A stretch of DNA of 64,000 nt from Peribacillus simplex. GTDB taxonomy: Bacteria > Bacillota > Bacilli > Bacillales > DSM-1321. Within the stretch, counting starts at the first letter, position 1. Each line of letters starts with the position of its first letter. This document shows, piece by piece, positions 1 to 64,000 of the stretch. The notes under the pieces are model-generated. The model searched no databases and was not told where the DNA came from. It saw only the letters and a program-made list of their open reading frames with translations. Location: positions 62,001-126,000 of the forward strand of contig NZ_FTMX01000005.1 of NCBI RefSeq assembly GCF_900156045.1, read 5' to 3'. Both the position numbers and the translations under genes were made by a program.

Positions 1-753
1 CGAGAGAAGGGCAGTATGGATCAAAAAAGGTTGGATGGCATTCGTTATCGCATGAAAGATCCTTAACCCCATGGTGGGCAGCGAAACGGCCAATAACTTT
101 TGTCGTGCATGTTTACCGGTTGTCCACGAGTTCGTACCGCGCCTCATGATTCGCATTTGAAGAATCAAAAGGTTGATCAAGTATAGAAAAACGAGGAACT
201 CACTGCCGATCAAAACAAAAAAGGCCATCAATAATGACTTTTCCTGGTTAAAATGAAACAAATTAAACATGAGGAAAAGCAAACCGAATTGAATGATATC
301 TTTTAAAAAATTGGATAAGGCAATCTTCCCCATTTGCTGGACACCCATGAAATAACCCCTAGCAATCGATGAAAAGGAAACTATGGGGATCAATGAGATG
401 AGCAGCCATTTAATATAGGGATGGTATCTGTCCATTATGGATGAGAAGTAAAGTATGAAAGGCATGACTATACACATCACCAATACCACGACTGCAGCCA
501 TTTTAAGTGCATGAATGATAAGATTATAATGCATTGCCTGCTTATTTTCCGCTACGAATTTTGAAATGGAAATATGTAATTCAAGACTGGCGATCACATA
601 TATCAAAAAGAAAATTGGCAATATGGACATATAAAGCCCCATGCCCTCTTCGTGTAATTCCCTGGCCAGGAGCATGTTCACTAAAAATTCGATACATTCA
701 CCAAAAAACGCTGCGACAATCAAAATGAGCGTTCCTTTATAAAAAGATTTCAT
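1..753 (-). CDS. MOP-superfamily polysaccharide/lipid flippase, SpoVB-like (partial, C-terminus outside window)
   Basis: The minus strand is open from an ATG at 753 to the window edge, giving 251 residues with no stop. The start has a GGAG ribosome binding site just upstream. The N-terminus (MKSFYKGTLILIVAAFFGE) and the pattern of alternating hydrophobic helices, about six in the visible part, match the SpoVB/YkvU/YtgP-type Wzx flippases. That family exports lipid-linked oligosaccharides across the membrane, often for cortex or cell-wall polymers. Visible family-like blocks are LLARELHEEGMGLYMS near residue 30 and SKFVAENK near residue 66. The family is usually about 440-550 residues, so roughly half is seen. 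The exact substrate cannot be told. A different MATE-type transporter is less likely. Confidence 0.75.
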   Translation of the reverse strand, partial: MKSFYKGTLILIVAAFFGECIEFLVNMLLARELHEEGMGLYMSILPIFFLIYVIASLELHISISKFVAENKQAMHYNLIIHALKMAAVVVLVMCIVMPFILYFSSIMDRYHPYIKWLLISLIPIVSFSSIARGYFMGVQQMGKIALSNFLKDIIQFGLLFLMFNLFHFNQEKSLLMAFFVLIGSEFLVFLYLINLLILQMRIMRRGTNSWTTGKHARQKLLAVSLPTMGLRIFHAITNAIQPFLIHTALLS

Positions 754-1113
754 GTTGGCCCACTCCTAACAAGGTGTTTGTATAAAGATATGAGACATGC
801 CATGGAATATTCATGAGGAACTGCAGTTCCCGGCGATACCAAATGCGGTTATGCCTATGGCAATCCTTATTAATCGCTGTTGAAAGATAAAAAATTAAAT
901 CAGGGTAAGGGTGGGAAATTGAATGAAATAGAATGGTTACATTCATTTCTAATGGGAAAATCATTAGCCATGCCATCTTCATCAAAAGGATTCATACGGT
1001 GATATTCGTTGGTCGAACGTGTCAGATGAGTCATGAACATAAGAATGGGACTTGAATTTCGCTTTGAAATTCATGCTTTATTTTGCTATCCTTTAGCAGA
1101 GGGGATGATCAAT
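754..1113. other. Intergenic region, divergent promoters expected
   Basis: About 360 bases lie between the divergently transcribed flippase gene and the small gene at 1114. A perfect 14-base palindrome, GGAACTGCAGTTCC, sits at 817-830 and could be an operator. A minus-strand 82-residue ORF (737-985) and a 31-codon ORF starting at 995 are open here, but neither has a ribosome binding site or recognisable content. No RNA gene was recognised. Confidence 0.4.
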
Positions 1114-1392
1114 ATGAAATTCACATCTATTAGTCAATTAAATATAGATGAATTGTGCATTGCGTTTGAAAGTTGTCTGGCGAAACATGACATTACATTT
1201 AAATATGTAGATATGAAGGAAGATAGCGGAATCATATCGTTTATTTTTTGTAATGACCCGGAAAACGCGAGATCGGTCGACATGGAAAGTGAACGCTTCA
1301 TTGGATTGGATACCGATTACATAGCCAAGGAAATTTTAGAGCCAATCCTGCCTAGATTAAAGGAATTTGCACAATATAATATCATCGATTAA
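1114..1392 (+). CDS. Small hypothetical protein (92 aa)
   Basis: The gene encodes a 92-residue soluble, acidic protein beginning MKFTSISQLN. I chose the ATG at 1114 because AGAGGGG lies 9 bases upstream; the frame is open further upstream, but the earlier ATGs at 1033 and 1105 lack a spaced ribosome binding site. There is no signal peptide, membrane segment or motif I can name. Its composition looks like a real small alpha/beta protein rather than an antisense shadow, and a terminator overlaps its stop codon. Function is unknown. Confidence 0.6.
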   Translation: MKFTSISQLNIDELCIAFESCLAKHDITFKYVDMKEDSGIISFIFCNDPENARSVDMESERFIGLDTDYIAKEILEPILPRLKEFAQYNIID

Positions 1393-1406
1393 GATGATTT
1401 TTTTTG
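1381..1406 (+). terminator. Rho-independent terminator overlapping the stop codon of the 92-aa gene
   Basis: ATCATC (1381-1386) pairs with GATGAT (1393-1398) around a six-base loop that contains the stop codon, followed by a run of T residues. The stem is short, so efficiency may be modest. Confidence 0.5.
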
Positions 1407-1545
1407 TTTTCATACTTGTTTTTATTGCCGAGATGGAGCTGGAAATTTAACTTCCTATTATATGCGTATTATTATGGACAGGGTATAGTTAGGGGGACTA
1501 AAAAAGCTGGAAAGCGGTTTACCATTGGGTACCTATATTAAATAA

Positions 1546-1767
1546 AGGCTCTTTTCGTAAAGATTGTTGTTTTTAAAACGAAACGATTTAAGGTTGATTG
1601 AAGCGCAAGTGCGAGACTCCTGCGGGAGCAGCGGGACAGGTGAGACCCCACAGGCGTTTACGCCGAGGGAGGCTCACCGCCAGCCCCGCGGAAAGCGAGC
1701 ATCTGGAGGGGAAATCAACCACACCGCTTTACTTGGTAAATAGCAACAAAGTATGCGAAAACAGCCT
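1546..1767 (+). repeat. MITE-like dispersed repeat, copy A (222 bp)
   Basis: This 222-bp non-coding block is repeated, inverted and about 13 kb away, at 14584-14804 (221 bp). The ends are imperfect terminal inverted repeats (AGGCTCTTTTCG left; AGGCTGTTTTCG as the complement of the right end). The 5-base sequence AATAA flanks both ends directly, as a target duplication would. The interior is far more GC-rich than its surroundings and contains several self-complementary stretches. The 77-residue ORF across it is an artefact. I recognise this as a repeat type common in Bacillaceae genomes; the MITE reading is my inference from ends and flanks. Confidence 0.75.
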
Positions 1768-1774
1768 AATAAAA

Positions 1775-1816
1775 GAAATACCCTGGGTGTGTAAACATCC
1801 AGGGTATTTCTTCTTT
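1775..1816 (-). terminator. Strong, probably bidirectional terminator downstream of rocE
   Basis: A 12-base perfect stem (GAAATACCCTGG at 1775-1786 with its complement at 1799-1810) has T-rich sequence on both outer sides. It lies just past the end of rocE on the minus strand and next to repeat copy A. A second hairpin (GAACAGC and GCTGTTC, 1817-1853) lies between it and the gene. Confidence 0.7.
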
Positions 1817-1883
1817 GAACAGCAATCTTGATGGATTGTAAAGATCGCTGTTCACCATTTACTATACTACGAAGCTTTCTAAA

Positions 1884-3320
1884 TTAAATGACCATTTTTT
1901 TACCGGCATTTAATTCAACTTCCTGCTTGGGAGTTTCTATGGTCTTGTTTTTCTTCACTCTTAAGTGATAAACCGCATAACATCCAAGGAAGAATGCTCC
2001 CCCGCAATAAAGGGCCATTCGCTGCTCAGGAACAAACGCTAAACTGATCATGACGATGCAGTTTGTTAGTAAGGCAAGAATGGGGATGAATGGGTATAGC
2101 GGAACTTTGAATTTCAGATTTTCTATCTTTCCACCTTGGCGGGTATAGGATTTTCTAAACGCAAGAAGACTAGCAGATATGGCAATCCAGCCAATTTGTG
2201 CACCTAATCCTGCAAGGGAGAGAAGAAAGACAAATATTGTGTCTGCAGCTACTACACTTGAAAGTAAAGACAAACCGGCAATTGCAAGGGTGATAAGCAA
2301 GGCATTAAGCGGAATCCCTCTCTTATTCACCAAACCGAGCTTCGGACTTGCCATACCTTCTCTTGAGAGCGAGTAGAGCATACGTGTCGCAGCATAAAGA
2401 CCTGAGTTCGCCACTGACAATAGTGCTGTGAGAATGATGAAGTTCATGATGTCAGCTGCATACGGAACTCCGATACTATCTAGTACAACAACGAATGGAC
2501 TTTCTGAGATGCTGGCTTTTTCCCTTGGGATCATCGCTGAAAGTACAGTGACCGAAAGAACAAAGAAGAAAAGGGTTCTCCAAACCGTTTGTTTGATGGA
2601 TTTTGGTATGACCTTTTCCGGGTTTTCACTTTCTCCAGCGGCAATTCCGATTAATTCTGTGCCCTGGAAGGAAAAGTTCACTGTAATCATTGTGATTAGC
2701 AGGGCCGATATCCCATTGGGGAAAAGACCCTCAGCGACAAAGTTGGAGAAAAATGGAGCTTCTTGTCCACCTTTCATATCAATCATTCCAAACATAGCAG
2801 CACCGCCAACGATGATGAAAAGAATGATGGCCAATACTTTTATGCTGGAAAAAACAAACTCCGATTCTCCAAATGCCTTTGCTGATAAGGCGTTTAGTGA
2901 AAATATGAGAAAAGCGAAGATTGCACACCACATCCAAACGGGTGATTCGGGAAACCATCTTTGCATAAGCTGTCCTGCCGCCAAAAACTCTAAAGCAACT
3001 GTTACGGCCCAACCTAACCAGTAAAGCCATCCGATGGCAAAACCGGTTCCAGGACCGATGAACTTAGTCGCATATGTCTGAAACGAACCGGAAACAGGCA
3101 TGGCAACGGATAGTTCACCTAGACAAAGCATCGTTAAATACATGATGAAGCCGCCGACTATGTAAGAGAGGATAGCACCGAAGGCTCCTGCTTCATGAAT
3201 GGTATAGCCTGAACCAATGAAAAAGCCCGTACCAATACATCCCCCTATTGAAATCATAAATAAATGTCTTGCTTTCATGCTCCGTTTTAATTCATTTGGT
3301 TGATTTTCTGCTGTTTTCAT
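1884..3320 (-). CDS. rocE: Arginine/ornithine APC-family permease RocE
   Basis: The 478-residue protein has about 12 transmembrane segments and the APC-family N-terminal block ISIGGCIGTGFFIGSG near residues 24-38. Much of its length resembles Bacillus subtilis RocE as I remember it, for example the LYWLGWAVTVALEF, NFSFQGTELIGIAAGESE and YAADIMNFIILTALLSVANSG regions. RocE imports arginine and ornithine through the cytoplasmic membrane. AAAGGAG stands just upstream of the ATG. Arginase (rocF) lies directly upstream on the same strand, 365 bases away, giving import plus the first catabolic step. In B. subtilis roc genes are sigma-54/RocR controlled, but I found no -24/-12 element before this gene. 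A close relative such as RocC is the main alternative. Confidence 0.85.
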   Translation of the reverse strand: MKTAENQPNELKRSMKARHLFMISIGGCIGTGFFIGSGYTIHEAGAFGAILSYIVGGFIMYLTMLCLGELSVAMPVSGSFQTYATKFIGPGTGFAIGWLYWLGWAVTVALEFLAAGQLMQRWFPESPVWMWCAIFAFLIFSLNALSAKAFGESEFVFSSIKVLAIILFIIVGGAAMFGMIDMKGGQEAPFFSNFVAEGLFPNGISALLITMITVNFSFQGTELIGIAAGESENPEKVIPKSIKQTVWRTLFFFVLSVTVLSAMIPREKASISESPFVVVLDSIGVPYAADIMNFIILTALLSVANSGLYAATRMLYSLSREGMASPKLGLVNKRGIPLNALLITLAIAGLSLLSSVVAADTIFVFLLSLAGLGAQIGWIAISASLLAFRKSYTRQGGKIENLKFKVPLYPFIPILALLTNCIVMISLAFVPEQRMALYCGGAFFLGCYAVYHLRVKKNKTIETPKQEVELNAGKKMVI

Positions 3321-3685
3321 TGAAAAACTCCTTTACCTGATGGGTGCAAACGGTTTCATTTATGTTGGGACGTTATTAGGGAATTTTTGTTTTCACAAGT
3401 CTAATAGCTTTAATTCTTAGATGATATCGAATTCCCTCCGAAAAGAGATTACTTCTGCATTAAAGAATCATGAGTCAATGAACATAGGTACCTATGCAGA
3501 ATTAATTTCGAAAGCGCCGTTTAATAAAGAAAAGGAAGCCAAGCGTCAGGAAACTAGGGATGTAAATGGTTCAAGTCGATCATCCGCCAATGGGGGAAGA
3601 AGCACATAAATGAAGTATGGGCTTTTTCCATTGGAGTATCACTTTAACGAACTCTCTATTTTTCTATCAAAAACAAAGAGTCCCA
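3321..3685. other. rocF-rocE intergenic spacer
   Basis: The 365 bases separate rocF from rocE on the minus strand. No T-tailed terminator is evident after rocF, only a weak interrupted hairpin around 3648-3684, so read-through is possible. A 62-codon plus-strand ORF (3421-3609) has no ribosome binding site and is not supported. Confidence 0.35.
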
Positions 3686-4636
3686 TTATTTAACATGAGC
3701 CAATAAATCAGGAGTGATATGATCTTCCGCTCCATAAAGTAATTTTTCCCCAAGCAATGAGCCCATTAATGCGACAGCAACTTCAGCCGTTTTGTTATGC
3801 TCGTCCAATATTGGGTTTATCTCAACAAACTCTGCTGATGTAATGATATTAGCTTCAGCTAGCATTTCCATGGCTAGATGGCTTTCACGGTAGCTAATGC
3901 CTCCCATTACAGGCGTTCCGACCCCTGGTGCATCATCTGGATCAAGACCATCAAGATCAAGTGATAAATGAACAAGATCAGTACGCTCCTTCAGATAGGC
4001 AATCGATTCTTCCATCACTTTTGTCATACCCATTCTATCAATCTCATGCATCGTATAGACTTTAATTCCTTTTTCCCTGATTAACTCTTTCTCACCTTGG
4101 TCTAAAGAACGGGCACCAATAATGACGATATTTTCTGGTTTGACCTTTGGAGAGTATCCGCCAATGTTAGTCAGTGCAGGGTGGCCAAGACCCAAACTTA
4201 CTGCTAGGGACATACCATGTATGTTTCCTGATGGGGAAGTTTCGGCAGTGTTTAAATCTCCATGTGCATCATACCATATTACACCTAAGTTTTCAGTATG
4301 CTTCGCTAAACCGGCTAATGTCCCGATTGCTATACTGTGATCTCCTCCTAATACTAAAGGAAACCGATTGGATTGGATGATTTCATCCACTTTTTGGCTC
4401 AATTTTTCATTACCTTCTGCTACGTCCTGCAGATTCTTTAAATTTGTGTCGATATCACTTTGTGCTCTTTCCTGTATTTCTACTTTAATATCACCTTCAT
4501 CACGGACAGTATAGCCAATGTTTTCTAGTCTTTCACTCAATCCTGCATATCTTATGGCACTCGGCCCCATATCCACTCCTCTTCTAGTTTGACCAAGATC
4601 CATTGGAACACCAATAATTGAAATTTCCTTCTTCAT
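3686..4636 (-). CDS. rocF: Arginase
   Basis: Arginase hydrolyses arginine to ornithine and urea in the cytoplasm, the first step of the Roc pathway. The 316-residue protein has the ureohydrolase manganese-binding motifs in order: GGDHS at residues 97-101, DAHGD at 123-127 and SLDLDGLDP at 225-233. The C-terminal block SAEFVEINPILDEHNKTAE is also typical. I chose the ATG at 4636 because AAGGAGG stands 7-8 bases before it; the frame is open 20 codons further upstream without a site. The length fits Bacillus arginases (about 297-316). A promoter-like sequence overlapped by an inverted repeat lies just upstream. Agmatinase is less likely given the close similarity to Bacillus RocF. Confidence 0.93.
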   Translation of the reverse strand: MKKEISIIGVPMDLGQTRRGVDMGPSAIRYAGLSERLENIGYTVRDEGDIKVEIQERAQSDIDTNLKNLQDVAEGNEKLSQKVDEIIQSNRFPLVLGGDHSIAIGTLAGLAKHTENLGVIWYDAHGDLNTAETSPSGNIHGMSLAVSLGLGHPALTNIGGYSPKVKPENIVIIGARSLDQGEKELIREKGIKVYTMHEIDRMGMTKVMEESIAYLKERTDLVHLSLDLDGLDPDDAPGVGTPVMGGISYRESHLAMEMLAEANIITSAEFVEINPILDEHNKTAEVAVALMGSLLGEKLLYGAEDHITPDLLAHVK

Positions 4637-4660
4637 GTGTAATTCCTCCTTCGATTTTTC

Positions 4661-4696
4661 TACCCTAGTATAAGGGTAAAAGGATAGATGACTCAA
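4661..4696 (-). promoter_or_regulatory. Putative sigma-A promoter of rocF with overlapping inverted repeat
   Basis: On the minus strand, TTGAGT (4691-4696) is followed 18 bases later by TATACT (4667-4672), a fair sigma-A promoter. The -10 is embedded in the inverted repeat TACCC-N8-GGGTA (4661-4678), placed where a repressor could block polymerase. The assignment is by eye. Confidence 0.5.
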
Positions 4697-5253
4697 CTCG
4701 ACATTTTTTTGAATATTTATACGATTGAAAAAAGGGTAAAAGTCCTGGGTTAATATTCCTATTTTAAATTTTGTGAAAATGCCGAAATTTTTACCGATAG
4801 GGTATATTGTATGATTGAAAAATACGTTAAATACAATAAAATCCCCACTCTTATTGAATTTGAAACTTCAATAGGGAGTGGGGGATTCTTTCGTTTAACG
4901 TTTATCGTTAACGGTATAAAAGAGCTGGTGGATATATTTTACTAGGTAAATTTGTTCATAAAATAAGGCTGTAACTCAGGTGGAAGGATTAATAATTTTC
5001 ATAATGAATAATAAGAAAGACTAAAAAAAGATGATTTTACACTTCATTTCACTTTGTTAGCATAATATATTTTTCCGAAATATATATATTATCTGAAATA
5101 TAATGTACTTTTTACAAAAAGTAAGGATGAAAACAGTGGGAAAAAGGCTTGGAGTCTAAGGAATGAAAGTATTCAGTATTTATCGAACCGCTGGTCTAGC
5201 AAAAATTGATAAAAATTTTTGCTGTGTATTTTATTTTAAAAAATCTCAAACCT
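4697..5253. other. Long intergenic region with an orphan GC-rich hairpin (4840-4889)
   Basis: About 555 bases carry no convincing gene. A long hairpin at 4840-4889 pairs AATCCCCACTC plus TTATTGAA with the reverse arm; T-rich sequence flanks both sides, so it could end a minus-strand transcript. A second weaker hairpin, AGCAAAAATT paired with AAATTTTTGCT, lies at 5197-5224, just after the minus-strand gene at 5254-5985. Between them the sequence is AT-rich with a palindromic CGTTAACG near 4910. A small RNA ending at the large hairpin is possible but unproven. Confidence 0.45.
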
Positions 5254-5985
5254 TTAAAAAGATTTCCTCCATTCATCATCTTCAAGTGGCACACCATTGG
5301 TACTAATGTATTCTACAATCATAGTTCCATGTTTAAGGACGCCATCTTTAATTAGGGCATTGATAATTTCGGTAAAGCGGTCTTCATCTGCGTCCTGTTT
5401 CTTACGTGAAAGGGTAATCCGAATGGTTGGGGACACATCGTAATCTTTATAGCTGGCTGGTTTATTCGGATCAATCTTCAATTCTTTCCCAATCGCCTCA
5501 TCAAAGACCAAGAGTAATTGATTACGATCGCCTAATTTTTCCTGAATCTCCTTCCACTCATCACTCTCTGCAATATCTCCCATTTCCTTGGAAATCAATA
5601 CGTCACCAAGTTCTTTTTCAACATAAGGCCTGATTTCTTTTTCTGCATCATCTTGCCATTTATCAGATATGAATGTATCCTCCATTTCCCCTGTTTCATC
5701 ATTAAAGAAAACTAGAAATTGAGTATCATATTTTTCATGTTTCACTTTAGCTGCGTATTCAAAATAGCCCCGGTTTCCCATATTATCGTATAGGACATCA
5801 TATATTTCGGTCCCGCCATCAAAAGTTTTCCCTAAATATCGTTCTGCTTGATCCCGGACCTTCTTTTCTTCAGCGGGATCTGCTTTCATACTCTGTGTGA
5901 ATGAAAACACAAGTATCATCACTCCGGCGACGATGATTGAAAAAATACTAAGTAAAATAAGTAAAATCTTTTTTGTTTTGCTCAA
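5254..5985 (-). CDS. Membrane-anchored or exported hypothetical protein (243 aa)
   Basis: The protein begins with a basic stretch and one hydrophobic helix (residues about 6-29), so it is anchored with the rest outside the cell, or exported. The remaining ~210 residues are charged, with no cysteine pairs or catalytic motif I recognise. Translation apparently starts at TTG (5985-5983); AGGAGGG lies at a good distance and no ATG is near. The family resembles conserved Bacillus proteins of unknown function. It stands alone with no co-directional neighbour. Confidence 0.65.
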   Translation of the reverse strand: MSKTKKILLILLSIFSIIVAGVMILVFSFTQSMKADPAEEKKVRDQAERYLGKTFDGGTEIYDVLYDNMGNRGYFEYAAKVKHEKYDTQFLVFFNDETGEMEDTFISDKWQDDAEKEIRPYVEKELGDVLISKEMGDIAESDEWKEIQEKLGDRNQLLLVFDEAIGKELKIDPNKPASYKDYDVSPTIRITLSRKKQDADEDRFTEIINALIKDGVLKHGTMIVEYISTNGVPLEDDEWRKSF

Positions 5986-6176
5986 GGAAAACCCTCCTGT
6001 ACTCTCAGCTACTTATCAATAATTACCATATTATTCTAACATTATTATCGCTCATTTTACTATGGAAATTAAGCCGATCTTTTCACGGTGCGAAATCTAA
6101 ATTGCCCGCCCTCCAAAATATCGGGATACTTTGTTACAATAAATAAATGGTTAGTACCCTAAAGGGAGAGATTGAC

Positions 6177-7058
6177 TTGGAAATCTATCAAAGAAAAATG
6201 AATCATAATCGGGATGAATACAGGAAGATGCGGTGGCAACAGCATCGTATCCAGGTTACAGGGCTATTCGATGCCGTTTTTTCAAAAAAAGCGTTCGCAG
6301 ATAAGGTGGCTATCGTTGGTGCAGGCAATTGCGATGATTTGGATTTGGAGTATCTGGCGACTAAATGCAACTCCATATACTTATTTGATATTGATATGGA
6401 GAGTATGGAAAAGGGTACGGCTAATTTGCCTGAACGGACCCGGAAGAAAATTCAACTTGTAGAAATCGATGTAACAGGCCTCGATAAAGTGGATTTTGAT
6501 CACCACCTATCTTCCATGCTGGATCGTGGTGAAACGGCAAAAGGAATCATTCAATATTTAAAGGAAACCGAGAATCGGTTAGGCCAGCTTTCTGAAAGTG
6601 TTTTTGCTAATTATAATGATTTTGATATCGTGGCAACCTCCGCCATCTATACCCAACTATTTTATAATTGGGCCAAGGAACTGCTTTCTGATTATGAACA
6701 CCAATATCAGAAAAAAGACGCAGAAGAGATTAAGAATGGAATTTTAGATTTAAGGGATGAAATCGTACGTAAAATGAATCACTCTATTTCTAAATGTACC
6801 AAGCAAAATGGATTCTGCATTACATGGACTGATATCTTAAAAATCGAACCTGAGTATATGGATACAATTAATGAAGGGTTGAATGCCATCTTTGCATTGG
6901 CCTCGAACGTGGGTTATGGGGCAGCATTGATTGGAGTCAAAACATTTATTGAAAAAGTGGATAAAAGCGAATTAAGCCTTCGCTACTGGACTTGGGATTT
7001 TAATGCAAACAAACAGTATTTGACCATTGGCATTATCGGAAGATTGAATGGATTGTAA
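6177..7058 (+). CDS. Conserved hypothetical protein with a Rossmann/methyltransferase-like nucleotide fold
   Basis: The product is a 293-residue soluble protein. KVAIVGAGNCDDLDLEYL is followed by YLFDIDMESMEKG, which resembles motifs I and II of SAM-dependent methyltransferases, so a Rossmann-type domain is likely. A small-molecule or nucleic-acid target cannot be named. I prefer the TTG at 6177 because AAAGGGAG ends 6-7 bases before it; the ATG at 6147 lacks a ribosome binding site and lies just after a TACAAT -10-like element (6135-6140). A terminator follows, so the gene appears monocistronic. Confidence 0.6.
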   Translation: MEIYQRKMNHNRDEYRKMRWQQHRIQVTGLFDAVFSKKAFADKVAIVGAGNCDDLDLEYLATKCNSIYLFDIDMESMEKGTANLPERTRKKIQLVEIDVTGLDKVDFDHHLSSMLDRGETAKGIIQYLKETENRLGQLSESVFANYNDFDIVATSAIYTQLFYNWAKELLSDYEHQYQKKDAEEIKNGILDLRDEIVRKMNHSISKCTKQNGFCITWTDILKIEPEYMDTINEGLNAIFALASNVGYGAALIGVKTFIEKVDKSELSLRYWTWDFNANKQYLTIGIIGRLNGL

Positions 7059-7071
7059 AAATATGAAATGT

Positions 7072-7115
7072 GGGATGGGGAAGCATAGCAGCAGCTATAC
7101 CTATCCCTTTTTTTA
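7072..7115 (+). terminator. Rho-independent terminator
   Basis: GGGAT pairs with ATCCC around an inner ATAGC/CTAT-type stem, followed by seven T residues at 7108-7114. It ends the upstream hypothetical gene. Confidence 0.75.
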
Positions 7116-7383
7116 TCGGTTATAGACCCCTTAGGAATATTATAAATACTATTGCGTGATAAAAGGGAACTGGATCAACAAATCATAGGAAATAAGACAT
7201 AATTATATAAAAGGTATAAAAAAACGATGAAATTTTTGACTATTTGTCTAATGAATTCCCAATCTGGTGTGGATATAATGAATTTGTTGAAAACAGAATA
7301 TTCCGATAAGTGAAGACTGGAGAAAGCAAAGGAAGAGGACGTAGTAATGAGGGTGAAACAATATGGAAGGGGTGTGTTGTTTG
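7116..7383 (+). other. Leader of the amidohydrolase/carbamoylase operon
   Basis: AT-rich sequence upstream of the operon. A clean TATAAT lies at 7274-7279, but no -35 at normal spacing accompanies it (TTGACT at 7236 is too far). An activator-dependent promoter is possible. No -24/-12 element was found. Confidence 0.35.
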
Positions 7384-9003
7384 ATGAAAGCTGATATCGT
7401 ATTCATAAATGGCGAGGTCATAACAGTAAATCAAAAAAATGAAGTCGCAGAAGCCCTGGCAATTAAAGATAATCGTATCTCGGCAGTCGGTACGAATCAT
7501 GAAATGAAGGTATTTATCGGAGAAGGAACAAATGTGATTGATTTGCAGGGGAAGTCATTACTTCCCGGGTTTATAGATTCTCATATTCATCTTATATTGT
7601 ACGGTGTCAATCAATTGGCAGTAAGTTGTAAAGCTGAACATATCAAATCTGTAGAAGATTTATTGATCGATCTGAAGAAGAAAGCTTCGACGATCCCTAA
7701 AGGTGAGTGGATCCGCGCCTGGGGCTTCAATGAAACCGCCGTGAAAGAAAAACGTTATCCTACAATAGCGGAGTTGGATGCTATTTCAAAAGACCATCCC
7801 ATCATGGTAACCCGTACATGCGGCCATATAAGTGTGGTGAATAGCAGGGCGTTAGCGATTGCAAGAATTGATGAGAGCTCAGAGAATCCGACTGGAGGGA
7901 TCATTGAAAAAGATAGCGCGGGAAGGATTACAGGCAAACTCATTGAAACTGCAAATATGATAATGACCGATAGAGCAAGTTATTCAGAAAGTGAACTGTT
8001 GAAAGCAGTTAAAATAGCGTCGGAGCATTTCATCGCAGCAGGCATAACAAGCATTCATGAAGCTGGTGCTCATGGTCCTGAAAGTTTCCGTTTAATGCAG
8101 CAGGCCATAAAAAATAAGGATATTCGTGTCCGTATTTATGCGATGGTCGGTTCATTGAATAATTCTCATGAATTTGTAAATAAAATGGTGGATTCAGGAG
8201 TCATAACCGGAACTGGGGACGAAAGATTCAAAATCGGACCAGCTAAATTGTTTACGGATGGCAGCAGTACCGGTCCGACAATCGCTACCCGTGAGCCTTA
8301 TTCGAGTGATCCTGGCAATTTTGGCATTCTTTATTATAAGGAAGAGGAGATCTATCAAGTATTAGGACAGGCGCATAAAAAAGGCTATCAGATCACAGTC
8401 CATGCCCAAGGCGACAAAGCGATAGAGATGTATTTGAATTGCGTGGAAAAGGCTTTGAATGAATCGCCCAGAAAAGATCATAGACATAGAATCGAGCATG
8501 CTGGAATATCTTCTCCAGATTTACAAATGAGGATGAAAGAACTTGGAGTCATCCCAATCCCCAACCCCCCATTTCCTTATGAATTCGGCGATATATATAT
8601 TGAACACTACGGCAATAGGGTCAACCACATGTACGCCGCCCGTGATTATATTGATAATGGCATCTTGGCAGCAGGAGGTTCCGATGCTCCCGTAACTGAT
8701 CACGACCCTTTATTAGGTATACACGTTGCTGTTAATAGAACAAGCAGGTCTGGTACGAAAATAGGTCCGGTTCAATCTATTAGCGTATTGGAAGCCATAA
8801 AACTATACACATGGAATGGCGCGTTCGCGAGTTTCGATGAAGATGTCAAAGGCAGCCTGGAGGCAGGCAAGCTGGCCGATCTAGTAGTATTGAATGATAG
8901 TATATTGAAAGTGGATTCCCAAAATATCAAGGATTTGAAAGTTGAATCAACGATTTTGAATGGGGAGATTCTTTATCATAGGGGAACATTAGTAGAAATA
9001 TAA
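7384..9003 (+). CDS. YtcJ-type metal-dependent amidohydrolase
   Basis: This 539-residue protein is an amidohydrolase-superfamily TIM-barrel enzyme of the YtcJ/NfdA-like group, whose members hydrolyse N-acyl or N-formyl amines and related amides. Metal-site motifs are visible in order: GFIDSHIHL near residues 62-70, HAQGDKAIEM near 340, RHRIEHA near 366 and GGSDAPV near 430; the C-terminal LEAGKLADLVVL block closes the composite beta-sandwich. I chose the ATG at 7384, with AAGGGGTG about 9 bases upstream; TTG 7381 or ATG 7363 are possible. It is the first gene of an operon with a carbamoylase, a symporter and a nitrilase, so it likely acts on an imported amide or ureide. A decayed paralogue lies at 43948. 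Confidence 0.82.
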   Translation: MKADIVFINGEVITVNQKNEVAEALAIKDNRISAVGTNHEMKVFIGEGTNVIDLQGKSLLPGFIDSHIHLILYGVNQLAVSCKAEHIKSVEDLLIDLKKKASTIPKGEWIRAWGFNETAVKEKRYPTIAELDAISKDHPIMVTRTCGHISVVNSRALAIARIDESSENPTGGIIEKDSAGRITGKLIETANMIMTDRASYSESELLKAVKIASEHFIAAGITSIHEAGAHGPESFRLMQQAIKNKDIRVRIYAMVGSLNNSHEFVNKMVDSGVITGTGDERFKIGPAKLFTDGSSTGPTIATREPYSSDPGNFGILYYKEEEIYQVLGQAHKKGYQITVHAQGDKAIEMYLNCVEKALNESPRKDHRHRIEHAGISSPDLQMRMKELGVIPIPNPPFPYEFGDIYIEHYGNRVNHMYAARDYIDNGILAAGGSDAPVTDHDPLLGIHVAVNRTSRSGTKIGPVQSISVLEAIKLYTWNGAFASFDEDVKGSLEAGKLADLVVLNDSILKVDSQNIKDLKVESTILNGEILYHRGTLVEI

Positions 9004-9107
9004 ATCTAGCGTATCCATTCTAAAACAACAAATACCTTCACTTTCATTTTTGGCTTAAGCGAACGCATGTAGAATTTAGCAGGTTATCTAAAAGGGGGAT
9101 ATTCGCT

Positions 9108-10340
9108 ATGAAAAAGCAAAAATTATTAATTAATGGTGAGAGGCTGAGTCGTACGCTCGAGAAATTTGCTGATTTTGGAAGGACAGAAAACAATGGAGTC
9201 ACACGGCTTTCCCTTTCCGAAGAAGACCGATTGGTCCGTGATTACTTTTGCGCTTGCTGTAAAGAATTGGGTATGACCATTAAGGTTGATGATATGGGGA
9301 ATATTTACGCTACATTAGCGGGACTTGAAAACAAACCCCCTATTGTGATGGGATCACATATGGATACCGTAAAAAAGGGAGGGCGGTTTGATGGTATCTT
9401 GGGAGTAGCTGCAGGCTTGGAAGTCGTGCGGACTCTGGTGGAAAATAATATCCAACCGAAAATTCCGGTAATGATCGTCAATTTTACGAACGAAGAAGGA
9501 GCCAGATTCGAACCTTCCATGATGTCTTCGGGAGTTCTTTCAGGTAAATTCGAAAAATCCATCATGCTGCAAAAGACGGATAGTGACGGAACGACTTTCG
9601 AAAGTGCTTTGAATGCCATTGGATATGCAGGGGATATAGAGAATCGTTTAAAAGAAGCGACTGCATTTCTAGAATTGCATATTGAACAAGGTCCGATTCT
9701 TGAACGTGAATCACTAACGATCGGTGTCGTTGAATGTGTCCTGGGCATGGTGTGCTATGAGATAGAAGTTACTGGAGAATCGGATCATGCCGGTACCACC
9801 CCGATGAATATGAGAAAAGATGCTTTTTTCACTGCGAATACCTTGATTATGGAGGCTCGTCAGAAGCTAGGCATGCTTGAAGACGATTTGGTTTTTACGA
9901 TGGGAAGGGTAAATGTGTTTCCCAATATCCATACGGTTATACCTAATAAAGTGATATTTTCGCTAGAAGCGAGACATAAGGATTCAAATGTCATCGAAAA
10001 GGTGGAGGAAATCATTAAAAGCCTTACAACTGCAGGTTCAGAAGGCGGATGCGACATCCAAGTGAAAAAATTATGGGACAGGGATACCGTTTGGTTCGAC
10101 AAGTCCATTTGTAATTTGCTAGAGCAATCGAGCAATACATTAGGTCTACCCTATAAGAGAATGGTAAGCGGTGCAGGACATGATGCGCAGTTTATAGCCA
10201 GTTATATACCGACTGCCATGGTTTTCGTACCAAGCATCAACGGTAAAAGTCATTGTGAAGAGGAACTTACTACTTGGGAAGATTGTGAAAAAGGAGTCAA
10301 TGTTATATTGGAAACGGTCCTTGCCATCCAGTCTCCTTAA
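9108..10340 (+). CDS. M20-family N-carbamoyl-L-amino-acid hydrolase / allantoate amidohydrolase-like
   Basis: The 410-residue protein belongs to the zinc-dependent hydantoinase/carbamoylase family (AmaB, AllC, UAH), which removes a carbamoyl or ureido group from an amino acid or ureide. Metal ligands fall in expected motifs: GSHMDTV near residue 82, a DGILGVA stretch, NEEGARF near 127, LHIEQGP near 190 and SHCEEE near 381. The dimerisation/lid segment (about 215-325) is present. AAAGGGGG precedes the ATG. The exact substrate (N-carbamoyl amino acid, ureidoglycolate, allantoate or beta-ureidopropionate) cannot be told from motifs. It is the second gene in the operon and pairs with a nitrilase-family amidase downstream. 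Confidence 0.85.
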   Translation: MKKQKLLINGERLSRTLEKFADFGRTENNGVTRLSLSEEDRLVRDYFCACCKELGMTIKVDDMGNIYATLAGLENKPPIVMGSHMDTVKKGGRFDGILGVAAGLEVVRTLVENNIQPKIPVMIVNFTNEEGARFEPSMMSSGVLSGKFEKSIMLQKTDSDGTTFESALNAIGYAGDIENRLKEATAFLELHIEQGPILERESLTIGVVECVLGMVCYEIEVTGESDHAGTTPMNMRKDAFFTANTLIMEARQKLGMLEDDLVFTMGRVNVFPNIHTVIPNKVIFSLEARHKDSNVIEKVEEIIKSLTTAGSEGGCDIQVKKLWDRDTVWFDKSICNLLEQSSNTLGLPYKRMVSGAGHDAQFIASYIPTAMVFVPSINGKSHCEEELTTWEDCEKGVNVILETVLAIQSP

Positions 10341-10397
10341 GACGCATATACAATTCGTTGTAAGCAGTTAATGACAGTTAGCCACGGATGCTATTAA

Positions 10398-10434
10398 ACC
10401 ATCAGTTCAGTTTGAACCCAGGCTTGACTGATGG
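10398..10434 (+). promoter_or_regulatory. Inverted repeat between carbamoylase and symporter genes
   Basis: ACCATCAGT (10398-10406) and ACTGATGGT (10426-10434) form a 9-base perfect stem with a 19-base loop and only a weak T stretch afterwards. It may be a processing site or weak attenuator that sets symporter expression apart from the first two genes. Confidence 0.4.
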
Positions 10435-10473
10435 TGATCCATTTTCGGAAACCTAATTAGGGGAGGCTATAAT

Positions 10474-10674
10474 TTGAATGCTATTAAGCTATTGCTTTTT
10501 ATTCCATTTATAGGGTTCTTAGGTTTATTGTCCTATGCAAATAAAATAGAACCGTACATATTGGGGATGCCTTTTTTGTTATTTTGGGTCGCATTTTGGA
10601 TGGTCATGGCATCGATCATCTTAATGATTGTGTATAAGTTCGATCCTGATAATAAAGGGAGTGATTCTGAATGA
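10474..10674 (+). CDS. Small membrane subunit of a sodium:solute symporter (DUF3311-like)
   Basis: This 66-residue protein has two hydrophobic helices (about residues 4-22 and 30-54) and a charged C-terminal tail. Such small proteins commonly precede SSS-family symporters and are thought to be their companion subunit. Translation starts at TTG 10474 with GGGGAGG 7 bases upstream. The stop overlaps the ATG of the symporter gene (ATGA), which implies translational coupling. Confidence 0.75.
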   Translation: MNAIKLLLFIPFIGFLGLLSYANKIEPYILGMPFLLFWVAFWMVMASIILMIVYKFDPDNKGSDSE

Positions 10675-12155
10675 ATATATCATTACTCATCATTTCCATC
10701 TTCTTGGTTCTGGCACTTTATTTAGGGATAAAAGCAAGAAATGGGAAGGATATGGACATGGAGCAATTTGCCGTAGGGGGCAGGGGCTTCGGAACATTCT
10801 TCATTTTTCTCTTGATAGCAGGTGAAATTTATACAACTTTTACATTCCTGGGCGGAAGTGGGTGGGCTTACTCAAAAGGTGCTGCTGCTTATTATGTTCC
10901 AGCCTATATTTTCTTAGCCTACGTCCTATCATATTGGCTCGTCCCTAAAATATGGAGATATTCAAAACGCCATTCCATCATCTCTCAGCCAGAGTATTTT
11001 GCATCTAAATATAAAAGCAGGTCAATGGGGATGATCGTGGCAGTATTGGGAAGCTTAGCCCTAGTGCCGTACATAGTCATACAGCTCAAAGGATTAGGTA
11101 TCATAGTTTCCGAAGCATCTTATGGAGCAATTTCTCCAGTTGCTGCAAGTGTGATCGGTGCTGTTGTCGTAACTACCTATGTAATGATTTCAGGCATTCA
11201 TGGATCAGCATGGACAGCCATACTGAAAGATTTCATGATATTGGTAGTCGTTATCTTTTTAGGCATTTACATTCCAGTTCATTACTTCGGAGGCATACAG
11301 CCTATGTTCGAGACCGTGCAAGCTGCTAAACCGGAAATGTTGGTTTTGGCAGATCAGGGATTGAGTCAGTCATGGTTTGTGTCCACCGTTTTGCTGAATG
11401 CACTAGGTTTTTATTTGCTGCCACAAACATTCATGGTCGTTTTATCGTCCAATGGGGAAAGGACCCTTCGCAAAAATGCGATTGCGTTACCCTTATACAC
11501 ATTGTTACTGCTATTCGTTTTTTTCATCGGATTTACAGCCATCATGGAAATCCCGGGTTTGCAAGGAGCTGATGGGGATCTCTCACTTTTAAGGCTGGCG
11601 ATTCAAACATTCGATCCATGGGTGATAGGGGTTATCGGAGCTGCAGGTTTATTGACGGCCCTAGTACCGGCTTCAGTCATGCTAATGGCTGCATCGGTAG
11701 GTCTGACAAATAGCTTTTACAAAGTTCTGGTCCCTGCTGCTACTGAAACACATCAGTTGATTGTCTCCAGGATCATCATCATCGGTATCTCAATCATTGC
11801 TTTAATTGTAACGGTAACAGGCGGCGAGGCTTTGGCCATCTTGAATATCATGTCATACAGTTTGATTACACAACTGGCACCATCCTTGTTTTGCAGTTTA
11901 CCAAAAACCAATATAATCAATAAGTATGGTGCAATGGCAGGGATATTGGCAGGCGTCCTGATTGTTTTATATGCGACAATTGCAGATGTGAAGGTTGCTA
12001 CATTCCTGCCGGATACCCCACATGTAATTAATGATATCAGTACAGGCGTCATAGCTTTGTTGTTTAATATTCTAGTAACATTCATTGTAAGTGCACTGAC
12101 TAAACATATCTCTATGCAACAGACCGAAATGAATGATCTGGACAAGATATCCTAA
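10671..12155 (+). CDS. SSS-family sodium:solute symporter
   Basis: The 494-residue protein has about 13 transmembrane segments and SSS-type features: AVGGRGFGTFFIF near the N-terminus, the TFTFLGGSGWAYSKGAAAYY region and a GAAGLLTALVPASVMLMAAS stretch around residue 320-345. The family co-transports sodium with solutes such as pantothenate, proline, acetate or ureides. The four-base overlap with the small gene upstream suggests a complex. In this operon it probably brings in the substrate of the carbamoylase or amidohydrolase. Substrate identity cannot be read from sequence. Confidence 0.85.
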   Translation: MNISLLIISIFLVLALYLGIKARNGKDMDMEQFAVGGRGFGTFFIFLLIAGEIYTTFTFLGGSGWAYSKGAAAYYVPAYIFLAYVLSYWLVPKIWRYSKRHSIISQPEYFASKYKSRSMGMIVAVLGSLALVPYIVIQLKGLGIIVSEASYGAISPVAASVIGAVVVTTYVMISGIHGSAWTAILKDFMILVVVIFLGIYIPVHYFGGIQPMFETVQAAKPEMLVLADQGLSQSWFVSTVLLNALGFYLLPQTFMVVLSSNGERTLRKNAIALPLYTLLLLFVFFIGFTAIMEIPGLQGADGDLSLLRLAIQTFDPWVIGVIGAAGLLTALVPASVMLMAASVGLTNSFYKVLVPAATETHQLIVSRIIIIGISIIALIVTVTGGEALAILNIMSYSLITQLAPSLFCSLPKTNIINKYGAMAGILAGVLIVLYATIADVKVATFLPDTPHVINDISTGVIALLFNILVTFIVSALTKHISMQQTEMNDLDKIS

Positions 12156-12206
12156 TTTCTTTTAACCAGGCTAATGGAATAAGAAGCATGATTTGGGAGG
12201 GGTTTT

Positions 12207-13073
12207 GTGAAAATTAAAATAACGGCTTGTCAATTTCGAGTGGAAAAAGTGTCAAACTTCAATGAATTTCAGGAACAAGTAGAAGACTTGATCACCCAAG
12301 TTCCTGAAAACTCCGATTATATCATTTTTCCTGAACTATTAACCATCGGATTATCAGCGGCCTTTGGAGAACAAGATGCTTCGTCCGTAATCAGGATTGA
12401 TGAATATACCAATCAATACAAAGATTTTTTCAGCTCACTTTCCAAAAAAAGAAAGCAGGTCATCATTGCGGGCACCCATCTGGAACGCCGCGAAAATGAA
12501 TACTTCAATATTGCATACATTTTTGATAAAGACGGAACGGTCTATGAGCATAAAAAAACTCATATCTTTCCTGCTGAAGCGAATTGGCATACCTCTGAAG
12601 GTGATGATTTGGAAGTTTACTCCGTAGGTCCGGTTAAGATAGGAATAGCGGTATGTTATGAAGCCGAGATACCTGAAATTTCAAGGATATTATCAGTGAA
12701 TGGGGCCGACATCATTTTTTGCCCATCATACACATTTACAGAGGCTGGTTTTTGGCGGGTTCGCCATTGCGCACATGCGCGTGCAATCGAGAATCAGGTA
12801 TATTTTGTTCATTGCCCAACTGTTGGTGAACCTGGGTCACCCCTTCCGAACGGATACGGCCGTGCCAGTATACTTAGTCCCTGTGACAGCGCTTGGCCAG
12901 CAAATGGAATAGTAGCAGAGGCGGTAATGAATGAACATACAATCATTACCGGTACGGTCGATATGGATGAGCTTTATGAGAATCGAAAAAGTGGTGCAGC
13001 GACCACTTTCAAAGATCGTAATCGCCGAAAAGATATGTATGCGAAATATGAGCCTTATGAAGGGCAGAAATAA
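12207..13073 (+). CDS. Carbon-nitrogen hydrolase (nitrilase superfamily amidase)
   Basis: The 288-residue protein carries the nitrilase-superfamily Glu-Lys-Cys triad: IIFPELLT near residue 39-46, HKKTHIFPAE near 114-123 and IGIAVCYEAEIPE near 143-155. These enzymes hydrolyse amides, N-carbamoyl amines or omega-amides in the cytoplasm. The start is GTG 12207 with GGGAGGGG upstream. It is the last gene of the operon and is followed by a terminator. A beta-ureidopropionase-like or omega-amidase role would fit next to the carbamoylase. Confidence 0.82.
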   Translation: MKIKITACQFRVEKVSNFNEFQEQVEDLITQVPENSDYIIFPELLTIGLSAAFGEQDASSVIRIDEYTNQYKDFFSSLSKKRKQVIIAGTHLERRENEYFNIAYIFDKDGTVYEHKKTHIFPAEANWHTSEGDDLEVYSVGPVKIGIAVCYEAEIPEISRILSVNGADIIFCPSYTFTEAGFWRVRHCAHARAIENQVYFVHCPTVGEPGSPLPNGYGRASILSPCDSAWPANGIVAEAVMNEHTIITGTVDMDELYENRKSGAATTFKDRNRRKDMYAKYEPYEGQK

Positions 13074-13081
13074 TTTTTTGG

Positions 13082-13113
13082 AAAAGGCACTATTAATACA
13101 ATAGTGTCTTTTA
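13082..13113 (+). terminator. Operon terminator
   Basis: AAAAGgCACTATT pairs with AATAGTGtCTTTT around a five-base loop, ending in T residues. It closes the amide-catabolism operon before the NlpC/P60 gene. Confidence 0.7.
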
Positions 13114-13146
13114 CTCAATAAAAACTATTTCGAAAGGGTGATGATT

Positions 13147-14145
13147 TTGAAAAGGTTAACCGTTGTAGTACTATCTTTATTTGCTTTTGGCATTTTTACA
13201 TTCAGTCCCAATGAAGCTAGTTCAAGAGAGAAGGAGAGAATTGCCTATGTAGATGTAGCCGTGGCAACCCTTTGGACGGGTCCGGGATTATTAAGGGAAA
13301 TCGATGCTCCTTCTGCATCGAATCCCGTTGATTTGAATGCCTGGATCGGCTCGATGAATTATGAAGACAAGCTGTGGCTTGTGGGTAACTTGGAAACACA
13401 AGCTTTATATGGTTCAAAAGTGACGATTTTAGAAGAACGGGGTGAATGGGTGAAAGTAGCCGTGGCCAATCAACCGACGCCCAGAAATGATATAGGTTAT
13501 CCAGGATGGATGCCAAAAGCACAATTAAAAGATGGAAATTCTTTTGAGAAGCAATTTAAACGAGGATTTGCCCTTGTAAATGCCCCGAAGGCTTGGCTTT
13601 ATTCGGATTCTAAAATTCGTTCCAAATTCATGGAGGTCAGCTTCGATACCCGCCTACCGCTATTGCAGGCTAAAAAGGATAAAGTGAAGGTGATGACACC
13701 GAGTGGAGCAAAGTGGATAGAAACGCAGGATGTTTCCGTCTATCAAAATGAAAAGCAAATACCAGCTCCAACCGGTAAGGACATCGTTGAATCAGGAAAA
13801 GGGTTTTTAGGACTTCCTTACCTCTGGGCTGGAATGTCCGGTTTTGGATTTGACTGTTCTGGATTTACCTATACAATGTACCATGCTAATGGAATAACGA
13901 TCCCAAGGGACTCTTCCATTCAGGCGCAACATGGAGAAAAGGTGGAGCAAGAAAACCTTCAACCAGGTGATTTACTATTTTTTGCCTATGATAAAGGGAA
14001 GGGAAGGGTGCATCATGTCGGAATGTATATAGGTGACGGCAAAATGATCCATTCGCCTAACAGCTCTACACATGTAAGGATAGATGAAATAAAAACATCG
14101 GGATACGGAGAGGAATATGCCGGAGCAAGAAGATATATCGATTGA
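13147..14145 (+). CDS. Exported NlpC/P60 endopeptidase with SH3-type domains (YkfC-like)
   Basis: The product is a gamma-D-glutamyl-L-diamino-acid endopeptidase of the YkfC group, which trims cell-wall peptides. An N-terminal signal peptide (about residues 1-23) is followed by two SH3-like modules and a C-terminal NlpC/P60 domain. The catalytic cysteine is in GFGFDCSGF near residue 235, the histidine in HHVGMYIGDG near 288, and a third polar residue lies near HSPNSSTHV. I prefer the TTG at 13147, because AAAGGGTGATG precedes it at normal spacing; GTG 13138 and ATG 13141 sit inside that site. It has its own terminator. No ykfA, ykfB or ykfD neighbour is present. Confidence 0.82.
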   Translation: MKRLTVVVLSLFAFGIFTFSPNEASSREKERIAYVDVAVATLWTGPGLLREIDAPSASNPVDLNAWIGSMNYEDKLWLVGNLETQALYGSKVTILEERGEWVKVAVANQPTPRNDIGYPGWMPKAQLKDGNSFEKQFKRGFALVNAPKAWLYSDSKIRSKFMEVSFDTRLPLLQAKKDKVKVMTPSGAKWIETQDVSVYQNEKQIPAPTGKDIVESGKGFLGLPYLWAGMSGFGFDCSGFTYTMYHANGITIPRDSSIQAQHGEKVEQENLQPGDLLFFAYDKGKGRVHHVGMYIGDGKMIHSPNSSTHVRIDEIKTSGYGEEYAGARRYID

Positions 14146-14150
14146 ATATT

Positions 14151-14187
14151 AAAAACCCGAGAGCACGGTGCTCTCAGGTTTTTTTTA
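14151..14187 (+). terminator. Rho-independent terminator
   Basis: ACCcGAGAGCAC pairs with GTGCTCTCaGGT, followed by eight T residues. It ends the NlpC/P60 gene. Confidence 0.85.
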
Positions 14188-14583
14188 TATGTAAACAAGA
14201 TTTCAAATCTCTCCAACGGATGACAAAACTTAGGACTGACCAAACCCCTTATCTTCCTGCATACATTGAATAACCATTTCTTCATGTCTCCTCATACAAG
14301 CTATTTCCTCAAAAGTTATATTTTGATAGATTTTTTATTGTTGTTAAGTTTATAGTTCATTCTATTTTTGTGTGTGTGACGAATTCATATGGGTTTTCAA
14401 GAAGATGAATGGAATCAAGTTTCAGGAAAATCATCATCCGCCATTCAAAGCGAACATCGTGTATCTCATATTGAAGATAGGAATAGGATATAAGAACCTG
14501 GAGATCCGAATACTTTTATAGTGTATTAAGCTGGGACAACCAATCTGTTTTTTCATGATTGGGGATTTTCTCATTTTATTTAA
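14188..14583. other. Intergenic region without a convincing gene
   Basis: About 395 bases. Short unproven ORFs include a 34-codon plus-strand one starting at 14389 (MGFQEDEWNQ...), with protein-like composition but no ribosome binding site, and minus-strand ORFs starting near 14285-14300. These could be gene remnants. The region ends at repeat copy B. Confidence 0.35.
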
Positions 14584-14804
14584 AGGCTGTTTTCGCTTAC
14601 TTTGTTGCTATTTACCAAGTAAAGCGGTGTGGTTGATTTCCCCTCCAGATGCTCGCTTTCCGCGGGGCGGGCGGTGAGCCTCCTCGGCGTAAACGCCTGT
14701 GGGGTCTCACCTGTCCCGCTGCTCCCGCAGGAGTCTCGCACTTGCGCTCCAATCAACCTTAAATCGTTTCGTTTTAAAAACAACAATCTTTACGAAAAGA
14801 GCCT
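14584..14804 (-). repeat. MITE-like dispersed repeat, copy B (221 bp, inverted relative to copy A)
   Basis: This is the reverse complement of the 1546-1767 element over its full length, with scattered differences, including the wording of the GC-rich core. The same AGGCT...AGCCT termini are present. ATTTAA stands immediately outside both ends, a candidate 6-base target duplication that differs from the AATAA of copy A; that supports independent insertions. The ORFs at 14580-14786 and 14629-14892 run through the repeat and are not genes. Confidence 0.75.
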
Positions 14805-14937
14805 ATTTAAAAGAACAATAAACATCAGTGAAGGGGCATTAATCTTTGTCGTCCCACTGATGTTTTCTTCATATAAAGTTCTTTTGAAATAATTTACTGT
14901 AATATTTGTTTGGAAGAATCGTAACTTTATAGCCTTT

Positions 14938-15312
14938 CTACTTGATCGTTTCAAAAAGACGTTCTAAATCCTTATCCATAATGAAAACTTCAATTCTTTC
15001 ACCTGTTTTGGTGCTTATATCACTGTGAGAAGAAAGAACCTTACATCCTGTATGATCTTCAACAATTTTTTCGTAATCCTTCGTGTACATTTCACGAAGC
15101 AGCGAACGCATTTTCTTTACAAGCTTTTTGCCAGAATTGTGACTTACAAGGTGCTTTTCCTCAACAGTTAGAACACCCTTGAAACGCGTTATCAACATAT
15201 CATTGATAATATACGTTTTAGTTTCTTGAGGTCCTCTTCCAATCAATTCGCGCTGGAACTTAATGAATGCTTCACTTATTTCAGCTTCTAGCCTTTTTTT
15301 TGTATTTATCAT
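14938..15312 (-). CDS. DUF2294 family protein (124 aa)
   Basis: The 124-residue soluble protein matches the DUF2294 pattern: an N-terminal helix with EAEISEAF, GRGPQETKTYIINDMLITRFKG in the middle and STKTGERIEVFIMD near the end. The family is widespread in Bacillaceae and its function is not established to my knowledge. GGAGG precedes the ATG at 15312, and a clear sigma-A promoter lies upstream. It is transcribed divergently from the kdp locus. Confidence 0.8.
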   Translation of the reverse strand: MINTKKRLEAEISEAFIKFQRELIGRGPQETKTYIINDMLITRFKGVLTVEEKHLVSHNSGKKLVKKMRSLLREMYTKDYEKIVEDHTGCKVLSSHSDISTKTGERIEVFIMDKDLERLFETIK

Positions 15313-15347
15313 AATGCCTCCAATTATCTGACCAATTTATGGGGTTT

Positions 15348-15377
15348 ATAATAATGCCATTTTTGAGTTCTTGTCAA
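15348..15377 (-). promoter_or_regulatory. Sigma-A promoter of the DUF2294 gene
   Basis: On the minus strand a perfect TTGACA (15372-15377) is followed after 18 bases by TATTAT (15348-15353). The leader to the ATG at 15312 is about 30 bases. Confidence 0.7.
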
Positions 15378-15467
15378 TAACAGTTTGTAAAACTTTAGAA
15401 AAATGTGAAATAGTTAGTATTTTAAAGAAAGAAAGTACTTTTGTATTTTAAATGGTTAAATACGGCC

Positions 15468-15473
15468 TATAAT
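15468..15473 (+). promoter_or_regulatory. -10 element of the kdp operon promoter
   Basis: A perfect TATAAT stands about 40 bases before the riboswitch. No good -35 is present at 16-18 bases, so the promoter may be weak or activated. Confidence 0.45.
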
Positions 15474-15514
15474 GAACGAATATGGAGTTTTTTAAAGATT
15501 TATATGAGTTTACA

Positions 15515-15726
15515 AACCTTCGGTGAGGAGCGTACAATAACCTCAGAAATACAATTTGATATCGGCCAAATCTCAAGTGATTGAGAACGGAGGACCCACT
15601 ATTTTTGGGGTTAATTCTGCATTTGCAGAAGGGATGAGATACTCTTTCGCCATCCTACCCGTCAGCTAACTTCGTCGGCTAAAGCGAAGGAGGTCATAAG
15701 ACCACCTTGATTCAGGAGGCTTTTTT
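15515..15726 (+). promoter_or_regulatory. c-di-AMP riboswitch (ydaO/yuaA class) with terminator, upstream of kdp
   Basis: The conserved ydaO-motif core is present: GAACGGAGGACCCA near 15584, TTTTTGGGGTTAAT near 15604, a GCATTTGC hairpin, GGGATGAGA and CAGCTAACTTCGTCGGC near 15663. CCTTCG (15517-15522) can pair with CGAAGG (15685-15690) as P1. AAGGAGGTC (15687-15695) can instead pair with GACCACCTT (15700-15708) as an antiterminator, and CCACC...GGAGG (15702-15719) followed by six T residues is the terminator. P1 and antiterminator share bases, so ligand binding should favour termination. The class senses c-di-AMP and is known to shut off potassium uptake genes. Confidence 0.9.
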
Positions 15727-16213
15727 GTTATGCTATAGCAAAATGGCAATCTGACATTTCCGTAGGTCTTTTTATTATGCCTATAATTGAAAAGGTTTCT
15801 TGGAAGACGGATCGTGGAGTAAGCGCTATCGCTTGCTGGGCGTTAAGTAGACCAATGATTACTTTTTCTCCATCTATATGTTTGCTTCTGCATATCTTTT
15901 CTTTTTCTGATGCGTCAAAGTTAGTGACGCTGTAAGGAAAGGGATTTATTTGAGCAGGGCATGTGTAATGGGGGAAAGTAAGCATTGGTCTATTTTTTTA
16001 TGCCTTAACTGACGTTTTCCCCTGCCTGGGAAAAGTCAAAGTGGTTAAAAAACGAAAGAGATTGTCCAATTTCATTCAAAGAAATGGGATGTAAACGATT
16101 GAAACCATGGTTTTAGGTTTTTAGCAACCGGTCTTCTAGATTAAGTTACTTACCTTTTAAGGAGGTGGATCGGAACAAAAGTTTTTAAGAGCTGTGTGGG
16201 AGGAGTAATAAAA
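15727..16213 (+). other. Long leader between the riboswitch terminator and the first kdp-locus ORF
   Basis: Nearly 490 bases are transcribed if the riboswitch reads through. A related sequence occurs in inverted orientation at about 15845-15862 and 15977-15996 (core CATTGGTCTA). A hairpin TTTTCCC-N6-GGGAAAA lies near 16013-16039. A strong ribosome-binding-like AAGGAGGTGG at 16159-16168 has no ATG, GTG or TTG after it. An 85-codon minus-strand ORF (15728-15985) could be a gene remnant but has no recognisable family. Confidence 0.35.
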
Positions 16214-16312
16214 ATGGATGTGTTAGCAATTTTACTAATGGTTAAACCGTTTATTCTCTTTTTAGGGTTTCTTCATTTTTGTAATAAAGTCATAGCAAAT
16301 GAGGGTGAGTAG
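16214..16312 (+). CDS. 32-residue hydrophobic protein upstream of kdpF
   Basis: ATG 16214 has GGAGGAG about 8 bases upstream and encodes MDVLAILLMVKPFILFLGFL followed by a short polar tail. One transmembrane helix is expected. The stop lies four bases before the kdpF ATG, and GAGGGTGA inside its last codons is the kdpF ribosome binding site, which implies coupling. It may be a second small Kdp-associated subunit or a translational leader. I do not know a named family. Confidence 0.6.
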   Translation: MDVLAILLMVKPFILFLGFLHFCNKVIANEGE

Positions 16313-16316
16313 CGAG

Positions 16317-16391
16317 ATGTTTTTAATGGTCATCGTCGGAGCGGTTTCGCTGTATTTAATACATGCCTTAATATATCCGGAAAAATACTAA
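16317..16391 (+). CDS. kdpF: KdpF, small subunit of the potassium-transporting ATPase
   Basis: The 24-residue peptide MFLMVIVGAVSLYLIHALIY plus PEKY has the KdpF pattern: one transmembrane helix ending in a conserved LxxPE(K/R)(F/Y) tail. KdpF stabilises the KdpABC complex in the membrane. It lies directly before kdpA, as usual, and is too short for most gene finders. Confidence 0.85.
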   Translation: MFLMVIVGAVSLYLIHALIYPEKY

Positions 16392-16415
16392 TGGTTACTA
16401 TCGGAGGAATTGCAA

Positions 16416-18089
16416 ATGGATTTTTTACAAATCGTTGTGGTACTGGCAATTGCGGTAATATTAGCCGTGCCGTTGGCTAAGTATTTAACGAGTGTTTATT
16501 CTCTTGAAATAACGAAACAAGATCGCATTTTTGGAAGGATGGAACGGTATATCTTTAAACTGTCCGGAATTAAGACGCATGATATGAAATGGCAGCAGTA
16601 CGCCAAGGCCTTGTTATTGAGCAATTTAGTGATGTTCTTTATCTCTTATATGATCCTTCGTTTCCAAGGGGAGTTACCGGGCAATCCCAGTGATGTAGAC
16701 GGCATGGAGTCATTGCTGGCATTCAATACCGCTGCAAGTTTTCTTACGAATACCAATTTACAGCATTATAGCGGGGAATCGGGCCTGTCATATTTATCTC
16801 AAATGGCAGTGATCATATTCTTGATGTTCACGACACCCGCTACAGGCCTTTCTTTGTGTATGGCTTTCTTTAGAGGGTTAACTGGTCAGAGGAGTCTAGG
16901 AAACTTCTATGTGGATTTAATCCGTACGATTACCCGATTGCTGCTTCCCTTATCTATTTTGATTGGTTTAATCCTTGTGTCCCAAGGGGTTCCGCAAACA
17001 TTCAGCACTACTGCAGTTGCTACAACATTAGAAGGAGCGACCCAATATATAGCAAGGGGGCCTGTAGCGGCACTGGAATCGATTAAGCATATAGGTACAA
17101 ACGGAGGAGGGTTCTTTGGGGGTAACTCAGCCCATCCATTTGAAAATCCTAATGGTTTTACTAATGTGTTGGAAATCTTATCCATGCTCCTTATACCTTC
17201 TGCCCTTCCGTTGACGTTTGGATATATGGCGAAAAATAAGAAGCAAGGCTGGATCCTATTTTCAGCGATGGGACTCATGCTACTTCTCTTCATGGGCATG
17301 ACTTATTTCAATGAAAAAAATGGTAATCCAGCTTTAGAGCAAGTAGGCCTTTCACAAGAGAGTGGGAGTATGGAAGGGAAGGAGGTTCGTTTTGGGGTGG
17401 CTCAGAGTGCATTATTCACGAGCATCACTACAGCTGCCACTACAGGGTCGGTAAATAATATGCATGATACCCTAACGCCTCTGGGAAGTATAGCTCCACT
17501 AGCAATGATGATGTTGAATTGTGTATTTGGCGGAGAAGGTGTAGGGACAATCAATATTCTCATGTATTCAATAATGGCTGTATTTCTTGCTGGACTTATG
17601 GTGGGACGTACACCTGAGTTTTTGGGTAAGAAGATTGAAGGGCAGGAGATGAAATTAATAGCTTTAGCAATTCTTCTCCACCCATTGATCATATTAGTTC
17701 CCTCTGCCATCGCTTTAGCGACACAAATGGGATCAGCAGCTATTTCAAATCCTGGTTTTCACGGTATTTCTCAAGTAGTTTATGAGTTTACCTCTTCTGC
17801 TGCCAATAATGGTTCCGGTTTTGAAGGCTTAGGCGACAATACACCTTTTTGGAATATTTCCACCGGTTTAGTCATGTTGTTCGGCCGTTACTTTTCGATG
17901 TTCGCAATGATTGCTGTCGCAGGATCATTATTGGTAAAGAAACGTGTTCCTGAGACAATTGGAACATTCAAAACGGATAATAGTACCTTCCTTGTTATTC
18001 TTTTAGCTACGGTTTTAATTATAGGAGCTTTGACTTTCTTTCCCATAATAGCACTTGGACCAATCGCTGAATGGCTTACGATTAGATAA
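16416..18089 (+). CDS. kdpA: Potassium-transporting ATPase potassium-binding subunit KdpA
   Basis: The 557-residue protein is the potassium channel-like subunit of the high-affinity Kdp pump. It has about 10 transmembrane segments and four SKT-type selectivity loops; visible blocks include TNTNLQHYSGESGLSY, GTNGGGFFGGNSAHPFENP and TSSAANNGSGFEGL. The length equals that of well-studied KdpA proteins. I chose ATG 16416 with GGAGG 8 bases upstream, rather than the TTG six bases earlier. It lies in the order F-A-B-C behind a c-di-AMP riboswitch. Confidence 0.97.
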   Translation: MDFLQIVVVLAIAVILAVPLAKYLTSVYSLEITKQDRIFGRMERYIFKLSGIKTHDMKWQQYAKALLLSNLVMFFISYMILRFQGELPGNPSDVDGMESLLAFNTAASFLTNTNLQHYSGESGLSYLSQMAVIIFLMFTTPATGLSLCMAFFRGLTGQRSLGNFYVDLIRTITRLLLPLSILIGLILVSQGVPQTFSTTAVATTLEGATQYIARGPVAALESIKHIGTNGGGFFGGNSAHPFENPNGFTNVLEILSMLLIPSALPLTFGYMAKNKKQGWILFSAMGLMLLLFMGMTYFNEKNGNPALEQVGLSQESGSMEGKEVRFGVAQSALFTSITTAATTGSVNNMHDTLTPLGSIAPLAMMMLNCVFGGEGVGTINILMYSIMAVFLAGLMVGRTPEFLGKKIEGQEMKLIALAILLHPLIILVPSAIALATQMGSAAISNPGFHGISQVVYEFTSSAANNGSGFEGLGDNTPFWNISTGLVMLFGRYFSMFAMIAVAGSLLVKKRVPETIGTFKTDNSTFLVILLATVLIIGALTFFPIIALGPIAEWLTIR

Positions 18090-18110
18090 ATGTTGAAAGG
18101 AGCATTCCAA

Positions 18111-20150
18111 ATGAGTACAGAGCGAATAGCAAATATAAATAAGGACATTGCTTATGAGGCAGGTAAAGATGCACTCAAAAAATTGAATCCAAAAGTAATG
18201 GCTCGCAATCCAGTCATGTTTGTTGTTGAAGTGGGGTTTGTCATTACCTTAATTCTGTCTATATTCCCTGAAATTTTTGATGGAATAGCTGACAGGGGGT
18301 ATAACGTTGCAGTAACCATCATTTTATTTGTAACGATCATTTTCGCTAATTTTGCGGAAGCACTTGCAGAGGGACGCGGAAAGGCACAAGCCAATAGCCT
18401 CAAAAAGACAAAGCAGGATACTAAAGCAAGGTTGATCCAGAAAGATGGTTCCGTAAAAGTAGTTGATGCCTTGCAATTACGTAAAGGCGATATGGTTTTA
18501 GTGAAGGCAAACGATTTAATACCGACGGATGGAGAAATCATTGAAGGAGTGGCCGCTATAGATGAATCGGCGATTACGGGTGAATCAGCTCCCGTAATAA
18601 AAGAACCTGGTGGGGATTTCAGTTCTGTAACAGGAGGTACAAAAGTCATTAGTGATTTTATCAAAGTTAAAGTCAGTGCAGACCCTGGTGAATCCTTCCT
18701 TGATCGGATGATTAATTTGGTCGAAGGAGCTAAAAGGCAAAAAACACCGAATGAAATTGCACTAGGTACACTCCTGGTTAGCTTAACCATCATCTTTTTA
18801 CTTGTATGTACCACGCTAGTTCCGATTGCGTCATATATTCATGTTACCCTTCCGATCGCTACCCTGGTAGCTTTGCTGGTTTGCCTGATCCCCACAACAA
18901 TCGGGGGATTACTCTCAGCCATAGGAATAGCAGGTATGGATAGGGTAACCCAATTCAATGTAATTGCGAAGTCTGGAAAATCGGTGGAAGCCGCAGGTGA
19001 TATCAATACGATCATCCTTGATAAAACAGGAACCATAACACATGGCAACAGAATGGCCTCTGCCTTAATACCAGCTAGCGGTATAAGTCAGGAAGAGCTT
19101 TACCAATATGCTGTATACGCATCTTTACATGATGAAACCCCTGAGGGCCGGTCTGTTTTGGAATTCGCCAAAAAAAATGGATTACCTGAAAAATTGCTGA
19201 ATAAAAACGGTACGGAAGGAATCGAATTTACCGCAGAAACCAGAATGAGCGGAACGGACTTTCCTGATGGGAAAAGGGTCAGAAAGGGTGCAGTTGATAC
19301 GATAATGAAATATATCTTGCATCAGGGAGGGAATGTGCCTATCGGTTTAAAAGACACTTGTGATGAAGTGGCAAAGAAAGGCGGTACCCCATTGGTTGTC
19401 ACAGAGGGAAGCCGTATACTTGGCACTATATATTTGAAAGATACAGTGAAACCAGGCATGAAGGAACGTTTTGAAGAATTAAGGAAAATGGGTATTAAAA
19501 CCATAATGTGCACCGGGGATAATCCCTTAACAGCAGAAACAATCGCGAAAGAAGCAGGGGTCGATGATTTTATCGCCGAGGCTAAGCCAGAAGATAAAAT
19601 CTCAGTCATCAAGCGGGAACAAGCGGATGGCAAGCTTGTTGCTATGACTGGAGATGGCACAAACGATGCCCCTGCATTGGCACAGGCAGATGTAGGGTTG
19701 GCGATGAATACAGGAACAAACGCGGCGAAGGAAGCCGCTAATATGGTGGATTTAGATTCAGATCCCACAAAAATCATTGAAGTGGTATCCATTGGGAAAC
19801 AGTTGCTCATGACCCGGGGGGCATTGACAACCTTTAGCATCGCTAATGATGTAGCTAAATATTTTGCTATAATCCCAGCCATGTTCATGTTGGCGATACC
19901 TCAAATGAAAGCCCTGAACATTATGGGTTTAGCAACACCACAAAGCGCCATATTATCAGCTTTAATATTTAACGCCATTATCATTCCATTGCTAATACCC
20001 TTGGCAATAAAAGGGGTTAAATATGTTCCTATGAGCGCTACAAGATTGTTGAAAAGGAATTTGTCCCTTTATGGAGTAGGGGGAGTGTTAGTTCCCTTCA
20101 TTGGAATTAAGGTAATTGATTTAATTCTTGTCGTATTAAGAGTGGTTTAA
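18111..20150 (+). CDS. kdpB: Potassium-transporting P-type ATPase subunit KdpB
   Basis: The 679-residue P-type ATPase hydrolyses ATP to drive potassium uptake through KdpA. Key motifs are TGESAPV (actuator domain, near residue 155), the phosphorylation motif DKTGT near residue 305, and [10 protein letters not shown] in the P-domain near residue 510. ATG 18111 has AAAGGAG upstream; an earlier in-frame ATG at 18090 directly follows the kdpA stop and lacks a spaced site. The length is close to other KdpB proteins. Confidence 0.97.
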
Positions 20151-20175
20151 AAATATAAATTAAGGGTGGAAATCC

Positions 20176-20733
20176 ATGTTAAAAAACTTACGTTTGGTTT
20201 TTGTGCTTCTTATCATATGTGGAGTGGCCTATCCGGTGTTGATGACAGGCCTAGCACAGTTGACGATGCCCGCAAATGCAGAGGGCAGTTTAATTAAGAG
20301 TGAATCGGGTGAAATTATAGGTTCCGAAATGATCGGCCAATCCTTTAAAGATCCTCGGTACTTTCAAGGTCGTGTTTCATCTATTGAATATGATGCAGCT
20401 AATTCAGGTACGTTAAACTATTCTCCTTCAAATGAGGAGCTCATTGATCGGACAAAAAAGGATATTTCAATATTTTTAAAAGAAAACCCTACTGTCGATA
20501 AAGCAGACATACCATCTGATTTAATGACAAATTCGGGGTCAGGGCTTGATCCCAATATTTCTCCTGATGGCGCCAAGGTACAGGTTCCCCGTATTGCTCA
20601 TGAAAGGGAATTGTCTGAAAAAAAGGTATATCTTCTTGTGGAAAAATATACGAGCAGTAAATCATTTGGACTTTTTGGTGAACCTCGAATTAATGTTTTG
20701 GAGTTAAATATGGCATTGGACAAATTAAAATAA
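20176..20733 (+). CDS. kdpC: Potassium-transporting ATPase subunit KdpC
   Basis: The 185-residue protein has a single N-terminal transmembrane helix (about residues 5-28) and a soluble domain. Family blocks are seen: GSEMIGQSFKDPRYFQGR, GSGLDPNISPDGAKVQVPRIA and a C-terminal FGLFGEPRINVLELN. KdpC assists assembly and nucleotide affinity of the KdpAB pump. Its length fits the family (about 190). Confidence 0.96.
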   Translation: MLKNLRLVFVLLIICGVAYPVLMTGLAQLTMPANAEGSLIKSESGEIIGSEMIGQSFKDPRYFQGRVSSIEYDAANSGTLNYSPSNEELIDRTKKDISIFLKENPTVDKADIPSDLMTNSGSGLDPNISPDGAKVQVPRIAHERELSEKKVYLLVEKYTSSKSFGLFGEPRINVLELNMALDKLK

Positions 20734-20777
20734 ATTTGTTGTAGAGAGAGAGAGTTTCTGATTGCAATAGAACTTAT

Positions 20778-20794
20778 AAGGAGGTGGTAATATT
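20778..20794 (+). promoter_or_regulatory. Strong Shine-Dalgarno with a probable ATT start codon for the KdpD-like gene
   Basis: AAGGAGGTGGT (20778-20788) lies close before ATT at 20792. An in-frame TAA at 20777-20779 overlaps the site, and there is no ATG, GTG or TTG before TTG 20864. The 24 codons in between encode residues typical of this family's N-terminus (SEQFRRKTSDEILES), so initiation at ATT is the simplest reading. Confidence 0.65.
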
Positions 20795-23107
20795 TCGGAA
20801 CAATTCCGTAGGAAAACATCAGATGAAATTCTAGAGTCGATTTCTAATATCAAAAGGGGAAGGTTGAAAATCATACTTGGAGCTGTAAGCGGTTCGGGGA
20901 AGACCTACCATTTGCTTCTTGAAGGAAATGAATTGAAAAAACGAGGGATTGACGTTGTTGTCGGAATAGTCAGCAAGCCCTGTAGTCCTAAGACACATAA
21001 ACAATTAGGCAAGCTTGAACTTATACCTGCTATAGAATGGGAACAAAACGGACACACAGGGCAAGATCTTGATTTGGAGGGTATTTACAAGCGGAATCCT
21101 GAGGTGGTTTTAGTTGATCGATTAGCACATAAAAATCATCGGAATGCAAAAAATCCAACCAGATTGGACGACGTTAAAGAATTAATTAAAAATGAAATCA
21201 GTGTTATAACGACCATAAATATTTATGAGTTGAAAGGGGTGAAAAAAGTTGCTGAACAATTACTTAAACTTCCATTTCACGTACAAGTTACAGTGCCCGA
21301 AGATACTCTGACAAATGCTGATGAAGTACGTCTTTTGGATGTTACCCCTGAAGCCATTTTAAAACGTCTGCAAAAAGGGGAAATCGAGAAAAAAGACGAA
21401 GGGTTGTTACAGTTTTACAATAATGGTAATCTAGCCACTCTTAGGGAATTGTCACTTCGGTATTTAGCTGAAGAAGTTGAAGAGAATCTGACTGAACAAA
21501 GGGAACTAGAAGGTTTATTGGGTCCGTCAGGTGCAACGGAGCGAATCTTGGTCTGTGTGCAATATCATTTGAATGGCTCCATATTAATTAGGCGAGGAGA
21601 TCAAATTGCCAAGCGTTTGGGCGGTGAGTTCATAATAGCTACCTTTATCTCAAAAACAAGAAAACTCTCAAAAGAGGAAGAAATATTTAAAAGATCCATG
21701 CAAAAACTAATCACTAAATTAAAGGGAAAGTTTATTGAGATAATAATGAAGGAAGACGAAATAGCAGATGAAATTGTCGGATTTTCCATGCAGTATCGAA
21801 TAACACGAATTATCCTTGGCCAATCCAAAAAGTCAGCGTTGGAGGAGATGATCAACGGTTCCATAGTCAATAACATATTGAGAAAATCGAAGGACATTGA
21901 TGTATTTATTGTAGCAGACAGGGTTAAAGCATTTGGTGAGAGAATCATCCCCGCAATAAAGACGGAAAAAAGGAGTGGAGATCCCTTTCACAGACTCACA
22001 CCTGAGGAATTGCACGAAAAAGTCGAAGGGGTGAATAGAGGGACATTTAAGATTTATATTGGGGCTGCTCCTGGTGTTGGAAAAACATTTACCATGCTAA
22101 GGGAGGCAAATCACTTAAAAGAAAATGGACTTGATGTGGTGATTGGATTACTTGAGACACATGGGCGAAAAGATACTGCCTCCCAAGTGGGGAATTTAGA
22201 AATCGTGCCTAGAAAGCTAATTCCATATAAAAACGTATTATTGGAGGAAATGGATCTTGATGCCGTTATGATACGAAATCCTGAGGTGGTCCTGATAGAT
22301 GAATTAGCACATACGAATGTACCAGGAATAAAAAATCGAAAAAGATATCAAGATGTAATGACCATTTTGGACTCCGGAATTTCGGTAATTTCCACAATGA
22401 ATATTCAACATATAGAAAGTTTGAAAGATAGTGTAAAGCAAATAACAGGTGTTTCTGTTAGAGAGACAGTACCTGACAGCATTCTACAACTAGCGGATGA
22501 ACTTGAGTTGATCGATATCTCCCCAAAGGCGCTCCGGCAAAGGATGTTAGAGGGGGATATATACGCTTTGGATAAAGTGGAACAGTCACTTAGCCATTTC
22601 TTCAAGACACAAAACCTTATAGCTTTGAGAGAACTTGCACTCCGTGAATTGGCAGATGAAGTGGATGACAGATTAGAGTCATTGAAACGTAAGGAAGGAG
22701 TAAGGGGACCATGGAGAGAAGATGAAGTGATTTTTGTCAGCGTCAATCTAAGAGCGGATTCTGAGCGTCTAATTAGAAGAGGGTTCCGCATAGCTTATCG
22801 TCTTAAAGCAAATTGGTATGTTATTTTCGTAAAACATCAAAAAGAGCTGCGGACTGATGAAGAGATGATACTTAATAAACTCGTAAGCCTTACACATCGA
22901 TTGGGAGGCCACTTTGTATTGCATACAACCAGGAATAAACGTTCAGTGGTCAATGAAATTAAGAAACAACTACATGACAAAAAAGCTACACAAATTATTT
23001 TAGGGCAATCAGCAAGAACGAGATGGCAAGAAATTAAGGGAGGGTCAATTGTTGTTCGTCTTTTAAGGGAAGCTAGACACCTTGATGTTTTGATTGTAGC
23101 TGATTAA
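20792..23107 (+). CDS. KdpD-like sensor protein without histidine kinase: two tandem KdpD/USP modules
   Basis: This 771-residue protein consists of two copies of the KdpD N-terminal input module. Module 1 has the P-loop GAVSGSGKT near residue 30-38 and a degenerate LVDRLAHKNH. Module 2 has GAAPGVGKT near residue 425-433 and IDELAHTNVPG. Each is followed by a universal-stress-protein-like domain (about 240-385 and 640-770; ILGQSKKSALEEM and ILGQSARTRWQEI). The transmembrane, GAF and histidine kinase parts of classical KdpD are absent, and no kdpE lies nearby. In some Firmicutes the KdpD USP domain binds c-di-AMP, which would match the riboswitch. It probably modulates the Kdp pump or reports c-di-AMP. 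Confidence 0.88.
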   Translation: MSEQFRRKTSDEILESISNIKRGRLKIILGAVSGSGKTYHLLLEGNELKKRGIDVVVGIVSKPCSPKTHKQLGKLELIPAIEWEQNGHTGQDLDLEGIYKRNPEVVLVDRLAHKNHRNAKNPTRLDDVKELIKNEISVITTINIYELKGVKKVAEQLLKLPFHVQVTVPEDTLTNADEVRLLDVTPEAILKRLQKGEIEKKDEGLLQFYNNGNLATLRELSLRYLAEEVEENLTEQRELEGLLGPSGATERILVCVQYHLNGSILIRRGDQIAKRLGGEFIIATFISKTRKLSKEEEIFKRSMQKLITKLKGKFIEIIMKEDEIADEIVGFSMQYRITRIILGQSKKSALEEMINGSIVNNILRKSKDIDVFIVADRVKAFGERIIPAIKTEKRSGDPFHRLTPEELHEKVEGVNRGTFKIYIGAAPGVGKTFTMLREANHLKENGLDVVIGLLETHGRKDTASQVGNLEIVPRKLIPYKNVLLEEMDLDAVMIRNPEVVLIDELAHTNVPGIKNRKRYQDVMTILDSGISVISTMNIQHIESLKDSVKQITGVSVRETVPDSILQLADELELIDISPKALRQRMLEGDIYALDKVEQSLSHFFKTQNLIALRELALRELADEVDDRLESLKRKEGVRGPWREDEVIFVSVNLRADSERLIRRGFRIAYRLKANWYVIFVKHQKELRTDEEMILNKLVSLTHRLGGHFVLHTTRNKRSVVNEIKKQLHDKKATQIILGQSARTRWQEIKGGSIVVRLLREARHLDVLIVAD

Positions 23108-23243
23108 TTCTTATATCAAGAAGTATATTTTTATAAATGGTGACAGAGAATTTCTAGAGTTCATTTTACCTGCAGTTACGAGGAAAAATATGGTATAGTT
23201 AATTACAGATTTTTCTTTATATTATAAATGTGAGGGGCTGCCA

Positions 23244-25046
23244 ATGATGATCACTTTTCCCAAACCTGATGTTGAGCAATTTTTACGAACCTTTTCCATT
23301 GCTGATTTTGCTGTAAGTCCAGATGAAAAACATCTGGTTTTCAGTACCAATTTGAGCGGCAAGTATAATTTATGGGGAATGGATTTGCCAAACTCTTTTC
23401 CTTATCCGCTTACATCCATTGATCAGAGCTGCCAAGAGCTGATATATGATAAGAAGAGCCGGTTTATAATTGCTGGTTTCGATCAAGACGGTAATGAAAA
23501 TACCCAGTTTTACGGGGTTCCTTTGAATGGCGGGACAATGAAGGAAATCGTCCATCATGAAAATACACGTAATTTCATGCCAAAATTATCGAATGACAGT
23601 AAAAAGCTCTATTACACGACATCCAGAGGAAATCCTACCTTTCTAAATTCCTATTGTTTAGATTTAGAATCAGGACAGGAAAGGCTGGTACTGGAGGGGA
23701 AAGACACAGCTACCTATTTATTTGGCTTCAGCCCAGATGAAGAAACCTTACTTTACTATAAACACTTTGCTAATACATATACCCTTCTCTATGCAAAAAA
23801 AGGGAACGAAGATATCCTGCTCACTCCGCCCTCCGAGAAACAACACACAGTGAATGATGGTGTTTTTATTTCGGATTCGATGATATATTTATTGATTGAT
23901 TATGATTCGGACTTTACTTATTTGGCTTCATACAACCTTGAAACAAATAAATTCAGTAAAGTTAAAGAATTGGAGAATGAGAGTTTTACTGCCATTAAAT
24001 ATAGTAAAGAGAATCAACTATTATATATAACCAGTCAAAAGGGTGTAGAGGATCAATTATATGAATTCAATCTGCAAAATGAAGATTGGAGAAATATCCC
24101 CGTACCGTGCAGCGTCATTAATAAACTTGAGGTTGCTGCATCTGGCACGCTATACTTATTTGGCATGAGCGCAACAAGGCCTCATAATATCTATAAAAAA
24201 ACAGGTGATGAGTGGGTATCATTAACTAAATATACTGTTCCTGGCGTAGATTCCGATGAATTGGTTGAACCGGACATCATTACATACCCTTCCTTTGATG
24301 GCCTGGAGATCGAATCGTTATTTTTTAGGGCAAAAAGGGAAAATGACAATGGTGAAGTCATTTTTTGGCCACATGGAGGTCCTCAAGCGGCAGAACGGAA
24401 GTCCTTTAGGGCATCATTTCAATTTTTCCTGAATCACGGTTACAGTATTTTTGCGCCAAACTTCCGCGGTTCTACTGGTTATGGTTTGGAATTCACGAAA
24501 ATGGTGGAAGGAGATTGGGGAAATGGACCAAGACTTGATAATGTAGCCGGCCTTGATTGGCTCATTAACCAAGGGCATGCACAAAAAGGTAACATTCTAT
24601 TGATGGGCGGAAGCTTCGGAGGGTATATGGCACTTCTGCTACACGGACGACATGCGGATTATTTTAAAGCGGTTGTCGATATTTTCGGACCATCCAACCT
24701 CTTCTCATTTATCAATTCCGTTCCAGAAGAATGGAAGCCAGTCATGGATCAGTGGGTAGGAAATCCGGAAAATGATAAAGAAAAACTAATCGAGTATTCG
24801 CCAATCACCTATCTAGAATCCATGATAAAGCCAATGCTTGTCATTCAAGGAGCAAACGATCCCCGTGTCGTCCAATCAGAATCAGATCAAATCGTTCGGG
24901 CGTTGAAGGATAAAGGAAGAGATGTCGATTATATGCTTCTGGAAGATGAAGGACATGGATTTTCCAAAAAAGAAAATGAAATTGCCGTCTATCAAAAAAT
25001 ACTCACATTCTTAAAGCGATTCACAGCAGTAACAGAAAAGGTATAA
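23244..25046 (+). CDS. S9 family prolyl-oligopeptidase-type peptidase
   Basis: The 600-residue protein has an N-terminal beta-propeller (about residues 1-340) and a C-terminal alpha/beta-hydrolase domain. The catalytic serine is in GGSFGGYM near residue 456, the aspartate in QGANDPRV near 537 and the histidine in EGHGF near 570. Such enzymes cleave short peptides, often releasing acyl-amino acids or dipeptides. There is no signal peptide, so it is cytoplasmic. GAGGGG precedes ATG 23244; ATG 23247 is equally possible. It stands alone with its own terminator. Confidence 0.88.
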   Translation: MMITFPKPDVEQFLRTFSIADFAVSPDEKHLVFSTNLSGKYNLWGMDLPNSFPYPLTSIDQSCQELIYDKKSRFIIAGFDQDGNENTQFYGVPLNGGTMKEIVHHENTRNFMPKLSNDSKKLYYTTSRGNPTFLNSYCLDLESGQERLVLEGKDTATYLFGFSPDEETLLYYKHFANTYTLLYAKKGNEDILLTPPSEKQHTVNDGVFISDSMIYLLIDYDSDFTYLASYNLETNKFSKVKELENESFTAIKYSKENQLLYITSQKGVEDQLYEFNLQNEDWRNIPVPCSVINKLEVAASGTLYLFGMSATRPHNIYKKTGDEWVSLTKYTVPGVDSDELVEPDIITYPSFDGLEIESLFFRAKRENDNGEVIFWPHGGPQAAERKSFRASFQFFLNHGYSIFAPNFRGSTGYGLEFTKMVEGDWGNGPRLDNVAGLDWLINQGHAQKGNILLMGGSFGGYMALLLHGRHADYFKAVVDIFGPSNLFSFINSVPEEWKPVMDQWVGNPENDKEKLIEYSPITYLESMIKPMLVIQGANDPRVVQSESDQIVRALKDKGRDVDYMLLEDEGHGFSKKENEIAVYQKILTFLKRFTAVTEKV

Positions 25047-25085
25047 CCCGCATCAAAATATTTCATTTATTTACACTTTAATCGG

Positions 25086-25128
25086 AAACCCTGCCACTCA
25101 CGTTCAAAGTGATGAAGCAGGGTTTTTA
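25086..25128 (+). terminator. Rho-independent terminator
   Basis: AAACCCTGC pairs with GCAGGGTTT with an inner CACT/AGTG helix, followed by T residues. It ends the S9 peptidase gene. Confidence 0.8.
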
Positions 25129-25284
25129 TTTGAAAACCGGATGTCATTTTAGCCTCCCAATAGGGCGTGTATATAAAATCCTGACATTTAAAATTCAGAA
25201 TTCCGTGAATAAACTCTAGTAATCTAGTCATAAAGTGCAATATAATAAACGGAAAAAGTTTTTTGATAAACGGAGTTGATCGCA

Positions 25285-26835
25285 TTGCCACGGGAATTAT
25301 TGTTATACATACTCGTAGTTATAATGGCAGGTGTTTTAAGCTTGTTCCTATGTTTATTTGCACAGTTAAGGATCAAGGAGGCACCTGGAGCAAAACCCTA
25401 TATTGTCGTGACATTATTGTCTTCCATTTTCACTTTTTCCTATGCTTTCGAACTTTCCAGTACATCTTTGAAACAAATCATATTTTGGTTAAGGGTCGAG
25501 TACTTGGCCTTACCATTCATACCAGTATTCCTTTTGTTGATGTGCCTTGAATATGTCGGACAGAGAATTAAGAAGATCTGGCAATATGCACTCTTCATCA
25601 TTCCGTTCATCACCATTTTCATGCATTATACAAATGACCTTCATCACTTGTATTACAAATCAATGGAATTGAGAAGCGATAGTCCTTTTCCAATTATTAA
25701 ACTGGTGGGGGGCCCTTGGTTTTACGTCCACTCCCTTTTCCTTTTTTTATGTGTGATGTTAAGTATAATCATATTGCTAAAGCAGGTGAAAAAATCCTCA
25801 TTCAGATTCAGGATGCAAATATCAATGATGGTGGCAGGTCTTATTATTCCTATAATGGCAAATTACTATTATATAAATGGATTAAGCTCATATGGTATCG
25901 ATCTTGGTCCTGTATCCATGAGTATCACGTTTATCTTTCATGGTGCGGCACTTTTGACTTTTCAAATGTTCAATGTAGCCCCGATCGCTCGGGAAACTGT
26001 CTTTGAAAGTATGAAAGAGGGCGTCATCGTTTTAAATCAACAGGGTTTGATTGTTGACTATAATCATGGAATGCGCAAAGTCATCCCCATGTTGAATGAA
26101 CATTCCATAGGAAAATCGATTACAAGTCTGCTAAATGGGAATCATCGTCTTAGGGAAATAATCGACCTTAAGCAAGACAGTGATTTTAATTGCAGCCTAA
26201 ATGGTAATATGGTACATTACCATATTGGTTTTTCACCTGTGCTCAACAAAAGTAACCTTCCTATCGGACAGATCATCACTTTCGCCAACGTAACTGAAAG
26301 AGTTCTAATGCTGGAAAAGTTGAAACAACTGGCCAGCTTGGACGGATTAACCCAAATATTGAATAGAACATTTTTCATTAATAAATCGGAAATGTTATTC
26401 GATGCTCTAAACATGGAAGGCGGCAGTGTTTCTGTCATCATGTTCGATATCGATCATTTTAAAGATGTAAATGATACATTTGGACATGAAGCAGGGGATG
26501 CGGTCATAACGCTTGTTGCAAATACTGCAAAGGAACACATTCGGGAGGGAGATCTATTGGGGCGTTATGGTGGTGAAGAATTTATCATATGTTTGCCGGA
26601 TACCGCTTTAGCTACTGCATATGAGTTGGCCGAAATTATAAGGAAAAACGTTTCGGAAAGCATTACAGTGGTTTATGATGAGAAGATTTCCGTTACCTGC
26701 AGTTTCGGGGTGACTCATGCCTTAATTGAAGCTGGTGACCGAAGCCAATCCATCAAAACATTGATGCCACTGGCCGACCAAGCCTTGTATGCCGCAAAGA
26801 AGAATGGCCGAAATTGTGTAAAGATCATCGCCTAA
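25285..26835 (+). CDS. Membrane diguanylate cyclase: 7TM-PAS-GGDEF
   Basis: The enzyme should make c-di-GMP from two GTP. The N-terminus has seven transmembrane helices (about residues 1-225), like the 7TM region found before histidine kinases. A PAS-like domain (about 235-345) follows, then a GGDEF domain with FDIDHFKDVNDTFGHEAGD near residue 386 and the active-site motif GGEEF near 428. A variant first residue (GGEEF) is typical of active enzymes. I prefer TTG 25285, since CGGAG lies 9 bases upstream; TTG 25276 touches that site. A terminator follows at once, so the gene is monocistronic. Confidence 0.88.
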   Translation: MPRELLLYILVVIMAGVLSLFLCLFAQLRIKEAPGAKPYIVVTLLSSIFTFSYAFELSSTSLKQIIFWLRVEYLALPFIPVFLLLMCLEYVGQRIKKIWQYALFIIPFITIFMHYTNDLHHLYYKSMELRSDSPFPIIKLVGGPWFYVHSLFLFLCVMLSIIILLKQVKKSSFRFRMQISMMVAGLIIPIMANYYYINGLSSYGIDLGPVSMSITFIFHGAALLTFQMFNVAPIARETVFESMKEGVIVLNQQGLIVDYNHGMRKVIPMLNEHSIGKSITSLLNGNHRLREIIDLKQDSDFNCSLNGNMVHYHIGFSPVLNKSNLPIGQIITFANVTERVLMLEKLKQLASLDGLTQILNRTFFINKSEMLFDALNMEGGSVSVIMFDIDHFKDVNDTFGHEAGDAVITLVANTAKEHIREGDLLGRYGGEEFIICLPDTALATAYELAEIIRKNVSESITVVYDEKISVTCSFGVTHALIEAGDRSQSIKTLMPLADQALYAAKKNGRNCVKIIA

Positions 26836-26855
26836 GATAAGAGAACCATCCATTT

Positions 26856-26886
26856 AAACCTTGAACTTGTTCTAGGTTTTTTTTAT
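26856..26886 (+). terminator. Rho-independent terminator
   Basis: AAACCTtGAAC pairs with GTTCtAGGTTT, followed by a T run. It ends the diguanylate cyclase gene. Confidence 0.75.
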
Positions 26887-26920
26887 TGTGTTCAAGATTC
26901 CACACACATCTTTAGCCGCG

Positions 26921-27652
26921 TTATTCATGATGAATGCCCTTTTTTTTACTTGCTCTGTATACTCTATAACCGAGGCTGTTTCCGTAAGATAAAATGAGGC
27001 GGTAATGTTCGTCCATGACTCGCTCCAAGGATTCATTCAATGGCTGAACGAAGCTATTTGATGCTGAAGAATTCATTAATTCCTCCAAGACGGTACTAGA
27101 TCTCAAGATTTTTAAATCTGTAAATCCGTTTTCTTGGAAGGCCTTTAACCATTCGGATTGCGTCAATAATTCTCTTAAATTATAAAAGTCCATGATTTCT
27201 TTTTTTGAGGTAGAATCAAGGTTGGTTTCTGCTGTCATATCAATGGATAACAAAGTTCCTTCTTGTTTAAGGACCCTGAAAAATTCACGGAGCGATTTTT
27301 GTATATCCGTGAATGCAGTCGTTGATTCGGCTATGATAAAATCAAAAGAATTATTGTCAAAAGGCAGTTCTTCTATTGAAGACTTATATAGGTCAATGCT
27401 TAAGTTAGCTTGTTGGAATCTTTTTGTTGCATGTTTCACCATCTCTGGGTGATTATCAAGCGCAGATACTTGGCAAAGAAACGTTTTTGCCAAGTAAGAT
27501 GAGGTTTGCCCAGTCCCGCATCCGGCATCAAGGATCATTGATGTATGGTCGATTTCTTCATTTTTCAAGAGCTGCTTAGTCAGTTCAAATCCACCAGGGT
27601 GTGCCCCTTCAATTCCAATTATGGCTAGTGCGTCTTGGTATGAGTGGTTCAT
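26921..27652 (-). CDS. Class I SAM-dependent methyltransferase
   Basis: The 243-residue protein has the SAM-binding motif I ILDAGCGTGQTSSYLA near residues 40-55, an acidic motif II (SALDNHPEMV) and ELPFDNNSFDFIIAEST near 95-111. This is the UbiE/Methyltransf_11 type. The substrate is unknown. ATG 27652 has AAAGGAG upstream, and the longer frame starting at TTG 27895 is not supported. No operon partner is present. Confidence 0.82.
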   Translation of the reverse strand: MNHSYQDALAIIGIEGAHPGGFELTKQLLKNEEIDHTSMILDAGCGTGQTSSYLAKTFLCQVSALDNHPEMVKHATKRFQQANLSIDLYKSSIEELPFDNNSFDFIIAESTTAFTDIQKSLREFFRVLKQEGTLLSIDMTAETNLDSTSKKEIMDFYNLRELLTQSEWLKAFQENGFTDLKILRSSTVLEELMNSSASNSFVQPLNESLERVMDEHYRLILSYGNSLGYRVYRASKKKGIHHE

Positions 27653-27828
27653 GGCATAATCTCCTTTGGTACATGTATAAATGTATTTTATGCTTTGGTT
27701 TCGAAGAGTGCTTTTACTATTGACAAGGAATATGGGAGAGACTTTTAAAGATTTGGTGGGTATTAAATCCATGCAGGCTAGTCCCCGAATGCATACGATG
27801 TAGAATCGACTGAAAAGGGGAGAGCAAA

Positions 27829-28089
27829 ATGGGATATCATAATTATTATCATAAATGCAGGCAAGGTGTTGGAAGACCGGTTGAAATTCGTACAAATAGA
27901 GGAACCGTACATCGGGGAATCATACACCGGGTTACGCCGAACCGTGTATATATTCGACCATTTGAAGGTGGCGGAAACCTTGGGGGGTTTGGTTATGGAG
28001 GTTTTAATGCAGGATATGATTGGGGTGCCGCAAATGGATTTGCCTTTGGGGCAATTGCATCTTTAGTTTTTCTCGCATTTCTCTGGTAA
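27829..28089 (+). CDS. Small Lsm-like, glycine-rich membrane protein (86 aa)
   Basis: The N-terminal half (GRPVEIRTNRGTVHRGIIHR then VTPNRVYIRPF) looks like the strand pattern of a small beta-barrel with a bound-ligand loop, similar to Lsm-like Bacillus proteins. A glycine-rich linker and a C-terminal transmembrane helix (about residues 70-86) follow. AGGGGAGAG precedes the ATG. Function is unknown; related Bacillus proteins are often linked to sporulation or the envelope, which here is inference. Confidence 0.65.
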   Translation: MGYHNYYHKCRQGVGRPVEIRTNRGTVHRGIIHRVTPNRVYIRPFEGGGNLGGFGYGGFNAGYDWGAANGFAFGAIASLVFLAFLW

Positions 28090-28108
28090 TCGAATGATGA
28101 AAATATTA

Positions 28109-28138
28109 AAAAACCTGAAAAATTATCAGGTTTTTTAT
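28109..28138 (+). terminator. Rho-independent terminator
   Basis: AAAACCTGA pairs with TCAGGTTTT around a seven-base loop, followed by T residues. Confidence 0.8.
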
Positions 28139-28278
28139 TTTGTTCGGAATCCAGCCAAAAAAAACAGGAAAGAATTATGATAGCAGTAAGGCTTTGATTC
28201 ATGTAAGGCGGTTCTTTTTTCTGGATTTAATATCAGTCAGTAAAACTGTAAGTCTTGAATGAAGTTGGCTTGCTGAAG

Positions 28279-28953
28279 TTAAAAAGACCGGGCAAGACGG
28301 AATCCTAGGTCGTCAATGCAAAATGTCGGATGGCTGCGCCGACGACATGAAGCTCCACAACCCCTGGCATCCTCAGCCCAGCTACCTCCTCGAAAAATAC
28401 GGTAGGTGCCGTACACTTGTTCATCATATAAATCCCAGCACCATTCCCAAACATTCCCTAACATATCATGCAGCCCCCATGGATTCGGTTCCTTTGTTCC
28501 TATTTCATGAATTTTGCCCCCTGAATTTTCGTTATACCAGGCAATGTTATTCAGCTCTCCATATCTATAACCAGCAGTCCCAGCTTTACATGCATATTGC
28601 CACTCTGCTTCTGTAGGAAGTCGAAAACCGTTTGATTCCCAATCACAAACATTGTTTTCACCATTAATAGTATAAGACTCTCCCAGTCCAGCTTTCTGTG
28701 AAAGTAGATTACAAAAAGAAATGGCATCATACCAAGAAATATTTACAACAGGTTTTAAATCTCGATCAAAAGAATTAGGTGATTTATTTGTAATAGCATA
28801 GTAGAAATCCGTAGTAACAGGATAACGGGCAAGAAGGAATGGCCTTATTTCAGTTTTCCATTTGCTTTTAATTCTATCATCCCTTAATTCTATTTCTCCC
28901 CCAGGAATTTTCACCATTTGACAGTCAATGTAACTCTGTATTTCCTTTGACAA
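28279..28953 (-). CDS. SUMF1/FGE-domain protein
   Basis: The 224-residue protein has the formylglycine-generating-enzyme-like fold (DUF323). Signature segments are MVKIPGGE near residue 13, RYPVTTDFYYAI near 43, GFRLPTEAEWQYACKAG near 108, GLHDMLGNVWEWCWD near 155 and RGGSWAEDARGCGASCRRR near 188. Family members oxidise cysteine to formylglycine in sulfatases or act in thiohistidine or siderophore pathways; others have unknown roles. No sulfatase gene is nearby. The start is TTG 28953 with GGAGGGAG close upstream. Confidence 0.78.
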   Translation of the reverse strand: MSKEIQSYIDCQMVKIPGGEIELRDDRIKSKWKTEIRPFLLARYPVTTDFYYAITNKSPNSFDRDLKPVVNISWYDAISFCNLLSQKAGLGESYTINGENNVCDWESNGFRLPTEAEWQYACKAGTAGYRYGELNNIAWYNENSGGKIHEIGTKEPNPWGLHDMLGNVWEWCWDLYDEQVYGTYRIFRGGSWAEDARGCGASCRRRSHPTFCIDDLGFRLARSF

Positions 28954-29331
28954 TCTACTCCCTCCAAATAATCGGAATTTTACAAATTTTACTACAATCA
29001 GAACTGTTAAATCAATACAAATATTATGTTTGTATTTGCAGATAAAGGCCAGGAGTTAAATAAATACGACCGTTTTTGGTTTTAAACAGAGTAGATTAGA
29101 CTCAAACACTACTTAAAAACCAAAATGTCATTTGCCTTAAGCTTTATTCTTAATAGAAGTCATATTTTTTCATTTCAAGCTACTTTATGGTGGGGAGAAA
29201 AGCAAACATAAAAACCTTTGAAATATATAGTTGGACATGAAGATGGCGTGCCATATATTGTATGTAAAGTGTATAATTGTAATGAAAATGATAGATTTGA
29301 TTCCCAAATCTGTTTAACAAGGAGAAGTGAA
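28954..29331. other. Divergent intergenic region
   Basis: About 378 AT-rich bases between the SUMF1 gene and the sigma-54 activator gene. A TATAAT lies at 29272-29277, about 55 bases before the activator start, but a good -35 is not obvious. No gene or RNA was recognised. The activator frame is open from 29218, but the site-backed start is 29332. Confidence 0.35.
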
Positions 29332-31173
29332 ATGATTGCTTTATATAAAATGAGTGACTCATTGGAAAATCAAATTGGAAAGCTGTTTCAAGGAGTAGGT
29401 TACAAAACGGCCCGTTTTTATTCTGTGAATGCTTTGTTAGAACAGATTATGAACCCGATGGTCATTATAACACCGGCTATTCACCAAAAAGAATTAGAAG
29501 TTCTTCAAGTTCCAATACTTCCGCTTTCCATTCGTCTGGATGATATTGAGAGAACGAGAGAAAAAAAAGGTCTAATGAATGATTCTAGCAACAAATGTTG
29601 TGTTGTTGCATCAGAAGAAGAAATTGAATGGCTAAAAAAAGAATTTGATGAGGATCCACGATTCCCATTACATTTTGTAAGTAAAGAAGAGTTTTTTTTA
29701 GCTGGTATGCAACCGGATTCGGTGTATGTAGCTCCAGTTTGGATGAAAGATTTACTCACTCATTCACATACAGGAACCATACATTTTATCAAACCCTCCC
29801 TATCTTCTTTGATTTCTACTATACAAATGGCAATTTCTATAGACAAATTAACTGCAAGTATAGCCATGGAAAGGTATCAGGTAGAAGCTATCGTTAAATC
29901 TGCTCACGATGGAGTTGTTGCAGTAGACCATGAGGGAAGAATTACAGTAGCTAACGAACATGCGAAAAAATTGCTAGGTCTACAAGATGGAGTTAAAGGA
30001 CATAAGATTACGGAATTTATCCCTCATTCCGATTTGATGCGCATTCTTGCAACTGGAAAAATTGAAATGGGGGATATTGCAACAGTCATGGGGAGGCAAA
30101 TTGTCATCAATCGATTCCCAGTGATTGTAAAAGGTAAAATAGTCGGGGTAGTTTCAAGTTTTAAAGAAATCACTAATATTCAAAAGATGGAGCTTAAACT
30201 TAGAAAGATGTTACATCAAAGTGGACTCGAAGCAAAACATAGACTTAGTGATATAGTTGGCAGATCCTCGGAACTATTAAAGGCTAAAGATTTAGCCCAA
30301 CGATTTGCTCAAACTGATGCAACTGTATTAATTACAGGTGAATCTGGAACTGGCAAAGAATTATTCGCACAAGGTATTCATTTGGCAAGCCCACGTGTAC
30401 TGGGCCCTTTTGTTGCTGTAAACTGTTCTGCATTACCAGAAAGCCTTTTGGAAAGTGAATTATTCGGCTATGAAGAGGGTGCATTTACAGGGGCGAATAA
30501 GGGAGGAAAAGCAGGTCTATTTGAACTTGCCCACGGTGGTACTTTATTTTTAGATGAAATCGGTGAAATGCCTCTTCATATCCAAGCTCTATTATTGCGC
30601 GTTCTTCAAGAAAGAACAGTACGAAGGGTAGGGGGCGAACGTGTTGTGCCAGTTGATGTTCGAATCATTGCTGCAACAAATCGAAAATTAGAGGAAGAAA
30701 TTTTAGAAAAAAAGTTTAGAACCGACTTATATTACCGAATTAATGTTTTGAATGTTGAGTTACCACCTTTGCGGGATCGATTAATAGATATTCCAGACCT
30801 ATTGGAGGCAACTGTCAATCAATTCAACGAAAAACGCGAGACGAAAATCGTTAGTATTGACAATGAGGTATATACATTATTTAAGGCATATAACTGGCCA
30901 GGAAATATAAGGGAACTCAGAAATATAGTTGAACGAATGGTACTGCTTGAGGAGGGAACGACCTTAACGGTGCAAAGCGGCGAATTCCTTCTACAAAAGC
31001 TTAATAGGAACAAAAGCCAGAAAGATCATTCTGACTTAAGCATTAAAGTGAATGAACGAGAACTGATTGAGGCAGCATTAAAAAAATACTTCAATAACAA
31101 AACTAAGACTGCACAAGCTCTTGGGGTAGACCGGTCTACTTTATGGAGAAAACTAAAAGAATATAATCTATAG
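29332..31173 (+). CDS. Sigma-54-dependent transcriptional activator (PAS-AAA+-Fis)
   Basis: The 613-residue regulator has an N-terminal sensory region (about 1-170) resembling the PrpR/Bacillus enhancer-binding-protein type, a PAS domain (about 180-290), an AAA+ domain with Walker A GESGTGKE near 337 and the sigma-54-contact loop GAFTGA near 383, and a C-terminal Fis-type HTH ([18 protein letters not shown]). It opens sigma-54 promoters after sensing a signal. AAGGAG lies 7 bases before ATG 29332. A near-consensus -24/-12 promoter and an inverted repeat lie immediately downstream, before a dehydrogenase operon, which is the obvious target. Confidence 0.92.
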
Positions 31174-31211
31174 TGTTTTAAATTTCAACATATCGTTGTG
31201 ATTTAAAACAC
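31173..31211 (+). promoter_or_regulatory. Inverted repeat, probable upstream activator site for the sigma-54 regulator
   Basis: GTGTTTTAAAT (31173-31183) and its exact complement ATTTAAAACAC (31201-31211) are 17 bases apart. They end about 75 bases before the -24 element, a typical enhancer distance. No T run follows, so terminator action is less likely. The first arm overlaps the final base of the activator's stop codon. Confidence 0.65.
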
Positions 31212-31285
31212 TTATCTAACGGTTAATGAAATAAAAAACCCCTTTATTGTTTAATATATCTGAATTTTCAGTGTTTTTATCTTGT

Positions 31286-31301
31286 TGGCACGGTTTTTGC
31301 A
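31286..31301 (+). promoter_or_regulatory. Sigma-54 (-24/-12) promoter
   Basis: TGGCAC, five bases, TTGCA: the GG and GC doublets are exactly 10 bases apart, matching the consensus. The predicted transcript would start near 31312, about 39 bases before the likely start codon of the dehydrogenase. Confidence 0.9.
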
Positions 31302-31350
31302 AGTTATGAAATTGTAGCACATTATTATGAAACATAATGAGGTGAAGAAA

Positions 31351-32454
31351 TTGCAAAAACACTTTTCCATCGCAATTATTCCTGGGGACGGAATTGGTCC
31401 AGAGGTAGTTAATGAAGGGTTGAAAGTTTTAAAAGTGCTTGAGGAAGTACATTCAGATGTAAGATTTTTTTACGATTTCTATGATTGGAATTGTGAGTAT
31501 TATCTAAAACATGGAAGGATGATGCCAATAAATGGATTGAGTTTATTGGAGGATTACGACACGATTTTATTTGGTGCCGTTGGAGCTCCTTCTGTTCCAG
31601 ATCATGTTTCGGTATGGGAACTTATTCTTCCAATTCGCAGGAATTTTCAGCAATATGTTAACTTGAGGCCGGTCAAACTGCTTAAAGGATTGGAAAGCCC
31701 TTTGAGATATAAATCACATGATGATTTGGACTTTGTCGTAATTAGAGAAAATACAGAAGGGGAGTATTCGAATATCGGTGGTCGGATTCACGAAGGTACT
31801 CCTTATGAAGCGGCGATACAAAACAATGTATTTACGCGCTATGGTAGCGAAAGGATTCTCAAATATGCATATTCAGTGGCTGAAAGTAGGGCGAAGAAAA
31901 GGCTAACGGTTGCAACAAAGTCCAATGCGATTAATCATACCATGCCATTTTGGGATGAAATCGTTAAGGAAATTGGAAATGAGTACCCTCATGTAGATGT
32001 TCAACTCTATCATATAGATGCCCTTGCTGCTTATTTTATCTCAAAGCCTGAAAGTTTTGATGTCGTAGCGGGAAGCAATCTGTTTGGAGATATCTTAACA
32101 GATTTAGGAGCCGCTATAGTTGGGGGACTTGGATTGGCCCCTTCTGGAAACATCAATCCTGAAAGGAAATATCCTTCGATGTTCGAACCAATACACGGCT
32201 CAGCACCGGATATTGCAGGAAAAGGTATTGCCAATCCAATTGCACAAATTTGGAGCATTAGTCTCATGATGGATCACCTTAGACTTCCTGAATTAGGAAA
32301 ATTGGTGTTAAACGCCATAGAAGAAGTGTTATTCGATGGTAAAATCAGAACTCCTGATCTCGGAGGAACGGCTAATACCATGGAAATGGGAGATGCTATT
32401 GTTTCAAAAATACGGGAAATGAGTTTAAAAACCAATATGGGGGAGAAAAAATGA
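31351..32454 (+). CDS. Tartrate dehydrogenase / D-malate dehydrogenase-type decarboxylating enzyme (YcsA-like)
   Basis: This 367-residue NAD-dependent beta-decarboxylating dehydrogenase belongs with YcsA/TtuC/DmlA, relatives of isopropylmalate and isocitrate dehydrogenases. Seen are IAIIPGDGIGPEVV at the N-terminus, VVIRENTEGEYSNIGGR near 130, the metal-site region GSNLFGDILTDLGAAIVGG near 235, and EPIHGSAPDIAGKGIANP near 270. The substrate is probably a 2-hydroxy acid such as D-malate, tartrate or a 3-alkylmalate. I prefer TTG 31351 because GAGGTGA lies 5-6 bases before it; ATG 31327 has no site. It is the first gene of a sigma-54 operon and overlaps the next gene by four bases. Confidence 0.85.
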   Translation: MQKHFSIAIIPGDGIGPEVVNEGLKVLKVLEEVHSDVRFFYDFYDWNCEYYLKHGRMMPINGLSLLEDYDTILFGAVGAPSVPDHVSVWELILPIRRNFQQYVNLRPVKLLKGLESPLRYKSHDDLDFVVIRENTEGEYSNIGGRIHEGTPYEAAIQNNVFTRYGSERILKYAYSVAESRAKKRLTVATKSNAINHTMPFWDEIVKEIGNEYPHVDVQLYHIDALAAYFISKPESFDVVAGSNLFGDILTDLGAAIVGGLGLAPSGNINPERKYPSMFEPIHGSAPDIAGKGIANPIAQIWSISLMMDHLRLPELGKLVLNAIEEVLFDGKIRTPDLGGTANTMEMGDAIVSKIREMSLKTNMGEKK

Positions 32455-33872
32455 TTATTAAAGGCTATCATTTATCTATTGGTGGACAGCAAGTACCTAC
32501 AGAAGAAACGATCCCTGTATACAATAAATTTACAGGTGAAGTATTAACTCGTGTTGCTAAGGCAGAAAAGCAACATGTTTATAACGCTATAACAGAGGCA
32601 CAAAAATGTTTTAAACAAGATAAATTAACTGCATTTCAAAGGTATCAAATTTTATTGAAAGCTTCCGAGTTGTTCCAAGAACGTAGAGAAGAATTTGAGA
32701 TCACCTTGGTGAGAGAAGTAGGTAAAACCATTAAAGATGCAAAAGGAGAACTGGATCGCACAATTGAAACTTTGCGTTTGTCCGCGGAAGAAGCAAAAAG
32801 AATTACTGGTGAAATGATTCCGTTACAGGCCGTCGAAGGAGCGGATAATCGATTGGGGTTCACAATCCGTGTCCCTAAAGGAGTCATTGGTGCCATCACT
32901 CCGTTTAATTACCCATTATTGTTAGCGATACATAAAATCGCCCCAGCAATAGCATCAGGAAATACAGTAGTAGTCAAACCAGCACCAAACACACCTGTGA
33001 CCACGTTTCAATTAGTAGAACTGTTTGAAGAGGCTGGACTGCCAAAAGGATATGTAAATGTGGTAAATGGTGGCGCTGAAGTTGGTGAATGGCTTTTACA
33101 GGATGAAAGGATTGCCATGTATTCTTTCACTGGATCAGCAGGAGTTGGACAATATATTAAAGAGAAAAGTGGAATGCGCCCTGTAGCGTTGGAGCTAGGG
33201 AACAATTCACCCAACATTATTCATTTTGATGCTGATTTGGACCAAGCGACCAAGCTTACGGCCTCTCGTAGCTTTCACAATGCAGGGCAAGCATGTATAT
33301 CTGTTCAGCGTTTATATGTGCATAATTCTGTATTGGTTGAGTTTACAGAAAAGTATCTTTCATATGTTCAGCAACTAAAAGTTGGGAATCCGGAAGAACC
33401 GGACACGGATATAGGTCCAATGATTAATGAAAAAGAGGCGATTCGCGTAGAACAGTGGGTCAATGAAGCTATCTCAGAAGGTGCTGTTTCGCTTACGCGG
33501 ATTCGTAGAGAAGGTTCCCTGTTTTATCCAGCAGTTTTAACTCAAACAACGCCGAAAATGAAAGTGGTTTGCCAGGAAGTGTTCGCACCTGTAGTGGCGA
33601 TAATCCCTTACGAGGATATTTCGGAAGCATTTGAGTCGGCCAATCAATCGGAATATGGTCTTCAAGCAGGCATTTTTACACGAGATCTGGCTTTAGCTTT
33701 AAAGGCAGTTAAGGTTCTGGAATATGGTGGAGTAATCGTAAATGACGCATCAACTTACCGCAACGATATGATGCCATATGGTGGAGTTAAGAATAGTGGA
33801 ATTGGCAAGGAAGGACCCAGATATACGATTGAAGAAATGACAGATGAAAAAATGGTGGTGATTAACTTATGA
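32451..33872 (+). CDS. NAD(P)-dependent aldehyde dehydrogenase
   Basis: The 473-residue enzyme has ALDH hallmarks: FTGSAGVGQ near residue 226 (cofactor loop), LELGNNSPNI near 246 with the general-base glutamate, and GQACIS near 279-284 with the catalytic cysteine. It resembles the lactaldehyde, succinate-semialdehyde and phosphonoacetaldehyde group. It starts at ATG 32451 in an ATGA overlap with the dehydrogenase and ends in an overlap with the SDR gene, so the three are translated together. Confidence 0.87.
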   Translation: MIIKGYHLSIGGQQVPTEETIPVYNKFTGEVLTRVAKAEKQHVYNAITEAQKCFKQDKLTAFQRYQILLKASELFQERREEFEITLVREVGKTIKDAKGELDRTIETLRLSAEEAKRITGEMIPLQAVEGADNRLGFTIRVPKGVIGAITPFNYPLLLAIHKIAPAIASGNTVVVKPAPNTPVTTFQLVELFEEAGLPKGYVNVVNGGAEVGEWLLQDERIAMYSFTGSAGVGQYIKEKSGMRPVALELGNNSPNIIHFDADLDQATKLTASRSFHNAGQACISVQRLYVHNSVLVEFTEKYLSYVQQLKVGNPEEPDTDIGPMINEKEAIRVEQWVNEAISEGAVSLTRIRREGSLFYPAVLTQTTPKMKVVCQEVFAPVVAIIPYEDISEAFESANQSEYGLQAGIFTRDLALALKAVKVLEYGGVIVNDASTYRNDMMPYGGVKNSGIGKEGPRYTIEEMTDEKMVVINL

Positions 33873-34639
33873 TTGAGAAATTATTACAAGGGAAAACAGC
33901 CATTGTAACGGGAGCAGGCTCAGGTATGGGGAAAGCCATTGCACAATTATTTGTTGAACAAAAAGCAAATGTAATCTTCGCAGACTTGAATATAGAGGCA
34001 GCTAAAGCAGTTAGCGATTCATTTCCTAGCGAAAATGTAAAGGCCGTTCAGGTCGATGTTTCTAATAACGAGGACGTGGCTTCACTATTCCAGCAAGTGG
34101 AGGAGGATTTTGGAAGATTAGACATTGTAGTAAATTGTGCTGGTGTACCTCAGGTCTTCACAGAGGTGGAAGATTTAAGTATTGAACAATGGGATCGGAT
34201 TATGGACGTGAATACGAAATCTATCTTTTTAACTACCAAGTATGCAGCACCAATCATGAAAAAACAGCAAAGCGGTTCGATAATAAATATTGCTTCGATT
34301 GCAGGGGTTCGAGCTCGTCCTGGTTTAAATGCATACTGCGCCTCAAAAGGAGCTGCAATTATGCTTACCAAGGCATTGGCATTGGAGTTCGCCCCGTATA
34401 AAATTCGTGTGAATGCCATTAACCCAGGACCTGCTGATACACCGATGATCGATCAATTTTTGAACGGGGATGGGACACTGATGGAAGAAGATAAGAAAAA
34501 AATCTTTTTGGATAGTGTTCCATTAGGTTCCCTTATACAACCAGAGGATATTGCGCAAGCTTCCCTTTATCTCGCTTCCGACTTGGCGAAAATTGTAACT
34601 GGAGAGATACTCAATGTTGATGGAGGACGGGGAATTTAA
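33869..34639 (+). CDS. Short-chain dehydrogenase/reductase (3-oxoacyl-ACP reductase-like)
   Basis: The 256-residue SDR has the cofactor motif TGAGSGMGKA near residue 13-22, NCAG near 90, a catalytic serine in IINIASIAG near 142 and YCASKG (Tyr/Lys) near 156. The acidic residue after strand 2 (FADLN) favours NAD. It is the third gene of the sigma-54 operon. A role oxidising a secondary alcohol in the same pathway is likely; the substrate is unknown. Confidence 0.85.
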   Translation: MIEKLLQGKTAIVTGAGSGMGKAIAQLFVEQKANVIFADLNIEAAKAVSDSFPSENVKAVQVDVSNNEDVASLFQQVEEDFGRLDIVVNCAGVPQVFTEVEDLSIEQWDRIMDVNTKSIFLTTKYAAPIMKKQQSGSIINIASIAGVRARPGLNAYCASKGAAIMLTKALALEFAPYKIRVNAINPGPADTPMIDQFLNGDGTLMEEDKKKIFLDSVPLGSLIQPEDIAQASLYLASDLAKIVTGEILNVDGGRGI

Positions 34640-34692
34640 TCGGTGAGCAGGACGAAAACATAGATAACAAGACTCATTTATTTAAGTGAGCT

Positions 34693-34744
34693 TTGAAAGC
34701 ATACGATTAGTGCAAGTACTTTAAGTAATGTCGTATGCTTTCAA
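34693..34744. promoter_or_regulatory. Long perfect inverted repeat downstream of the SDR gene
   Basis: TTGAAAGCATACGA (34693-34706) matches the complement of 34731-34744 exactly, with a 24-base spacer. The 3' flank on the plus strand is A-rich, not T-rich, so it is not a classical plus-strand terminator. It could be a regulator site, or an mRNA 3' stem-loop with poor tail. A sigma-54-like sequence lies about 170 bases downstream. Confidence 0.45.
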
Positions 34745-34911
34745 AAAAATATAAATGTTCGTTAGTGACCTTTAATGTTGAAACTTATGATTTTGCCATA
34801 ATACTTAAAAAGAACAACTACAATCGTATTTTTTTATTGCACCAGTATTTATAGCCTATGATGCCCTCGTTAGAGCAGTCCCAGTCTAACTTTTCATCAG
34901 AGCGAATCTAT

Positions 34912-34928
34912 TTGACACACTAATTGCA
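34912..34928 (+). promoter_or_regulatory. Sigma-54-like promoter upstream of the MFS gene
   Basis: TTGACAC, five bases, TTGCA: spacing is correct, but the invariant GG of the -24 box is GA. It is a one-mismatch candidate. If active, the same activator could switch on the transporter gene at 35080. TTGACA here lacks a matching sigma-A -10. Confidence 0.4.
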
Positions 34929-35079
34929 GTTTTGCGACAGAATCCCTGTTTACTTTGACTAAACCATTAACTGGTTATTGCCGTGAGTTTATTAAATAAA
35001 ATCGGAGGAAATAAAAAAGATTGAACCATTCTTTTATTCTCCAAAGTTCACAAAATTTTTCCAATGAGGGGTTAGTAAA

Positions 35080-36402
35080 ATGCATAAATCTGGATTAGAA
35101 GCTCGTACGTTAAAAAAGGTATCCAGAAGAATTATTCCATATATTTTTGTGTTATATATCATTGCTTTTTTAGATAGAGTAAACATTGGCTATGCTGCTC
35201 TGGAAATGAATAAAGATCTTGGGTTAACAGCATCTACTTTGGGGTTAATTTCTGGTATTTTCTTTATTGGATACTTTCTATTTGAAGTACCCAGTAATAT
35301 GCTAATGCATCGTATAGGAGCAAGAAAATGGATTGGGCGAATCATGATAACATGGGGTATTGTTGTAGTTTTAACAGCCTGGGTCCAAAATGCGAATCAT
35401 TTGTATATTTTACGTTTTTTACTAGGAGTTGCCGAAGCAGGATTTTTCCCAGGCGTTTTACTTTATATTACGTATTGGTTCCGAGGAAAAGAAAGGGCTC
35501 GTGCAGTAGCCCTTTTTATGACAGCCTTGACAGTGTCCAATATAATTGGAGCACCGGTAACCACGTGGATAATCGATAATATTAATTGGGGTGGAATGGC
35601 TGGATGGCGCTGGATATTTGTACTGGAAGGAATTCCTGCTGTCATTTTAGGTATTACGACAATTTTTTATTTAACAGATCGTCCAGAACAAGCAAAGTGG
35701 CTTACAAAGGAAGAGAAGGAGTGGCTCATTTCCGAAATTGAAAAAGATAATCAAGGAAAGGAAATAGGCAAACACACTAGTCTGAAAAATATATTTGGGA
35801 GTACTAGAATTTGGAGATTGTCGTTTATTTATCTTACGTTAGTCACTGGTTTGTACGGAATAGGGTTTTGGATGCCAACTATTATCAAATCCTTTTCGAA
35901 TATTTTAACAAATACTCAAGTCGGTTTGATTACCATGATTCCTTATATTTTTGGAGGAATAGCGATGGTTTGGTGGGCACGACGATCTGATCGCACCGGT
36001 GAAAGAAAAATGCATGCCGCTATTCCACCGCTTGTTGGTGCTATTGGCCTTATGGGGTGTGGATTAACTACGGATCCTATCCTATCTATTATTATGATGT
36101 CTGTTGCAACTGTTGGTATCTATAGTATTTTCGGACCTTTTTGGGCTATTCCTTCATTATTCCTTACTGAATTAGAAGCTGCAGTAGGAATAGCACTCAT
36201 TAGTTCCATTGGGAATTTAGGTGGATTTATCGGCCCATATGTAATTGGTTATGTACAGGATACTTCAGGTAGCGTAGAGACGGGATTATATTTTATTAGT
36301 ATAGTCTTATTCATCTGCTTTCTACTCGTCTTTACAATTAAGAAAGAACTTGTTACTTCTGCTTCAGTTCAGCCCCAATCAAATAAACTTGATATTAGAT
36401 AA
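35080..36402 (+). CDS. MFS transporter, anion:cation symporter (ACS) family
   Basis: The 440-residue protein has 12 transmembrane segments and ACS-family features: FLDRVNIGYAALEMNKDLGL at residues about 28-47, YFLFEVPSNMLMHRIGARKW near 68-87 and RFLLGVAEAGFFPGVLLYI near 110. Relatives TtuB, GarP and NicT carry tartrate, glucarate or other organic anions with protons. Next to a tartrate/malate-type dehydrogenase it is the likely uptake system for that pathway. GAGGGG precedes the ATG. The upstream 440 bases carry the inverted repeat and sigma-54-like site described separately; AACCATTAACTGGTT near 34963 is a further small palindrome. Confidence 0.88.
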   Translation: MHKSGLEARTLKKVSRRIIPYIFVLYIIAFLDRVNIGYAALEMNKDLGLTASTLGLISGIFFIGYFLFEVPSNMLMHRIGARKWIGRIMITWGIVVVLTAWVQNANHLYILRFLLGVAEAGFFPGVLLYITYWFRGKERARAVALFMTALTVSNIIGAPVTTWIIDNINWGGMAGWRWIFVLEGIPAVILGITTIFYLTDRPEQAKWLTKEEKEWLISEIEKDNQGKEIGKHTSLKNIFGSTRIWRLSFIYLTLVTGLYGIGFWMPTIIKSFSNILTNTQVGLITMIPYIFGGIAMVWWARRSDRTGERKMHAAIPPLVGAIGLMGCGLTTDPILSIIMMSVATVGIYSIFGPFWAIPSLFLTELEAAVGIALISSIGNLGGFIGPYVIGYVQDTSGSVETGLYFISIVLFICFLLVFTIKKELVTSASVQPQSNKLDIR

Positions 36403-36830
36403 AGAGAAACGATATTGAAGAAAACAATCGAATTAAAAATAAATATATACGGATTAATATGAGGGAGTCCATAAAGTGATTCCCTAATTTCATATAATTA
36501 TAAGTAAGGTTATGAAATTAGAACGATATCATTAATTTTTTTTAATAAATCTATTTTTTTGACTGCGAAATATGCTGCTTCCTTCACTTAAAAGCGACAT
36601 TGCATACGCGTCTTTGCCTATCGTCAAATCCTGCACGATTAGGCAAAGGAGAAATTCCTAGTGTAGAAAGTGGACGAGGTAGTTAAAAATGAACGAGGCA
36701 AGAATTTTTTATTTTTCTTATTCTTAAGCTTTTTCTAAAGAATATCAAACAAACGTTAACACTTACACGAAAAGAAAAAACTCTTACCTCTTTTGAGTGT
36801 ACATAGAAATTTCAATAAAGGAGGAAATTC
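36403..36830. other. Intergenic region with two inverted repeats
   Basis: About 430 bases. CTAATTTCATA (36484-36494) and its complement (36511-36521) form an 11-base repeat with 16-base spacing, followed by T-rich sequence, so it could end the MFS transcript. TTTGCCTA-TCGT (36613-36624) and ACGAT-TAGGCAAA (around 36635-36647) form a second long stem. No clear promoter for the next gene was found. Confidence 0.4.
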
Positions 36831-38261
36831 ATGAGTAGAAACCTCGACTTGAAGAAAAGCGAGAATTTAGTAATGGATTCGATCAATCAAATGGGCCCTG
36901 AATTGATTGAAGCTTCCAAGAAAATTTGGGATTTCGCTGAACTAGGTCTTAAAGAATACCGGTCTTCGAGATTATTAGCAGAGATACTTGAAAAGCAGGG
37001 TTTTTCTATTGAAATGGGTGTTGCTGGTATGCCTACCGCATTTGTCGCAACATGGGGTTGCGGAAAACCCGTTATTGGTATTTTAGGAGAATATGATGCA
37101 CTTCCTGGCCTTTCTCAAAAAGTATCGGGTGTAAAAAATCCCGTTGAAAAAGGAGGTAATGGACATGGGTGCGGGCACAACATATTCGGTGTCGCTGGTG
37201 TAGGCGCTGCTGTTGCTGCTAAAAAAGCAATGGAAGTTGATGGTATAAAAGGCACGATTAAATTCTTTGGTTGTCCTGCGGAAGAAATCTTAGTTGGCAA
37301 GGTGTACATGGTTCGTGCAGGTATATTTAAAGATGCAGATGCATGTTTAACCTGGCATCCCGGTTCATTTAATACTCTTTGGAGCAGTAGTTCTTTAGCC
37401 ATGAATTCTGTGAAGTTTACTTTTCACGGTAAAGCTTCGCATGCAGCTACTAATCCTGAGTCTGGAAGGAGTGCTTTGAAAGCTGTTCAATTAATGGATA
37501 CGGGCGTTCAATTTCTAAGAGAACATCTCATTGATGGGGCAAGAATTCACTCTACCATTACTGATGGTGGTCATGAACCCAATGTTATACCTGACAGAGC
37601 ACAAATTTGGTACTACATCCGCGCACCATATAGGCAGGATGTGGATAATATGTATGATCGCATTGTAAATATTGCAAAGGGTGCCGCTCTAATGACGGAA
37701 ACCGATTATGAGATTCAGTTCCTGACTGGTTGCTATAACATGCTTCCTAATAAAGTGTTAGGTCAAGTTTTACTGCAAAATATGAAAAAAGTCGGTCCCC
37801 CGCCATTTGATGAAAAAGATTGGGCTTTAGCTAAGGAGTTAACCCTTTCTTCTGCACCAGGAACAAAAGAGACTGTTGTAAGAGTATCCGGTGCACCCCT
37901 TGAGTTAGTAGAGTTTAACCTAAATGACACGATACTTGAACCTTACGATGAAGGTGATATTTTAGCCGGTTCAACAGATGTGGCGGATGTTTCATGGAAT
38001 GTTCCGACTGCTCAATTCAATACAGCTTGTGCTCCTATTGGTACGCCATTCCATTCTTGGCAATTTACCGCTTCAGTAGGTTCTGGAATCGGACATAAAG
38101 GTATGATAATGGCTTCTAAAATATTAGGATTAAGCGTCGTTGATTTATTGAAAAATGAGAATCTATTGGAAGTTGCAAAAGCAGAATTTGAAAAACAAAT
38201 AGAAGCCAAAGGTAATTACAGAACCCCTCTTCCAGAAGGAACAAACCCTCCACTGAATTAG
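36831..38261 (+). CDS. M20-family amidohydrolase, AbgB-like
   Basis: The 476-residue protein matches the p-aminobenzoyl-glutamate hydrolase AbgB / amidohydrolase branch of M20D. Motifs are LGEYDALPGLSQ near residue 84-95, GNGHGCGHN near 108-116 (metal site), PAEE near 149 and FHGKASHAATNPESGRSAL near 200. These enzymes cleave an amide bond linking an aromatic or acyl group to glutamate or a similar amino acid. AAAGGAGG precedes the ATG. It stands just before an ABC peptide importer, which may bring in its substrate. Confidence 0.83.
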   Translation: MSRNLDLKKSENLVMDSINQMGPELIEASKKIWDFAELGLKEYRSSRLLAEILEKQGFSIEMGVAGMPTAFVATWGCGKPVIGILGEYDALPGLSQKVSGVKNPVEKGGNGHGCGHNIFGVAGVGAAVAAKKAMEVDGIKGTIKFFGCPAEEILVGKVYMVRAGIFKDADACLTWHPGSFNTLWSSSSLAMNSVKFTFHGKASHAATNPESGRSALKAVQLMDTGVQFLREHLIDGARIHSTITDGGHEPNVIPDRAQIWYYIRAPYRQDVDNMYDRIVNIAKGAALMTETDYEIQFLTGCYNMLPNKVLGQVLLQNMKKVGPPPFDEKDWALAKELTLSSAPGTKETVVRVSGAPLELVEFNLNDTILEPYDEGDILAGSTDVADVSWNVPTAQFNTACAPIGTPFHSWQFTASVGSGIGHKGMIMASKILGLSVVDLLKNENLLEVAKAEFEKQIEAKGNYRTPLPEGTNPPLN

Positions 38262-38311
38262 TAATAAATCTATCCATATAAATGACTGAATGATAAAAAG
38301 GGGGAAAGAAA

Positions 38312-39886
38312 ATGTTTGTAAAGAAAAAACTTTTCATTTCGATAGTCATGTTGATTTGTGCCCTTGCCCTTGTAGGATGCAGTGAAAAGTCAGATAATTC
38401 TAATAATAATGATTCTTCTTCATCCAAGCCAGGTGGTTCACTAAATGTGGCCTATCCAGCACAGCCTACATCACTGGATCCACACCTGACGACAGCAAAT
38501 GCAACACGCGACCCAGCAAGGCATATCTTTGAGACACTCGTCACTTTAAATTCTAAATTTGAAGTAACTCCAATGCTTGCTGAATCCTATGAGGTTAGTA
38601 AAGATAGAAAAAAAGTTACATTTATATTGAGAAAAGGCGTTAAATTCCATAATGGAAAAGAAATGAAGGCGGAGGATGTCATTGCTTCCATGACAAAATG
38701 GCAAGAAGGGGCCGTTGCAAAGGCAAACCTAGGAAATTCTAAATGGGAGGCTAAAGATGAATATACGGTTATCCTGCATGTCGAAACACCATCCATCGTA
38801 CTATTACCTGTACTGGCAGAAGTGGGACAATTCGCGGCCATCATGCCAAAAGAGGTGATAGAATCGGCAGATACGAGTGGTATCACAGAATACATCGGAA
38901 CAGGTCCTTTTAAGTTTGTAGAGTGGAAACAAAATCAATACGTTCATTTAAAGAAATTTGATGATTATCAGGCTTCATCCCAACCGGCAGACGGTTTAGC
39001 TGGTAAAAAGGAAGCTCTTGTAGATGACATATATTTTCACTTCGTCACTGATAACTCGACTCGAGTAGCAGGGATGATTAGTGGAGAATATGACTTGAGC
39101 GTAATGATGCCATGGGACGCAGCACCACAATTTAAAAATGTACCAAGTCTCGAAACCATACAAGCGCCTTTGGGAATTCACACTCTAATTTTTAATAAAC
39201 AAAATGGATTCCTGAAAAATGTTAAAGCTCGCCAAGCTGTGAATTTAGCAATTGATAAAAAAGAAGTCTTAACAGCTGCAGTTACTGATGGCTATTTTAG
39301 ATTGGACCCTGGATATATGCTTAAAGAGCAGGGCTTATGGTACACGGATGCAGGGAAAGATATTTATGAAGCTAAAGATACTGAAAAGGCCAAACAATTG
39401 TTGAAGGAAGCTGGGTATAATGGTGAAGAATTAAGAATCCTGACCAGCCGTGACTATTCACAACATTATAATTCGGCAGTGGCAGTTCAGCAACAACTTC
39501 AGAAAATCGGGTTGAACGTAAAGCTAGACGTGGTGGATTGGTCTACTCTATTAGATCGCAGAAATAAGCCTGACCAATGGGAAATGTTTTTTACTAGCTG
39601 GCCTGTTAGCTCAACCCCTCTCCAATATCCATTCCTGGATTCTAGAGCAAAGTTTGCAGGCTGGACGAATAACCCTGAAATAGACAAACTATTGGATCAA
39701 ATTAAAGCTCAGTCTTCCCAGGATAAAGCTAAAGAGACCTTTAATGAATTGCAAAAAGTGATTTGGGAAGATATGCCTGTTGTTAATATTGGTGTTTATG
39801 ATTCCATATCCGTAAAAGCGGATAAAGTCAAAGGATATCAAGAATTCCTTGGACCAGTTTTATGGAATACGACTGCTAAAGAATAA
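38312..39886 (+). CDS. ABC transporter substrate-binding lipoprotein, family 5 (DppA/OppA-like)
   Basis: The 524-residue lipoprotein has a basic N-terminus, a hydrophobic segment and a lipobox LVGC with the lipidated cysteine at residue 23, then a serine/asparagine-rich linker. The mature domain shows family-5 blocks such as LDPHLTTANATRDPARHIFETL and GVKFHNGKEMKAEDVIASM. It captures peptides or similar solutes outside the membrane for the permeases that follow. AAGGGGG precedes the ATG. It is the first of five genes of a complete Dpp-type importer. Confidence 0.9.
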   Translation: MFVKKKLFISIVMLICALALVGCSEKSDNSNNNDSSSSKPGGSLNVAYPAQPTSLDPHLTTANATRDPARHIFETLVTLNSKFEVTPMLAESYEVSKDRKKVTFILRKGVKFHNGKEMKAEDVIASMTKWQEGAVAKANLGNSKWEAKDEYTVILHVETPSIVLLPVLAEVGQFAAIMPKEVIESADTSGITEYIGTGPFKFVEWKQNQYVHLKKFDDYQASSQPADGLAGKKEALVDDIYFHFVTDNSTRVAGMISGEYDLSVMMPWDAAPQFKNVPSLETIQAPLGIHTLIFNKQNGFLKNVKARQAVNLAIDKKEVLTAAVTDGYFRLDPGYMLKEQGLWYTDAGKDIYEAKDTEKAKQLLKEAGYNGEELRILTSRDYSQHYNSAVAVQQQLQKIGLNVKLDVVDWSTLLDRRNKPDQWEMFFTSWPVSSTPLQYPFLDSRAKFAGWTNNPEIDKLLDQIKAQSSQDKAKETFNELQKVIWEDMPVVNIGVYDSISVKADKVKGYQEFLGPVLWNTTAKE

Positions 39887-39958
39887 AATTAATTGTTTAG
39901 AATCCCCCTTCATACGTTTTACATTGTGAAGGGGTTAATTGTAGAAAGGAGATTTTTG

Positions 39959-40909
39959 ATGAAAGCCTATATTCTACAGCGAGTCTTATCTCTCATTCCA
40001 GTTCTATTAACTGTAGCTATTGTAGTATTTTTCATTATGCATTTAATTCCAGGAGATCCGGCATCAGTAATGCTTGGGGCAGATGCAACTGAAGATGACA
40101 TTGAAAGATTACGAGAAGAACTCGGTTTTAATCTACCTATTTACGAACAATTTTTCAATTGGATCTTTGGCCTACTTCAAGGCGATTTGGGAATGTCCCT
40201 TTATATGAAAGAACCAGTATTACAGGTATTTATGAATCACTTAGGTCCCACACTTTCATTAGCGATATTTGCACAGGGGATTTCTATAATTATAGCTATT
40301 CCTATGGGAATTATTGCGGCAAAAAAACGGGGAACGAGCACAGACCAAATTTTCATGGTGGGTTCTTTGTTGGGAATTTCCTTGCCAAGCTTTCTCCTTG
40401 CATTATTATTATCTTTATTTTTCGCAGTGAAACTCCAATGGTTTCCGGTAGCTGGATATAAACCACTTGATGATGGGCTATTGGCTCACCTAGAATATCT
40501 AATATTGCCTGCTTTGTCTCTTGGGGCCATACAAGCGGCTTTAATTGCGCGGATGACAAGGGCCTCTATGTTAGAGGTACTAAGCATGAATTACATTAAA
40601 ACCGCAAAATCAAAAGGTGTAAAGGAAAAATTAATCATTTATAAACATGCATTGAGAAATGCTTTTATCCCTATACTGACTGTCGTTGGACAAACCTTTG
40701 GGACATTGGTAGCGGGAGCTGTAATAACAGAAACGGTTTTTAATATACCAGGACTCGGTCAACTTATCATGAACTCAATAGTGCAGCGAGATTACGAGGT
40801 ACTCCAAGGAACTGTTCTGCTGGTTTCCGCCGCTTATGTATTCATTAATTTAATAGTAGATTTACTGTACGGTGTGGTTGACCCAAGGGTACGGTTAAGT
40901 CGGAAATAA
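39959..40909 (+). CDS. Peptide-type ABC transporter permease (DppB-like)
   Basis: The 316-residue membrane protein starts MKAYILQRVLSLIPVLLTVA, typical of DppB/OppB, with about six helices. The inner-membrane coupling motif region (RMTRASMLEVLSMNYIKTAK) lies near residue 198. ATG 39959 has AAAGGAG at normal spacing; the frame is open 22 codons upstream without a site. Confidence 0.9.
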   Translation: MKAYILQRVLSLIPVLLTVAIVVFFIMHLIPGDPASVMLGADATEDDIERLREELGFNLPIYEQFFNWIFGLLQGDLGMSLYMKEPVLQVFMNHLGPTLSLAIFAQGISIIIAIPMGIIAAKKRGTSTDQIFMVGSLLGISLPSFLLALLLSLFFAVKLQWFPVAGYKPLDDGLLAHLEYLILPALSLGAIQAALIARMTRASMLEVLSMNYIKTAKSKGVKEKLIIYKHALRNAFIPILTVVGQTFGTLVAGAVITETVFNIPGLGQLIMNSIVQRDYEVLQGTVLLVSAAYVFINLIVDLLYGVVDPRVRLSRK

Positions 40910-40936
40910 AGAAATGAATTGAAGGGGAAATGATTT

Positions 40937-41842
40937 ATGGAAGCAAAAACAATAATACAAAAAACAGACCCATTGTATTCAAAAAATCATATGAAGAAAG
41001 AACGTCAATCTTTACTTCTGCGCAGGTATTTTTCAAACCGGCTTGTAGTTACAGGAAGTGTGATTATCTTAATTCTCAGTTTAATCTCTATTTTTGCACC
41101 TTTGATCACCGTATATACACCTTATGACATGATAGTAACAGATCGTCTAAGCCCACCAAGTGCTAAGCATTTTTTTGGAACAGATAACTTTGGCAGGGAT
41201 TTATTTAGCCGGGTAGTTTATGGCACTCGGGTATCCATGACCGTCGGACTTACAGTAGCTGCTATAACGCTTGTAATTGGAGCAGTAATTGGTTTGTACT
41301 CAGCTTATTATAGGACCTTGGATCATATCCTGATGAGGGTTTGTGATGGCTTAATGGCATTTCCTGCAATTCTATTGGCCATTGCACTCATGGCTGCATT
41401 AGGGCCGAATATAATTAATGTCATTCTTTCGTTATCTATTGTAAATACACCTTCTGTCGCACGTGTCGTTCGTTCTGCAGCCATTGTAGTCAAAGAACAA
41501 ACGTTTATAGAAGCTTTGAGATCACAAGGGGCCAGTTCATGGCGAATTATCTGGCTTCATATTGCTCCAAACACTATGTCTCCTCTGATTGTTCAAATCA
41601 CCTACGTATTTGGGGTTTCTGTCATAATTGAAGCATCACTTAGCTTTTTGGGAGCTGGCATTCCTGCGCCATCACCAAGTCTAGGAAACATTTTATTTGA
41701 TGGTAAAATCGTAATTTTTAATGCTTGGTGGATGACAGTTTTCCCAGGTGCATTCATTATTCTATCCGTTTTGGGTTTGAATCTCTTCGGTGATGGACTT
41801 CGTGATTTACTTGATCCGCACACCAATAAAGTAAAGAAATAA
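40937..41842 (+). CDS. Peptide-type ABC transporter permease (DppC-like)
   Basis: The 301-residue protein has the DppC pattern: a cytoplasmic N-tail, a first helix, FGTDNFGRDLFSRVVYGTR near residue 76-94 and five further helices. The EAA-like coupling segment is around EALRSQGASSWRIIWLH near 195. AAGGGG precedes the ATG. It pairs with the DppB-like permease. Confidence 0.9.
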   Translation: MEAKTIIQKTDPLYSKNHMKKERQSLLLRRYFSNRLVVTGSVIILILSLISIFAPLITVYTPYDMIVTDRLSPPSAKHFFGTDNFGRDLFSRVVYGTRVSMTVGLTVAAITLVIGAVIGLYSAYYRTLDHILMRVCDGLMAFPAILLAIALMAALGPNIINVILSLSIVNTPSVARVVRSAAIVVKEQTFIEALRSQGASSWRIIWLHIAPNTMSPLIVQITYVFGVSVIIEASLSFLGAGIPAPSPSLGNILFDGKIVIFNAWWMTVFPGAFIILSVLGLNLFGDGLRDLLDPHTNKVKK

Positions 41843-41873
41843 TATTAACACGGTAATAATGAGGAGGACGGTT

Positions 41874-42893
41874 ATGGGGAAAGAGTGTTTATTAGAGGTC
41901 AAAAACCTAAAAACGACATTCATGACAGAAAAGGGACCTGTTACCGCAGTTAATGGGGTTTCATTCGATATATATTCAGGAGAGACCCTAGGGATTGTTG
42001 GAGAGTCGGGATGCGGAAAAAGTGTAACCTCGGAATCTATTTTACGATTGTTAAATGAAAACACGACTAAATATGATGGAGAGCTGATCTATAAGGGCAG
42101 AAACTTGCTATCCTTGAGGGAAGATCAAATGAGACATATTCGTGGAAACGAAATATCTATGATTTTTCAAGATCCGATGACTTCTCTTAATCCAGTATAT
42201 ACAATTGGCTATCAAATTGCAGAATCTTATGTCATTCATCAAAAGCTTGGAAAAGAAGAAGCTTATACCCGAGCTATAGAAATGCTCAAATTAACAGGAA
42301 TTCCTTCACCAGAAAAAAGGGTGAATGAGTATCCGCATGAATTATCAGGAGGAATGAGACAGAGGGTGATGATTGCAATGGCATTGGCGTGTAACCCTAA
42401 TCTACTAATCGCTGATGAGCCCACGACCGCTTTAGACGTCACTATACAAGCACAAATATTGGACTTGATTCAAGGTTTGAAGAAGGAACTAAACATGGGA
42501 GTCATGTTGATAACACACGATCTTGGAGTAGTTGCTGAGGTCTGTACACGTGTAGTCGTTATGTATTTAGGCCAAATAATCGAAGAGGCTGAAGTAGGAT
42601 CTTTATTTTCAGAACCTTTACATCCCTATACCAAAGGCTTGCTAAAATCCGTTCCACGTTTGGATGGGGACCGTACTAAAAAGATGCATGTGATTGAAGG
42701 GATGGTCCCTTCTCTTAATAATATTCCCAAAGGGTGTCGATTTGCTCCAAGATGTACGTATTCTACAAGCCTTTGTGAAGAAAAACCACCTGAATTAAAA
42801 GATATTGAAGACGGACATAAAGTGCGCTGTTGGCATTATGAAACAGTATTACAAGAGGGGAGGCGAAAAGATATTGCAGACGCTGTCAGATGA
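41874..42893 (+). CDS. Peptide-type ABC transporter ATP-binding protein (DppD-like)
   Basis: The 339-residue ATPase has Walker A GESGCGKS near residue 43-50, the signature LSGGMRQR near 157-164 and Walker B LLIADEP after it, plus the C-terminal cysteine-rich GCRFAPRC motif of oligopeptide ATPases that can hold an iron-sulfur cluster. ATG 41874 has GAGGAGG upstream. Its end overlaps the next ATPase gene by 20 bases. Confidence 0.92.
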   Translation: MGKECLLEVKNLKTTFMTEKGPVTAVNGVSFDIYSGETLGIVGESGCGKSVTSESILRLLNENTTKYDGELIYKGRNLLSLREDQMRHIRGNEISMIFQDPMTSLNPVYTIGYQIAESYVIHQKLGKEEAYTRAIEMLKLTGIPSPEKRVNEYPHELSGGMRQRVMIAMALACNPNLLIADEPTTALDVTIQAQILDLIQGLKKELNMGVMLITHDLGVVAEVCTRVVVMYLGQIIEEAEVGSLFSEPLHPYTKGLLKSVPRLDGDRTKKMHVIEGMVPSLNNIPKGCRFAPRCTYSTSLCEEKPPELKDIEDGHKVRCWHYETVLQEGRRKDIADAVR

Positions 42894-43857
42894 AAGAGCT
42901 CCGATTTTACAGGTCAAGAACTTAAAGAAGTATTTCCCTATATATACTCCTCTTGGCCGAGTGAAAGGGCATGTTAAGGCGGTAAATAATGTAGAGTTTA
43001 CCTTAAATGAACGAGAAACGCTTGGGCTTGTAGGTGAATCGGGTTGTGGAAAAAGTACAACAGGAAGAACTATCATGCGTTTAATGGAACCTACGGATGG
43101 TCAAGCCATTTATAAGGAAAGCGACCTATTTAAGTTAAAAGGGAAGGAAATCGAGCAAATTAGGCAAGAAATACAAATGGTGTTTCAAGATCCTCATTCT
43201 TCTTTAGACCCAAAGCAAACCATAGGGCATGCAATTGAAGAGCCTATGAAGATTCATAAAATAGGGTCAAAGAAAGAGCGTATGGAAAGAACCTTGGACT
43301 TACTTCATAAAGTCGGGCTTAGAGAAGACCAATATTTTCGTTACCCTCATGAATTTTCAGGAGGGCAAAGACAAAGGATTGGGATTGCTAGAGCACTAGC
43401 GGTAAGCCCTAAAATAGTAATATGTGATGAACCAGTATCCGCTCTCGATGTATCCATTCAATCGCAGGTCATAAACTTGTTGCAGGAATTGCAAGTTAAC
43501 TTGAATCTTTCTTACCTCTTTATTGCCCATGATTTAAGTGTAGTTCGACATATAGCTGATAACATTGGAGTTATGTATTTGGGAAATATGGTTGAGCGGG
43601 CTGCAACAGATGAACTATTTTCTCATCCATTGCATCCTTATACTAAAGCATTATTATCCGCAGTTCCAATTCCCGATCCTAAATTAAAAAAGGAACGGAT
43701 TATTTTAAAAGGGGATGTACCGTCTCCTCTTAATCCCCCTTCGGGATGCATTTTTCATACGAGATGTCCTCATGTTATGGATCGTTGCAAAGTTCTATCG
43801 CCGTCACTTACAAAAAAGGGGGCAAATCACTTTGTAGCCTGTCATTTATATGAATAA
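42874..43857 (+). CDS. Peptide-type ABC transporter ATP-binding protein (DppF-like)
   Basis: The 327-residue partner ATPase has GESGCGKS near residue 53-60, FSGGQRQR near 161-168, IVICDEPVSALD, and a C-terminal GCIFHTRCPHV cysteine motif. I chose TTG 42874, with GGGGAGGCG 8-9 bases upstream; the longer frame from 42805 lies inside the preceding gene. It forms the heterodimeric motor with the DppD-like subunit. Confidence 0.9.
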   Translation: MQTLSDERAPILQVKNLKKYFPIYTPLGRVKGHVKAVNNVEFTLNERETLGLVGESGCGKSTTGRTIMRLMEPTDGQAIYKESDLFKLKGKEIEQIRQEIQMVFQDPHSSLDPKQTIGHAIEEPMKIHKIGSKKERMERTLDLLHKVGLREDQYFRYPHEFSGGQRQRIGIARALAVSPKIVICDEPVSALDVSIQSQVINLLQELQVNLNLSYLFIAHDLSVVRHIADNIGVMYLGNMVERAATDELFSHPLHPYTKALLSAVPIPDPKLKKERIILKGDVPSPLNPPSGCIFHTRCPHVMDRCKVLSPSLTKKGANHFVACHLYE

Positions 43858-43947
43858 TTTATTTGCATTATTGTGATTCACTACTATTAGCACATTCTAA
43901 CCTTTCTTATTAAATAAGAAGAATCTAATTGATAACGAGGTGAATTG

Positions 43948-44960
43948 ATGTTTACAAATTTAGTGCTTGTTACTGGTCAAGTTATTACATCAAACATGGA
44001 ATATGACGTAAATGAATCTGTTGCAGTTTCCGATAAACGATTGATTGGATCTCAAACGGAGGTAGTGGATTTAGCAGGTAGAAGTTTAGTGCCAGGTTTT
44101 ATTGACTCTCACCTTTATATGGTACAAATAAATTAGGGGTAAGCTCCAAGGAGCCCCTTTCGAATCTTTACATGATGTTTTAAAAGGAATAGAAAAAAAG
44201 TGAATGATACACCAATTGGAAAGTGGGTACGTGCATGGGGATTCCATGAAACCAAAATATCAGAAAATGGATATCCTTCTAGAAAAGAATTGGAGCTCAT
44301 TTCTAGCAATCACCCGATCATTCTTCGGCGTGCCTGTGGTCACATTTCCGTGGTAAATAGCAATGCGTTGGAGATAGCAGGAATTGATGTGCATACCCAA
44401 GATTCCGAAGGTGGATTATTAGTCCGAGATGAAGCAGGAGTTCCTACAGGCGTATTAATAGAAAATGCTCAAATCCCTTTTTACGAATTCGCTTATTATA
44501 CACATGATGAGCTTTTGCAAGGATTAATGATGGCATCTAATGATTTTATCGCTTCTGGCATTACGAGCATTCACGATGCAGGTGTCTCTAGCCCGGAAAA
44601 CTTTAGTGTGATGCAGAAGGCGGTTCGTAACGGAAAGGTTCAGGTTAGGACATATTGATTGTCTCGACAATCAATAAGTCAGAAGAATTTGTTGACAAGA
44701 TGATTTCAACAGGTCTGGGAGATGAGAAATTTAAAATTGGCCCAGCTAAGGTATTTACCGATGGAAGTAGTAGCGGACCAACTGCTGCAATGAGGGAACC
44801 TTACGCTGATAATTCAGAAAGTTCCGGTATATTGTACTTTAGCCAGTATGAACTTAACCGGATTCTCGGGGAGGCTCATGAAAAAGGGATTAGATCACAG
44901 CTCATGCTCAAGGAGACAGGGCTATAGAAATGATGCTTAACTGTATTGAGGTAAAATTCC
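43948..44960 (+). pseudogene. Decayed YtcJ-type amidohydrolase (several frameshifts, C-terminus deleted)
   Basis: Three frame fragments together follow the intact amidohydrolase at 7384-9003: LVPGFIDSH then, after a two-base slip near 44120, GTNKLGVSSK; then KWVRAWGFHETKISENGYPS; then, after a shift near 44657, KFKIGPAKVFTDGSSSGPT; then, after another shift near 44895, TAHAQGDRAIEMMLNCIE. Homology ends near 44950, where the intact protein still has about 190 residues, including the later metal ligands. GAGGTGA before ATG 43948 is intact. The gene lies at the end of the Dpp-type cluster, so an amidase step has been lost here. Confidence 0.88.
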
Positions 44961-45039
44961 GAGTATACGAACGATTTTCATTTGAGGTGAATCACCGCTA
45001 ATCATGAAAAAATTTCTAATAGAAAGGGAGTATTTACGA

Positions 45040-46272
45040 ATGAGTGTACAGCAAATGCAGGCTAGGAGAATAAGAGATAAAGAGGAAGTAATCCGACTTA
45101 CTCAGTCGCTTGTCAAAATTGAAAGTGTCTTTCGCCCCGGAGTTGAAGGGGGAAACGAAGAAAAAGTCGCGAACTATGTAGCAAACTATCTAAGAAATAT
45201 TGGTATTGAGGTATATATTGAAGAAGTAGAGGCTGGACGTCCAAATGTTATCGGCATTGTTGATTCCGGCAGACCTGGAAAAACGTTACTTTTCGAAGGA
45301 CATACAGATGTGGTAACGGAAGGAGAACGGGAAGCTTGGAAGTACGATCCTTTTGGAGCGGAAATAGTAAATGGAAAAATGTATGGCCGAGGGACAAATG
45401 ATACAAAAGGAAATCTGTCGTGTATGATTACTGCTGTCCATTCCTTATTAAGAGATAAGGAATACTGGTCTGGGAAAATTATTTTATGCATTCCTTGTGA
45501 TGAAGAGGGAATGATGATTGGCATAAAGCATTTTATCAAACAGGGATGGGCAAAAGATGTAACAGGAGCTATCATTTGTGAGCCTGAAGAAAATGAAGTC
45601 TGTATTACACAAAAGGGGGCCATGCGGATTGCGATTAATGTTTACGGAAAAATGGCTCATGGTGCTATGCCTTTAAGCGGAATCAATCCGAATACACGTA
45701 TGGCTAAAATAATCTGCGAAATTGATAAGTTAGAAACTCTTGAGAAAGAACGTCTTGGAAAGCATGATCTGTTGGGGTGGCCCTCTATAACACCTACAAT
45801 CTTAATGGGACCTGTTCACGGGGAAGCACAAATTAATGTTGTTCCAGATCAATGCATGACCACATTGGATATTCGAACTATACCTGGACAAGAACATAAG
45901 GTTATAAAATCTCAATTGCAAAACATAATAGACAGACTCGCTAAAGATGATCATGATTTTAAAGCAGAAATGGAAGTGATTGAGGAACGGCCATGGACCA
46001 TAACCGATCGTGAAAACCCAGTAGTCAAAGCTGTTGCAAAAGCTGCTCAAATCGTTACGGGAAAAGAAGCGGTGTATAACGGTGTCCCAGGAGCAACAGA
46101 TGGGACATTCCTTCATATGGCTGGTATTCCTATTGTCACGATTGGAGCGGGGGAAAGGGAAGTACCACATCAAATCAATGAATATGTAGATGTTGAAGAG
46201 CTTGCGGAGACAACAGAAATCTATCGGACTGCCGCCCTTATTTTTTTAAATGAAGAATCATCATTTAAATGA
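45040..46272 (+). CDS. M20-family ArgE/DapE-type deacylase
   Basis: The 410-residue metallopeptidase has LFEGHTDVVTEG near residue 85, GRGTNDTKGN near 116-125 (bridging aspartate), CDEEGMM near 152 (catalytic glutamate pair), an insert dimerisation domain from about 185 to 305 and a late HQINEYVDVEE with a metal histidine. The family removes acyl or succinyl groups from amino acids, or cleaves dipeptides. ATG 45040 has AAAGGGAG 9 bases upstream. It probably belongs with the importer and the AbgB-like hydrolase. Confidence 0.85.
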   Translation: MSVQQMQARRIRDKEEVIRLTQSLVKIESVFRPGVEGGNEEKVANYVANYLRNIGIEVYIEEVEAGRPNVIGIVDSGRPGKTLLFEGHTDVVTEGEREAWKYDPFGAEIVNGKMYGRGTNDTKGNLSCMITAVHSLLRDKEYWSGKIILCIPCDEEGMMIGIKHFIKQGWAKDVTGAIICEPEENEVCITQKGAMRIAINVYGKMAHGAMPLSGINPNTRMAKIICEIDKLETLEKERLGKHDLLGWPSITPTILMGPVHGEAQINVVPDQCMTTLDIRTIPGQEHKVIKSQLQNIIDRLAKDDHDFKAEMEVIEERPWTITDRENPVVKAVAKAAQIVTGKEAVYNGVPGATDGTFLHMAGIPIVTIGAGEREVPHQINEYVDVEELAETTEIYRTAALIFLNEESSFK

Positions 46273-46479
46273 AGGGATATAAAATTACTGTTGAAATTAG
46301 GTCATATATCAGATTAATGCAATTCAGTAAACGACATTAACAGTTAAAAAAAAATTGTACATCACTATAGGTCATTCTAGCTCCAAGTAATTTGATTAAT
46401 ATGATAAATAATACCTGAGTAGCATCATATGTTATTTTGATATTTTTTTGAACTTTATTTAATACTTATTTTTACACGT

Positions 46480-46530
46480 AAGATCATACATATTAGTCCT
46501 TACTAATATGTATGATCTTTTATTATCTTT
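46480..46530 (+). terminator. Strong rho-independent terminator between convergent genes
   Basis: A perfect 17-base stem (AAGATCATACATATTAG, 46480-46496, with its complement at 46503-46519) has a six-base loop and a T-rich tail. It closes the importer/hydrolase cluster. The rest of the 316-base gap (46273-46588) is AT-rich and shows nothing else. Confidence 0.85.
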
Positions 46531-46588
46531 TAAACTAAATAAGGAAAGAACTGCTTTTTTTTCTCTATTAAAAAAATAGAATAATCCT

Positions 46589-47254
46589 TTATTGATCAAT
46601 GATGGACTTAAAAGTTGCTTTTATTGTGTTGAAGCTTTTTTCGATATGAGAATGCATTTCCTGTTCGGCTTGTACCGGATCTTTATTCTGAATGGCTAGA
46701 AGGATCCGTTCATGATCATCTACAAAATTAGAAAAGTTTTTAAAATGCACTTTTAAAATACTAGTTCTTATATATAGTATTTTAGTCTTAATAACATCGC
46801 ATAATTGGATTAATTGGTGGTTGTGGGAAGCAAGGTCAATGATATCGTGAAATTCCTGATTTAGTTGTGTAAGCTTTTTTGTATCATTCATATTCACGGC
46901 TATTTTAGAGTCATTTATAACTTCGACCAATTTGCTTAATTCCTCATCTGTGATATTCTGAGTTGCTAATTTAACAGCTAAAGATTCAAGGCTAATTCGG
47001 CATTGATATACATCAATAATGTCTTGTACGCTAGGGTTATAAACAGATATGACCTTACCATTACGAACGAGTAGGTAGTCTTTCAATAACATCTGGAAGG
47101 CTTCTCTAATTGTACCCCGGCTAACCCCGATTCTTTCAGCAACCCTGGTTTCGACCAAACGCTCTCCAGGTTGATATTCACCGTCTATTATCATACCTTT
47201 CAGGATGTGATATACCTGATTATGAAGCAGTTCAGTTTTTTGTATTTCTTTCAT
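46589..47254 (-). CDS. GntR/FadR-family transcriptional regulator
   Basis: The 221-residue protein has an N-terminal winged HTH (GERLVETRVAERIGVSRGTI, residues about 31-50) and an all-helical FCD effector domain (about 85-215) with the histidine/aspartate pattern expected for a metal-bound carboxylate ligand. FCD regulators usually respond to organic acids. ATG 47254 has a G-rich site just upstream. It is divergent from the CoA-transferase operon, and a palindrome sits over that operon's -35, so it is the probable repressor. Confidence 0.88.
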   Translation of the reverse strand: MKEIQKTELLHNQVYHILKGMIIDGEYQPGERLVETRVAERIGVSRGTIREAFQMLLKDYLLVRNGKVISVYNPSVQDIIDVYQCRISLESLAVKLATQNITDEELSKLVEVINDSKIAVNMNDTKKLTQLNQEFHDIIDLASHNHQLIQLCDVIKTKILYIRTSILKVHFKNFSNFVDDHERILLAIQNKDPVQAEQEMHSHIEKSFNTIKATFKSIIDQ

Positions 47255-47397
47255 AATATTGCCCCCCCTATGTAACAAATTTATATCTATATATAAAATA
47301 GTCTATTTATTTGGATTTTTCAGTTCATAGATATATTTCAATAATAATAGCTTAAATCCTACTTTAATAGCTCAAATTATAACATAAAAAAATGTTG

Positions 47398-47437
47398 ACG
47401 GTTAACCGTTGACATTATAATAATTGTCAATTACTAT
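47398..47437 (+). promoter_or_regulatory. Promoter and palindromic operator of the CoA-transferase/lyase operon
   Basis: ACGGTTAACCGT (47398-47409) is a perfect 12-base palindrome abutting a consensus TTGACA (47409-47414); TACTAT (47432-47437) follows after 17 bases. A further TTGACA-N10-TGTCAA repeat runs into the spacer. The arrangement fits repression by the divergent GntR regulator. The leader to ATG 47553 is about 110 bases. Confidence 0.65.
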
Positions 47438-47552
47438 AAGAATTATCAAAAAATTAGGAAAGTTTTTGTTTTAACGGAATTGATTTTTATAGAAAACAAG
47501 TGTTTACAACGTAATTTATCTAGGAAGAAAAAATAAAAAGAGGTGAATGTAC

Positions 47553-48791
47553 ATGGGTGAAGATATAAAACAGGGTGCCTTGAAGGGATTAAAGGTATTG
47601 GAATTAGGTAGTTTGATAGCTGGTCCTTTTGCCGGAAGATTAATGGCTGACTTTGGGGCCGAGGTAATAAAAGTAGAACCTCCAGGAAAGGGGGACCCTA
47701 TCAGAAATTGGAGATTACTATACGAGGGCACATCCTTATGGTGGTTTGTTCAATCCAGGAACAAAAAAAGTATTTCATTGGACTTACGCAAAACGGAAGC
47801 TCAAGAGATCATTCGGGAATTAGCAAAAGAAGTGGATATTATTATTGAAAACTTCAAACCCGGGACTATGGAGAAGTGGGGACTTGGCTATGACGATTTA
47901 AAAAAAATTAATCCTAAGATTATTATGGTCAGGGTATCAGGATATGGCCAAGATGGACCGTACCGAAATAAGCCAGGGTTTGGAAGCATTGGAGAAGCAA
48001 TGGGGGGGATCCGTTATTTAACAGGTTATCCTGATAGGCCACCAACAAGGGTCGGGGTTAGCTTGGGAGATTCTGTAACTGCATTATATGCTGTTATGGG
48101 GGCATTAATGGCTGTATATCATAGAGACCAACCTGGTGGAGAAGGACAATGTGTTGATGTTGCTCTATATGAATCAATCTTCAGTTTAATGGAAAGTGCA
48201 GTTCCAGAGTACGACCATTACGGAGTGGTTCGTGAAAGAACCGGAAGCACCCTACCAGGAATAGCACCTTCGAATACATATCCTTGCAGGGATGGTAAAT
48301 ACATTGTAATCGGGGCAAATGGAGATGGCATCTTCAAAAGGCTTATGGAGGTTATCGAAAGACCAGATTTAAGGGATGACCTTAAATTCTCATCTAATGA
48401 CGGACGTGTACAGAATGCTGAGTATCTAGATGAAGTAATTGGTGGGTGGACGTTACAACATAATTTAGCTGATGCCTTGGTATTACTTGATGATTCAGAC
48501 ATACCTGCAGGATCAATATATAGTGTTGAGGACATGGTGCATGATCCACATTTCCTTGCTAGGGAAATGATCCATAATATGGATGTTGAAGGCCTTGGAA
48601 AACTTAAAGTTCCAGGCATTGTACCCAAGTTGAGTAAAACTCCCGGAAGTATTAATTGGGCTGGTCCAAAACTAGGAGAGCACACAGAACAGGTTTTAAA
48701 GGGGGAATTAGAATTAGCGGAGGATAAATATGATGAGTGGCTCGCTTCCGGGGTAATTTCAGATCATGAAACTATTAAGCTGAAAAAATAG
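47553..48791 (+). CDS. CaiB/BaiF (class III) CoA-transferase, first copy
   Basis: The 412-residue protein has class III CoA-transferase features: ELGSLIAGPFAGRLMADFGAEVIKVE with the CoA-pocket pattern near residues 14-40, NKKSISLDLR near 71, and the catalytic aspartate in SLGDSVTALYA near residue 172. These enzymes move CoA from succinyl-CoA or similar donors onto organic acids such as citramalate, itaconate or hydroxymethylglutarate. ATG 47553 has AGAGGTGA upstream; ATG 47547 is too close to it. It is the first gene of a seven-gene operon. Confidence 0.87.
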   Translation: MGEDIKQGALKGLKVLELGSLIAGPFAGRLMADFGAEVIKVEPPGKGDPIRNWRLLYEGTSLWWFVQSRNKKSISLDLRKTEAQEIIRELAKEVDIIIENFKPGTMEKWGLGYDDLKKINPKIIMVRVSGYGQDGPYRNKPGFGSIGEAMGGIRYLTGYPDRPPTRVGVSLGDSVTALYAVMGALMAVYHRDQPGGEGQCVDVALYESIFSLMESAVPEYDHYGVVRERTGSTLPGIAPSNTYPCRDGKYIVIGANGDGIFKRLMEVIERPDLRDDLKFSSNDGRVQNAEYLDEVIGGWTLQHNLADALVLLDDSDIPAGSIYSVEDMVHDPHFLAREMIHNMDVEGLGKLKVPGIVPKLSKTPGSINWAGPKLGEHTEQVLKGELELAEDKYDEWLASGVISDHETIKLKK

Positions 48792-48819
48792 CAGTACAAA
48801 ATGAGGAGATGAAATAAAA

Positions 48820-49749
48820 ATGAACTTACCAAAACGTGTTGATATTATAGAATCTGGACCAAGGGACGGAATTCAAAATGAAAAAATCTTTATTCCAACT
48901 GATGTGAAATTGCAATTGATACATGCGCTGAGTGAGACGGGAATTAAAAGAATGGAGGCTACTTCATTCGTTTCACCTAAACATGTACCACAAATGGCAG
49001 ATGGAGCCGAAGTTTTTAGAAATATCAACAAACGAGAAGATGTGCAATACATGACCTTGATTCCAAATAAGAGGGGATTTGATTGGGCTAAAGATGTAGG
49101 GGCAACCAGTCTGGCCTTGTTTGTTGCGGCAAGTGAGACGTTTAATAAAAAAAATGTAAGGATGTCCATTGAAGAGTCCTTATTCCAGTTATCCTCTGTT
49201 GTAGAGGAGGCTAAGAATAAAAATATGTTCATACGGTTTCATATCTCAACTGCTTTTTATTGCCCATATGAAGGTCCCGTTCAGGAGGAAACAACCCTTA
49301 GTCTTGTTCATACGTTAGAAAAATTAAATGTGGACGAAATTGTGCTTTGCGATACAATAGGCCGGGCTAATCCTAAGCAAGTATATCAATTGTTCGGTAA
49401 AACCTTGGACCTCTCACCCTCAGCGAAAATAACAGCCCATTTCCATGATACTTATGGTTTATCAAAAGCGAACTCATTAGCAGCATTGCAAGCGGGTATC
49501 ACTTCTTTTGATACTTCCATAGGAGGATTAGGTGGTTGCCCCTTTGCGCCGGGAGCAGCAGGAAACGATGCAACTGAAGACTTTGTATTCATGCTACATG
49601 AAATGGGAATAGAGACTGGTATTGATTTTAATAAACTAATGCAATGTGTAACTCTGATAAAGAAAATGACGAATCGTACATTGACTGGCCACCTCCATAA
49701 AATAGCAAATCCATACTCCTCAGATAATAACACCAAAATTAAATTGTAA
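48820..49749 (+). CDS. Hydroxymethylglutaryl-CoA lyase
   Basis: The 309-residue TIM-barrel enzyme has ESGPRDGIQNEK at residues 11-22 with the catalytic Arg-Asp, LCDTIGRANP near 168, HFHDTYGLSKAN near 208 with the metal histidines, and the HMG-CoA lyase signature GGLGGCPFAPGAAGN near 235-249 with its cysteine. It splits HMG-CoA (or a close analogue) into acetyl-CoA and acetoacetate. The divalent metal ligands are all present. It sits between a CoA-transferase and a citrate-type transporter rather than in a leucine operon, so the substrate may be a 3-hydroxy-3-alkylglutaryl-CoA. Confidence 0.9.
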   Translation: MNLPKRVDIIESGPRDGIQNEKIFIPTDVKLQLIHALSETGIKRMEATSFVSPKHVPQMADGAEVFRNINKREDVQYMTLIPNKRGFDWAKDVGATSLALFVAASETFNKKNVRMSIEESLFQLSSVVEEAKNKNMFIRFHISTAFYCPYEGPVQEETTLSLVHTLEKLNVDEIVLCDTIGRANPKQVYQLFGKTLDLSPSAKITAHFHDTYGLSKANSLAALQAGITSFDTSIGGLGGCPFAPGAAGNDATEDFVFMLHEMGIETGIDFNKLMQCVTLIKKMTNRTLTGHLHKIANPYSSDNNTKIKL

Positions 49750-49931
49750 AACAGTTTATTCATAAATATATATCACTCCCTCCATAGAGCAACTTGTAAT
49801 TTCTCTTCATGACAAGGAATGTAACCGTTTTCTCAGAGAGTTTGAAAGGATTTTTAGGTATTTTCTTCAATTCCTTTCGTTTGAAATGGATATAAGGGCT
49901 ACAAATAAATCATTTACAAGGGGATATGTGA

Positions 49932-51233
49932 ATGGCTATTTTAGGGTTTCTGATGATTGGTACATTTCTTTATTTAGTAATGTCAAAACGTGTTTCTGTT
50001 TTAATCGCTTTTGCACTTGTGCCGATTATATTTGCACTTATCGGCGGATTTGGTTTGGAAATAGGAAAAATGATGTTGGATGGAATTGCAAAAGTTACAC
50101 CGACAGGGATTATGATTGGTTTCTCCATTTTGTACTTTGGTTTGATGATCGATAGGGGCTTATTTGACCCAATGATATCCCGCCTAATTCGATTTGCAAA
50201 TGGAGATCCTCTCAAAATAGTTATGGCCACGGCTATCATAACTTTAGTAGTTGCTTTGGATGGGGACGGATCAGCAACTTTCATGATAACAGTCACGGCT
50301 TTGTTGCCAATTTATAAAAGGCTCGGCATGAGCTCACTTACTTTAGCTGGAGTAGTAGCGTTGGGTGCGGGTGTCATGAATATCATTCCATGGGGAGGGC
50401 CGCTGGCTAGGGCAATGGTTTCCCTTGGGGCGGAATCCACTGAATTGTTTAATCCCATTATTCCAGCCATGTTAGCTGGGGCTGTTTGGGTAGTATTTGT
50501 ATCGTATATATTTGGTATGAGAGAACGTAAAAGAATAGGCATAATTAAGGTTAACAAAGGCGATTCAATGGAATCGGGAGAAATCGCGGCAACACTAGAA
50601 ATGTCATCCAGTCTACCGAAATTATATTGGTTCAACTTAATCTTAACTATTTCTTTGATTGTTGCTCTAATAATGGAAATAATTCCAGTGCCCGTCTTAT
50701 TCATTGTTGCGTTCGCCATTGCTTTGTTAGTGAACTTTCCCGACGTGAAAAAACAGCAAGAACAAATTGCTTCTCACGCCCAAAGCATGGTTATGGTATG
50801 TACTACCATATTCGCGGCTGGTATTTTTACAGGAATACTTTCTGGAACTAAGATGATTGACGCAATGGCCGTTTCTATGGTTTCAGCTATACCGGATTGG
50901 CTGGGAGGACATCTACCAATCCTAGTAGCCGTGGTCAGTATGCCTTTAAGTTTAATATTTTCTCCTGATGCCTTTTATTATGGGCTACTTCCGGTCCTAA
51001 GTGAGGCCGGGACAGCCTTTGGAGTTGATCCAATAGAAATTGGCAGGGCTGCTTTATTAGGGAACGGGACAACGGGTTTTCCCTTGAGTCCATTAAATCC
51101 GTCTGTATTTGTCCTAATTGGATTATGTAAGGTCGATTTAGGAGATCTTCAGAAAAAGATTTTTTTCTGGGCTTTTGGGAGTACTATCGTGATGACAATC
51201 GTGGCATTGCTTACAGGGGCAATACCTCTTTAA
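49932..51233 (+). CDS. CitMHS-family citrate/organic acid transporter
   Basis: The 433-residue membrane protein (about 11-12 helices) resembles Bacillus CitM and CitH, for example GLMIDRGLFDPMISR near residue 76, DGDGSATFMITVTALLPIYK near 112 and NIIPWGGPLARAM near 153. CitM and CitH import citrate as a complex with divalent metal ions driven by protons. Within this operon it probably imports the pathway substrate, a di- or tricarboxylate. AAGGGGA precedes the ATG. Confidence 0.9.
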   Translation: MAILGFLMIGTFLYLVMSKRVSVLIAFALVPIIFALIGGFGLEIGKMMLDGIAKVTPTGIMIGFSILYFGLMIDRGLFDPMISRLIRFANGDPLKIVMATAIITLVVALDGDGSATFMITVTALLPIYKRLGMSSLTLAGVVALGAGVMNIIPWGGPLARAMVSLGAESTELFNPIIPAMLAGAVWVVFVSYIFGMRERKRIGIIKVNKGDSMESGEIAATLEMSSSLPKLYWFNLILTISLIVALIMEIIPVPVLFIVAFAIALLVNFPDVKKQQEQIASHAQSMVMVCTTIFAAGIFTGILSGTKMIDAMAVSMVSAIPDWLGGHLPILVAVVSMPLSLIFSPDAFYYGLLPVLSEAGTAFGVDPIEIGRAALLGNGTTGFPLSPLNPSVFVLIGLCKVDLGDLQKKIFFWAFGSTIVMTIVALLTGAIPL

Positions 51234-51265
51234 CAGGTTGAAAAATTAAATTAGGGAGTGGTTCA

Positions 51266-52426
51266 ATGTTACCTCTTGAGGGAATTACAGTTGTGTCATT
51301 AGAACAGGCAGTGGCAGCTCCCTTTGCTTCTCGCCAATTGGCAGACTTGGGAGCGCGTGTGATAAAGGTAGAGAGGCCTGGATCTGGAGACTTCGCACGA
51401 AACTATGATTCAACCGTTCACGGAATGTCGAGCCACTTTGTCTGGCTCAATCGATCGAAAGAATCCTTGGCGCTTGATCTAAAACAGGATGGAGCAAAGC
51501 TGGTTCTGGATAAACTGCTCTCGGAGGCGGACGTATTCATTCAAAACTTGGCACCCGGCGCTGTTGATCGACTTGGTTTTAGTTCCACTGTCCTCAAAGA
51601 AAAATATCCTCAACTTGTGATTTGCGGAATTTCAGGTTACGGTACGTTTGGTCCTTATATGGATAAAAAGGCATACGATTTACTCATTCAATGTGAGGCG
51701 GGAGTCGTTTCCATTACTGGAACAAGAGACAATCCATCGAAAGCAGGCATTTCGATTGCGGATATTGCAGCAGGCATGTATGCGTACTCTGGTATATTGA
51801 CTGCACTTATTTCTCGTTTTAGGACAGGTAAGGGAAAGGTAATGGAGGTCTCAATGCTTGAGGCATTGGGAGAATGGATGGGATATCCACTTTACTATTC
51901 TGGGTATGGTGGGACGGATCTGAAGCGAACTGGGGCAAATCACGCAACGATTTATCCTTATGGTCCGTTCCTTGCAGGGGATGGAAAATTAGTCTTCATG
52001 GGCATTCAAAATGAACGAGAGTGGGAAAGCTTTTGCACACAGGTGTTAGAAAAATCTGAATTAATTACTGATAGAAGGTTTCATAGTAACGCATTCCGAG
52101 TTACTAATAGCAGTATTCTGAAAGAAATGATTGACGCTGTTTTTCAAAAAATGAACTCGAGTGAGATAATTGAAAAACTTGAAAAAGCAAAAATTGCGAA
52201 TGCCCATTTAAATACGGTAACAGAATTCATAAACCATCCACAATTGAAAATCCGGAAACGTTGGCAAGAAGTCGATTCTCCCGCTGGAAAATTAAACGCA
52301 CTCATACCTCCTGTGACTTTCGAAGATGTTGACCCAGTTATGAATCCTATACCGGATGTTGGCGAGCATACAGAGTCGATACTAAAGGAGTTTGGATTTG
52401 AAAACCAAATCATCGGAAAAATATAA
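51266..52426 (+). CDS. CaiB/BaiF (class III) CoA-transferase, second copy
   Basis: The 386-residue protein is a second, clearly divergent class III CoA-transferase: EQAVAAPFASRQLADLGARV near residues 12-31 and GISIADIAAGMYAYSGILTA with the catalytic aspartate near residue 163. Two different family members in one operon suggest two CoA-acceptor steps, or two donor/acceptor pairs. It precedes a CitE-like lyase, as in citramalate and itaconate systems. Confidence 0.87.
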   Translation: MLPLEGITVVSLEQAVAAPFASRQLADLGARVIKVERPGSGDFARNYDSTVHGMSSHFVWLNRSKESLALDLKQDGAKLVLDKLLSEADVFIQNLAPGAVDRLGFSSTVLKEKYPQLVICGISGYGTFGPYMDKKAYDLLIQCEAGVVSITGTRDNPSKAGISIADIAAGMYAYSGILTALISRFRTGKGKVMEVSMLEALGEWMGYPLYYSGYGGTDLKRTGANHATIYPYGPFLAGDGKLVFMGIQNEREWESFCTQVLEKSELITDRRFHSNAFRVTNSSILKEMIDAVFQKMNSSEIIEKLEKAKIANAHLNTVTEFINHPQLKIRKRWQEVDSPAGKLNALIPPVTFEDVDPVMNPIPDVGEHTESILKEFGFENQIIGKI

Positions 52427-52470
52427 GGTATTAACTTCCTAATGATGGAAAAATGAAAAGGGGTGAAGTT

Positions 52471-53334
52471 ATGATTCCTCGGACATGGATGTTCATTCCT
52501 GGATCTGATGAAAAGAAATTAAAGAAAGTCCAGCAATTATGCGCCGATGTATTCATTTATGATTTAGAAGATGCTGTTTCTCCAGAAGGAAAAAAAGATG
52601 CAAGAGCTTTAGTAAGGAAATATATCAAAGCGAATCAGGAAAAGGAAAATTTCATCAGAATAAATGGATTCCACACACCATATTTTTACGATGATTTACT
52701 TGATCTAATCGATTCCGGCTTGACAGGAATTGTATTACCGAAAGCTGAGACAAAAGAAGAAATTATGTCTTTAGATCATATATTAGTTGAAAGGGAGTCT
52801 AAAAGGAATCTAAATAAAGGCCAGATAAAAATTGTTCCTTTAATAGAGTCGGCTCTAGGACTATATAATTCTTATGAAATCGCATCTGCTAGTCAGAGAG
52901 TTCAGCAGCTTGCATTCGGTTCCATGGACTATGCATTCGATATAAAAGCAATAATAACGAAGGATGCCCATGAATTGCTTTATGCAAGATCCCATTTGGT
53001 TGTTACTTCCAGGGCTGCGGGAGTTGGACCTCCTATTGACACGGTTTATGTTGATATTAAAAATCATAAAGGCTTCCTAGCCGAAACCCAGCTTGTTAAG
53101 GAGCTTGGATTTCAAGGGAAATTAATCATTCACCCTGATCAGGTCGATCTTGTAAACCAGGTCTTTGCACCTAACCCTGAAGAAATTGAGGAAGCAGAAA
53201 GAATTGTAAGAGCGTTCGAACAGGCATTAGCCAAAGGGGAAGGCGTTTTGCAGCTTGAAGGGAAAATGATTGACCTTCCTATTGTAGAACGTGCTAAGCG
53301 TACCCTTCAATCAGTTAATTTATATCAATTGTGA
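52471..53334 (+). CDS. CitE-like CoA-ester lyase (HpcH/HpaI family)
   Basis: The 287-residue protein belongs to the CitE/CLYBL/malyl-CoA lyase group: WMFIPGSDEKKLKK near residue 5-18, FIYDLEDAVSPEGK near 27-40, LPKAETKEEI near 89 and IVPLIESALGLYN near 122 with the metal glutamate. Such lyases split citramalyl-CoA, malyl-CoA or beta-methylmalyl-CoA into acyl-CoA plus a 2-oxo acid. It is free-standing, with no citrate-lyase alpha or gamma subunits nearby. I chose ATG 52471 because GGGGTGA precedes it; ATG 52453 has no site. Confidence 0.87.
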   Translation: MIPRTWMFIPGSDEKKLKKVQQLCADVFIYDLEDAVSPEGKKDARALVRKYIKANQEKENFIRINGFHTPYFYDDLLDLIDSGLTGIVLPKAETKEEIMSLDHILVERESKRNLNKGQIKIVPLIESALGLYNSYEIASASQRVQQLAFGSMDYAFDIKAIITKDAHELLYARSHLVVTSRAAGVGPPIDTVYVDIKNHKGFLAETQLVKELGFQGKLIIHPDQVDLVNQVFAPNPEEIEEAERIVRAFEQALAKGEGVLQLEGKMIDLPIVERAKRTLQSVNLYQL

Positions 53335-53393
53335 AATTGAAACGATCAAGTATCGCTCCAGTTCGGACTTGAGCATGAAGAAAGGACTTTATT

Positions 53394-54779
53394 ATGAAGA
53401 AGGTTAGAATTGGTTCAGGTGCGGGATACGCGGGAGATCGCATTGAGCCAGCAATGGAATTGATTCAAAAAGGAGATTTGGATTATATCATTTTTGAATG
53501 CTTAGCCGAAAGAACAATTGCCCTTGCACAGCAGGCGAAAATGAAAAATCCAGATGAGGGGTACAACCATTTATTGAAGTATCGTATGGAAAAGGTCTTA
53601 TTACTATGTGTCGAGAATAATGTCACATTAATCACCAATATTGGAGCAGCAAACCCTCTCGCAGCCGCTAAGGTTGTTAAGAATATAGCAGAGGAAAAAG
53701 GCATCAGTAATTTAAAAATAGCAGCTGTAAGTGGAGATGATGTATATCCGAACATTGGAAAGTACATGGATTGCACAATAATAGAAACCGGAGTTCCATT
53801 GAAAGAGTTGAAGTCTTCCATAATTTCTGCAAATGCCTATATCGGAATTTCTGGAATTGTTACCGCTTTGCAGGAAGGGGCAGATATTGTAATTACGGGC
53901 CGGGTATCAGATCCTTCATTAGTAGTTGCACCACTTAAGCATGAATTTGGTTGGGAAGATACAGATTATGAGCTTCTTGGTAAGGGGACAGCCGCTGGTC
54001 ATTTACTCGAGTGTGCAGCCCAAGTGACCGGTGGTTATTTCGCAGATCCAGGGGATAAGGATGTTCCTGACTTATGGAATGTAGGTTTTCCGATCGCCGA
54101 AGTACAGGAAAATGGAGACTTTTTATTAAGCAAGCTTGAGGATTCGGGAGGCATGGTTACGACTGCTACCGTAAAGGAACAGATTGTATATGAAATTCAC
54201 GACCCAACCCGATATCTTACTCCCGATGTTATCGCTGATTTTTCTGAAATAGAAGTGATAGAAAAAGAAACAAACCAAGTGCAAATTAAGGGAGTGTCTG
54301 GAAAAGAGAAGAGCGGTTACTATAAAACGAGCATCGGCTATTTGGACGGATATATAGTTGAAGCAGAAATTAGTTACGGAGGTTCAGGTTGTTTAGGAAG
54401 GTCAAGACTGGCGGAAGAAGTAGTGAGACACCGGTTGATTCAGGCTAATATTGAGATTCAAGAAATGAGAATTGATCATATTGGTTCTAATTCGCTTTAT
54501 CGATCTTCTATTTCGGCACCGTTGTATGACAAGGAAAGACTATCGGAGGTACGATTAAGGGTGGCAGCCAGGACTGCTGATAAAGGAGCCGCTAATTTGA
54601 TCGGCCAAGAGGTGGAAGGTCTATATACTAATGGGCCTGCTGGAGGCGGTGGTGTTCGGGTTAGTGTCCAAGAGGTTGTATCAATTGCCTCAATTCTTAT
54701 TCCTAGCGATGATATTACAATCGACGTAACGTACGAGGAGGTCGACAAGAATGAAACTCAAGCAAGTCACTCACTCTAG
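53394..54779 (+). CDS. AtuA-type protein (DUF1446), large component
   Basis: The 461-residue protein matches the DUF1446/AtuA family: VRIGSGAGYAGDRIEPAMEL at the N-terminus, FECLAERTIALAQ near 43, IGAANPLAAAKVV near 85, and TGRVSDPSLVVAPLKHEFGW near 167. AtuA is named after acyclic terpene utilization in Pseudomonas, where its reaction is not firmly known to me. The C-terminal small domain often fused to this family is encoded here by the next gene, overlapping by 29 bases. A hydratase or isomerase acting on a branched acyl-CoA is one possibility. Confidence 0.85.
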   Translation: MKKVRIGSGAGYAGDRIEPAMELIQKGDLDYIIFECLAERTIALAQQAKMKNPDEGYNHLLKYRMEKVLLLCVENNVTLITNIGAANPLAAAKVVKNIAEEKGISNLKIAAVSGDDVYPNIGKYMDCTIIETGVPLKELKSSIISANAYIGISGIVTALQEGADIVITGRVSDPSLVVAPLKHEFGWEDTDYELLGKGTAAGHLLECAAQVTGGYFADPGDKDVPDLWNVGFPIAEVQENGDFLLSKLEDSGGMVTTATVKEQIVYEIHDPTRYLTPDVIADFSEIEVIEKETNQVQIKGVSGKEKSGYYKTSIGYLDGYIVEAEISYGGSGCLGRSRLAEEVVRHRLIQANIEIQEMRIDHIGSNSLYRSSISAPLYDKERLSEVRLRVAARTADKGAANLIGQEVEGLYTNGPAGGGGVRVSVQEVVSIASILIPSDDITIDVTYEEVDKNETQASHSL

Positions 54780-55083
54780 GTCAGGGGATAAAGGAAATAT
54801 TTCAAATGTTTCCGTCATTGTCTATCATATGGAAGATTTTGAAAAAGTAAAAAAACAGGTAACAGCAGAAAAGGTTAAGGATTTCTTTCACGAAATAGTG
54901 AAGGGTGATGTGGTTAGGTATGAACTGCCGAAAATTGGCGAATTGAATTTTGTTATGCAAAACGCATTAGGTGGAGGAGTCACAAAATCACTTTCTTTGG
55001 ATAGACATGGAAAAAGCTTGAGCTCTGCTCTCATGGATATGGAAATCGATATGGAAGCTGATGTAAATGACTCAAATCATTAA
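54751..55083 (+). CDS. AtuA C-terminal-domain-like small protein (110 aa)
   Basis: The 110-residue protein begins MKLKQVTHSRSGDKGNISNV and ends near NALGGGVTKSLSLDRHGKSL, both typical of the small domain that is fused behind DUF1446 in many AtuA proteins. It starts at ATG 54751 with GAGGAGG upstream, 29 bases inside the large gene and in another frame. The pair is thus a split form, probably a two-subunit enzyme. It is the last gene of the operon. Confidence 0.82.
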   Translation: MKLKQVTHSRSGDKGNISNVSVIVYHMEDFEKVKKQVTAEKVKDFFHEIVKGDVVRYELPKIGELNFVMQNALGGGVTKSLSLDRHGKSLSSALMDMEIDMEADVNDSNH

Positions 55084-55097
55084 TTTTCTTACGAAGG

Positions 55098-55126
55098 CGA
55101 GCCAATTATTCAGGGGCTCGTTTTTT
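55098..55126 (+). terminator. Terminator of the CoA-transferase/lyase/AtuA operon
   Basis: CGAGCC (55098-55103) pairs with GGCTCG (55115-55120), followed by six T residues. Confidence 0.8.
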
Positions 55127-55384
55127 GTATTCCGAAATTTTTGGGACGATATAAGTCAATATAAAAGTTCTAGGAGATATTCTTTTGAAATCCGACCTAA
55201 TATATAAGCTGTAATAAACTTTGATATACATCCAGGGTGCAGGTTACCTTTCTCTTTTCGCTTAAGAATGATAATCATTTAATATAAATTTGCTGACTTT
55301 TTTTATTTTTTGTTCATATGTATATCCTTAAAGGAATAAAAAATCATGAATGCAATCGCTACTTTTAATTATGGGGGAGAGCGA

Positions 55385-56182
55385 ATGAACGAGTTTTTGG
55401 AGAAAACAGCAAGATACGAGCATCGGTTTTGGCTGCAAATCTTAGGAGACCATGGCAGGTTCATCCATGAGTCTTTAGCTCCGGTTGAAGTGGAAAATAT
55501 TGAAATTGCCTCAGAATTCATTCAAATTTTTGATACTCTCCTTGGTAAAGCCAATTCGGAAGAGATTTCGCAACTTACTGCCATGGCAGAAAAAGAGGCA
55601 TTAAGATTTCGTGAGTTTAAGCTAAGCCTACTTAAAGAACATCTGGTGGGTAAAATAAAAATACATCTTTCACCTTCATTCATTAATCATATGGTGAACG
55701 AATTAGAAGAATATTTAAGATTATTGAAATACTTCAATTCAAATCAAATGCCGCCTGTTTTTCATGAGCTTCATCATCATTTGCTTTGGCTTTTAGATGC
55801 AGCTGGGCATGCAAGTGCAATATCATCCAATATGGATGAAGTTGAAAAAAGATTAAAGGAGAAAAGTGACCATTATAAAAAACATTTTAATGATTTTTAT
55901 TTAAAAGCTGTTGAAATGGCTGGATATTTACGAACCAATCTGTCAACATTCCCAGCATTGGAAAAAATGAATCAGGACGTTACATTGGAAATTAAATTCT
56001 TTCAGCACTTTCTGCTTGAATTGGAGGAGCTTGACCTTAGTGCGCAGGCTCTTGGAACATTTTCACCATTAATGGCCGATCATATGTGGCGTGAAGAATG
56101 TTATTATTTAACGAAACTCGCTGAATCGACAGACACGGAAAAGCCAAACTGCGATCCAGCGAAACCTAGGCTAGTGGAATAA
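55385..56182 (+). CDS. DUF2935 family protein
   Basis: The 265-residue helical protein has two similar halves, each with a ferritin-like pattern: YEHRFWLQILGDHGRFIHESL near residues 10-30 and EIKFFQHFLLELEELDLS near 213, plus ADHMWREECYYL near the end with histidine and glutamate positions suited to metal binding. The family occurs in spore-formers and has no established role. ATG 55385 has GGGGGAGA upstream; ATG 55346 has none. It stands alone. Confidence 0.82.
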   Translation: MNEFLEKTARYEHRFWLQILGDHGRFIHESLAPVEVENIEIASEFIQIFDTLLGKANSEEISQLTAMAEKEALRFREFKLSLLKEHLVGKIKIHLSPSFINHMVNELEEYLRLLKYFNSNQMPPVFHELHHHLLWLLDAAGHASAISSNMDEVEKRLKEKSDHYKKHFNDFYLKAVEMAGYLRTNLSTFPALEKMNQDVTLEIKFFQHFLLELEELDLSAQALGTFSPLMADHMWREECYYLTKLAESTDTEKPNCDPAKPRLVE

Positions 56183-56339
56183 AAAAGTGGACCATAGAGC
56201 CCTTTCTATAAAAGGGGCTCAAATCTGTTGAATATAACTTCAAACTCAGTAGGATATTTAACTCTTCGAAGAAGCGTTCAGTCATCTTGTCTTTCTGAGC
56301 TTCGCCTGGTTTAATACGTTTTTCTTGGTTGGTTAACAT
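56166..56339 (-). CDS. Possible gene remnant or small protein (57 aa)
   Basis: A minus-strand ORF from ATG 56339 reads MLTNQEKRIKPGEAQKDKMT and continues with FFEELNILLSLKLY; this has natural-looking codon and residue use, but no clear ribosome binding site. It runs into the end of the DUF2935 gene. It could be the 5' part of a truncated gene. I do not recognise the family. Confidence 0.3.
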   Translation of the reverse strand: MLTNQEKRIKPGEAQKDKMTERFFEELNILLSLKLYSTDLSPFYRKGSMVHFFIPLA

Positions 56340-56432
56340 TACGGGGTGTAATTTTTAAGGAAGTTAATTCCTATCCTTATGTTATACTAAAAGAACTAAA
56401 AATCAATTATAGAAGTATAGGAGTGCTGAAAG

Positions 56433-57083
56433 ATGTTTGGAAATCCTTCCAATTTGACAGATGGCATTTATTTTGGAGAATCGTTACCACAACAAATCGC
56501 TAAACACATTTTAAAAAAAATCATTGAAGGGGAAATAGAAGCTGGAGAGAAAATCGTCGAAGAAGACATTTCCAAGGAATTGAATACGAGCCGTGCACCA
56601 GTACGCGAAGCCCTTTATCTATTGCAGGTTGACGGTATTGTTGAGAGGATGCCGAGGCGGGGAACAATCGTCAAGCCATTTTCACAAAAGGAAATCATTG
56701 AATATAATGATGTTACGATCGGGCTGATCCAGATGGGCATTGAATTTTCCCAAGGAAGGTGGCACGAAGAGAATAAGCAATCTTTACGAAAGCATTTGGA
56801 AAGTGCAACGGATGAGTGTGTGAAAAGTAATGTAATCGAGTATCAAAAAAAAGCTGAACAGATATTTCGATATATTTTTTCAATCGCTAATAACAAAGCA
56901 TTATCAAGATTTTTTGAGGAAGCCAGTCATATCCTCATGGTTTTTGCCCAAAGTCAATGGAATACAGAAACGATGGAAAATTTCCATTTCAGATTAAAAA
57001 TGTCTATTGAGGCTATTATCGAAGACGATTTCGTTAAGGCAAAAAATGAAATTCATGAAGCTCTGAATCGTGGAGTGATGTAG
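56433..57083 (+). CDS. GntR-family transcriptional regulator
   Basis: The 216-residue protein has an N-terminal winged HTH (EDISKELNTSRAPVREALYL, about residues 45-64; PRRGTIVKPF wing near 74) and a helical FCD-type C-terminal domain (about 90-210). GGAGTG precedes the ATG. A palindrome and promoter lie between it and the three SDR genes, which are probably its targets. The ligand is unknown. Confidence 0.87.
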   Translation: MFGNPSNLTDGIYFGESLPQQIAKHILKKIIEGEIEAGEKIVEEDISKELNTSRAPVREALYLLQVDGIVERMPRRGTIVKPFSQKEIIEYNDVTIGLIQMGIEFSQGRWHEENKQSLRKHLESATDECVKSNVIEYQKKAEQIFRYIFSIANNKALSRFFEEASHILMVFAQSQWNTETMENFHFRLKMSIEAIIEDDFVKAKNEIHEALNRGVM

Positions 57084-57105
57084 AGTCTTTGACTCTAAAA
57101 CCAAA

Positions 57106-57137
57106 TTGTCGACAATCGACAAAAATAGTGTTATGAT
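57106..57137 (+). promoter_or_regulatory. Promoter and GntR-type operator of the SDR operon
   Basis: TTGTCGACAA (57106-57115) is a perfect 10-base palindrome, followed at once by a half-site repeat TCGACAA (57116-57122). TCGACA (57109-57114) can be a -35 and TATGAT (57132-57137) the -10 with 17-base spacing. The operator therefore covers the -35, as expected for repression. Confidence 0.65.
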
Positions 57138-57197
57138 GTAATCGTATTCAAACAAGAAATATCATCACCAAGATCAAAGGGAGAAAGGGAGAATATT

Positions 57198-57986
57198 ATG
57201 CAAGCATTTGATTTTACAGAAAAAGTAGCAATTGTTACCGGCGGCGGCGGGGGTATCGGCCGGGCAGCTTCTATTACACTTTCAGATAATGGAGCCAAAG
57301 TGGTTGTTGTAGACCTTTCTGAAGAGGCTGGCATGTTAACGGTAAATGAAATCAAAGGAAAAGGCGGCGAAGCAAAGTTCGTTAAAGCCGATGTTACAAA
57401 TGAAGACGATATAAAAAATTATGTTCAAAAAACGATAGATTCTTATGGAAAAATCGATATTTTCCTGAATAATGCAGGGTGGGAAGGCAAAATCATGCCT
57501 CTTGTCGATTATCCTACTGAAGTTTTCGATCAATTAATGTCAATAAATGTACGCGGCGTTTTCTTGGGTTTGAAACATGTATTGCCCTATATGATTGAAC
57601 AAAAAAGCGGGGCGGTCGTAAATACAGCATCTGGAGCCGGTTTACTCGCAACGCCAAACATGGTGGCATATGGTGCAAGTAAACATGCGGTTCTTGGAAT
57701 GACGAAAACTGCAGGTGTCGAAGTTGCTCCCCATGGTGTACGGGTGAATGCCGTCTGCCCAGGTGTCGTCAACACGGCTATGATGCGGTCGATTGAAAGC
57801 GGATTTGGTCAAGGTGATTCCGCGGCAGCTGAAACGGCTAGAAAACAATTGGAAGCAACAACTCCGGATGGTCGGTATGCTGAGCCTCAGGAAATTGCAA
57901 ATCTAATGATGTACTTAGTATCAGATCTTTCCAGCCACATAACAGGTCAAGAACTTGTAATCGACGGCGGGGCCATTTTAATCTGA
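57198..57986 (+). CDS. Short-chain dehydrogenase/reductase, first of three
   Basis: The 262-residue classical SDR has VTGGGGGIGRAA near residue 12-23, NNAG near 91, a catalytic serine in VVNTASGAG near 144 and YGASKHA (Tyr/Lys) near 157. The acidic residue in VVVVDLSEE favours NAD. AAAGGGAG precedes the ATG. The next two genes are relatives, giving a tandem array under one promoter. Confidence 0.87.
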   Translation: MQAFDFTEKVAIVTGGGGGIGRAASITLSDNGAKVVVVDLSEEAGMLTVNEIKGKGGEAKFVKADVTNEDDIKNYVQKTIDSYGKIDIFLNNAGWEGKIMPLVDYPTEVFDQLMSINVRGVFLGLKHVLPYMIEQKSGAVVNTASGAGLLATPNMVAYGASKHAVLGMTKTAGVEVAPHGVRVNAVCPGVVNTAMMRSIESGFGQGDSAAAETARKQLEATTPDGRYAEPQEIANLMMYLVSDLSSHITGQELVIDGGAILI

Positions 57987-58020
57987 TAAGCAATAAACTT
58001 TATTATAGGGGGACGAATAT

Positions 58021-58773
58021 ATGAGTTTAAAAGGAAAAGTCATAGTAATTACAGGAGCAGCCAGCGGAATTGGAAAGGAAACGGCATTTAAATTAGCTGA
58101 ACAGGGAGCTATTGTCGTAGCGGCTGATTACAATGATGTTGCTGCTAAAGAAACGGCTGAAGCCATTCAACAAAAGGGAGGCACGGCTTCTTTTGTGAAA
58201 GTGGATGTAGCTAAAGCGGAAGAAGTGGAAGCGATGGTAGAAGCTGCAGTTGCCAATCATGGCACCATCGACGGCATTTTCAACAACGCTGGAATTGGAC
58301 TAGTAAAACCATTTTTAGAGATGGATCCAGAGTCTTACCACAGAGTCGTTGATGTTGACCAACACGGCGTTTATTATGGCATGTATTATGCGGCAAGGAA
58401 GATGGTGGAGCTTGGGGTAACAGGCGCAACGATCGTCAATACAGCCTCAATATATGGGACGATGGTTTCTATCGGCAGCTTTAATTACCATGCTGCAAAA
58501 GCTGCAGTCATTGCCATGACTAAATCTGGAGCAATTGAACTTGCGCAATTTGGGATTCGTGTTGTCGGTGTTGCACCAGGTTTTATCGAAACGCCGATCA
58601 TTGGTGATGATCAAGAGTTCCTGGACAGTTTGGCACAACTTCATATGAGGAAAAAATTGATTCAGCCAGAAAAAGTTGCTGAAGTTGTAACGTTCTTGTT
58701 CTCCGAAAAAGCGGATGCCATTAATGGACAAGTCATTCCTGTTGATGATGGATTCTTAAGCTTTAAGGGGTAA
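58021..58773 (+). CDS. Short-chain dehydrogenase/reductase, second of three
   Basis: The 250-residue SDR has TGAASGIGKETA near residue 11-22, NNAGIG near 89, a catalytic serine in IVNTASIYG and a YHAAKAA Tyr/Lys pair near 157. VAADYND after strand 2 favours NAD. GGGGGACG precedes the ATG. It differs from its neighbours in the active-site surroundings, so it likely acts on a different intermediate or stereoisomer. Confidence 0.87.
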   Translation: MSLKGKVIVITGAASGIGKETAFKLAEQGAIVVAADYNDVAAKETAEAIQQKGGTASFVKVDVAKAEEVEAMVEAAVANHGTIDGIFNNAGIGLVKPFLEMDPESYHRVVDVDQHGVYYGMYYAARKMVELGVTGATIVNTASIYGTMVSIGSFNYHAAKAAVIAMTKSGAIELAQFGIRVVGVAPGFIETPIIGDDQEFLDSLAQLHMRKKLIQPEKVAEVVTFLFSEKADAINGQVIPVDDGFLSFKG

Positions 58774-58825
58774 TCATTATTATCAAATAGATTTTCCAGA
58801 TAACTTAAAAAGGGAGTTTTGACAT

Positions 58826-59611
58826 ATGAACAAACGATTCGATGGCAAAGTAGTAATCATTACAGGTGCAGGATCAGGGTTAGGACAAGCAGCCGCATTG
58901 GAAATGGCTAAAGAAGGAGCTAAACTTTCATTAGTTGATTTAAACGATGCATCTTTGGAAGCAACAAAAAAATTAATCTTTGAAATTGCACCAAATTCAG
59001 ACGTGCTTCTGGTCACTGCAGATGTATCGGATGAAGAAGCAGTAAAGAACTATGTGGACCAAACAGTCAGCAAATATGGAAGAGTCGATGGTTTTTATAA
59101 TAATGCGGGTATCGAAGGTAAACAGGCACCTACAGCTGAATATGATAGCAACGTTTTCAACAAAGTAACGGACATCAATATTAATGGTGTATTTTATGGT
59201 ATGAAATACATCCTGCCAATCATGAAAGAACAAGGATCAGGGGCAGTGGTGAACGTTGCTTCTGTAGGCGGAATTCGTGCGGTACTTAACCAAGCTGCGT
59301 ACGTTGCAAGTAAACATGCTGTAGCAGGATTAACAAAAACAGCTGCCATAGAATATGGTCAATACGGAATCAGCATAAATGCCATTGCACCAGGAGTAAT
59401 CTTAACAGCGATGGTAGAAGGTTCATTCAGGCAAATAGGCGGGGAGAATTGGGAAGAAGCAATGGCGGATTTCGTCAGTGTGAATCCTAAAAAACGCTTT
59501 GGTAAACCTGAAGAAGTCGGCCGTTTAGTCGCTTTCTTATTATCAGGGGAATCAGAGTTCATCAACGGGGTAGTCATTCCGATTGATGGCGGACAATCTT
59601 CACAATACTAA
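58826..59611 (+). CDS. Short-chain dehydrogenase/reductase, third of three
   Basis: The 261-residue SDR has TGAGSGLGQAAA near residue 12-23, NNAGIEGKQAPTAEY near 91, VVNVASVGG with the catalytic serine and YVASKHA near 158. It resembles the first SDR most (shared NNAG-x-EGK segment and overall length), which suggests duplication. AAAGGGAG precedes the ATG, and a strong terminator follows. Confidence 0.87.
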   Translation: MNKRFDGKVVIITGAGSGLGQAAALEMAKEGAKLSLVDLNDASLEATKKLIFEIAPNSDVLLVTADVSDEEAVKNYVDQTVSKYGRVDGFYNNAGIEGKQAPTAEYDSNVFNKVTDININGVFYGMKYILPIMKEQGSGAVVNVASVGGIRAVLNQAAYVASKHAVAGLTKTAAIEYGQYGISINAIAPGVILTAMVEGSFRQIGGENWEEAMADFVSVNPKKRFGKPEEVGRLVAFLLSGESEFINGVVIPIDGGQSSQY

Positions 59612-59617
59612 TTGAAC

Positions 59618-59651
59618 AAAGGGAGTGGCAGCATTTGGTCACTCCCTTTTA
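59618..59651 (+). terminator. Terminator of the SDR operon
   Basis: AAAGGGAGTG pairs exactly with CACTCCCTTT around a 12-base loop, ending in T residues. Confidence 0.85.
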
Positions 59652-59751
59652 ATGGTATCCTTTATAGTTAATGACCAATGTAAAAATCCGTTTATAGCCT
59701 AAATGCGAACCTTTAGAATAGATTAAAGAAGCTCAAAATAGATGAACTCAT

Positions 59752-59776
59752 TAAAAAAACGCCATACAAGGCGCTT
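59752..59776 (-). terminator. Terminator of the 51-aa acidic protein gene
   Basis: On the minus strand a short CGCC/GGCG stem with a six-base loop is followed by seven T residues. It lies about 25 bases after the gene's stop. Confidence 0.5.
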
Positions 59777-59800
59777 AACAAAATTTCAAGAAATCAATCG

Positions 59801-59956
59801 TCATTTTTCTTTATCATGAAGCTTATCTTCATATTCAGTTTCCAACATACCATACAGACCATTCATTTCTTGTTCATCAGGATCTGCCCCAAACTCATTT
59901 CTATTTTTTATCTTTTTATCATCAAGAATTTCTTCTTTATCATTTTTCCTATCCAT
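59801..59956 (-). CDS. Small acidic, highly charged protein (51 aa)
   Basis: A minus-strand gene starts at ATG 59956 with GGAGGTGAT 5 bases upstream, a near-perfect site. It encodes MDRKNDKEEILDDKKIKNRN and continues with GADPDEQEMNGLYGMLETEY; the rest is also charged. There is no membrane segment. Its ribosome binding site and its own terminator argue that it is real. Similar short charged proteins are common in Bacillus and often of unknown function. Confidence 0.7.
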   Translation of the reverse strand: MDRKNDKEEILDDKKIKNRNEFGADPDEQEMNGLYGMLETEYEDKLHDKEK

Positions 59957-60183
59957 ACATATCACCTCCACACAATAGGGTGTCTCATTATCTGAAAAAA
60001 CATACGCTGAGTGACCAGGTCTTTTTAAGTTTTCTTGCGTTTATGTTAAGAGTTAAAGATAAAATACTAATTCAATGCTAGTAATCTCATTTTCAAGAAC
60101 ATTTAATTGGTATTCTAAATAGTTATTACTCTTACTATTTGTTAAGATATAAATATATAACTTAGAGATAACGGAGAGAGATT

Positions 60184-60831
60184 GTGAAGAAGAAACGTAA
60201 GAAATCAAAGAATGTTTTTGTCATTTTTATCCTCATCTTTGCATTTTTGCTAATAAAAGAGATCATGCGAACCCCCAATTACGAAAATGTTTCCACATCA
60301 GTAAATACGCTTGATTCTTTTGCGAACGTGAAAAAGTATAGTTCACTTCTCAGGGACGAGTTGGCTAAATACGGTCTTGAGGAGCATACTTCGACATTGA
60401 TTGCTTTGATGCAGCAGGAAAGCCGAGGACGGGGAGGTGACCCAATGCAGGCATCTGAGTCAGCGGGTCTTGATCCAAATTCGATCACAGATCCAACGGA
60501 AAGCATTAAGTATGGAGTGAAACACTTTAAGAGAATCAATGAATATGGCAATGAAAAGGACGTGGATTTTGCCACGATCATCCAAGCATATAACATGGGA
60601 ATTGGTTATATTGATTTCGTTGCGAATAAAGGTGGCAAGCATACTGAGGAGCTTGCGAAGAAGTTTTCCATGCTTCAGGTCGAAAAAAACCCTTCCCTTT
60701 ATGATTGCGGCGGAGACAAAGAAAATTTTCGATACCCATATTGCTACGGTGATTACTCATACAGTGCGAAGGTATCTAAGAACATTGAGGAGCTTGCCGA
60801 CAGTATATCGGCTCAAGCTGATGGTGAGTGA
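60184..60831 (+). CDS. Membrane-anchored lysozyme-like muramidase
   Basis: The 215-residue protein has a basic N-terminus and one hydrophobic helix (about residues 10-27), then a lysozyme-like domain similar to the CwlT N-terminal type: LIALMQQESRGRGGDPMQAS near residue 72-91 with the catalytic glutamate, ITDPTESIKYGVKHF near 99, and IIQAYNMGIGYIDF near 129. It should cleave the glycan strands of peptidoglycan outside the membrane. GTG 60184 is the start, with GGAGAG upstream. No conjugation genes accompany it, so a cell-wall role is likelier than transfer. Confidence 0.82.
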   Translation: MKKKRKKSKNVFVIFILIFAFLLIKEIMRTPNYENVSTSVNTLDSFANVKKYSSLLRDELAKYGLEEHTSTLIALMQQESRGRGGDPMQASESAGLDPNSITDPTESIKYGVKHFKRINEYGNEKDVDFATIIQAYNMGIGYIDFVANKGGKHTEELAKKFSMLQVEKNPSLYDCGGDKENFRYPYCYGDYSYSAKVSKNIEELADSISAQADGE

Positions 60832-60839
60832 GGGAGAAC

Positions 60840-60870
60840 AAAAAGCCTACTGAATGAAGTAGGCTTTTTG
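60840..60870 (+). terminator. Rho-independent terminator
   Basis: AAAAAGCCTACT pairs with AGTAGGCTTTTT around a six-base loop. It may serve both this gene and the convergent DUF402 gene. Confidence 0.85.
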
Positions 60871-60920
60871 CTCATTGTAAAGGTTTCAATGTTGTGGAGT
60901 TAAAAGAATCAAAACCAATG

Positions 60921-61472
60921 TCATTTGTTGTTCAACCATGGAAGGATGTCTTTATGTTTATAGAGTTTCTCGGATTCTGAAATGGTTTGTGATAGAAGAA
61001 TATCAATGGAATCAAGTATAGAGTTTAGGGCTAGTTTAACAGAACCACTCTCATATTGCTCTAATGGCACAGGTAACTCTTCCTCGTCTAAAATAAAATG
61101 TTCCCCATCCGGAAGCACCAAGATATCAATGATTAAATCCTCAAAGGATACCAACTTATCCTCCATATATGTATTCCTTACAATATTAAAATAGGATCCT
61201 AAATAATGCCCTTCGTTATCTCTCCAGATGTATAAATTATAAGGACGGTCTTTCCAATAATGAGCAATCGTATAACTGCCTATAGGAATGGTTAGTTTTA
61301 TAGGACCCGCTTTCATCGTGAACGAATCCATGATTTCATGAAAAAGCACGACATGTTGATATTGTGCTTTTAACAGCAAACAGCTATGTTCCACAACTAA
61401 GGAGTCATAGCGGATTTTTCTTTCTATTATTTCATCTCCACGCTGAAGTTCTGGTGTAAATTTATTGTCCAT
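60921..61472 (-). CDS. DUF402 family protein
   Basis: The 183-residue soluble protein resembles the DUF402 fold: GDEIIERKIRYD near residue 12-23, PYNLYIWRDNEGHYLGSYFN near 78-97 and the acidic FEDLIIDILVLPDGE near 110-124 that binds a metal. Family members include Ntdp-type nucleoside phosphatases and YgaC-type proteins. The aspartate/glutamate cluster is present, so hydrolase activity is possible. A GGGAGA site precedes the ATG. Confidence 0.72.
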   Translation of the reverse strand: MDNKFTPELQRGDEIIERKIRYDSLVVEHSCLLLKAQYQHVVLFHEIMDSFTMKAGPIKLTIPIGSYTIAHYWKDRPYNLYIWRDNEGHYLGSYFNIVRNTYMEDKLVSFEDLIIDILVLPDGEHFILDEEELPVPLEQYESGSVKLALNSILDSIDILLSQTISESEKLYKHKDILPWLNNK

Positions 61473-61684
61473 CGTTTCTATATCTCCCTTAAAAACTATC
61501 TAGATCATTCATTTCATTATACTTAATAAGGTTTTTCTTTTCTAAAAAGGAGATCGCCAGGAAAGTGAGGAGTAACAACTTTTAGGAAATTCCAATATCA
61601 AAATTTAATTTAAACACCTGCAGTACCGAGAAACTAGGCTTTATTTACTTCAAAACGTATACTTGTGGAATAAACACAACATAC

Positions 61685-61712
61685 AGGATAGTTGTTTCAT
61701 GGAACCTATCCT
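61685..61712 (-). terminator. Possible terminator overlapping the stop codon of the VOC gene
   Basis: AGGATAG (61685-61691) and CTATCCT (61706-61712) form a hairpin that includes the stop codon of the minus-strand gene. The tail is only moderately T-rich. Confidence 0.45.
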
Positions 61713-62206
61713 ATATACGCCTGCTTTAAAGTTTTTATGTCAATTTTCTTCATTTGGAGCAACGCTTTCATAACTCTTTCTGATTTTTCAGGATTGGAGT
61801 CGTTCACCATCTCGGTTAGTTCCGCAGGAACAATTTGCCATGAAACGCCAAATCGATCTTTCAGCCAACCACACACTTGCGCTTTTTCGTCTCCGCCTTC
61901 GGAAAGTTTTTCCCAATAAAAATCCACATCTTCTTGATCCTCGCAATTGATGATAAATGATATGGCCTCTGTGAATTTGAATTGAGGACCGCCATTCAAT
62001 GCTACGAATGCTTGTCCTTCCAATTCAAATTCCACTGTCATCACTGATCCCTCTGGCTTCCCGTGGATTTGATTTCCTTCATTTCCATAACGAGTGATTC
62101 TACCAATTTTAGAATTTTCGAAGATGGAAGTGTAGAACATTGCCGCCTCTTCAGCTTGAGTATCAAACCACAAGTTGGTAGTGATTTTTTGAATTTTGTT
62201 TTTCAA
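61706..62206 (-). CDS. PhnB-like VOC superfamily protein
   Basis: The 166-residue protein has the PhnB/3-demethylubiquinone-methyltransferase-like VOC pattern: TTNLWFDTQAEEAAMFYTSI near residue 7-26, EFELEGQAFVALNGGPQFKF near 66 and CGWLKDRFGVSWQIVP near 113. Such proteins bind metals or small aromatic ligands; biochemical roles vary. I prefer TTG 62206, since AAAGGAG stands 8 bases before it, over ATG 62224, which overlaps that site. Confidence 0.75.
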   Translation of the reverse strand: MKNKIQKITTNLWFDTQAEEAAMFYTSIFENSKIGRITRYGNEGNQIHGKPEGSVMTVEFELEGQAFVALNGGPQFKFTEAISFIINCEDQEDVDFYWEKLSEGGDEKAQVCGWLKDRFGVSWQIVPAELTEMVNDSNPEKSERVMKALLQMKKIDIKTLKQAYIG

Positions 62207-62444
62207 ATTTTTTTCTCCTTTCATGTTTAGCGGTGGGGTATTAGGGAGCCGGGAATTTATTCGATAAGATTAAATATCTTGAAGGTACCCTATTACTATA
62301 CACCATTTATTAGGGACCAAGAAAATGATGTAAGGGTTAGGGTGAAGTTATAAACCGTTCTGAGAATTCAAGTTTTACTAGTCAATCATTTAACGAATAA
62401 CTTTCCTTATGCTAGTTACATTATCTTTGTTCCTGGTGAAGGAA

Positions 62445-62493
62445 AAACAAAAAAGGATATAGAAACTTTTCACCAGTGAAAAGACCTATATCC
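62445..62493 (-). terminator. Rho-independent terminator
   Basis: GGATATAG pairs with CTATATCC with an inner CTTTTC/GAAAAG helix; on the minus strand six T residues and further T-rich sequence follow. It ends the second VOC gene. The rest of the 325-base gap (62207-62531) shows nothing else. Confidence 0.8.
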
Positions 62494-62531
62494 AATTTGA
62501 AGAATAATCAATAAAGGGTCATGTTCATTTT

Positions 62532-62945
62532 TCAGCTCTCGAAGTTAAATTGCCATTTGATTCCGAATTTATCGGTTAACTGACCGTAAATTTTACTCCA
62601 GAATGTTTCTTGGAGCTCAAGACCAACCGTGCCGCCCACACTTAGTTTGTTAAAAATCGATTTAATTTCATCCACGTCATTACCGACATATGCCAGGCTG
62701 ATATTATTGCCTTCAACAAAGGGCATACCAGGAAAAGTATCGGAAAACATGACATTGCTTCCATTAATATTCAGCCTTGTATGCATGACTAAATCTTTCG
62801 CTTCTTCTGGAAGGGGAAATTCCGGATTAGCAGGTGTTTCCCCGAAGGTCATGATATTTGGTTGTTCGGTTCCAAAAACCTCTGCGTAGAACTCTACTGC
62901 TTCTCGACAATTCCCATTGAAATTAAGATATGCATCAATTGACAT
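62532..62945 (-). CDS. PhnB-like VOC superfamily protein
   Basis: The 137-residue protein starts MSIDAYLNFNGNCREAVEFY, the standard PhnB/YjdN opening, with VMFSDTFPGMPFVEGNNISL near 68 and YGQLTDKFGIKWQFNF at the end. It is a single betaalphabetabetabeta pair. The function is unknown; relatives include glyoxalase- and resistance-type proteins. It is distinct from the neighbouring VOC gene, which is longer. Confidence 0.8.
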   Translation of the reverse strand: MSIDAYLNFNGNCREAVEFYAEVFGTEQPNIMTFGETPANPEFPLPEEAKDLVMHTRLNINGSNVMFSDTFPGMPFVEGNNISLAYVGNDVDEIKSIFNKLSVGGTVGLELQETFWSKIYGQLTDKFGIKWQFNFES

Positions 62946-63011
62946 TTAGCTCACTCCATTTTTTTTGTTTTTTATTCGTTGCTACAAGCATTATGACATC
63001 ATGTTTCATTA

Positions 63012-63479
63012 TTACCTGACGAAAAACTCCGGTGGTTCAATTCCGAGTGTTCTAAGATAGATATAGCCTTGTCCCCTATGATGGATCTCATTTTCCAAGG
63101 CGTATTGAAGCCTATCAAAGTGGCTTTGTGCGGGACCGAAAAAGGGATCCTTTTCTACAACTGCGAGCGTTTCCTCGGTCATTTCCTCCCACAGTTTCCT
63201 AGTATCATCCCTTACTGCTTCGCATGTTGAAACTAGTTCCTCTTTGGTGGTAATTCCAGCAAACGAATCTGGATACTCCCAAACACTAAGTGCGATGCCA
63301 CGCATATATCCAGTTTCAATGTTCATGATTTCTTTAACCATCTCTGCGAAAGGGCGAAGCTTCCCGGCCGGGCTATAGTGAAATAATTCCTCTTCAGGAA
63401 AGGCTTCAACCACCCGCATCGTTAATCTCCTGTTGCCTTCCAATATATTTAACAAACCCTCTTTCGATAGAACCACCAT
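63012..63479 (-). CDS. DinB/YfiT-type four-helix protein
   Basis: The 155-residue protein matches the DinB family: an N-terminal helix with three-helix core, FAEMVKEIMNIETGYMRGIA near residue 63 and ENEIHHRGQGYIYLRTLGI near 129-147, where the HHRGQ histidine pattern is the usual metal site. Some members are DNA-damage induced or thiol S-transferases (bacillithiol-dependent). The earlier metal histidine seems replaced here (MVKEIMNIE), so activity is uncertain. AAAGGAGAG precedes the ATG. Confidence 0.78.
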   Translation of the reverse strand: MVVLSKEGLLNILEGNRRLTMRVVEAFPEEELFHYSPAGKLRPFAEMVKEIMNIETGYMRGIALSVWEYPDSFAGITTKEELVSTCEAVRDDTRKLWEEMTEETLAVVEKDPFFGPAQSHFDRLQYALENEIHHRGQGYIYLRTLGIEPPEFFVR

Positions 63480-63864
63480 TTCACTCTCCTTTGAGAAATA
63501 CTCTGTATAGAAGTTCTGGGGAAAATCGAAAAGTCCTGCAACTCCTGCAAATTTCTGAATGTAAAGTTTGTACAGCTTTTTTTACTACTGGGGGCAGCTT
63601 CCTAAAAGTATCATTTTCCTTATACACTTTATGAAATGAATAGGAGCATTAAAACAGAGACGTTTTTTTACTTTTAGAGATATAAAGTTATAGTAGCGTT
63701 AACTGTGGTAGCGTAATATCTGGAAGGGAATTCTCATTTGGTAAATATTGATTAAATCTTTTATTTATTATACGATTCAATTAGTTATATATTTCCAACC
63801 AACAATATGCTTATACGTAATGGATATCATTCATAACGGAGTCACTAGAAAGGGAGAGAAGCAA
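63480..63864. other. Divergent intergenic region
   Basis: About 385 AT-rich bases between the DinB-type gene and the VOC gene at the right edge. I see no gene, repeat or clear promoter beyond AT-rich -10-like stretches. Confidence 0.35.
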
Positions 63865-64000
63865 ATGATTAACAAAATCGGTCAAATCATGTTATATGTA
63901 AATAACCAAGACGAGTCATTGAAATTTTGGACGGAAAAATTCGGTTTTAGTGTAATTTCTGAAGAAGATAATGGCCAAGGGCTAAGATGGATTGAAATAG
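63865..64000 (+). CDS. Glyoxalase/VOC family protein (partial, N-terminus only)
   Basis: ATG 63865 has AAGGGAGAG upstream and opens a frame that runs to the window edge (45 codons). MINKIGQIMLYVNNQDESLK followed by FWTEKFGFSVISEE is the standard first betaalphabeta module of VOC proteins, where the first metal ligand or substrate pocket lies. The rest is outside the window. Confidence 0.78.
   Translation, partial: MINKIGQIMLYVNNQDESLKFWTEKFGFSVISEEDNGQGLRWIEI

Follow-up and report, generated by a model that had tools for sequence, protein, structure and literature searches.

An operon of the soil Bacillus relative Peribacillus simplex, located in the 64,000-nucleotide stretch of DNA analysed here (the window), would import a 3-hydroxy-3-methyl dicarboxylate through a CitMHS-family symporter and cleave it in three modules working in parallel, in a reading that we hold to be a little more probable than improbable and that we base on gene content, on a fold relationship and on modules that recur elsewhere. 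In this mechanism, the symporter would bring in 3-hydroxy-3-methylglutarate (HMG) and/or citramalate, a divergent GntR regulator would control the operon, and every module would run in the direction of cleavage. In module A, CoA would be loaded by CaiB1, and the HMG-CoA lyase type enzyme (HMGL) would then cut the ester to acetyl-CoA and acetoacetate (pyruvate if the substrate is citramalate). In module B, CaiB2 and the CitE-like lyase would reach the same outcome, probably on the opposite CoA-ester enantiomer. In module C, AtuA and AtuB would split the free acid to acetate and acetoacetate (or pyruvate) without CoA, with a nucleotide possibly taking part, as suggested by the ADP in the title of a related structure.

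All seven co-directional genes, together with the GntR/FCD gene that diverges from them, were found where the original prediction had placed them, with the open reading frames (ORFs) and the Pfam/NCBIfam matches in agreement (Table 1); "AtuB" is used here as a label for the small partner of AtuA, and not for the Pseudomonas protein of that name. The GntR/FCD ORF as listed begins with TTG, with an ATG slightly inside. From CaiB1 to AtuA, the intergenic gaps are 28, 182, 32, 26 and 59 bases in gene order (the 182-base gap lying between HMGL and CitMHS), and the AtuA and AtuB reading frames overlap by 29 bases. The candidate operator and promoter overlap each other, in a stretch that is also conserved in two further Peribacillus genomes. 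Co-transcription of the seven genes is likely from the sequence, and the promoter match fits the earlier claim that they lie behind one promoter; the weak points of that claim are the 182-base gap, inside which a second transcription start could lie, and the promoter scan of the region, which is rich in chance matches (59 found against 36.9 expected from shuffles).

Table 1. Features of the operon region, in window coordinates.
Feature	Position	Strand	Basis
GntR/FCD transcription regulator, divergent	46589..47278	-	PF00392 + PF07729; ORF
Inverted repeat, 13+13 bases, candidate GntR operator	47391..47416		85% complementary
Candidate promoter TTGACA-17-TACTAT	47409..47437	+	10-of-12 match; in conserved stretch
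CaiB1, family III CoA-transferase	47547..48791	+	PF02515
HMG-CoA lyase type enzyme (HMGL)	48820..49749	+	PRK05692; aligned to solved HMG-CoA lyases 2cw6, 1ydo
CitMHS-family carboxylate:proton symporter	49932..51233	+	TIGR00784
CaiB2, family III CoA-transferase	51266..52426	+	PF02515
CitE-like 3-hydroxyacyl-CoA lyase	52453..53334	+	PF03328
AtuA, large subunit of proposed CoA-independent lyase	53394..54779	+	PF07287 (523.6 bits); fold match to 9evf_A
AtuB-type small subunit, AtuA_ferredoxin domain	54751..55083	+	PF23544
Intrinsic terminator-like hairpin and U-run, 3' of AtuB	55093..55125	+	-14.3 kcal/mol, z -3.57

The search for the same gene order that had been proposed earlier returned the seven genes in unchanged order in two other genomes, Peribacillus sp. 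Bi96 (L003) and a further Peribacillus (G031, locus L027), with proteins 92-97% identical to those of the window, and the arrangement is thus beyond chance. An AtuA match is present in 14 of the 36 Peribacillus genomes examined, with the window type (90-100% identity) in four; three of these, including the window's own, carry the full gene set, and P. butanolivorans (L004) has kept AtuA-AtuB along with a short remainder of CitE, with other genes in front. Among 398 genomes sampled from the window's phylum, 14 have an AtuA match, and the whole gene set was seen in none of the ten larger stretches from the 13 such genomes besides the window's own; among 398 Pseudomonadota genomes sampled, 60 have an AtuA (DUF1446) match at E 1e-60 or better. 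No published account of an AtuA-type citramalate lyase or of this operon was found, in a search thin on subscription journals and without preprints. What is new, within the reach of that search, is how the genes are combined, how widely importer and AtuAB form a unit, the link to acetoacetate and a testable assignment; the gene families were already known, and the PDB already names one AtuA pair a lyase.

The CaiB1-HMGL and CaiB2-CitE-like pairs are, as judged from their families, ordinary CoA routes. HMGL passes PRK05692 (363.5 bits against a cut-off of 246) and carries the RDG, HFHD and GGCPFA motifs, which we take to be its metal and catalytic motifs. Both CaiB proteins have LGD/IAD motifs and find a succinate--hydroxymethylglutarate CoA-transferase as best PDB match, and CaiB2 aligns an aspartate that is presumably the family III active-site residue. 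In its enzyme families the window resembles known HMG-CoA lyase plus CaiB CoA-transferase systems, and an HMGL-CaiB pair with CitMHS has a second instance elsewhere in the same genome; it differs from such systems in that CaiB1, like CaiB2, misses the succinate--glutarate CoA-transferase equivalog (NF052585; 278.9 and 228.1 bits against 750). The CitE-like protein shares PF03328 and a retained C-terminal M(I/V)DxP motif with the Rv2498c/RipC/CLYBL lyases. According to PMC6689899, both (R)-HMG-CoA and (S)-citramalyl-CoA are substrates of Rv2498c, a CitE-like lyase, and the HMGL family takes (S)-HMG-CoA. The itaconate pathway (Ict-Ich-Ccl, with RipC) was rejected, since the CitE-like protein stays under the RipC_Ccl equivalog cut-off (175.4 against 375 bits) and a Pfam scan found no itaconyl-CoA hydratase among the operon's proteins; the classical citrate lyase CitDEF was rejected on the citE equivalog cut-off (262.7 against 443.4 bits). 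The part of the original prediction that is supported is a catabolic operon whose CaiB enzymes and two CoA-type lyases would act on a branched hydroxy-acid taken up from outside.

The original prediction went further and joined all parts into one serial pathway, in which a larger branched acid would receive CoA twice, undergo rearrangement by AtuA and be cleaved by two lyases. The presence of every part within one operon in three genomes speaks for such a pathway, whereas the modules are found separately elsewhere, even in the same genome, and AtuA has a lyase fold, so that we consider it improbable. To follow the modules, we counted 87 loci, a non-random set that rests on targeted fetching, includes close relatives and near-copies and leaves L193 outside the counts; AtuA was called close at an identity of 47% or more (62 loci, with 25 below). 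An AtuB match lies beside AtuA in all 87 loci, and a CitMHS gene occurs no more than 4 kb away in 43 of the 62 close loci against 1 of the 25 others; for 40 of the 62, AtuA-AtuB has CitMHS next to it and the stretch read contains no match to CaiB, HMGL or CitE. Against our own reading, CitMHS is absent from 19 of the 62. In an AtuA tree (74 rows, 13 of the 87 being dropped as near-copies; quick method, without Pseudomonas or Thauera AtuA placed), the window AtuA falls in a 53-row clade (SH-aLRT 95), with 31 rows CitMHS-linked, apart from the paralog of its own genome. In that genome, a PAS/sigma-54 activator (domains by Pfam), CitMHS, AtuA and AtuB form a unit (L030), which also occurs in other Peribacillus, in one Negativicutes MAG and in two of the nearest AtuA relatives (G316 and G1548). 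In Pseudomonadota, a LysR-type gene often takes the regulator position of the CitMHS-AtuA-AtuB unit. Outside the scans cited, neighbour and regulator names (including those of the activator units beyond the window's genome) come from visual inspection or from BLAST hits in a small reference collection, and not from family scans. The 16 loci from the order of G440 show mixed contexts, many with Bug-type receptors and one (L145) with LysR and CitMHS.

Plasmid records give a similar picture. A survey for AtuA matched 161 records, with 60 among the matches listed, and in all 13 regions read (picked for spread, and including one Bacteroidota and one haloarchaeal record) AtuA is followed by a small "hypothetical" gene, with a transporter gene adjoining the pair: CitMHS in seven, TAXI-TRAP in three, a tripartite-type receptor in one and ABC in two. 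The gene table, which is incomplete, shows no CoA-transferase and no CoA ligase for any of the 13. Module A likewise stands alone in the window's genome, as GntR-HMGL-CaiB-CitMHS with a CaiB 59% identical to CaiB1. For relatives of CaiB2 (197 records matched, 15 among the matches listed), a "CoA ester lyase" gene lies nearby in all four regions read; for CitE, matched in 70 records, the single region read (Octadecabacter) has no AtuA or CaiB annotated.

With the modules standing alone, a mutase role for AtuA in a serial pathway is disfavoured, and AtuA is more likely a third lyase than a rearranging enzyme, because its structural model matches citramalate lyase subunit A (9evf_A) across most of its length (VIA-align, Foldseek top 1000). 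The relation is visible by profile and by fold only: identity to the solved large subunit is 17%, and a single-sequence phmmer search against the PDB gave nothing significant (9erq_A at E 0.88). This citramalate lyase, CmlAB (PDB 9erq/9evf), resembles the window pair in its AtuA-family large subunit of the same fold and in a small subunit (105 residues) whose gene adjoins that of the large one. Its chains are matched over nearly full length by ECs_0760 and ECs_0759 of E. coli O157:H7 Sakai, where no CoA-transferase is annotated in the 35 kb read. The two-part AtuA enzyme probably works without coenzyme A, and the ADP in the title of 9evf hints that a nucleotide takes part in the AtuAB reaction. 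Against our reading, the low identity is joined by a difference in the small subunits, which is DUF4387 (PF14330) in CmlAB and PF23544 in the window, with no sequence relation found between AtuB and CmlB (hhalign probability 1.7%). The contexts differ as well: that of E. coli CmlAB is 3-methylaspartate degradation and that of the window an importer operon, where a scan of ten proteins at 45.0-56.2 kb found no methylaspartate ammonia-lyase or mesaconase. In a 2015 paper (PMC4682846), what becomes of citramalate is left undecided next to a DUF1446 gene of E. coli O157:H7. Genes for an "AtuA-like lyase" are listed for anaerobic naphthalene degradation in a review (PMC12016498).

The terpene-pathway AtuA shares with that of the window the family name and a proposed reaction in which a 3-hydroxyglutaryl skeleton loses free acetate, the corresponding step of terpene degradation likewise releasing free acetate; it differs in its CoA ester substrate and its carboxylase and hydratase partners. 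Two papers disagree on whether this step belongs to AtuA or to LiuE (PMC4847356, PMC4097962), and the naming of LiuE (an HMGL), not AtuA, in the latter counts against our reading. A remnant of terpene (Atu) degradation is highly improbable: the family name alone favours it, while geranyl-CoA carboxylase, AtuE and any other carboxylase or enoyl-CoA hydratase are missing among the same ten proteins, and two loci with carboxylase, hydratase and acyl-CoA dehydrogenase neighbours (L011 and L036, by eye) fall outside the 53-row clade.

As for the substrate, the earlier list of candidates already included the two that the evidence favours, citramalate and HMG. HMG fits the importer, which passes TIGR00784 (547.6 bits against 259.7), because HMG is citrate with a methyl replacing the central carboxylate; the HMGL in the window also points to HMG, as, weakly, do the top PDB hits of CaiB1 and CaiB2. 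In eight loci of one Pseudomonadota order, all with LysR, CitMHS, AtuA and AtuB, AtoD-AtoA-thiolase genes come next in three, with AtoD and thiolase both passing curated cut-offs, so that acetoacetate would be a likely product of AtuAB and HMG its natural substrate. Against this, only three of the eight loci have the linkage, two of the three are sister rows in the tree, the window itself lacks it, and the eight PF01144 matches of its genome (four adjacent pairs) sit elsewhere. The model passed by AtoD is named acetate CoA-transferase, and AtoD could serve acetate alone, though thiolase follows. Nor is the importer type alone diagnostic of the substrate, since closely similar AtuA proteins in L007-L010 (Rhodoplanes and a relative) occur with one or the other of two CitMHS types, which are 58% or 39-40% identical to that of the window.

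CitMHS proteins are known citrate carriers, and AtuAB could accordingly be a CoA- and ACP-free citrate (tricarboxylate) lyase. This fits the window symporter's place over the TIGR00784 cut-off and the annotation of an AtuA neighbour as "Citrate:proton symporter" in 7 of the 13 plasmid regions; with the AtoDAB linkage, the HMGL in the window and the CitE-like protein under the citE cut-off all opposing it, we think it quite unlikely. A doubtful, though more serious, alternative is that citramalate is the only substrate, with HMGL as (R)-citramalyl-CoA lyase, the CitE-like protein as (S)-citramalyl-CoA lyase and AtuAB as citramalate lyase, all yielding pyruvate. An (R)-citramalyl-CoA lyase of the HMGL family is in use in Chloroflexus, and among solved structures the nearest to AtuA bears the name citramalate lyase. 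Moreover, LeuCD-like genes flank CaiB1/HMGL relatives in three regions of Peribacillus plasmids, and relatives of CaiB2 neighbour CoA ester lyases plus, variously, MaoC, acyl-CoA dehydrogenase or fumarase genes; such C5-acid type neighbours would suit citramalate rather than HMG and count against our reading. If the products were pyruvate and acetate, however, the AtoD-AtoA-thiolase genes beside AtuAB would have no clear use. We slightly favour HMG, with citramalate as a near alternative, or both.

A more specific proposal, which we advance tentatively as on balance unlikely, is that AtuA and AtuB of this branch form a previously undescribed CoA-independent, nucleotide-assisted HMG lyase (HMG to acetate and acetoacetate), in a three-gene importer-lyase unit spread across several bacterial phyla and haloarchaea, to which the Peribacillus operon adds the (S) and (R) HMG-CoA lyase types; the acetate CoA-transferase name of the model passed by AtoD makes the proposal slightly less probable. 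If true, three unlike mechanisms would cut one substrate in the Peribacillus operon, and the AtuA family in its entirety, with its terpene-pathway members, would consist of acetate-releasing lyases. AtuA (DUF1446) proteins are frequent yet poorly assigned; their contexts predict a CoA-free lyase for citrate-like hydroxy-acids, a prediction that would aid the annotation of many sets of importer, AtuA and "hypothetical" genes.

In Peribacillus sp. Bi96 the sequence of the CitMHS carboxylate:proton symporter gene yields two ORFs that overlap, pointing to a frameshift or a sequencing error. In P. butanolivorans other genes (by eye resembling an enolase-family enzyme, a YfcC-type transporter and an M20 peptidase) take the place of the operon's expected first genes, with a CitE remnant preceding AtuA. 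Another genome of the genus holds what is likely a remnant of AtuA, a short piece that matches at 72% over 64 residues. In the window itself, two adjoining ORFs resemble by eye parts of a single amidohydrolase gene, a possible pseudogene.

Elsewhere, two genomes carry 3-hydroxybutyrate oligomer hydrolase-type genes 3' of AtuA-AtuB, the one in L180 being assigned via its 38% identity to the one in L131. AtuA-AtuB also occurs with a divergent CaiB2-like gene (46-47%), and the grouping in one locus of AtuA, CaiB, CitMHS and a PAS-type regulator (the latter by eye) is an additional mixture of modules. Finally, CaiB, LeuC, LeuD and HMG-CoA lyase genes form sets on Peribacillus plasmids, which perhaps represent a C5-acid pathway.

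Coordinates of the features, as positions within each comparison stretch (L-numbers) or the window
Feature	Stretch	Positions
CitMHS gene, two ORFs	L003	6533-7842
Replacing genes	L004	4592-9953
AtuA fragment	L037	8079-8270
Amidohydrolase-like ORF pair	window	44200-44927
Hydrolase-type gene	L131	9730-11778
Hydrolase-type gene	L180	10083-12185
AtuA-AtuB, divergent CaiB2-like gene	L114	1950-5114
PAS-type regulator, AtuA, CaiB, CitMHS	L060	6970-12868
Plasmid set	L184	6010-10187
Plasmid set	L185	2990-6894
Plasmid set	L186	6001-10169
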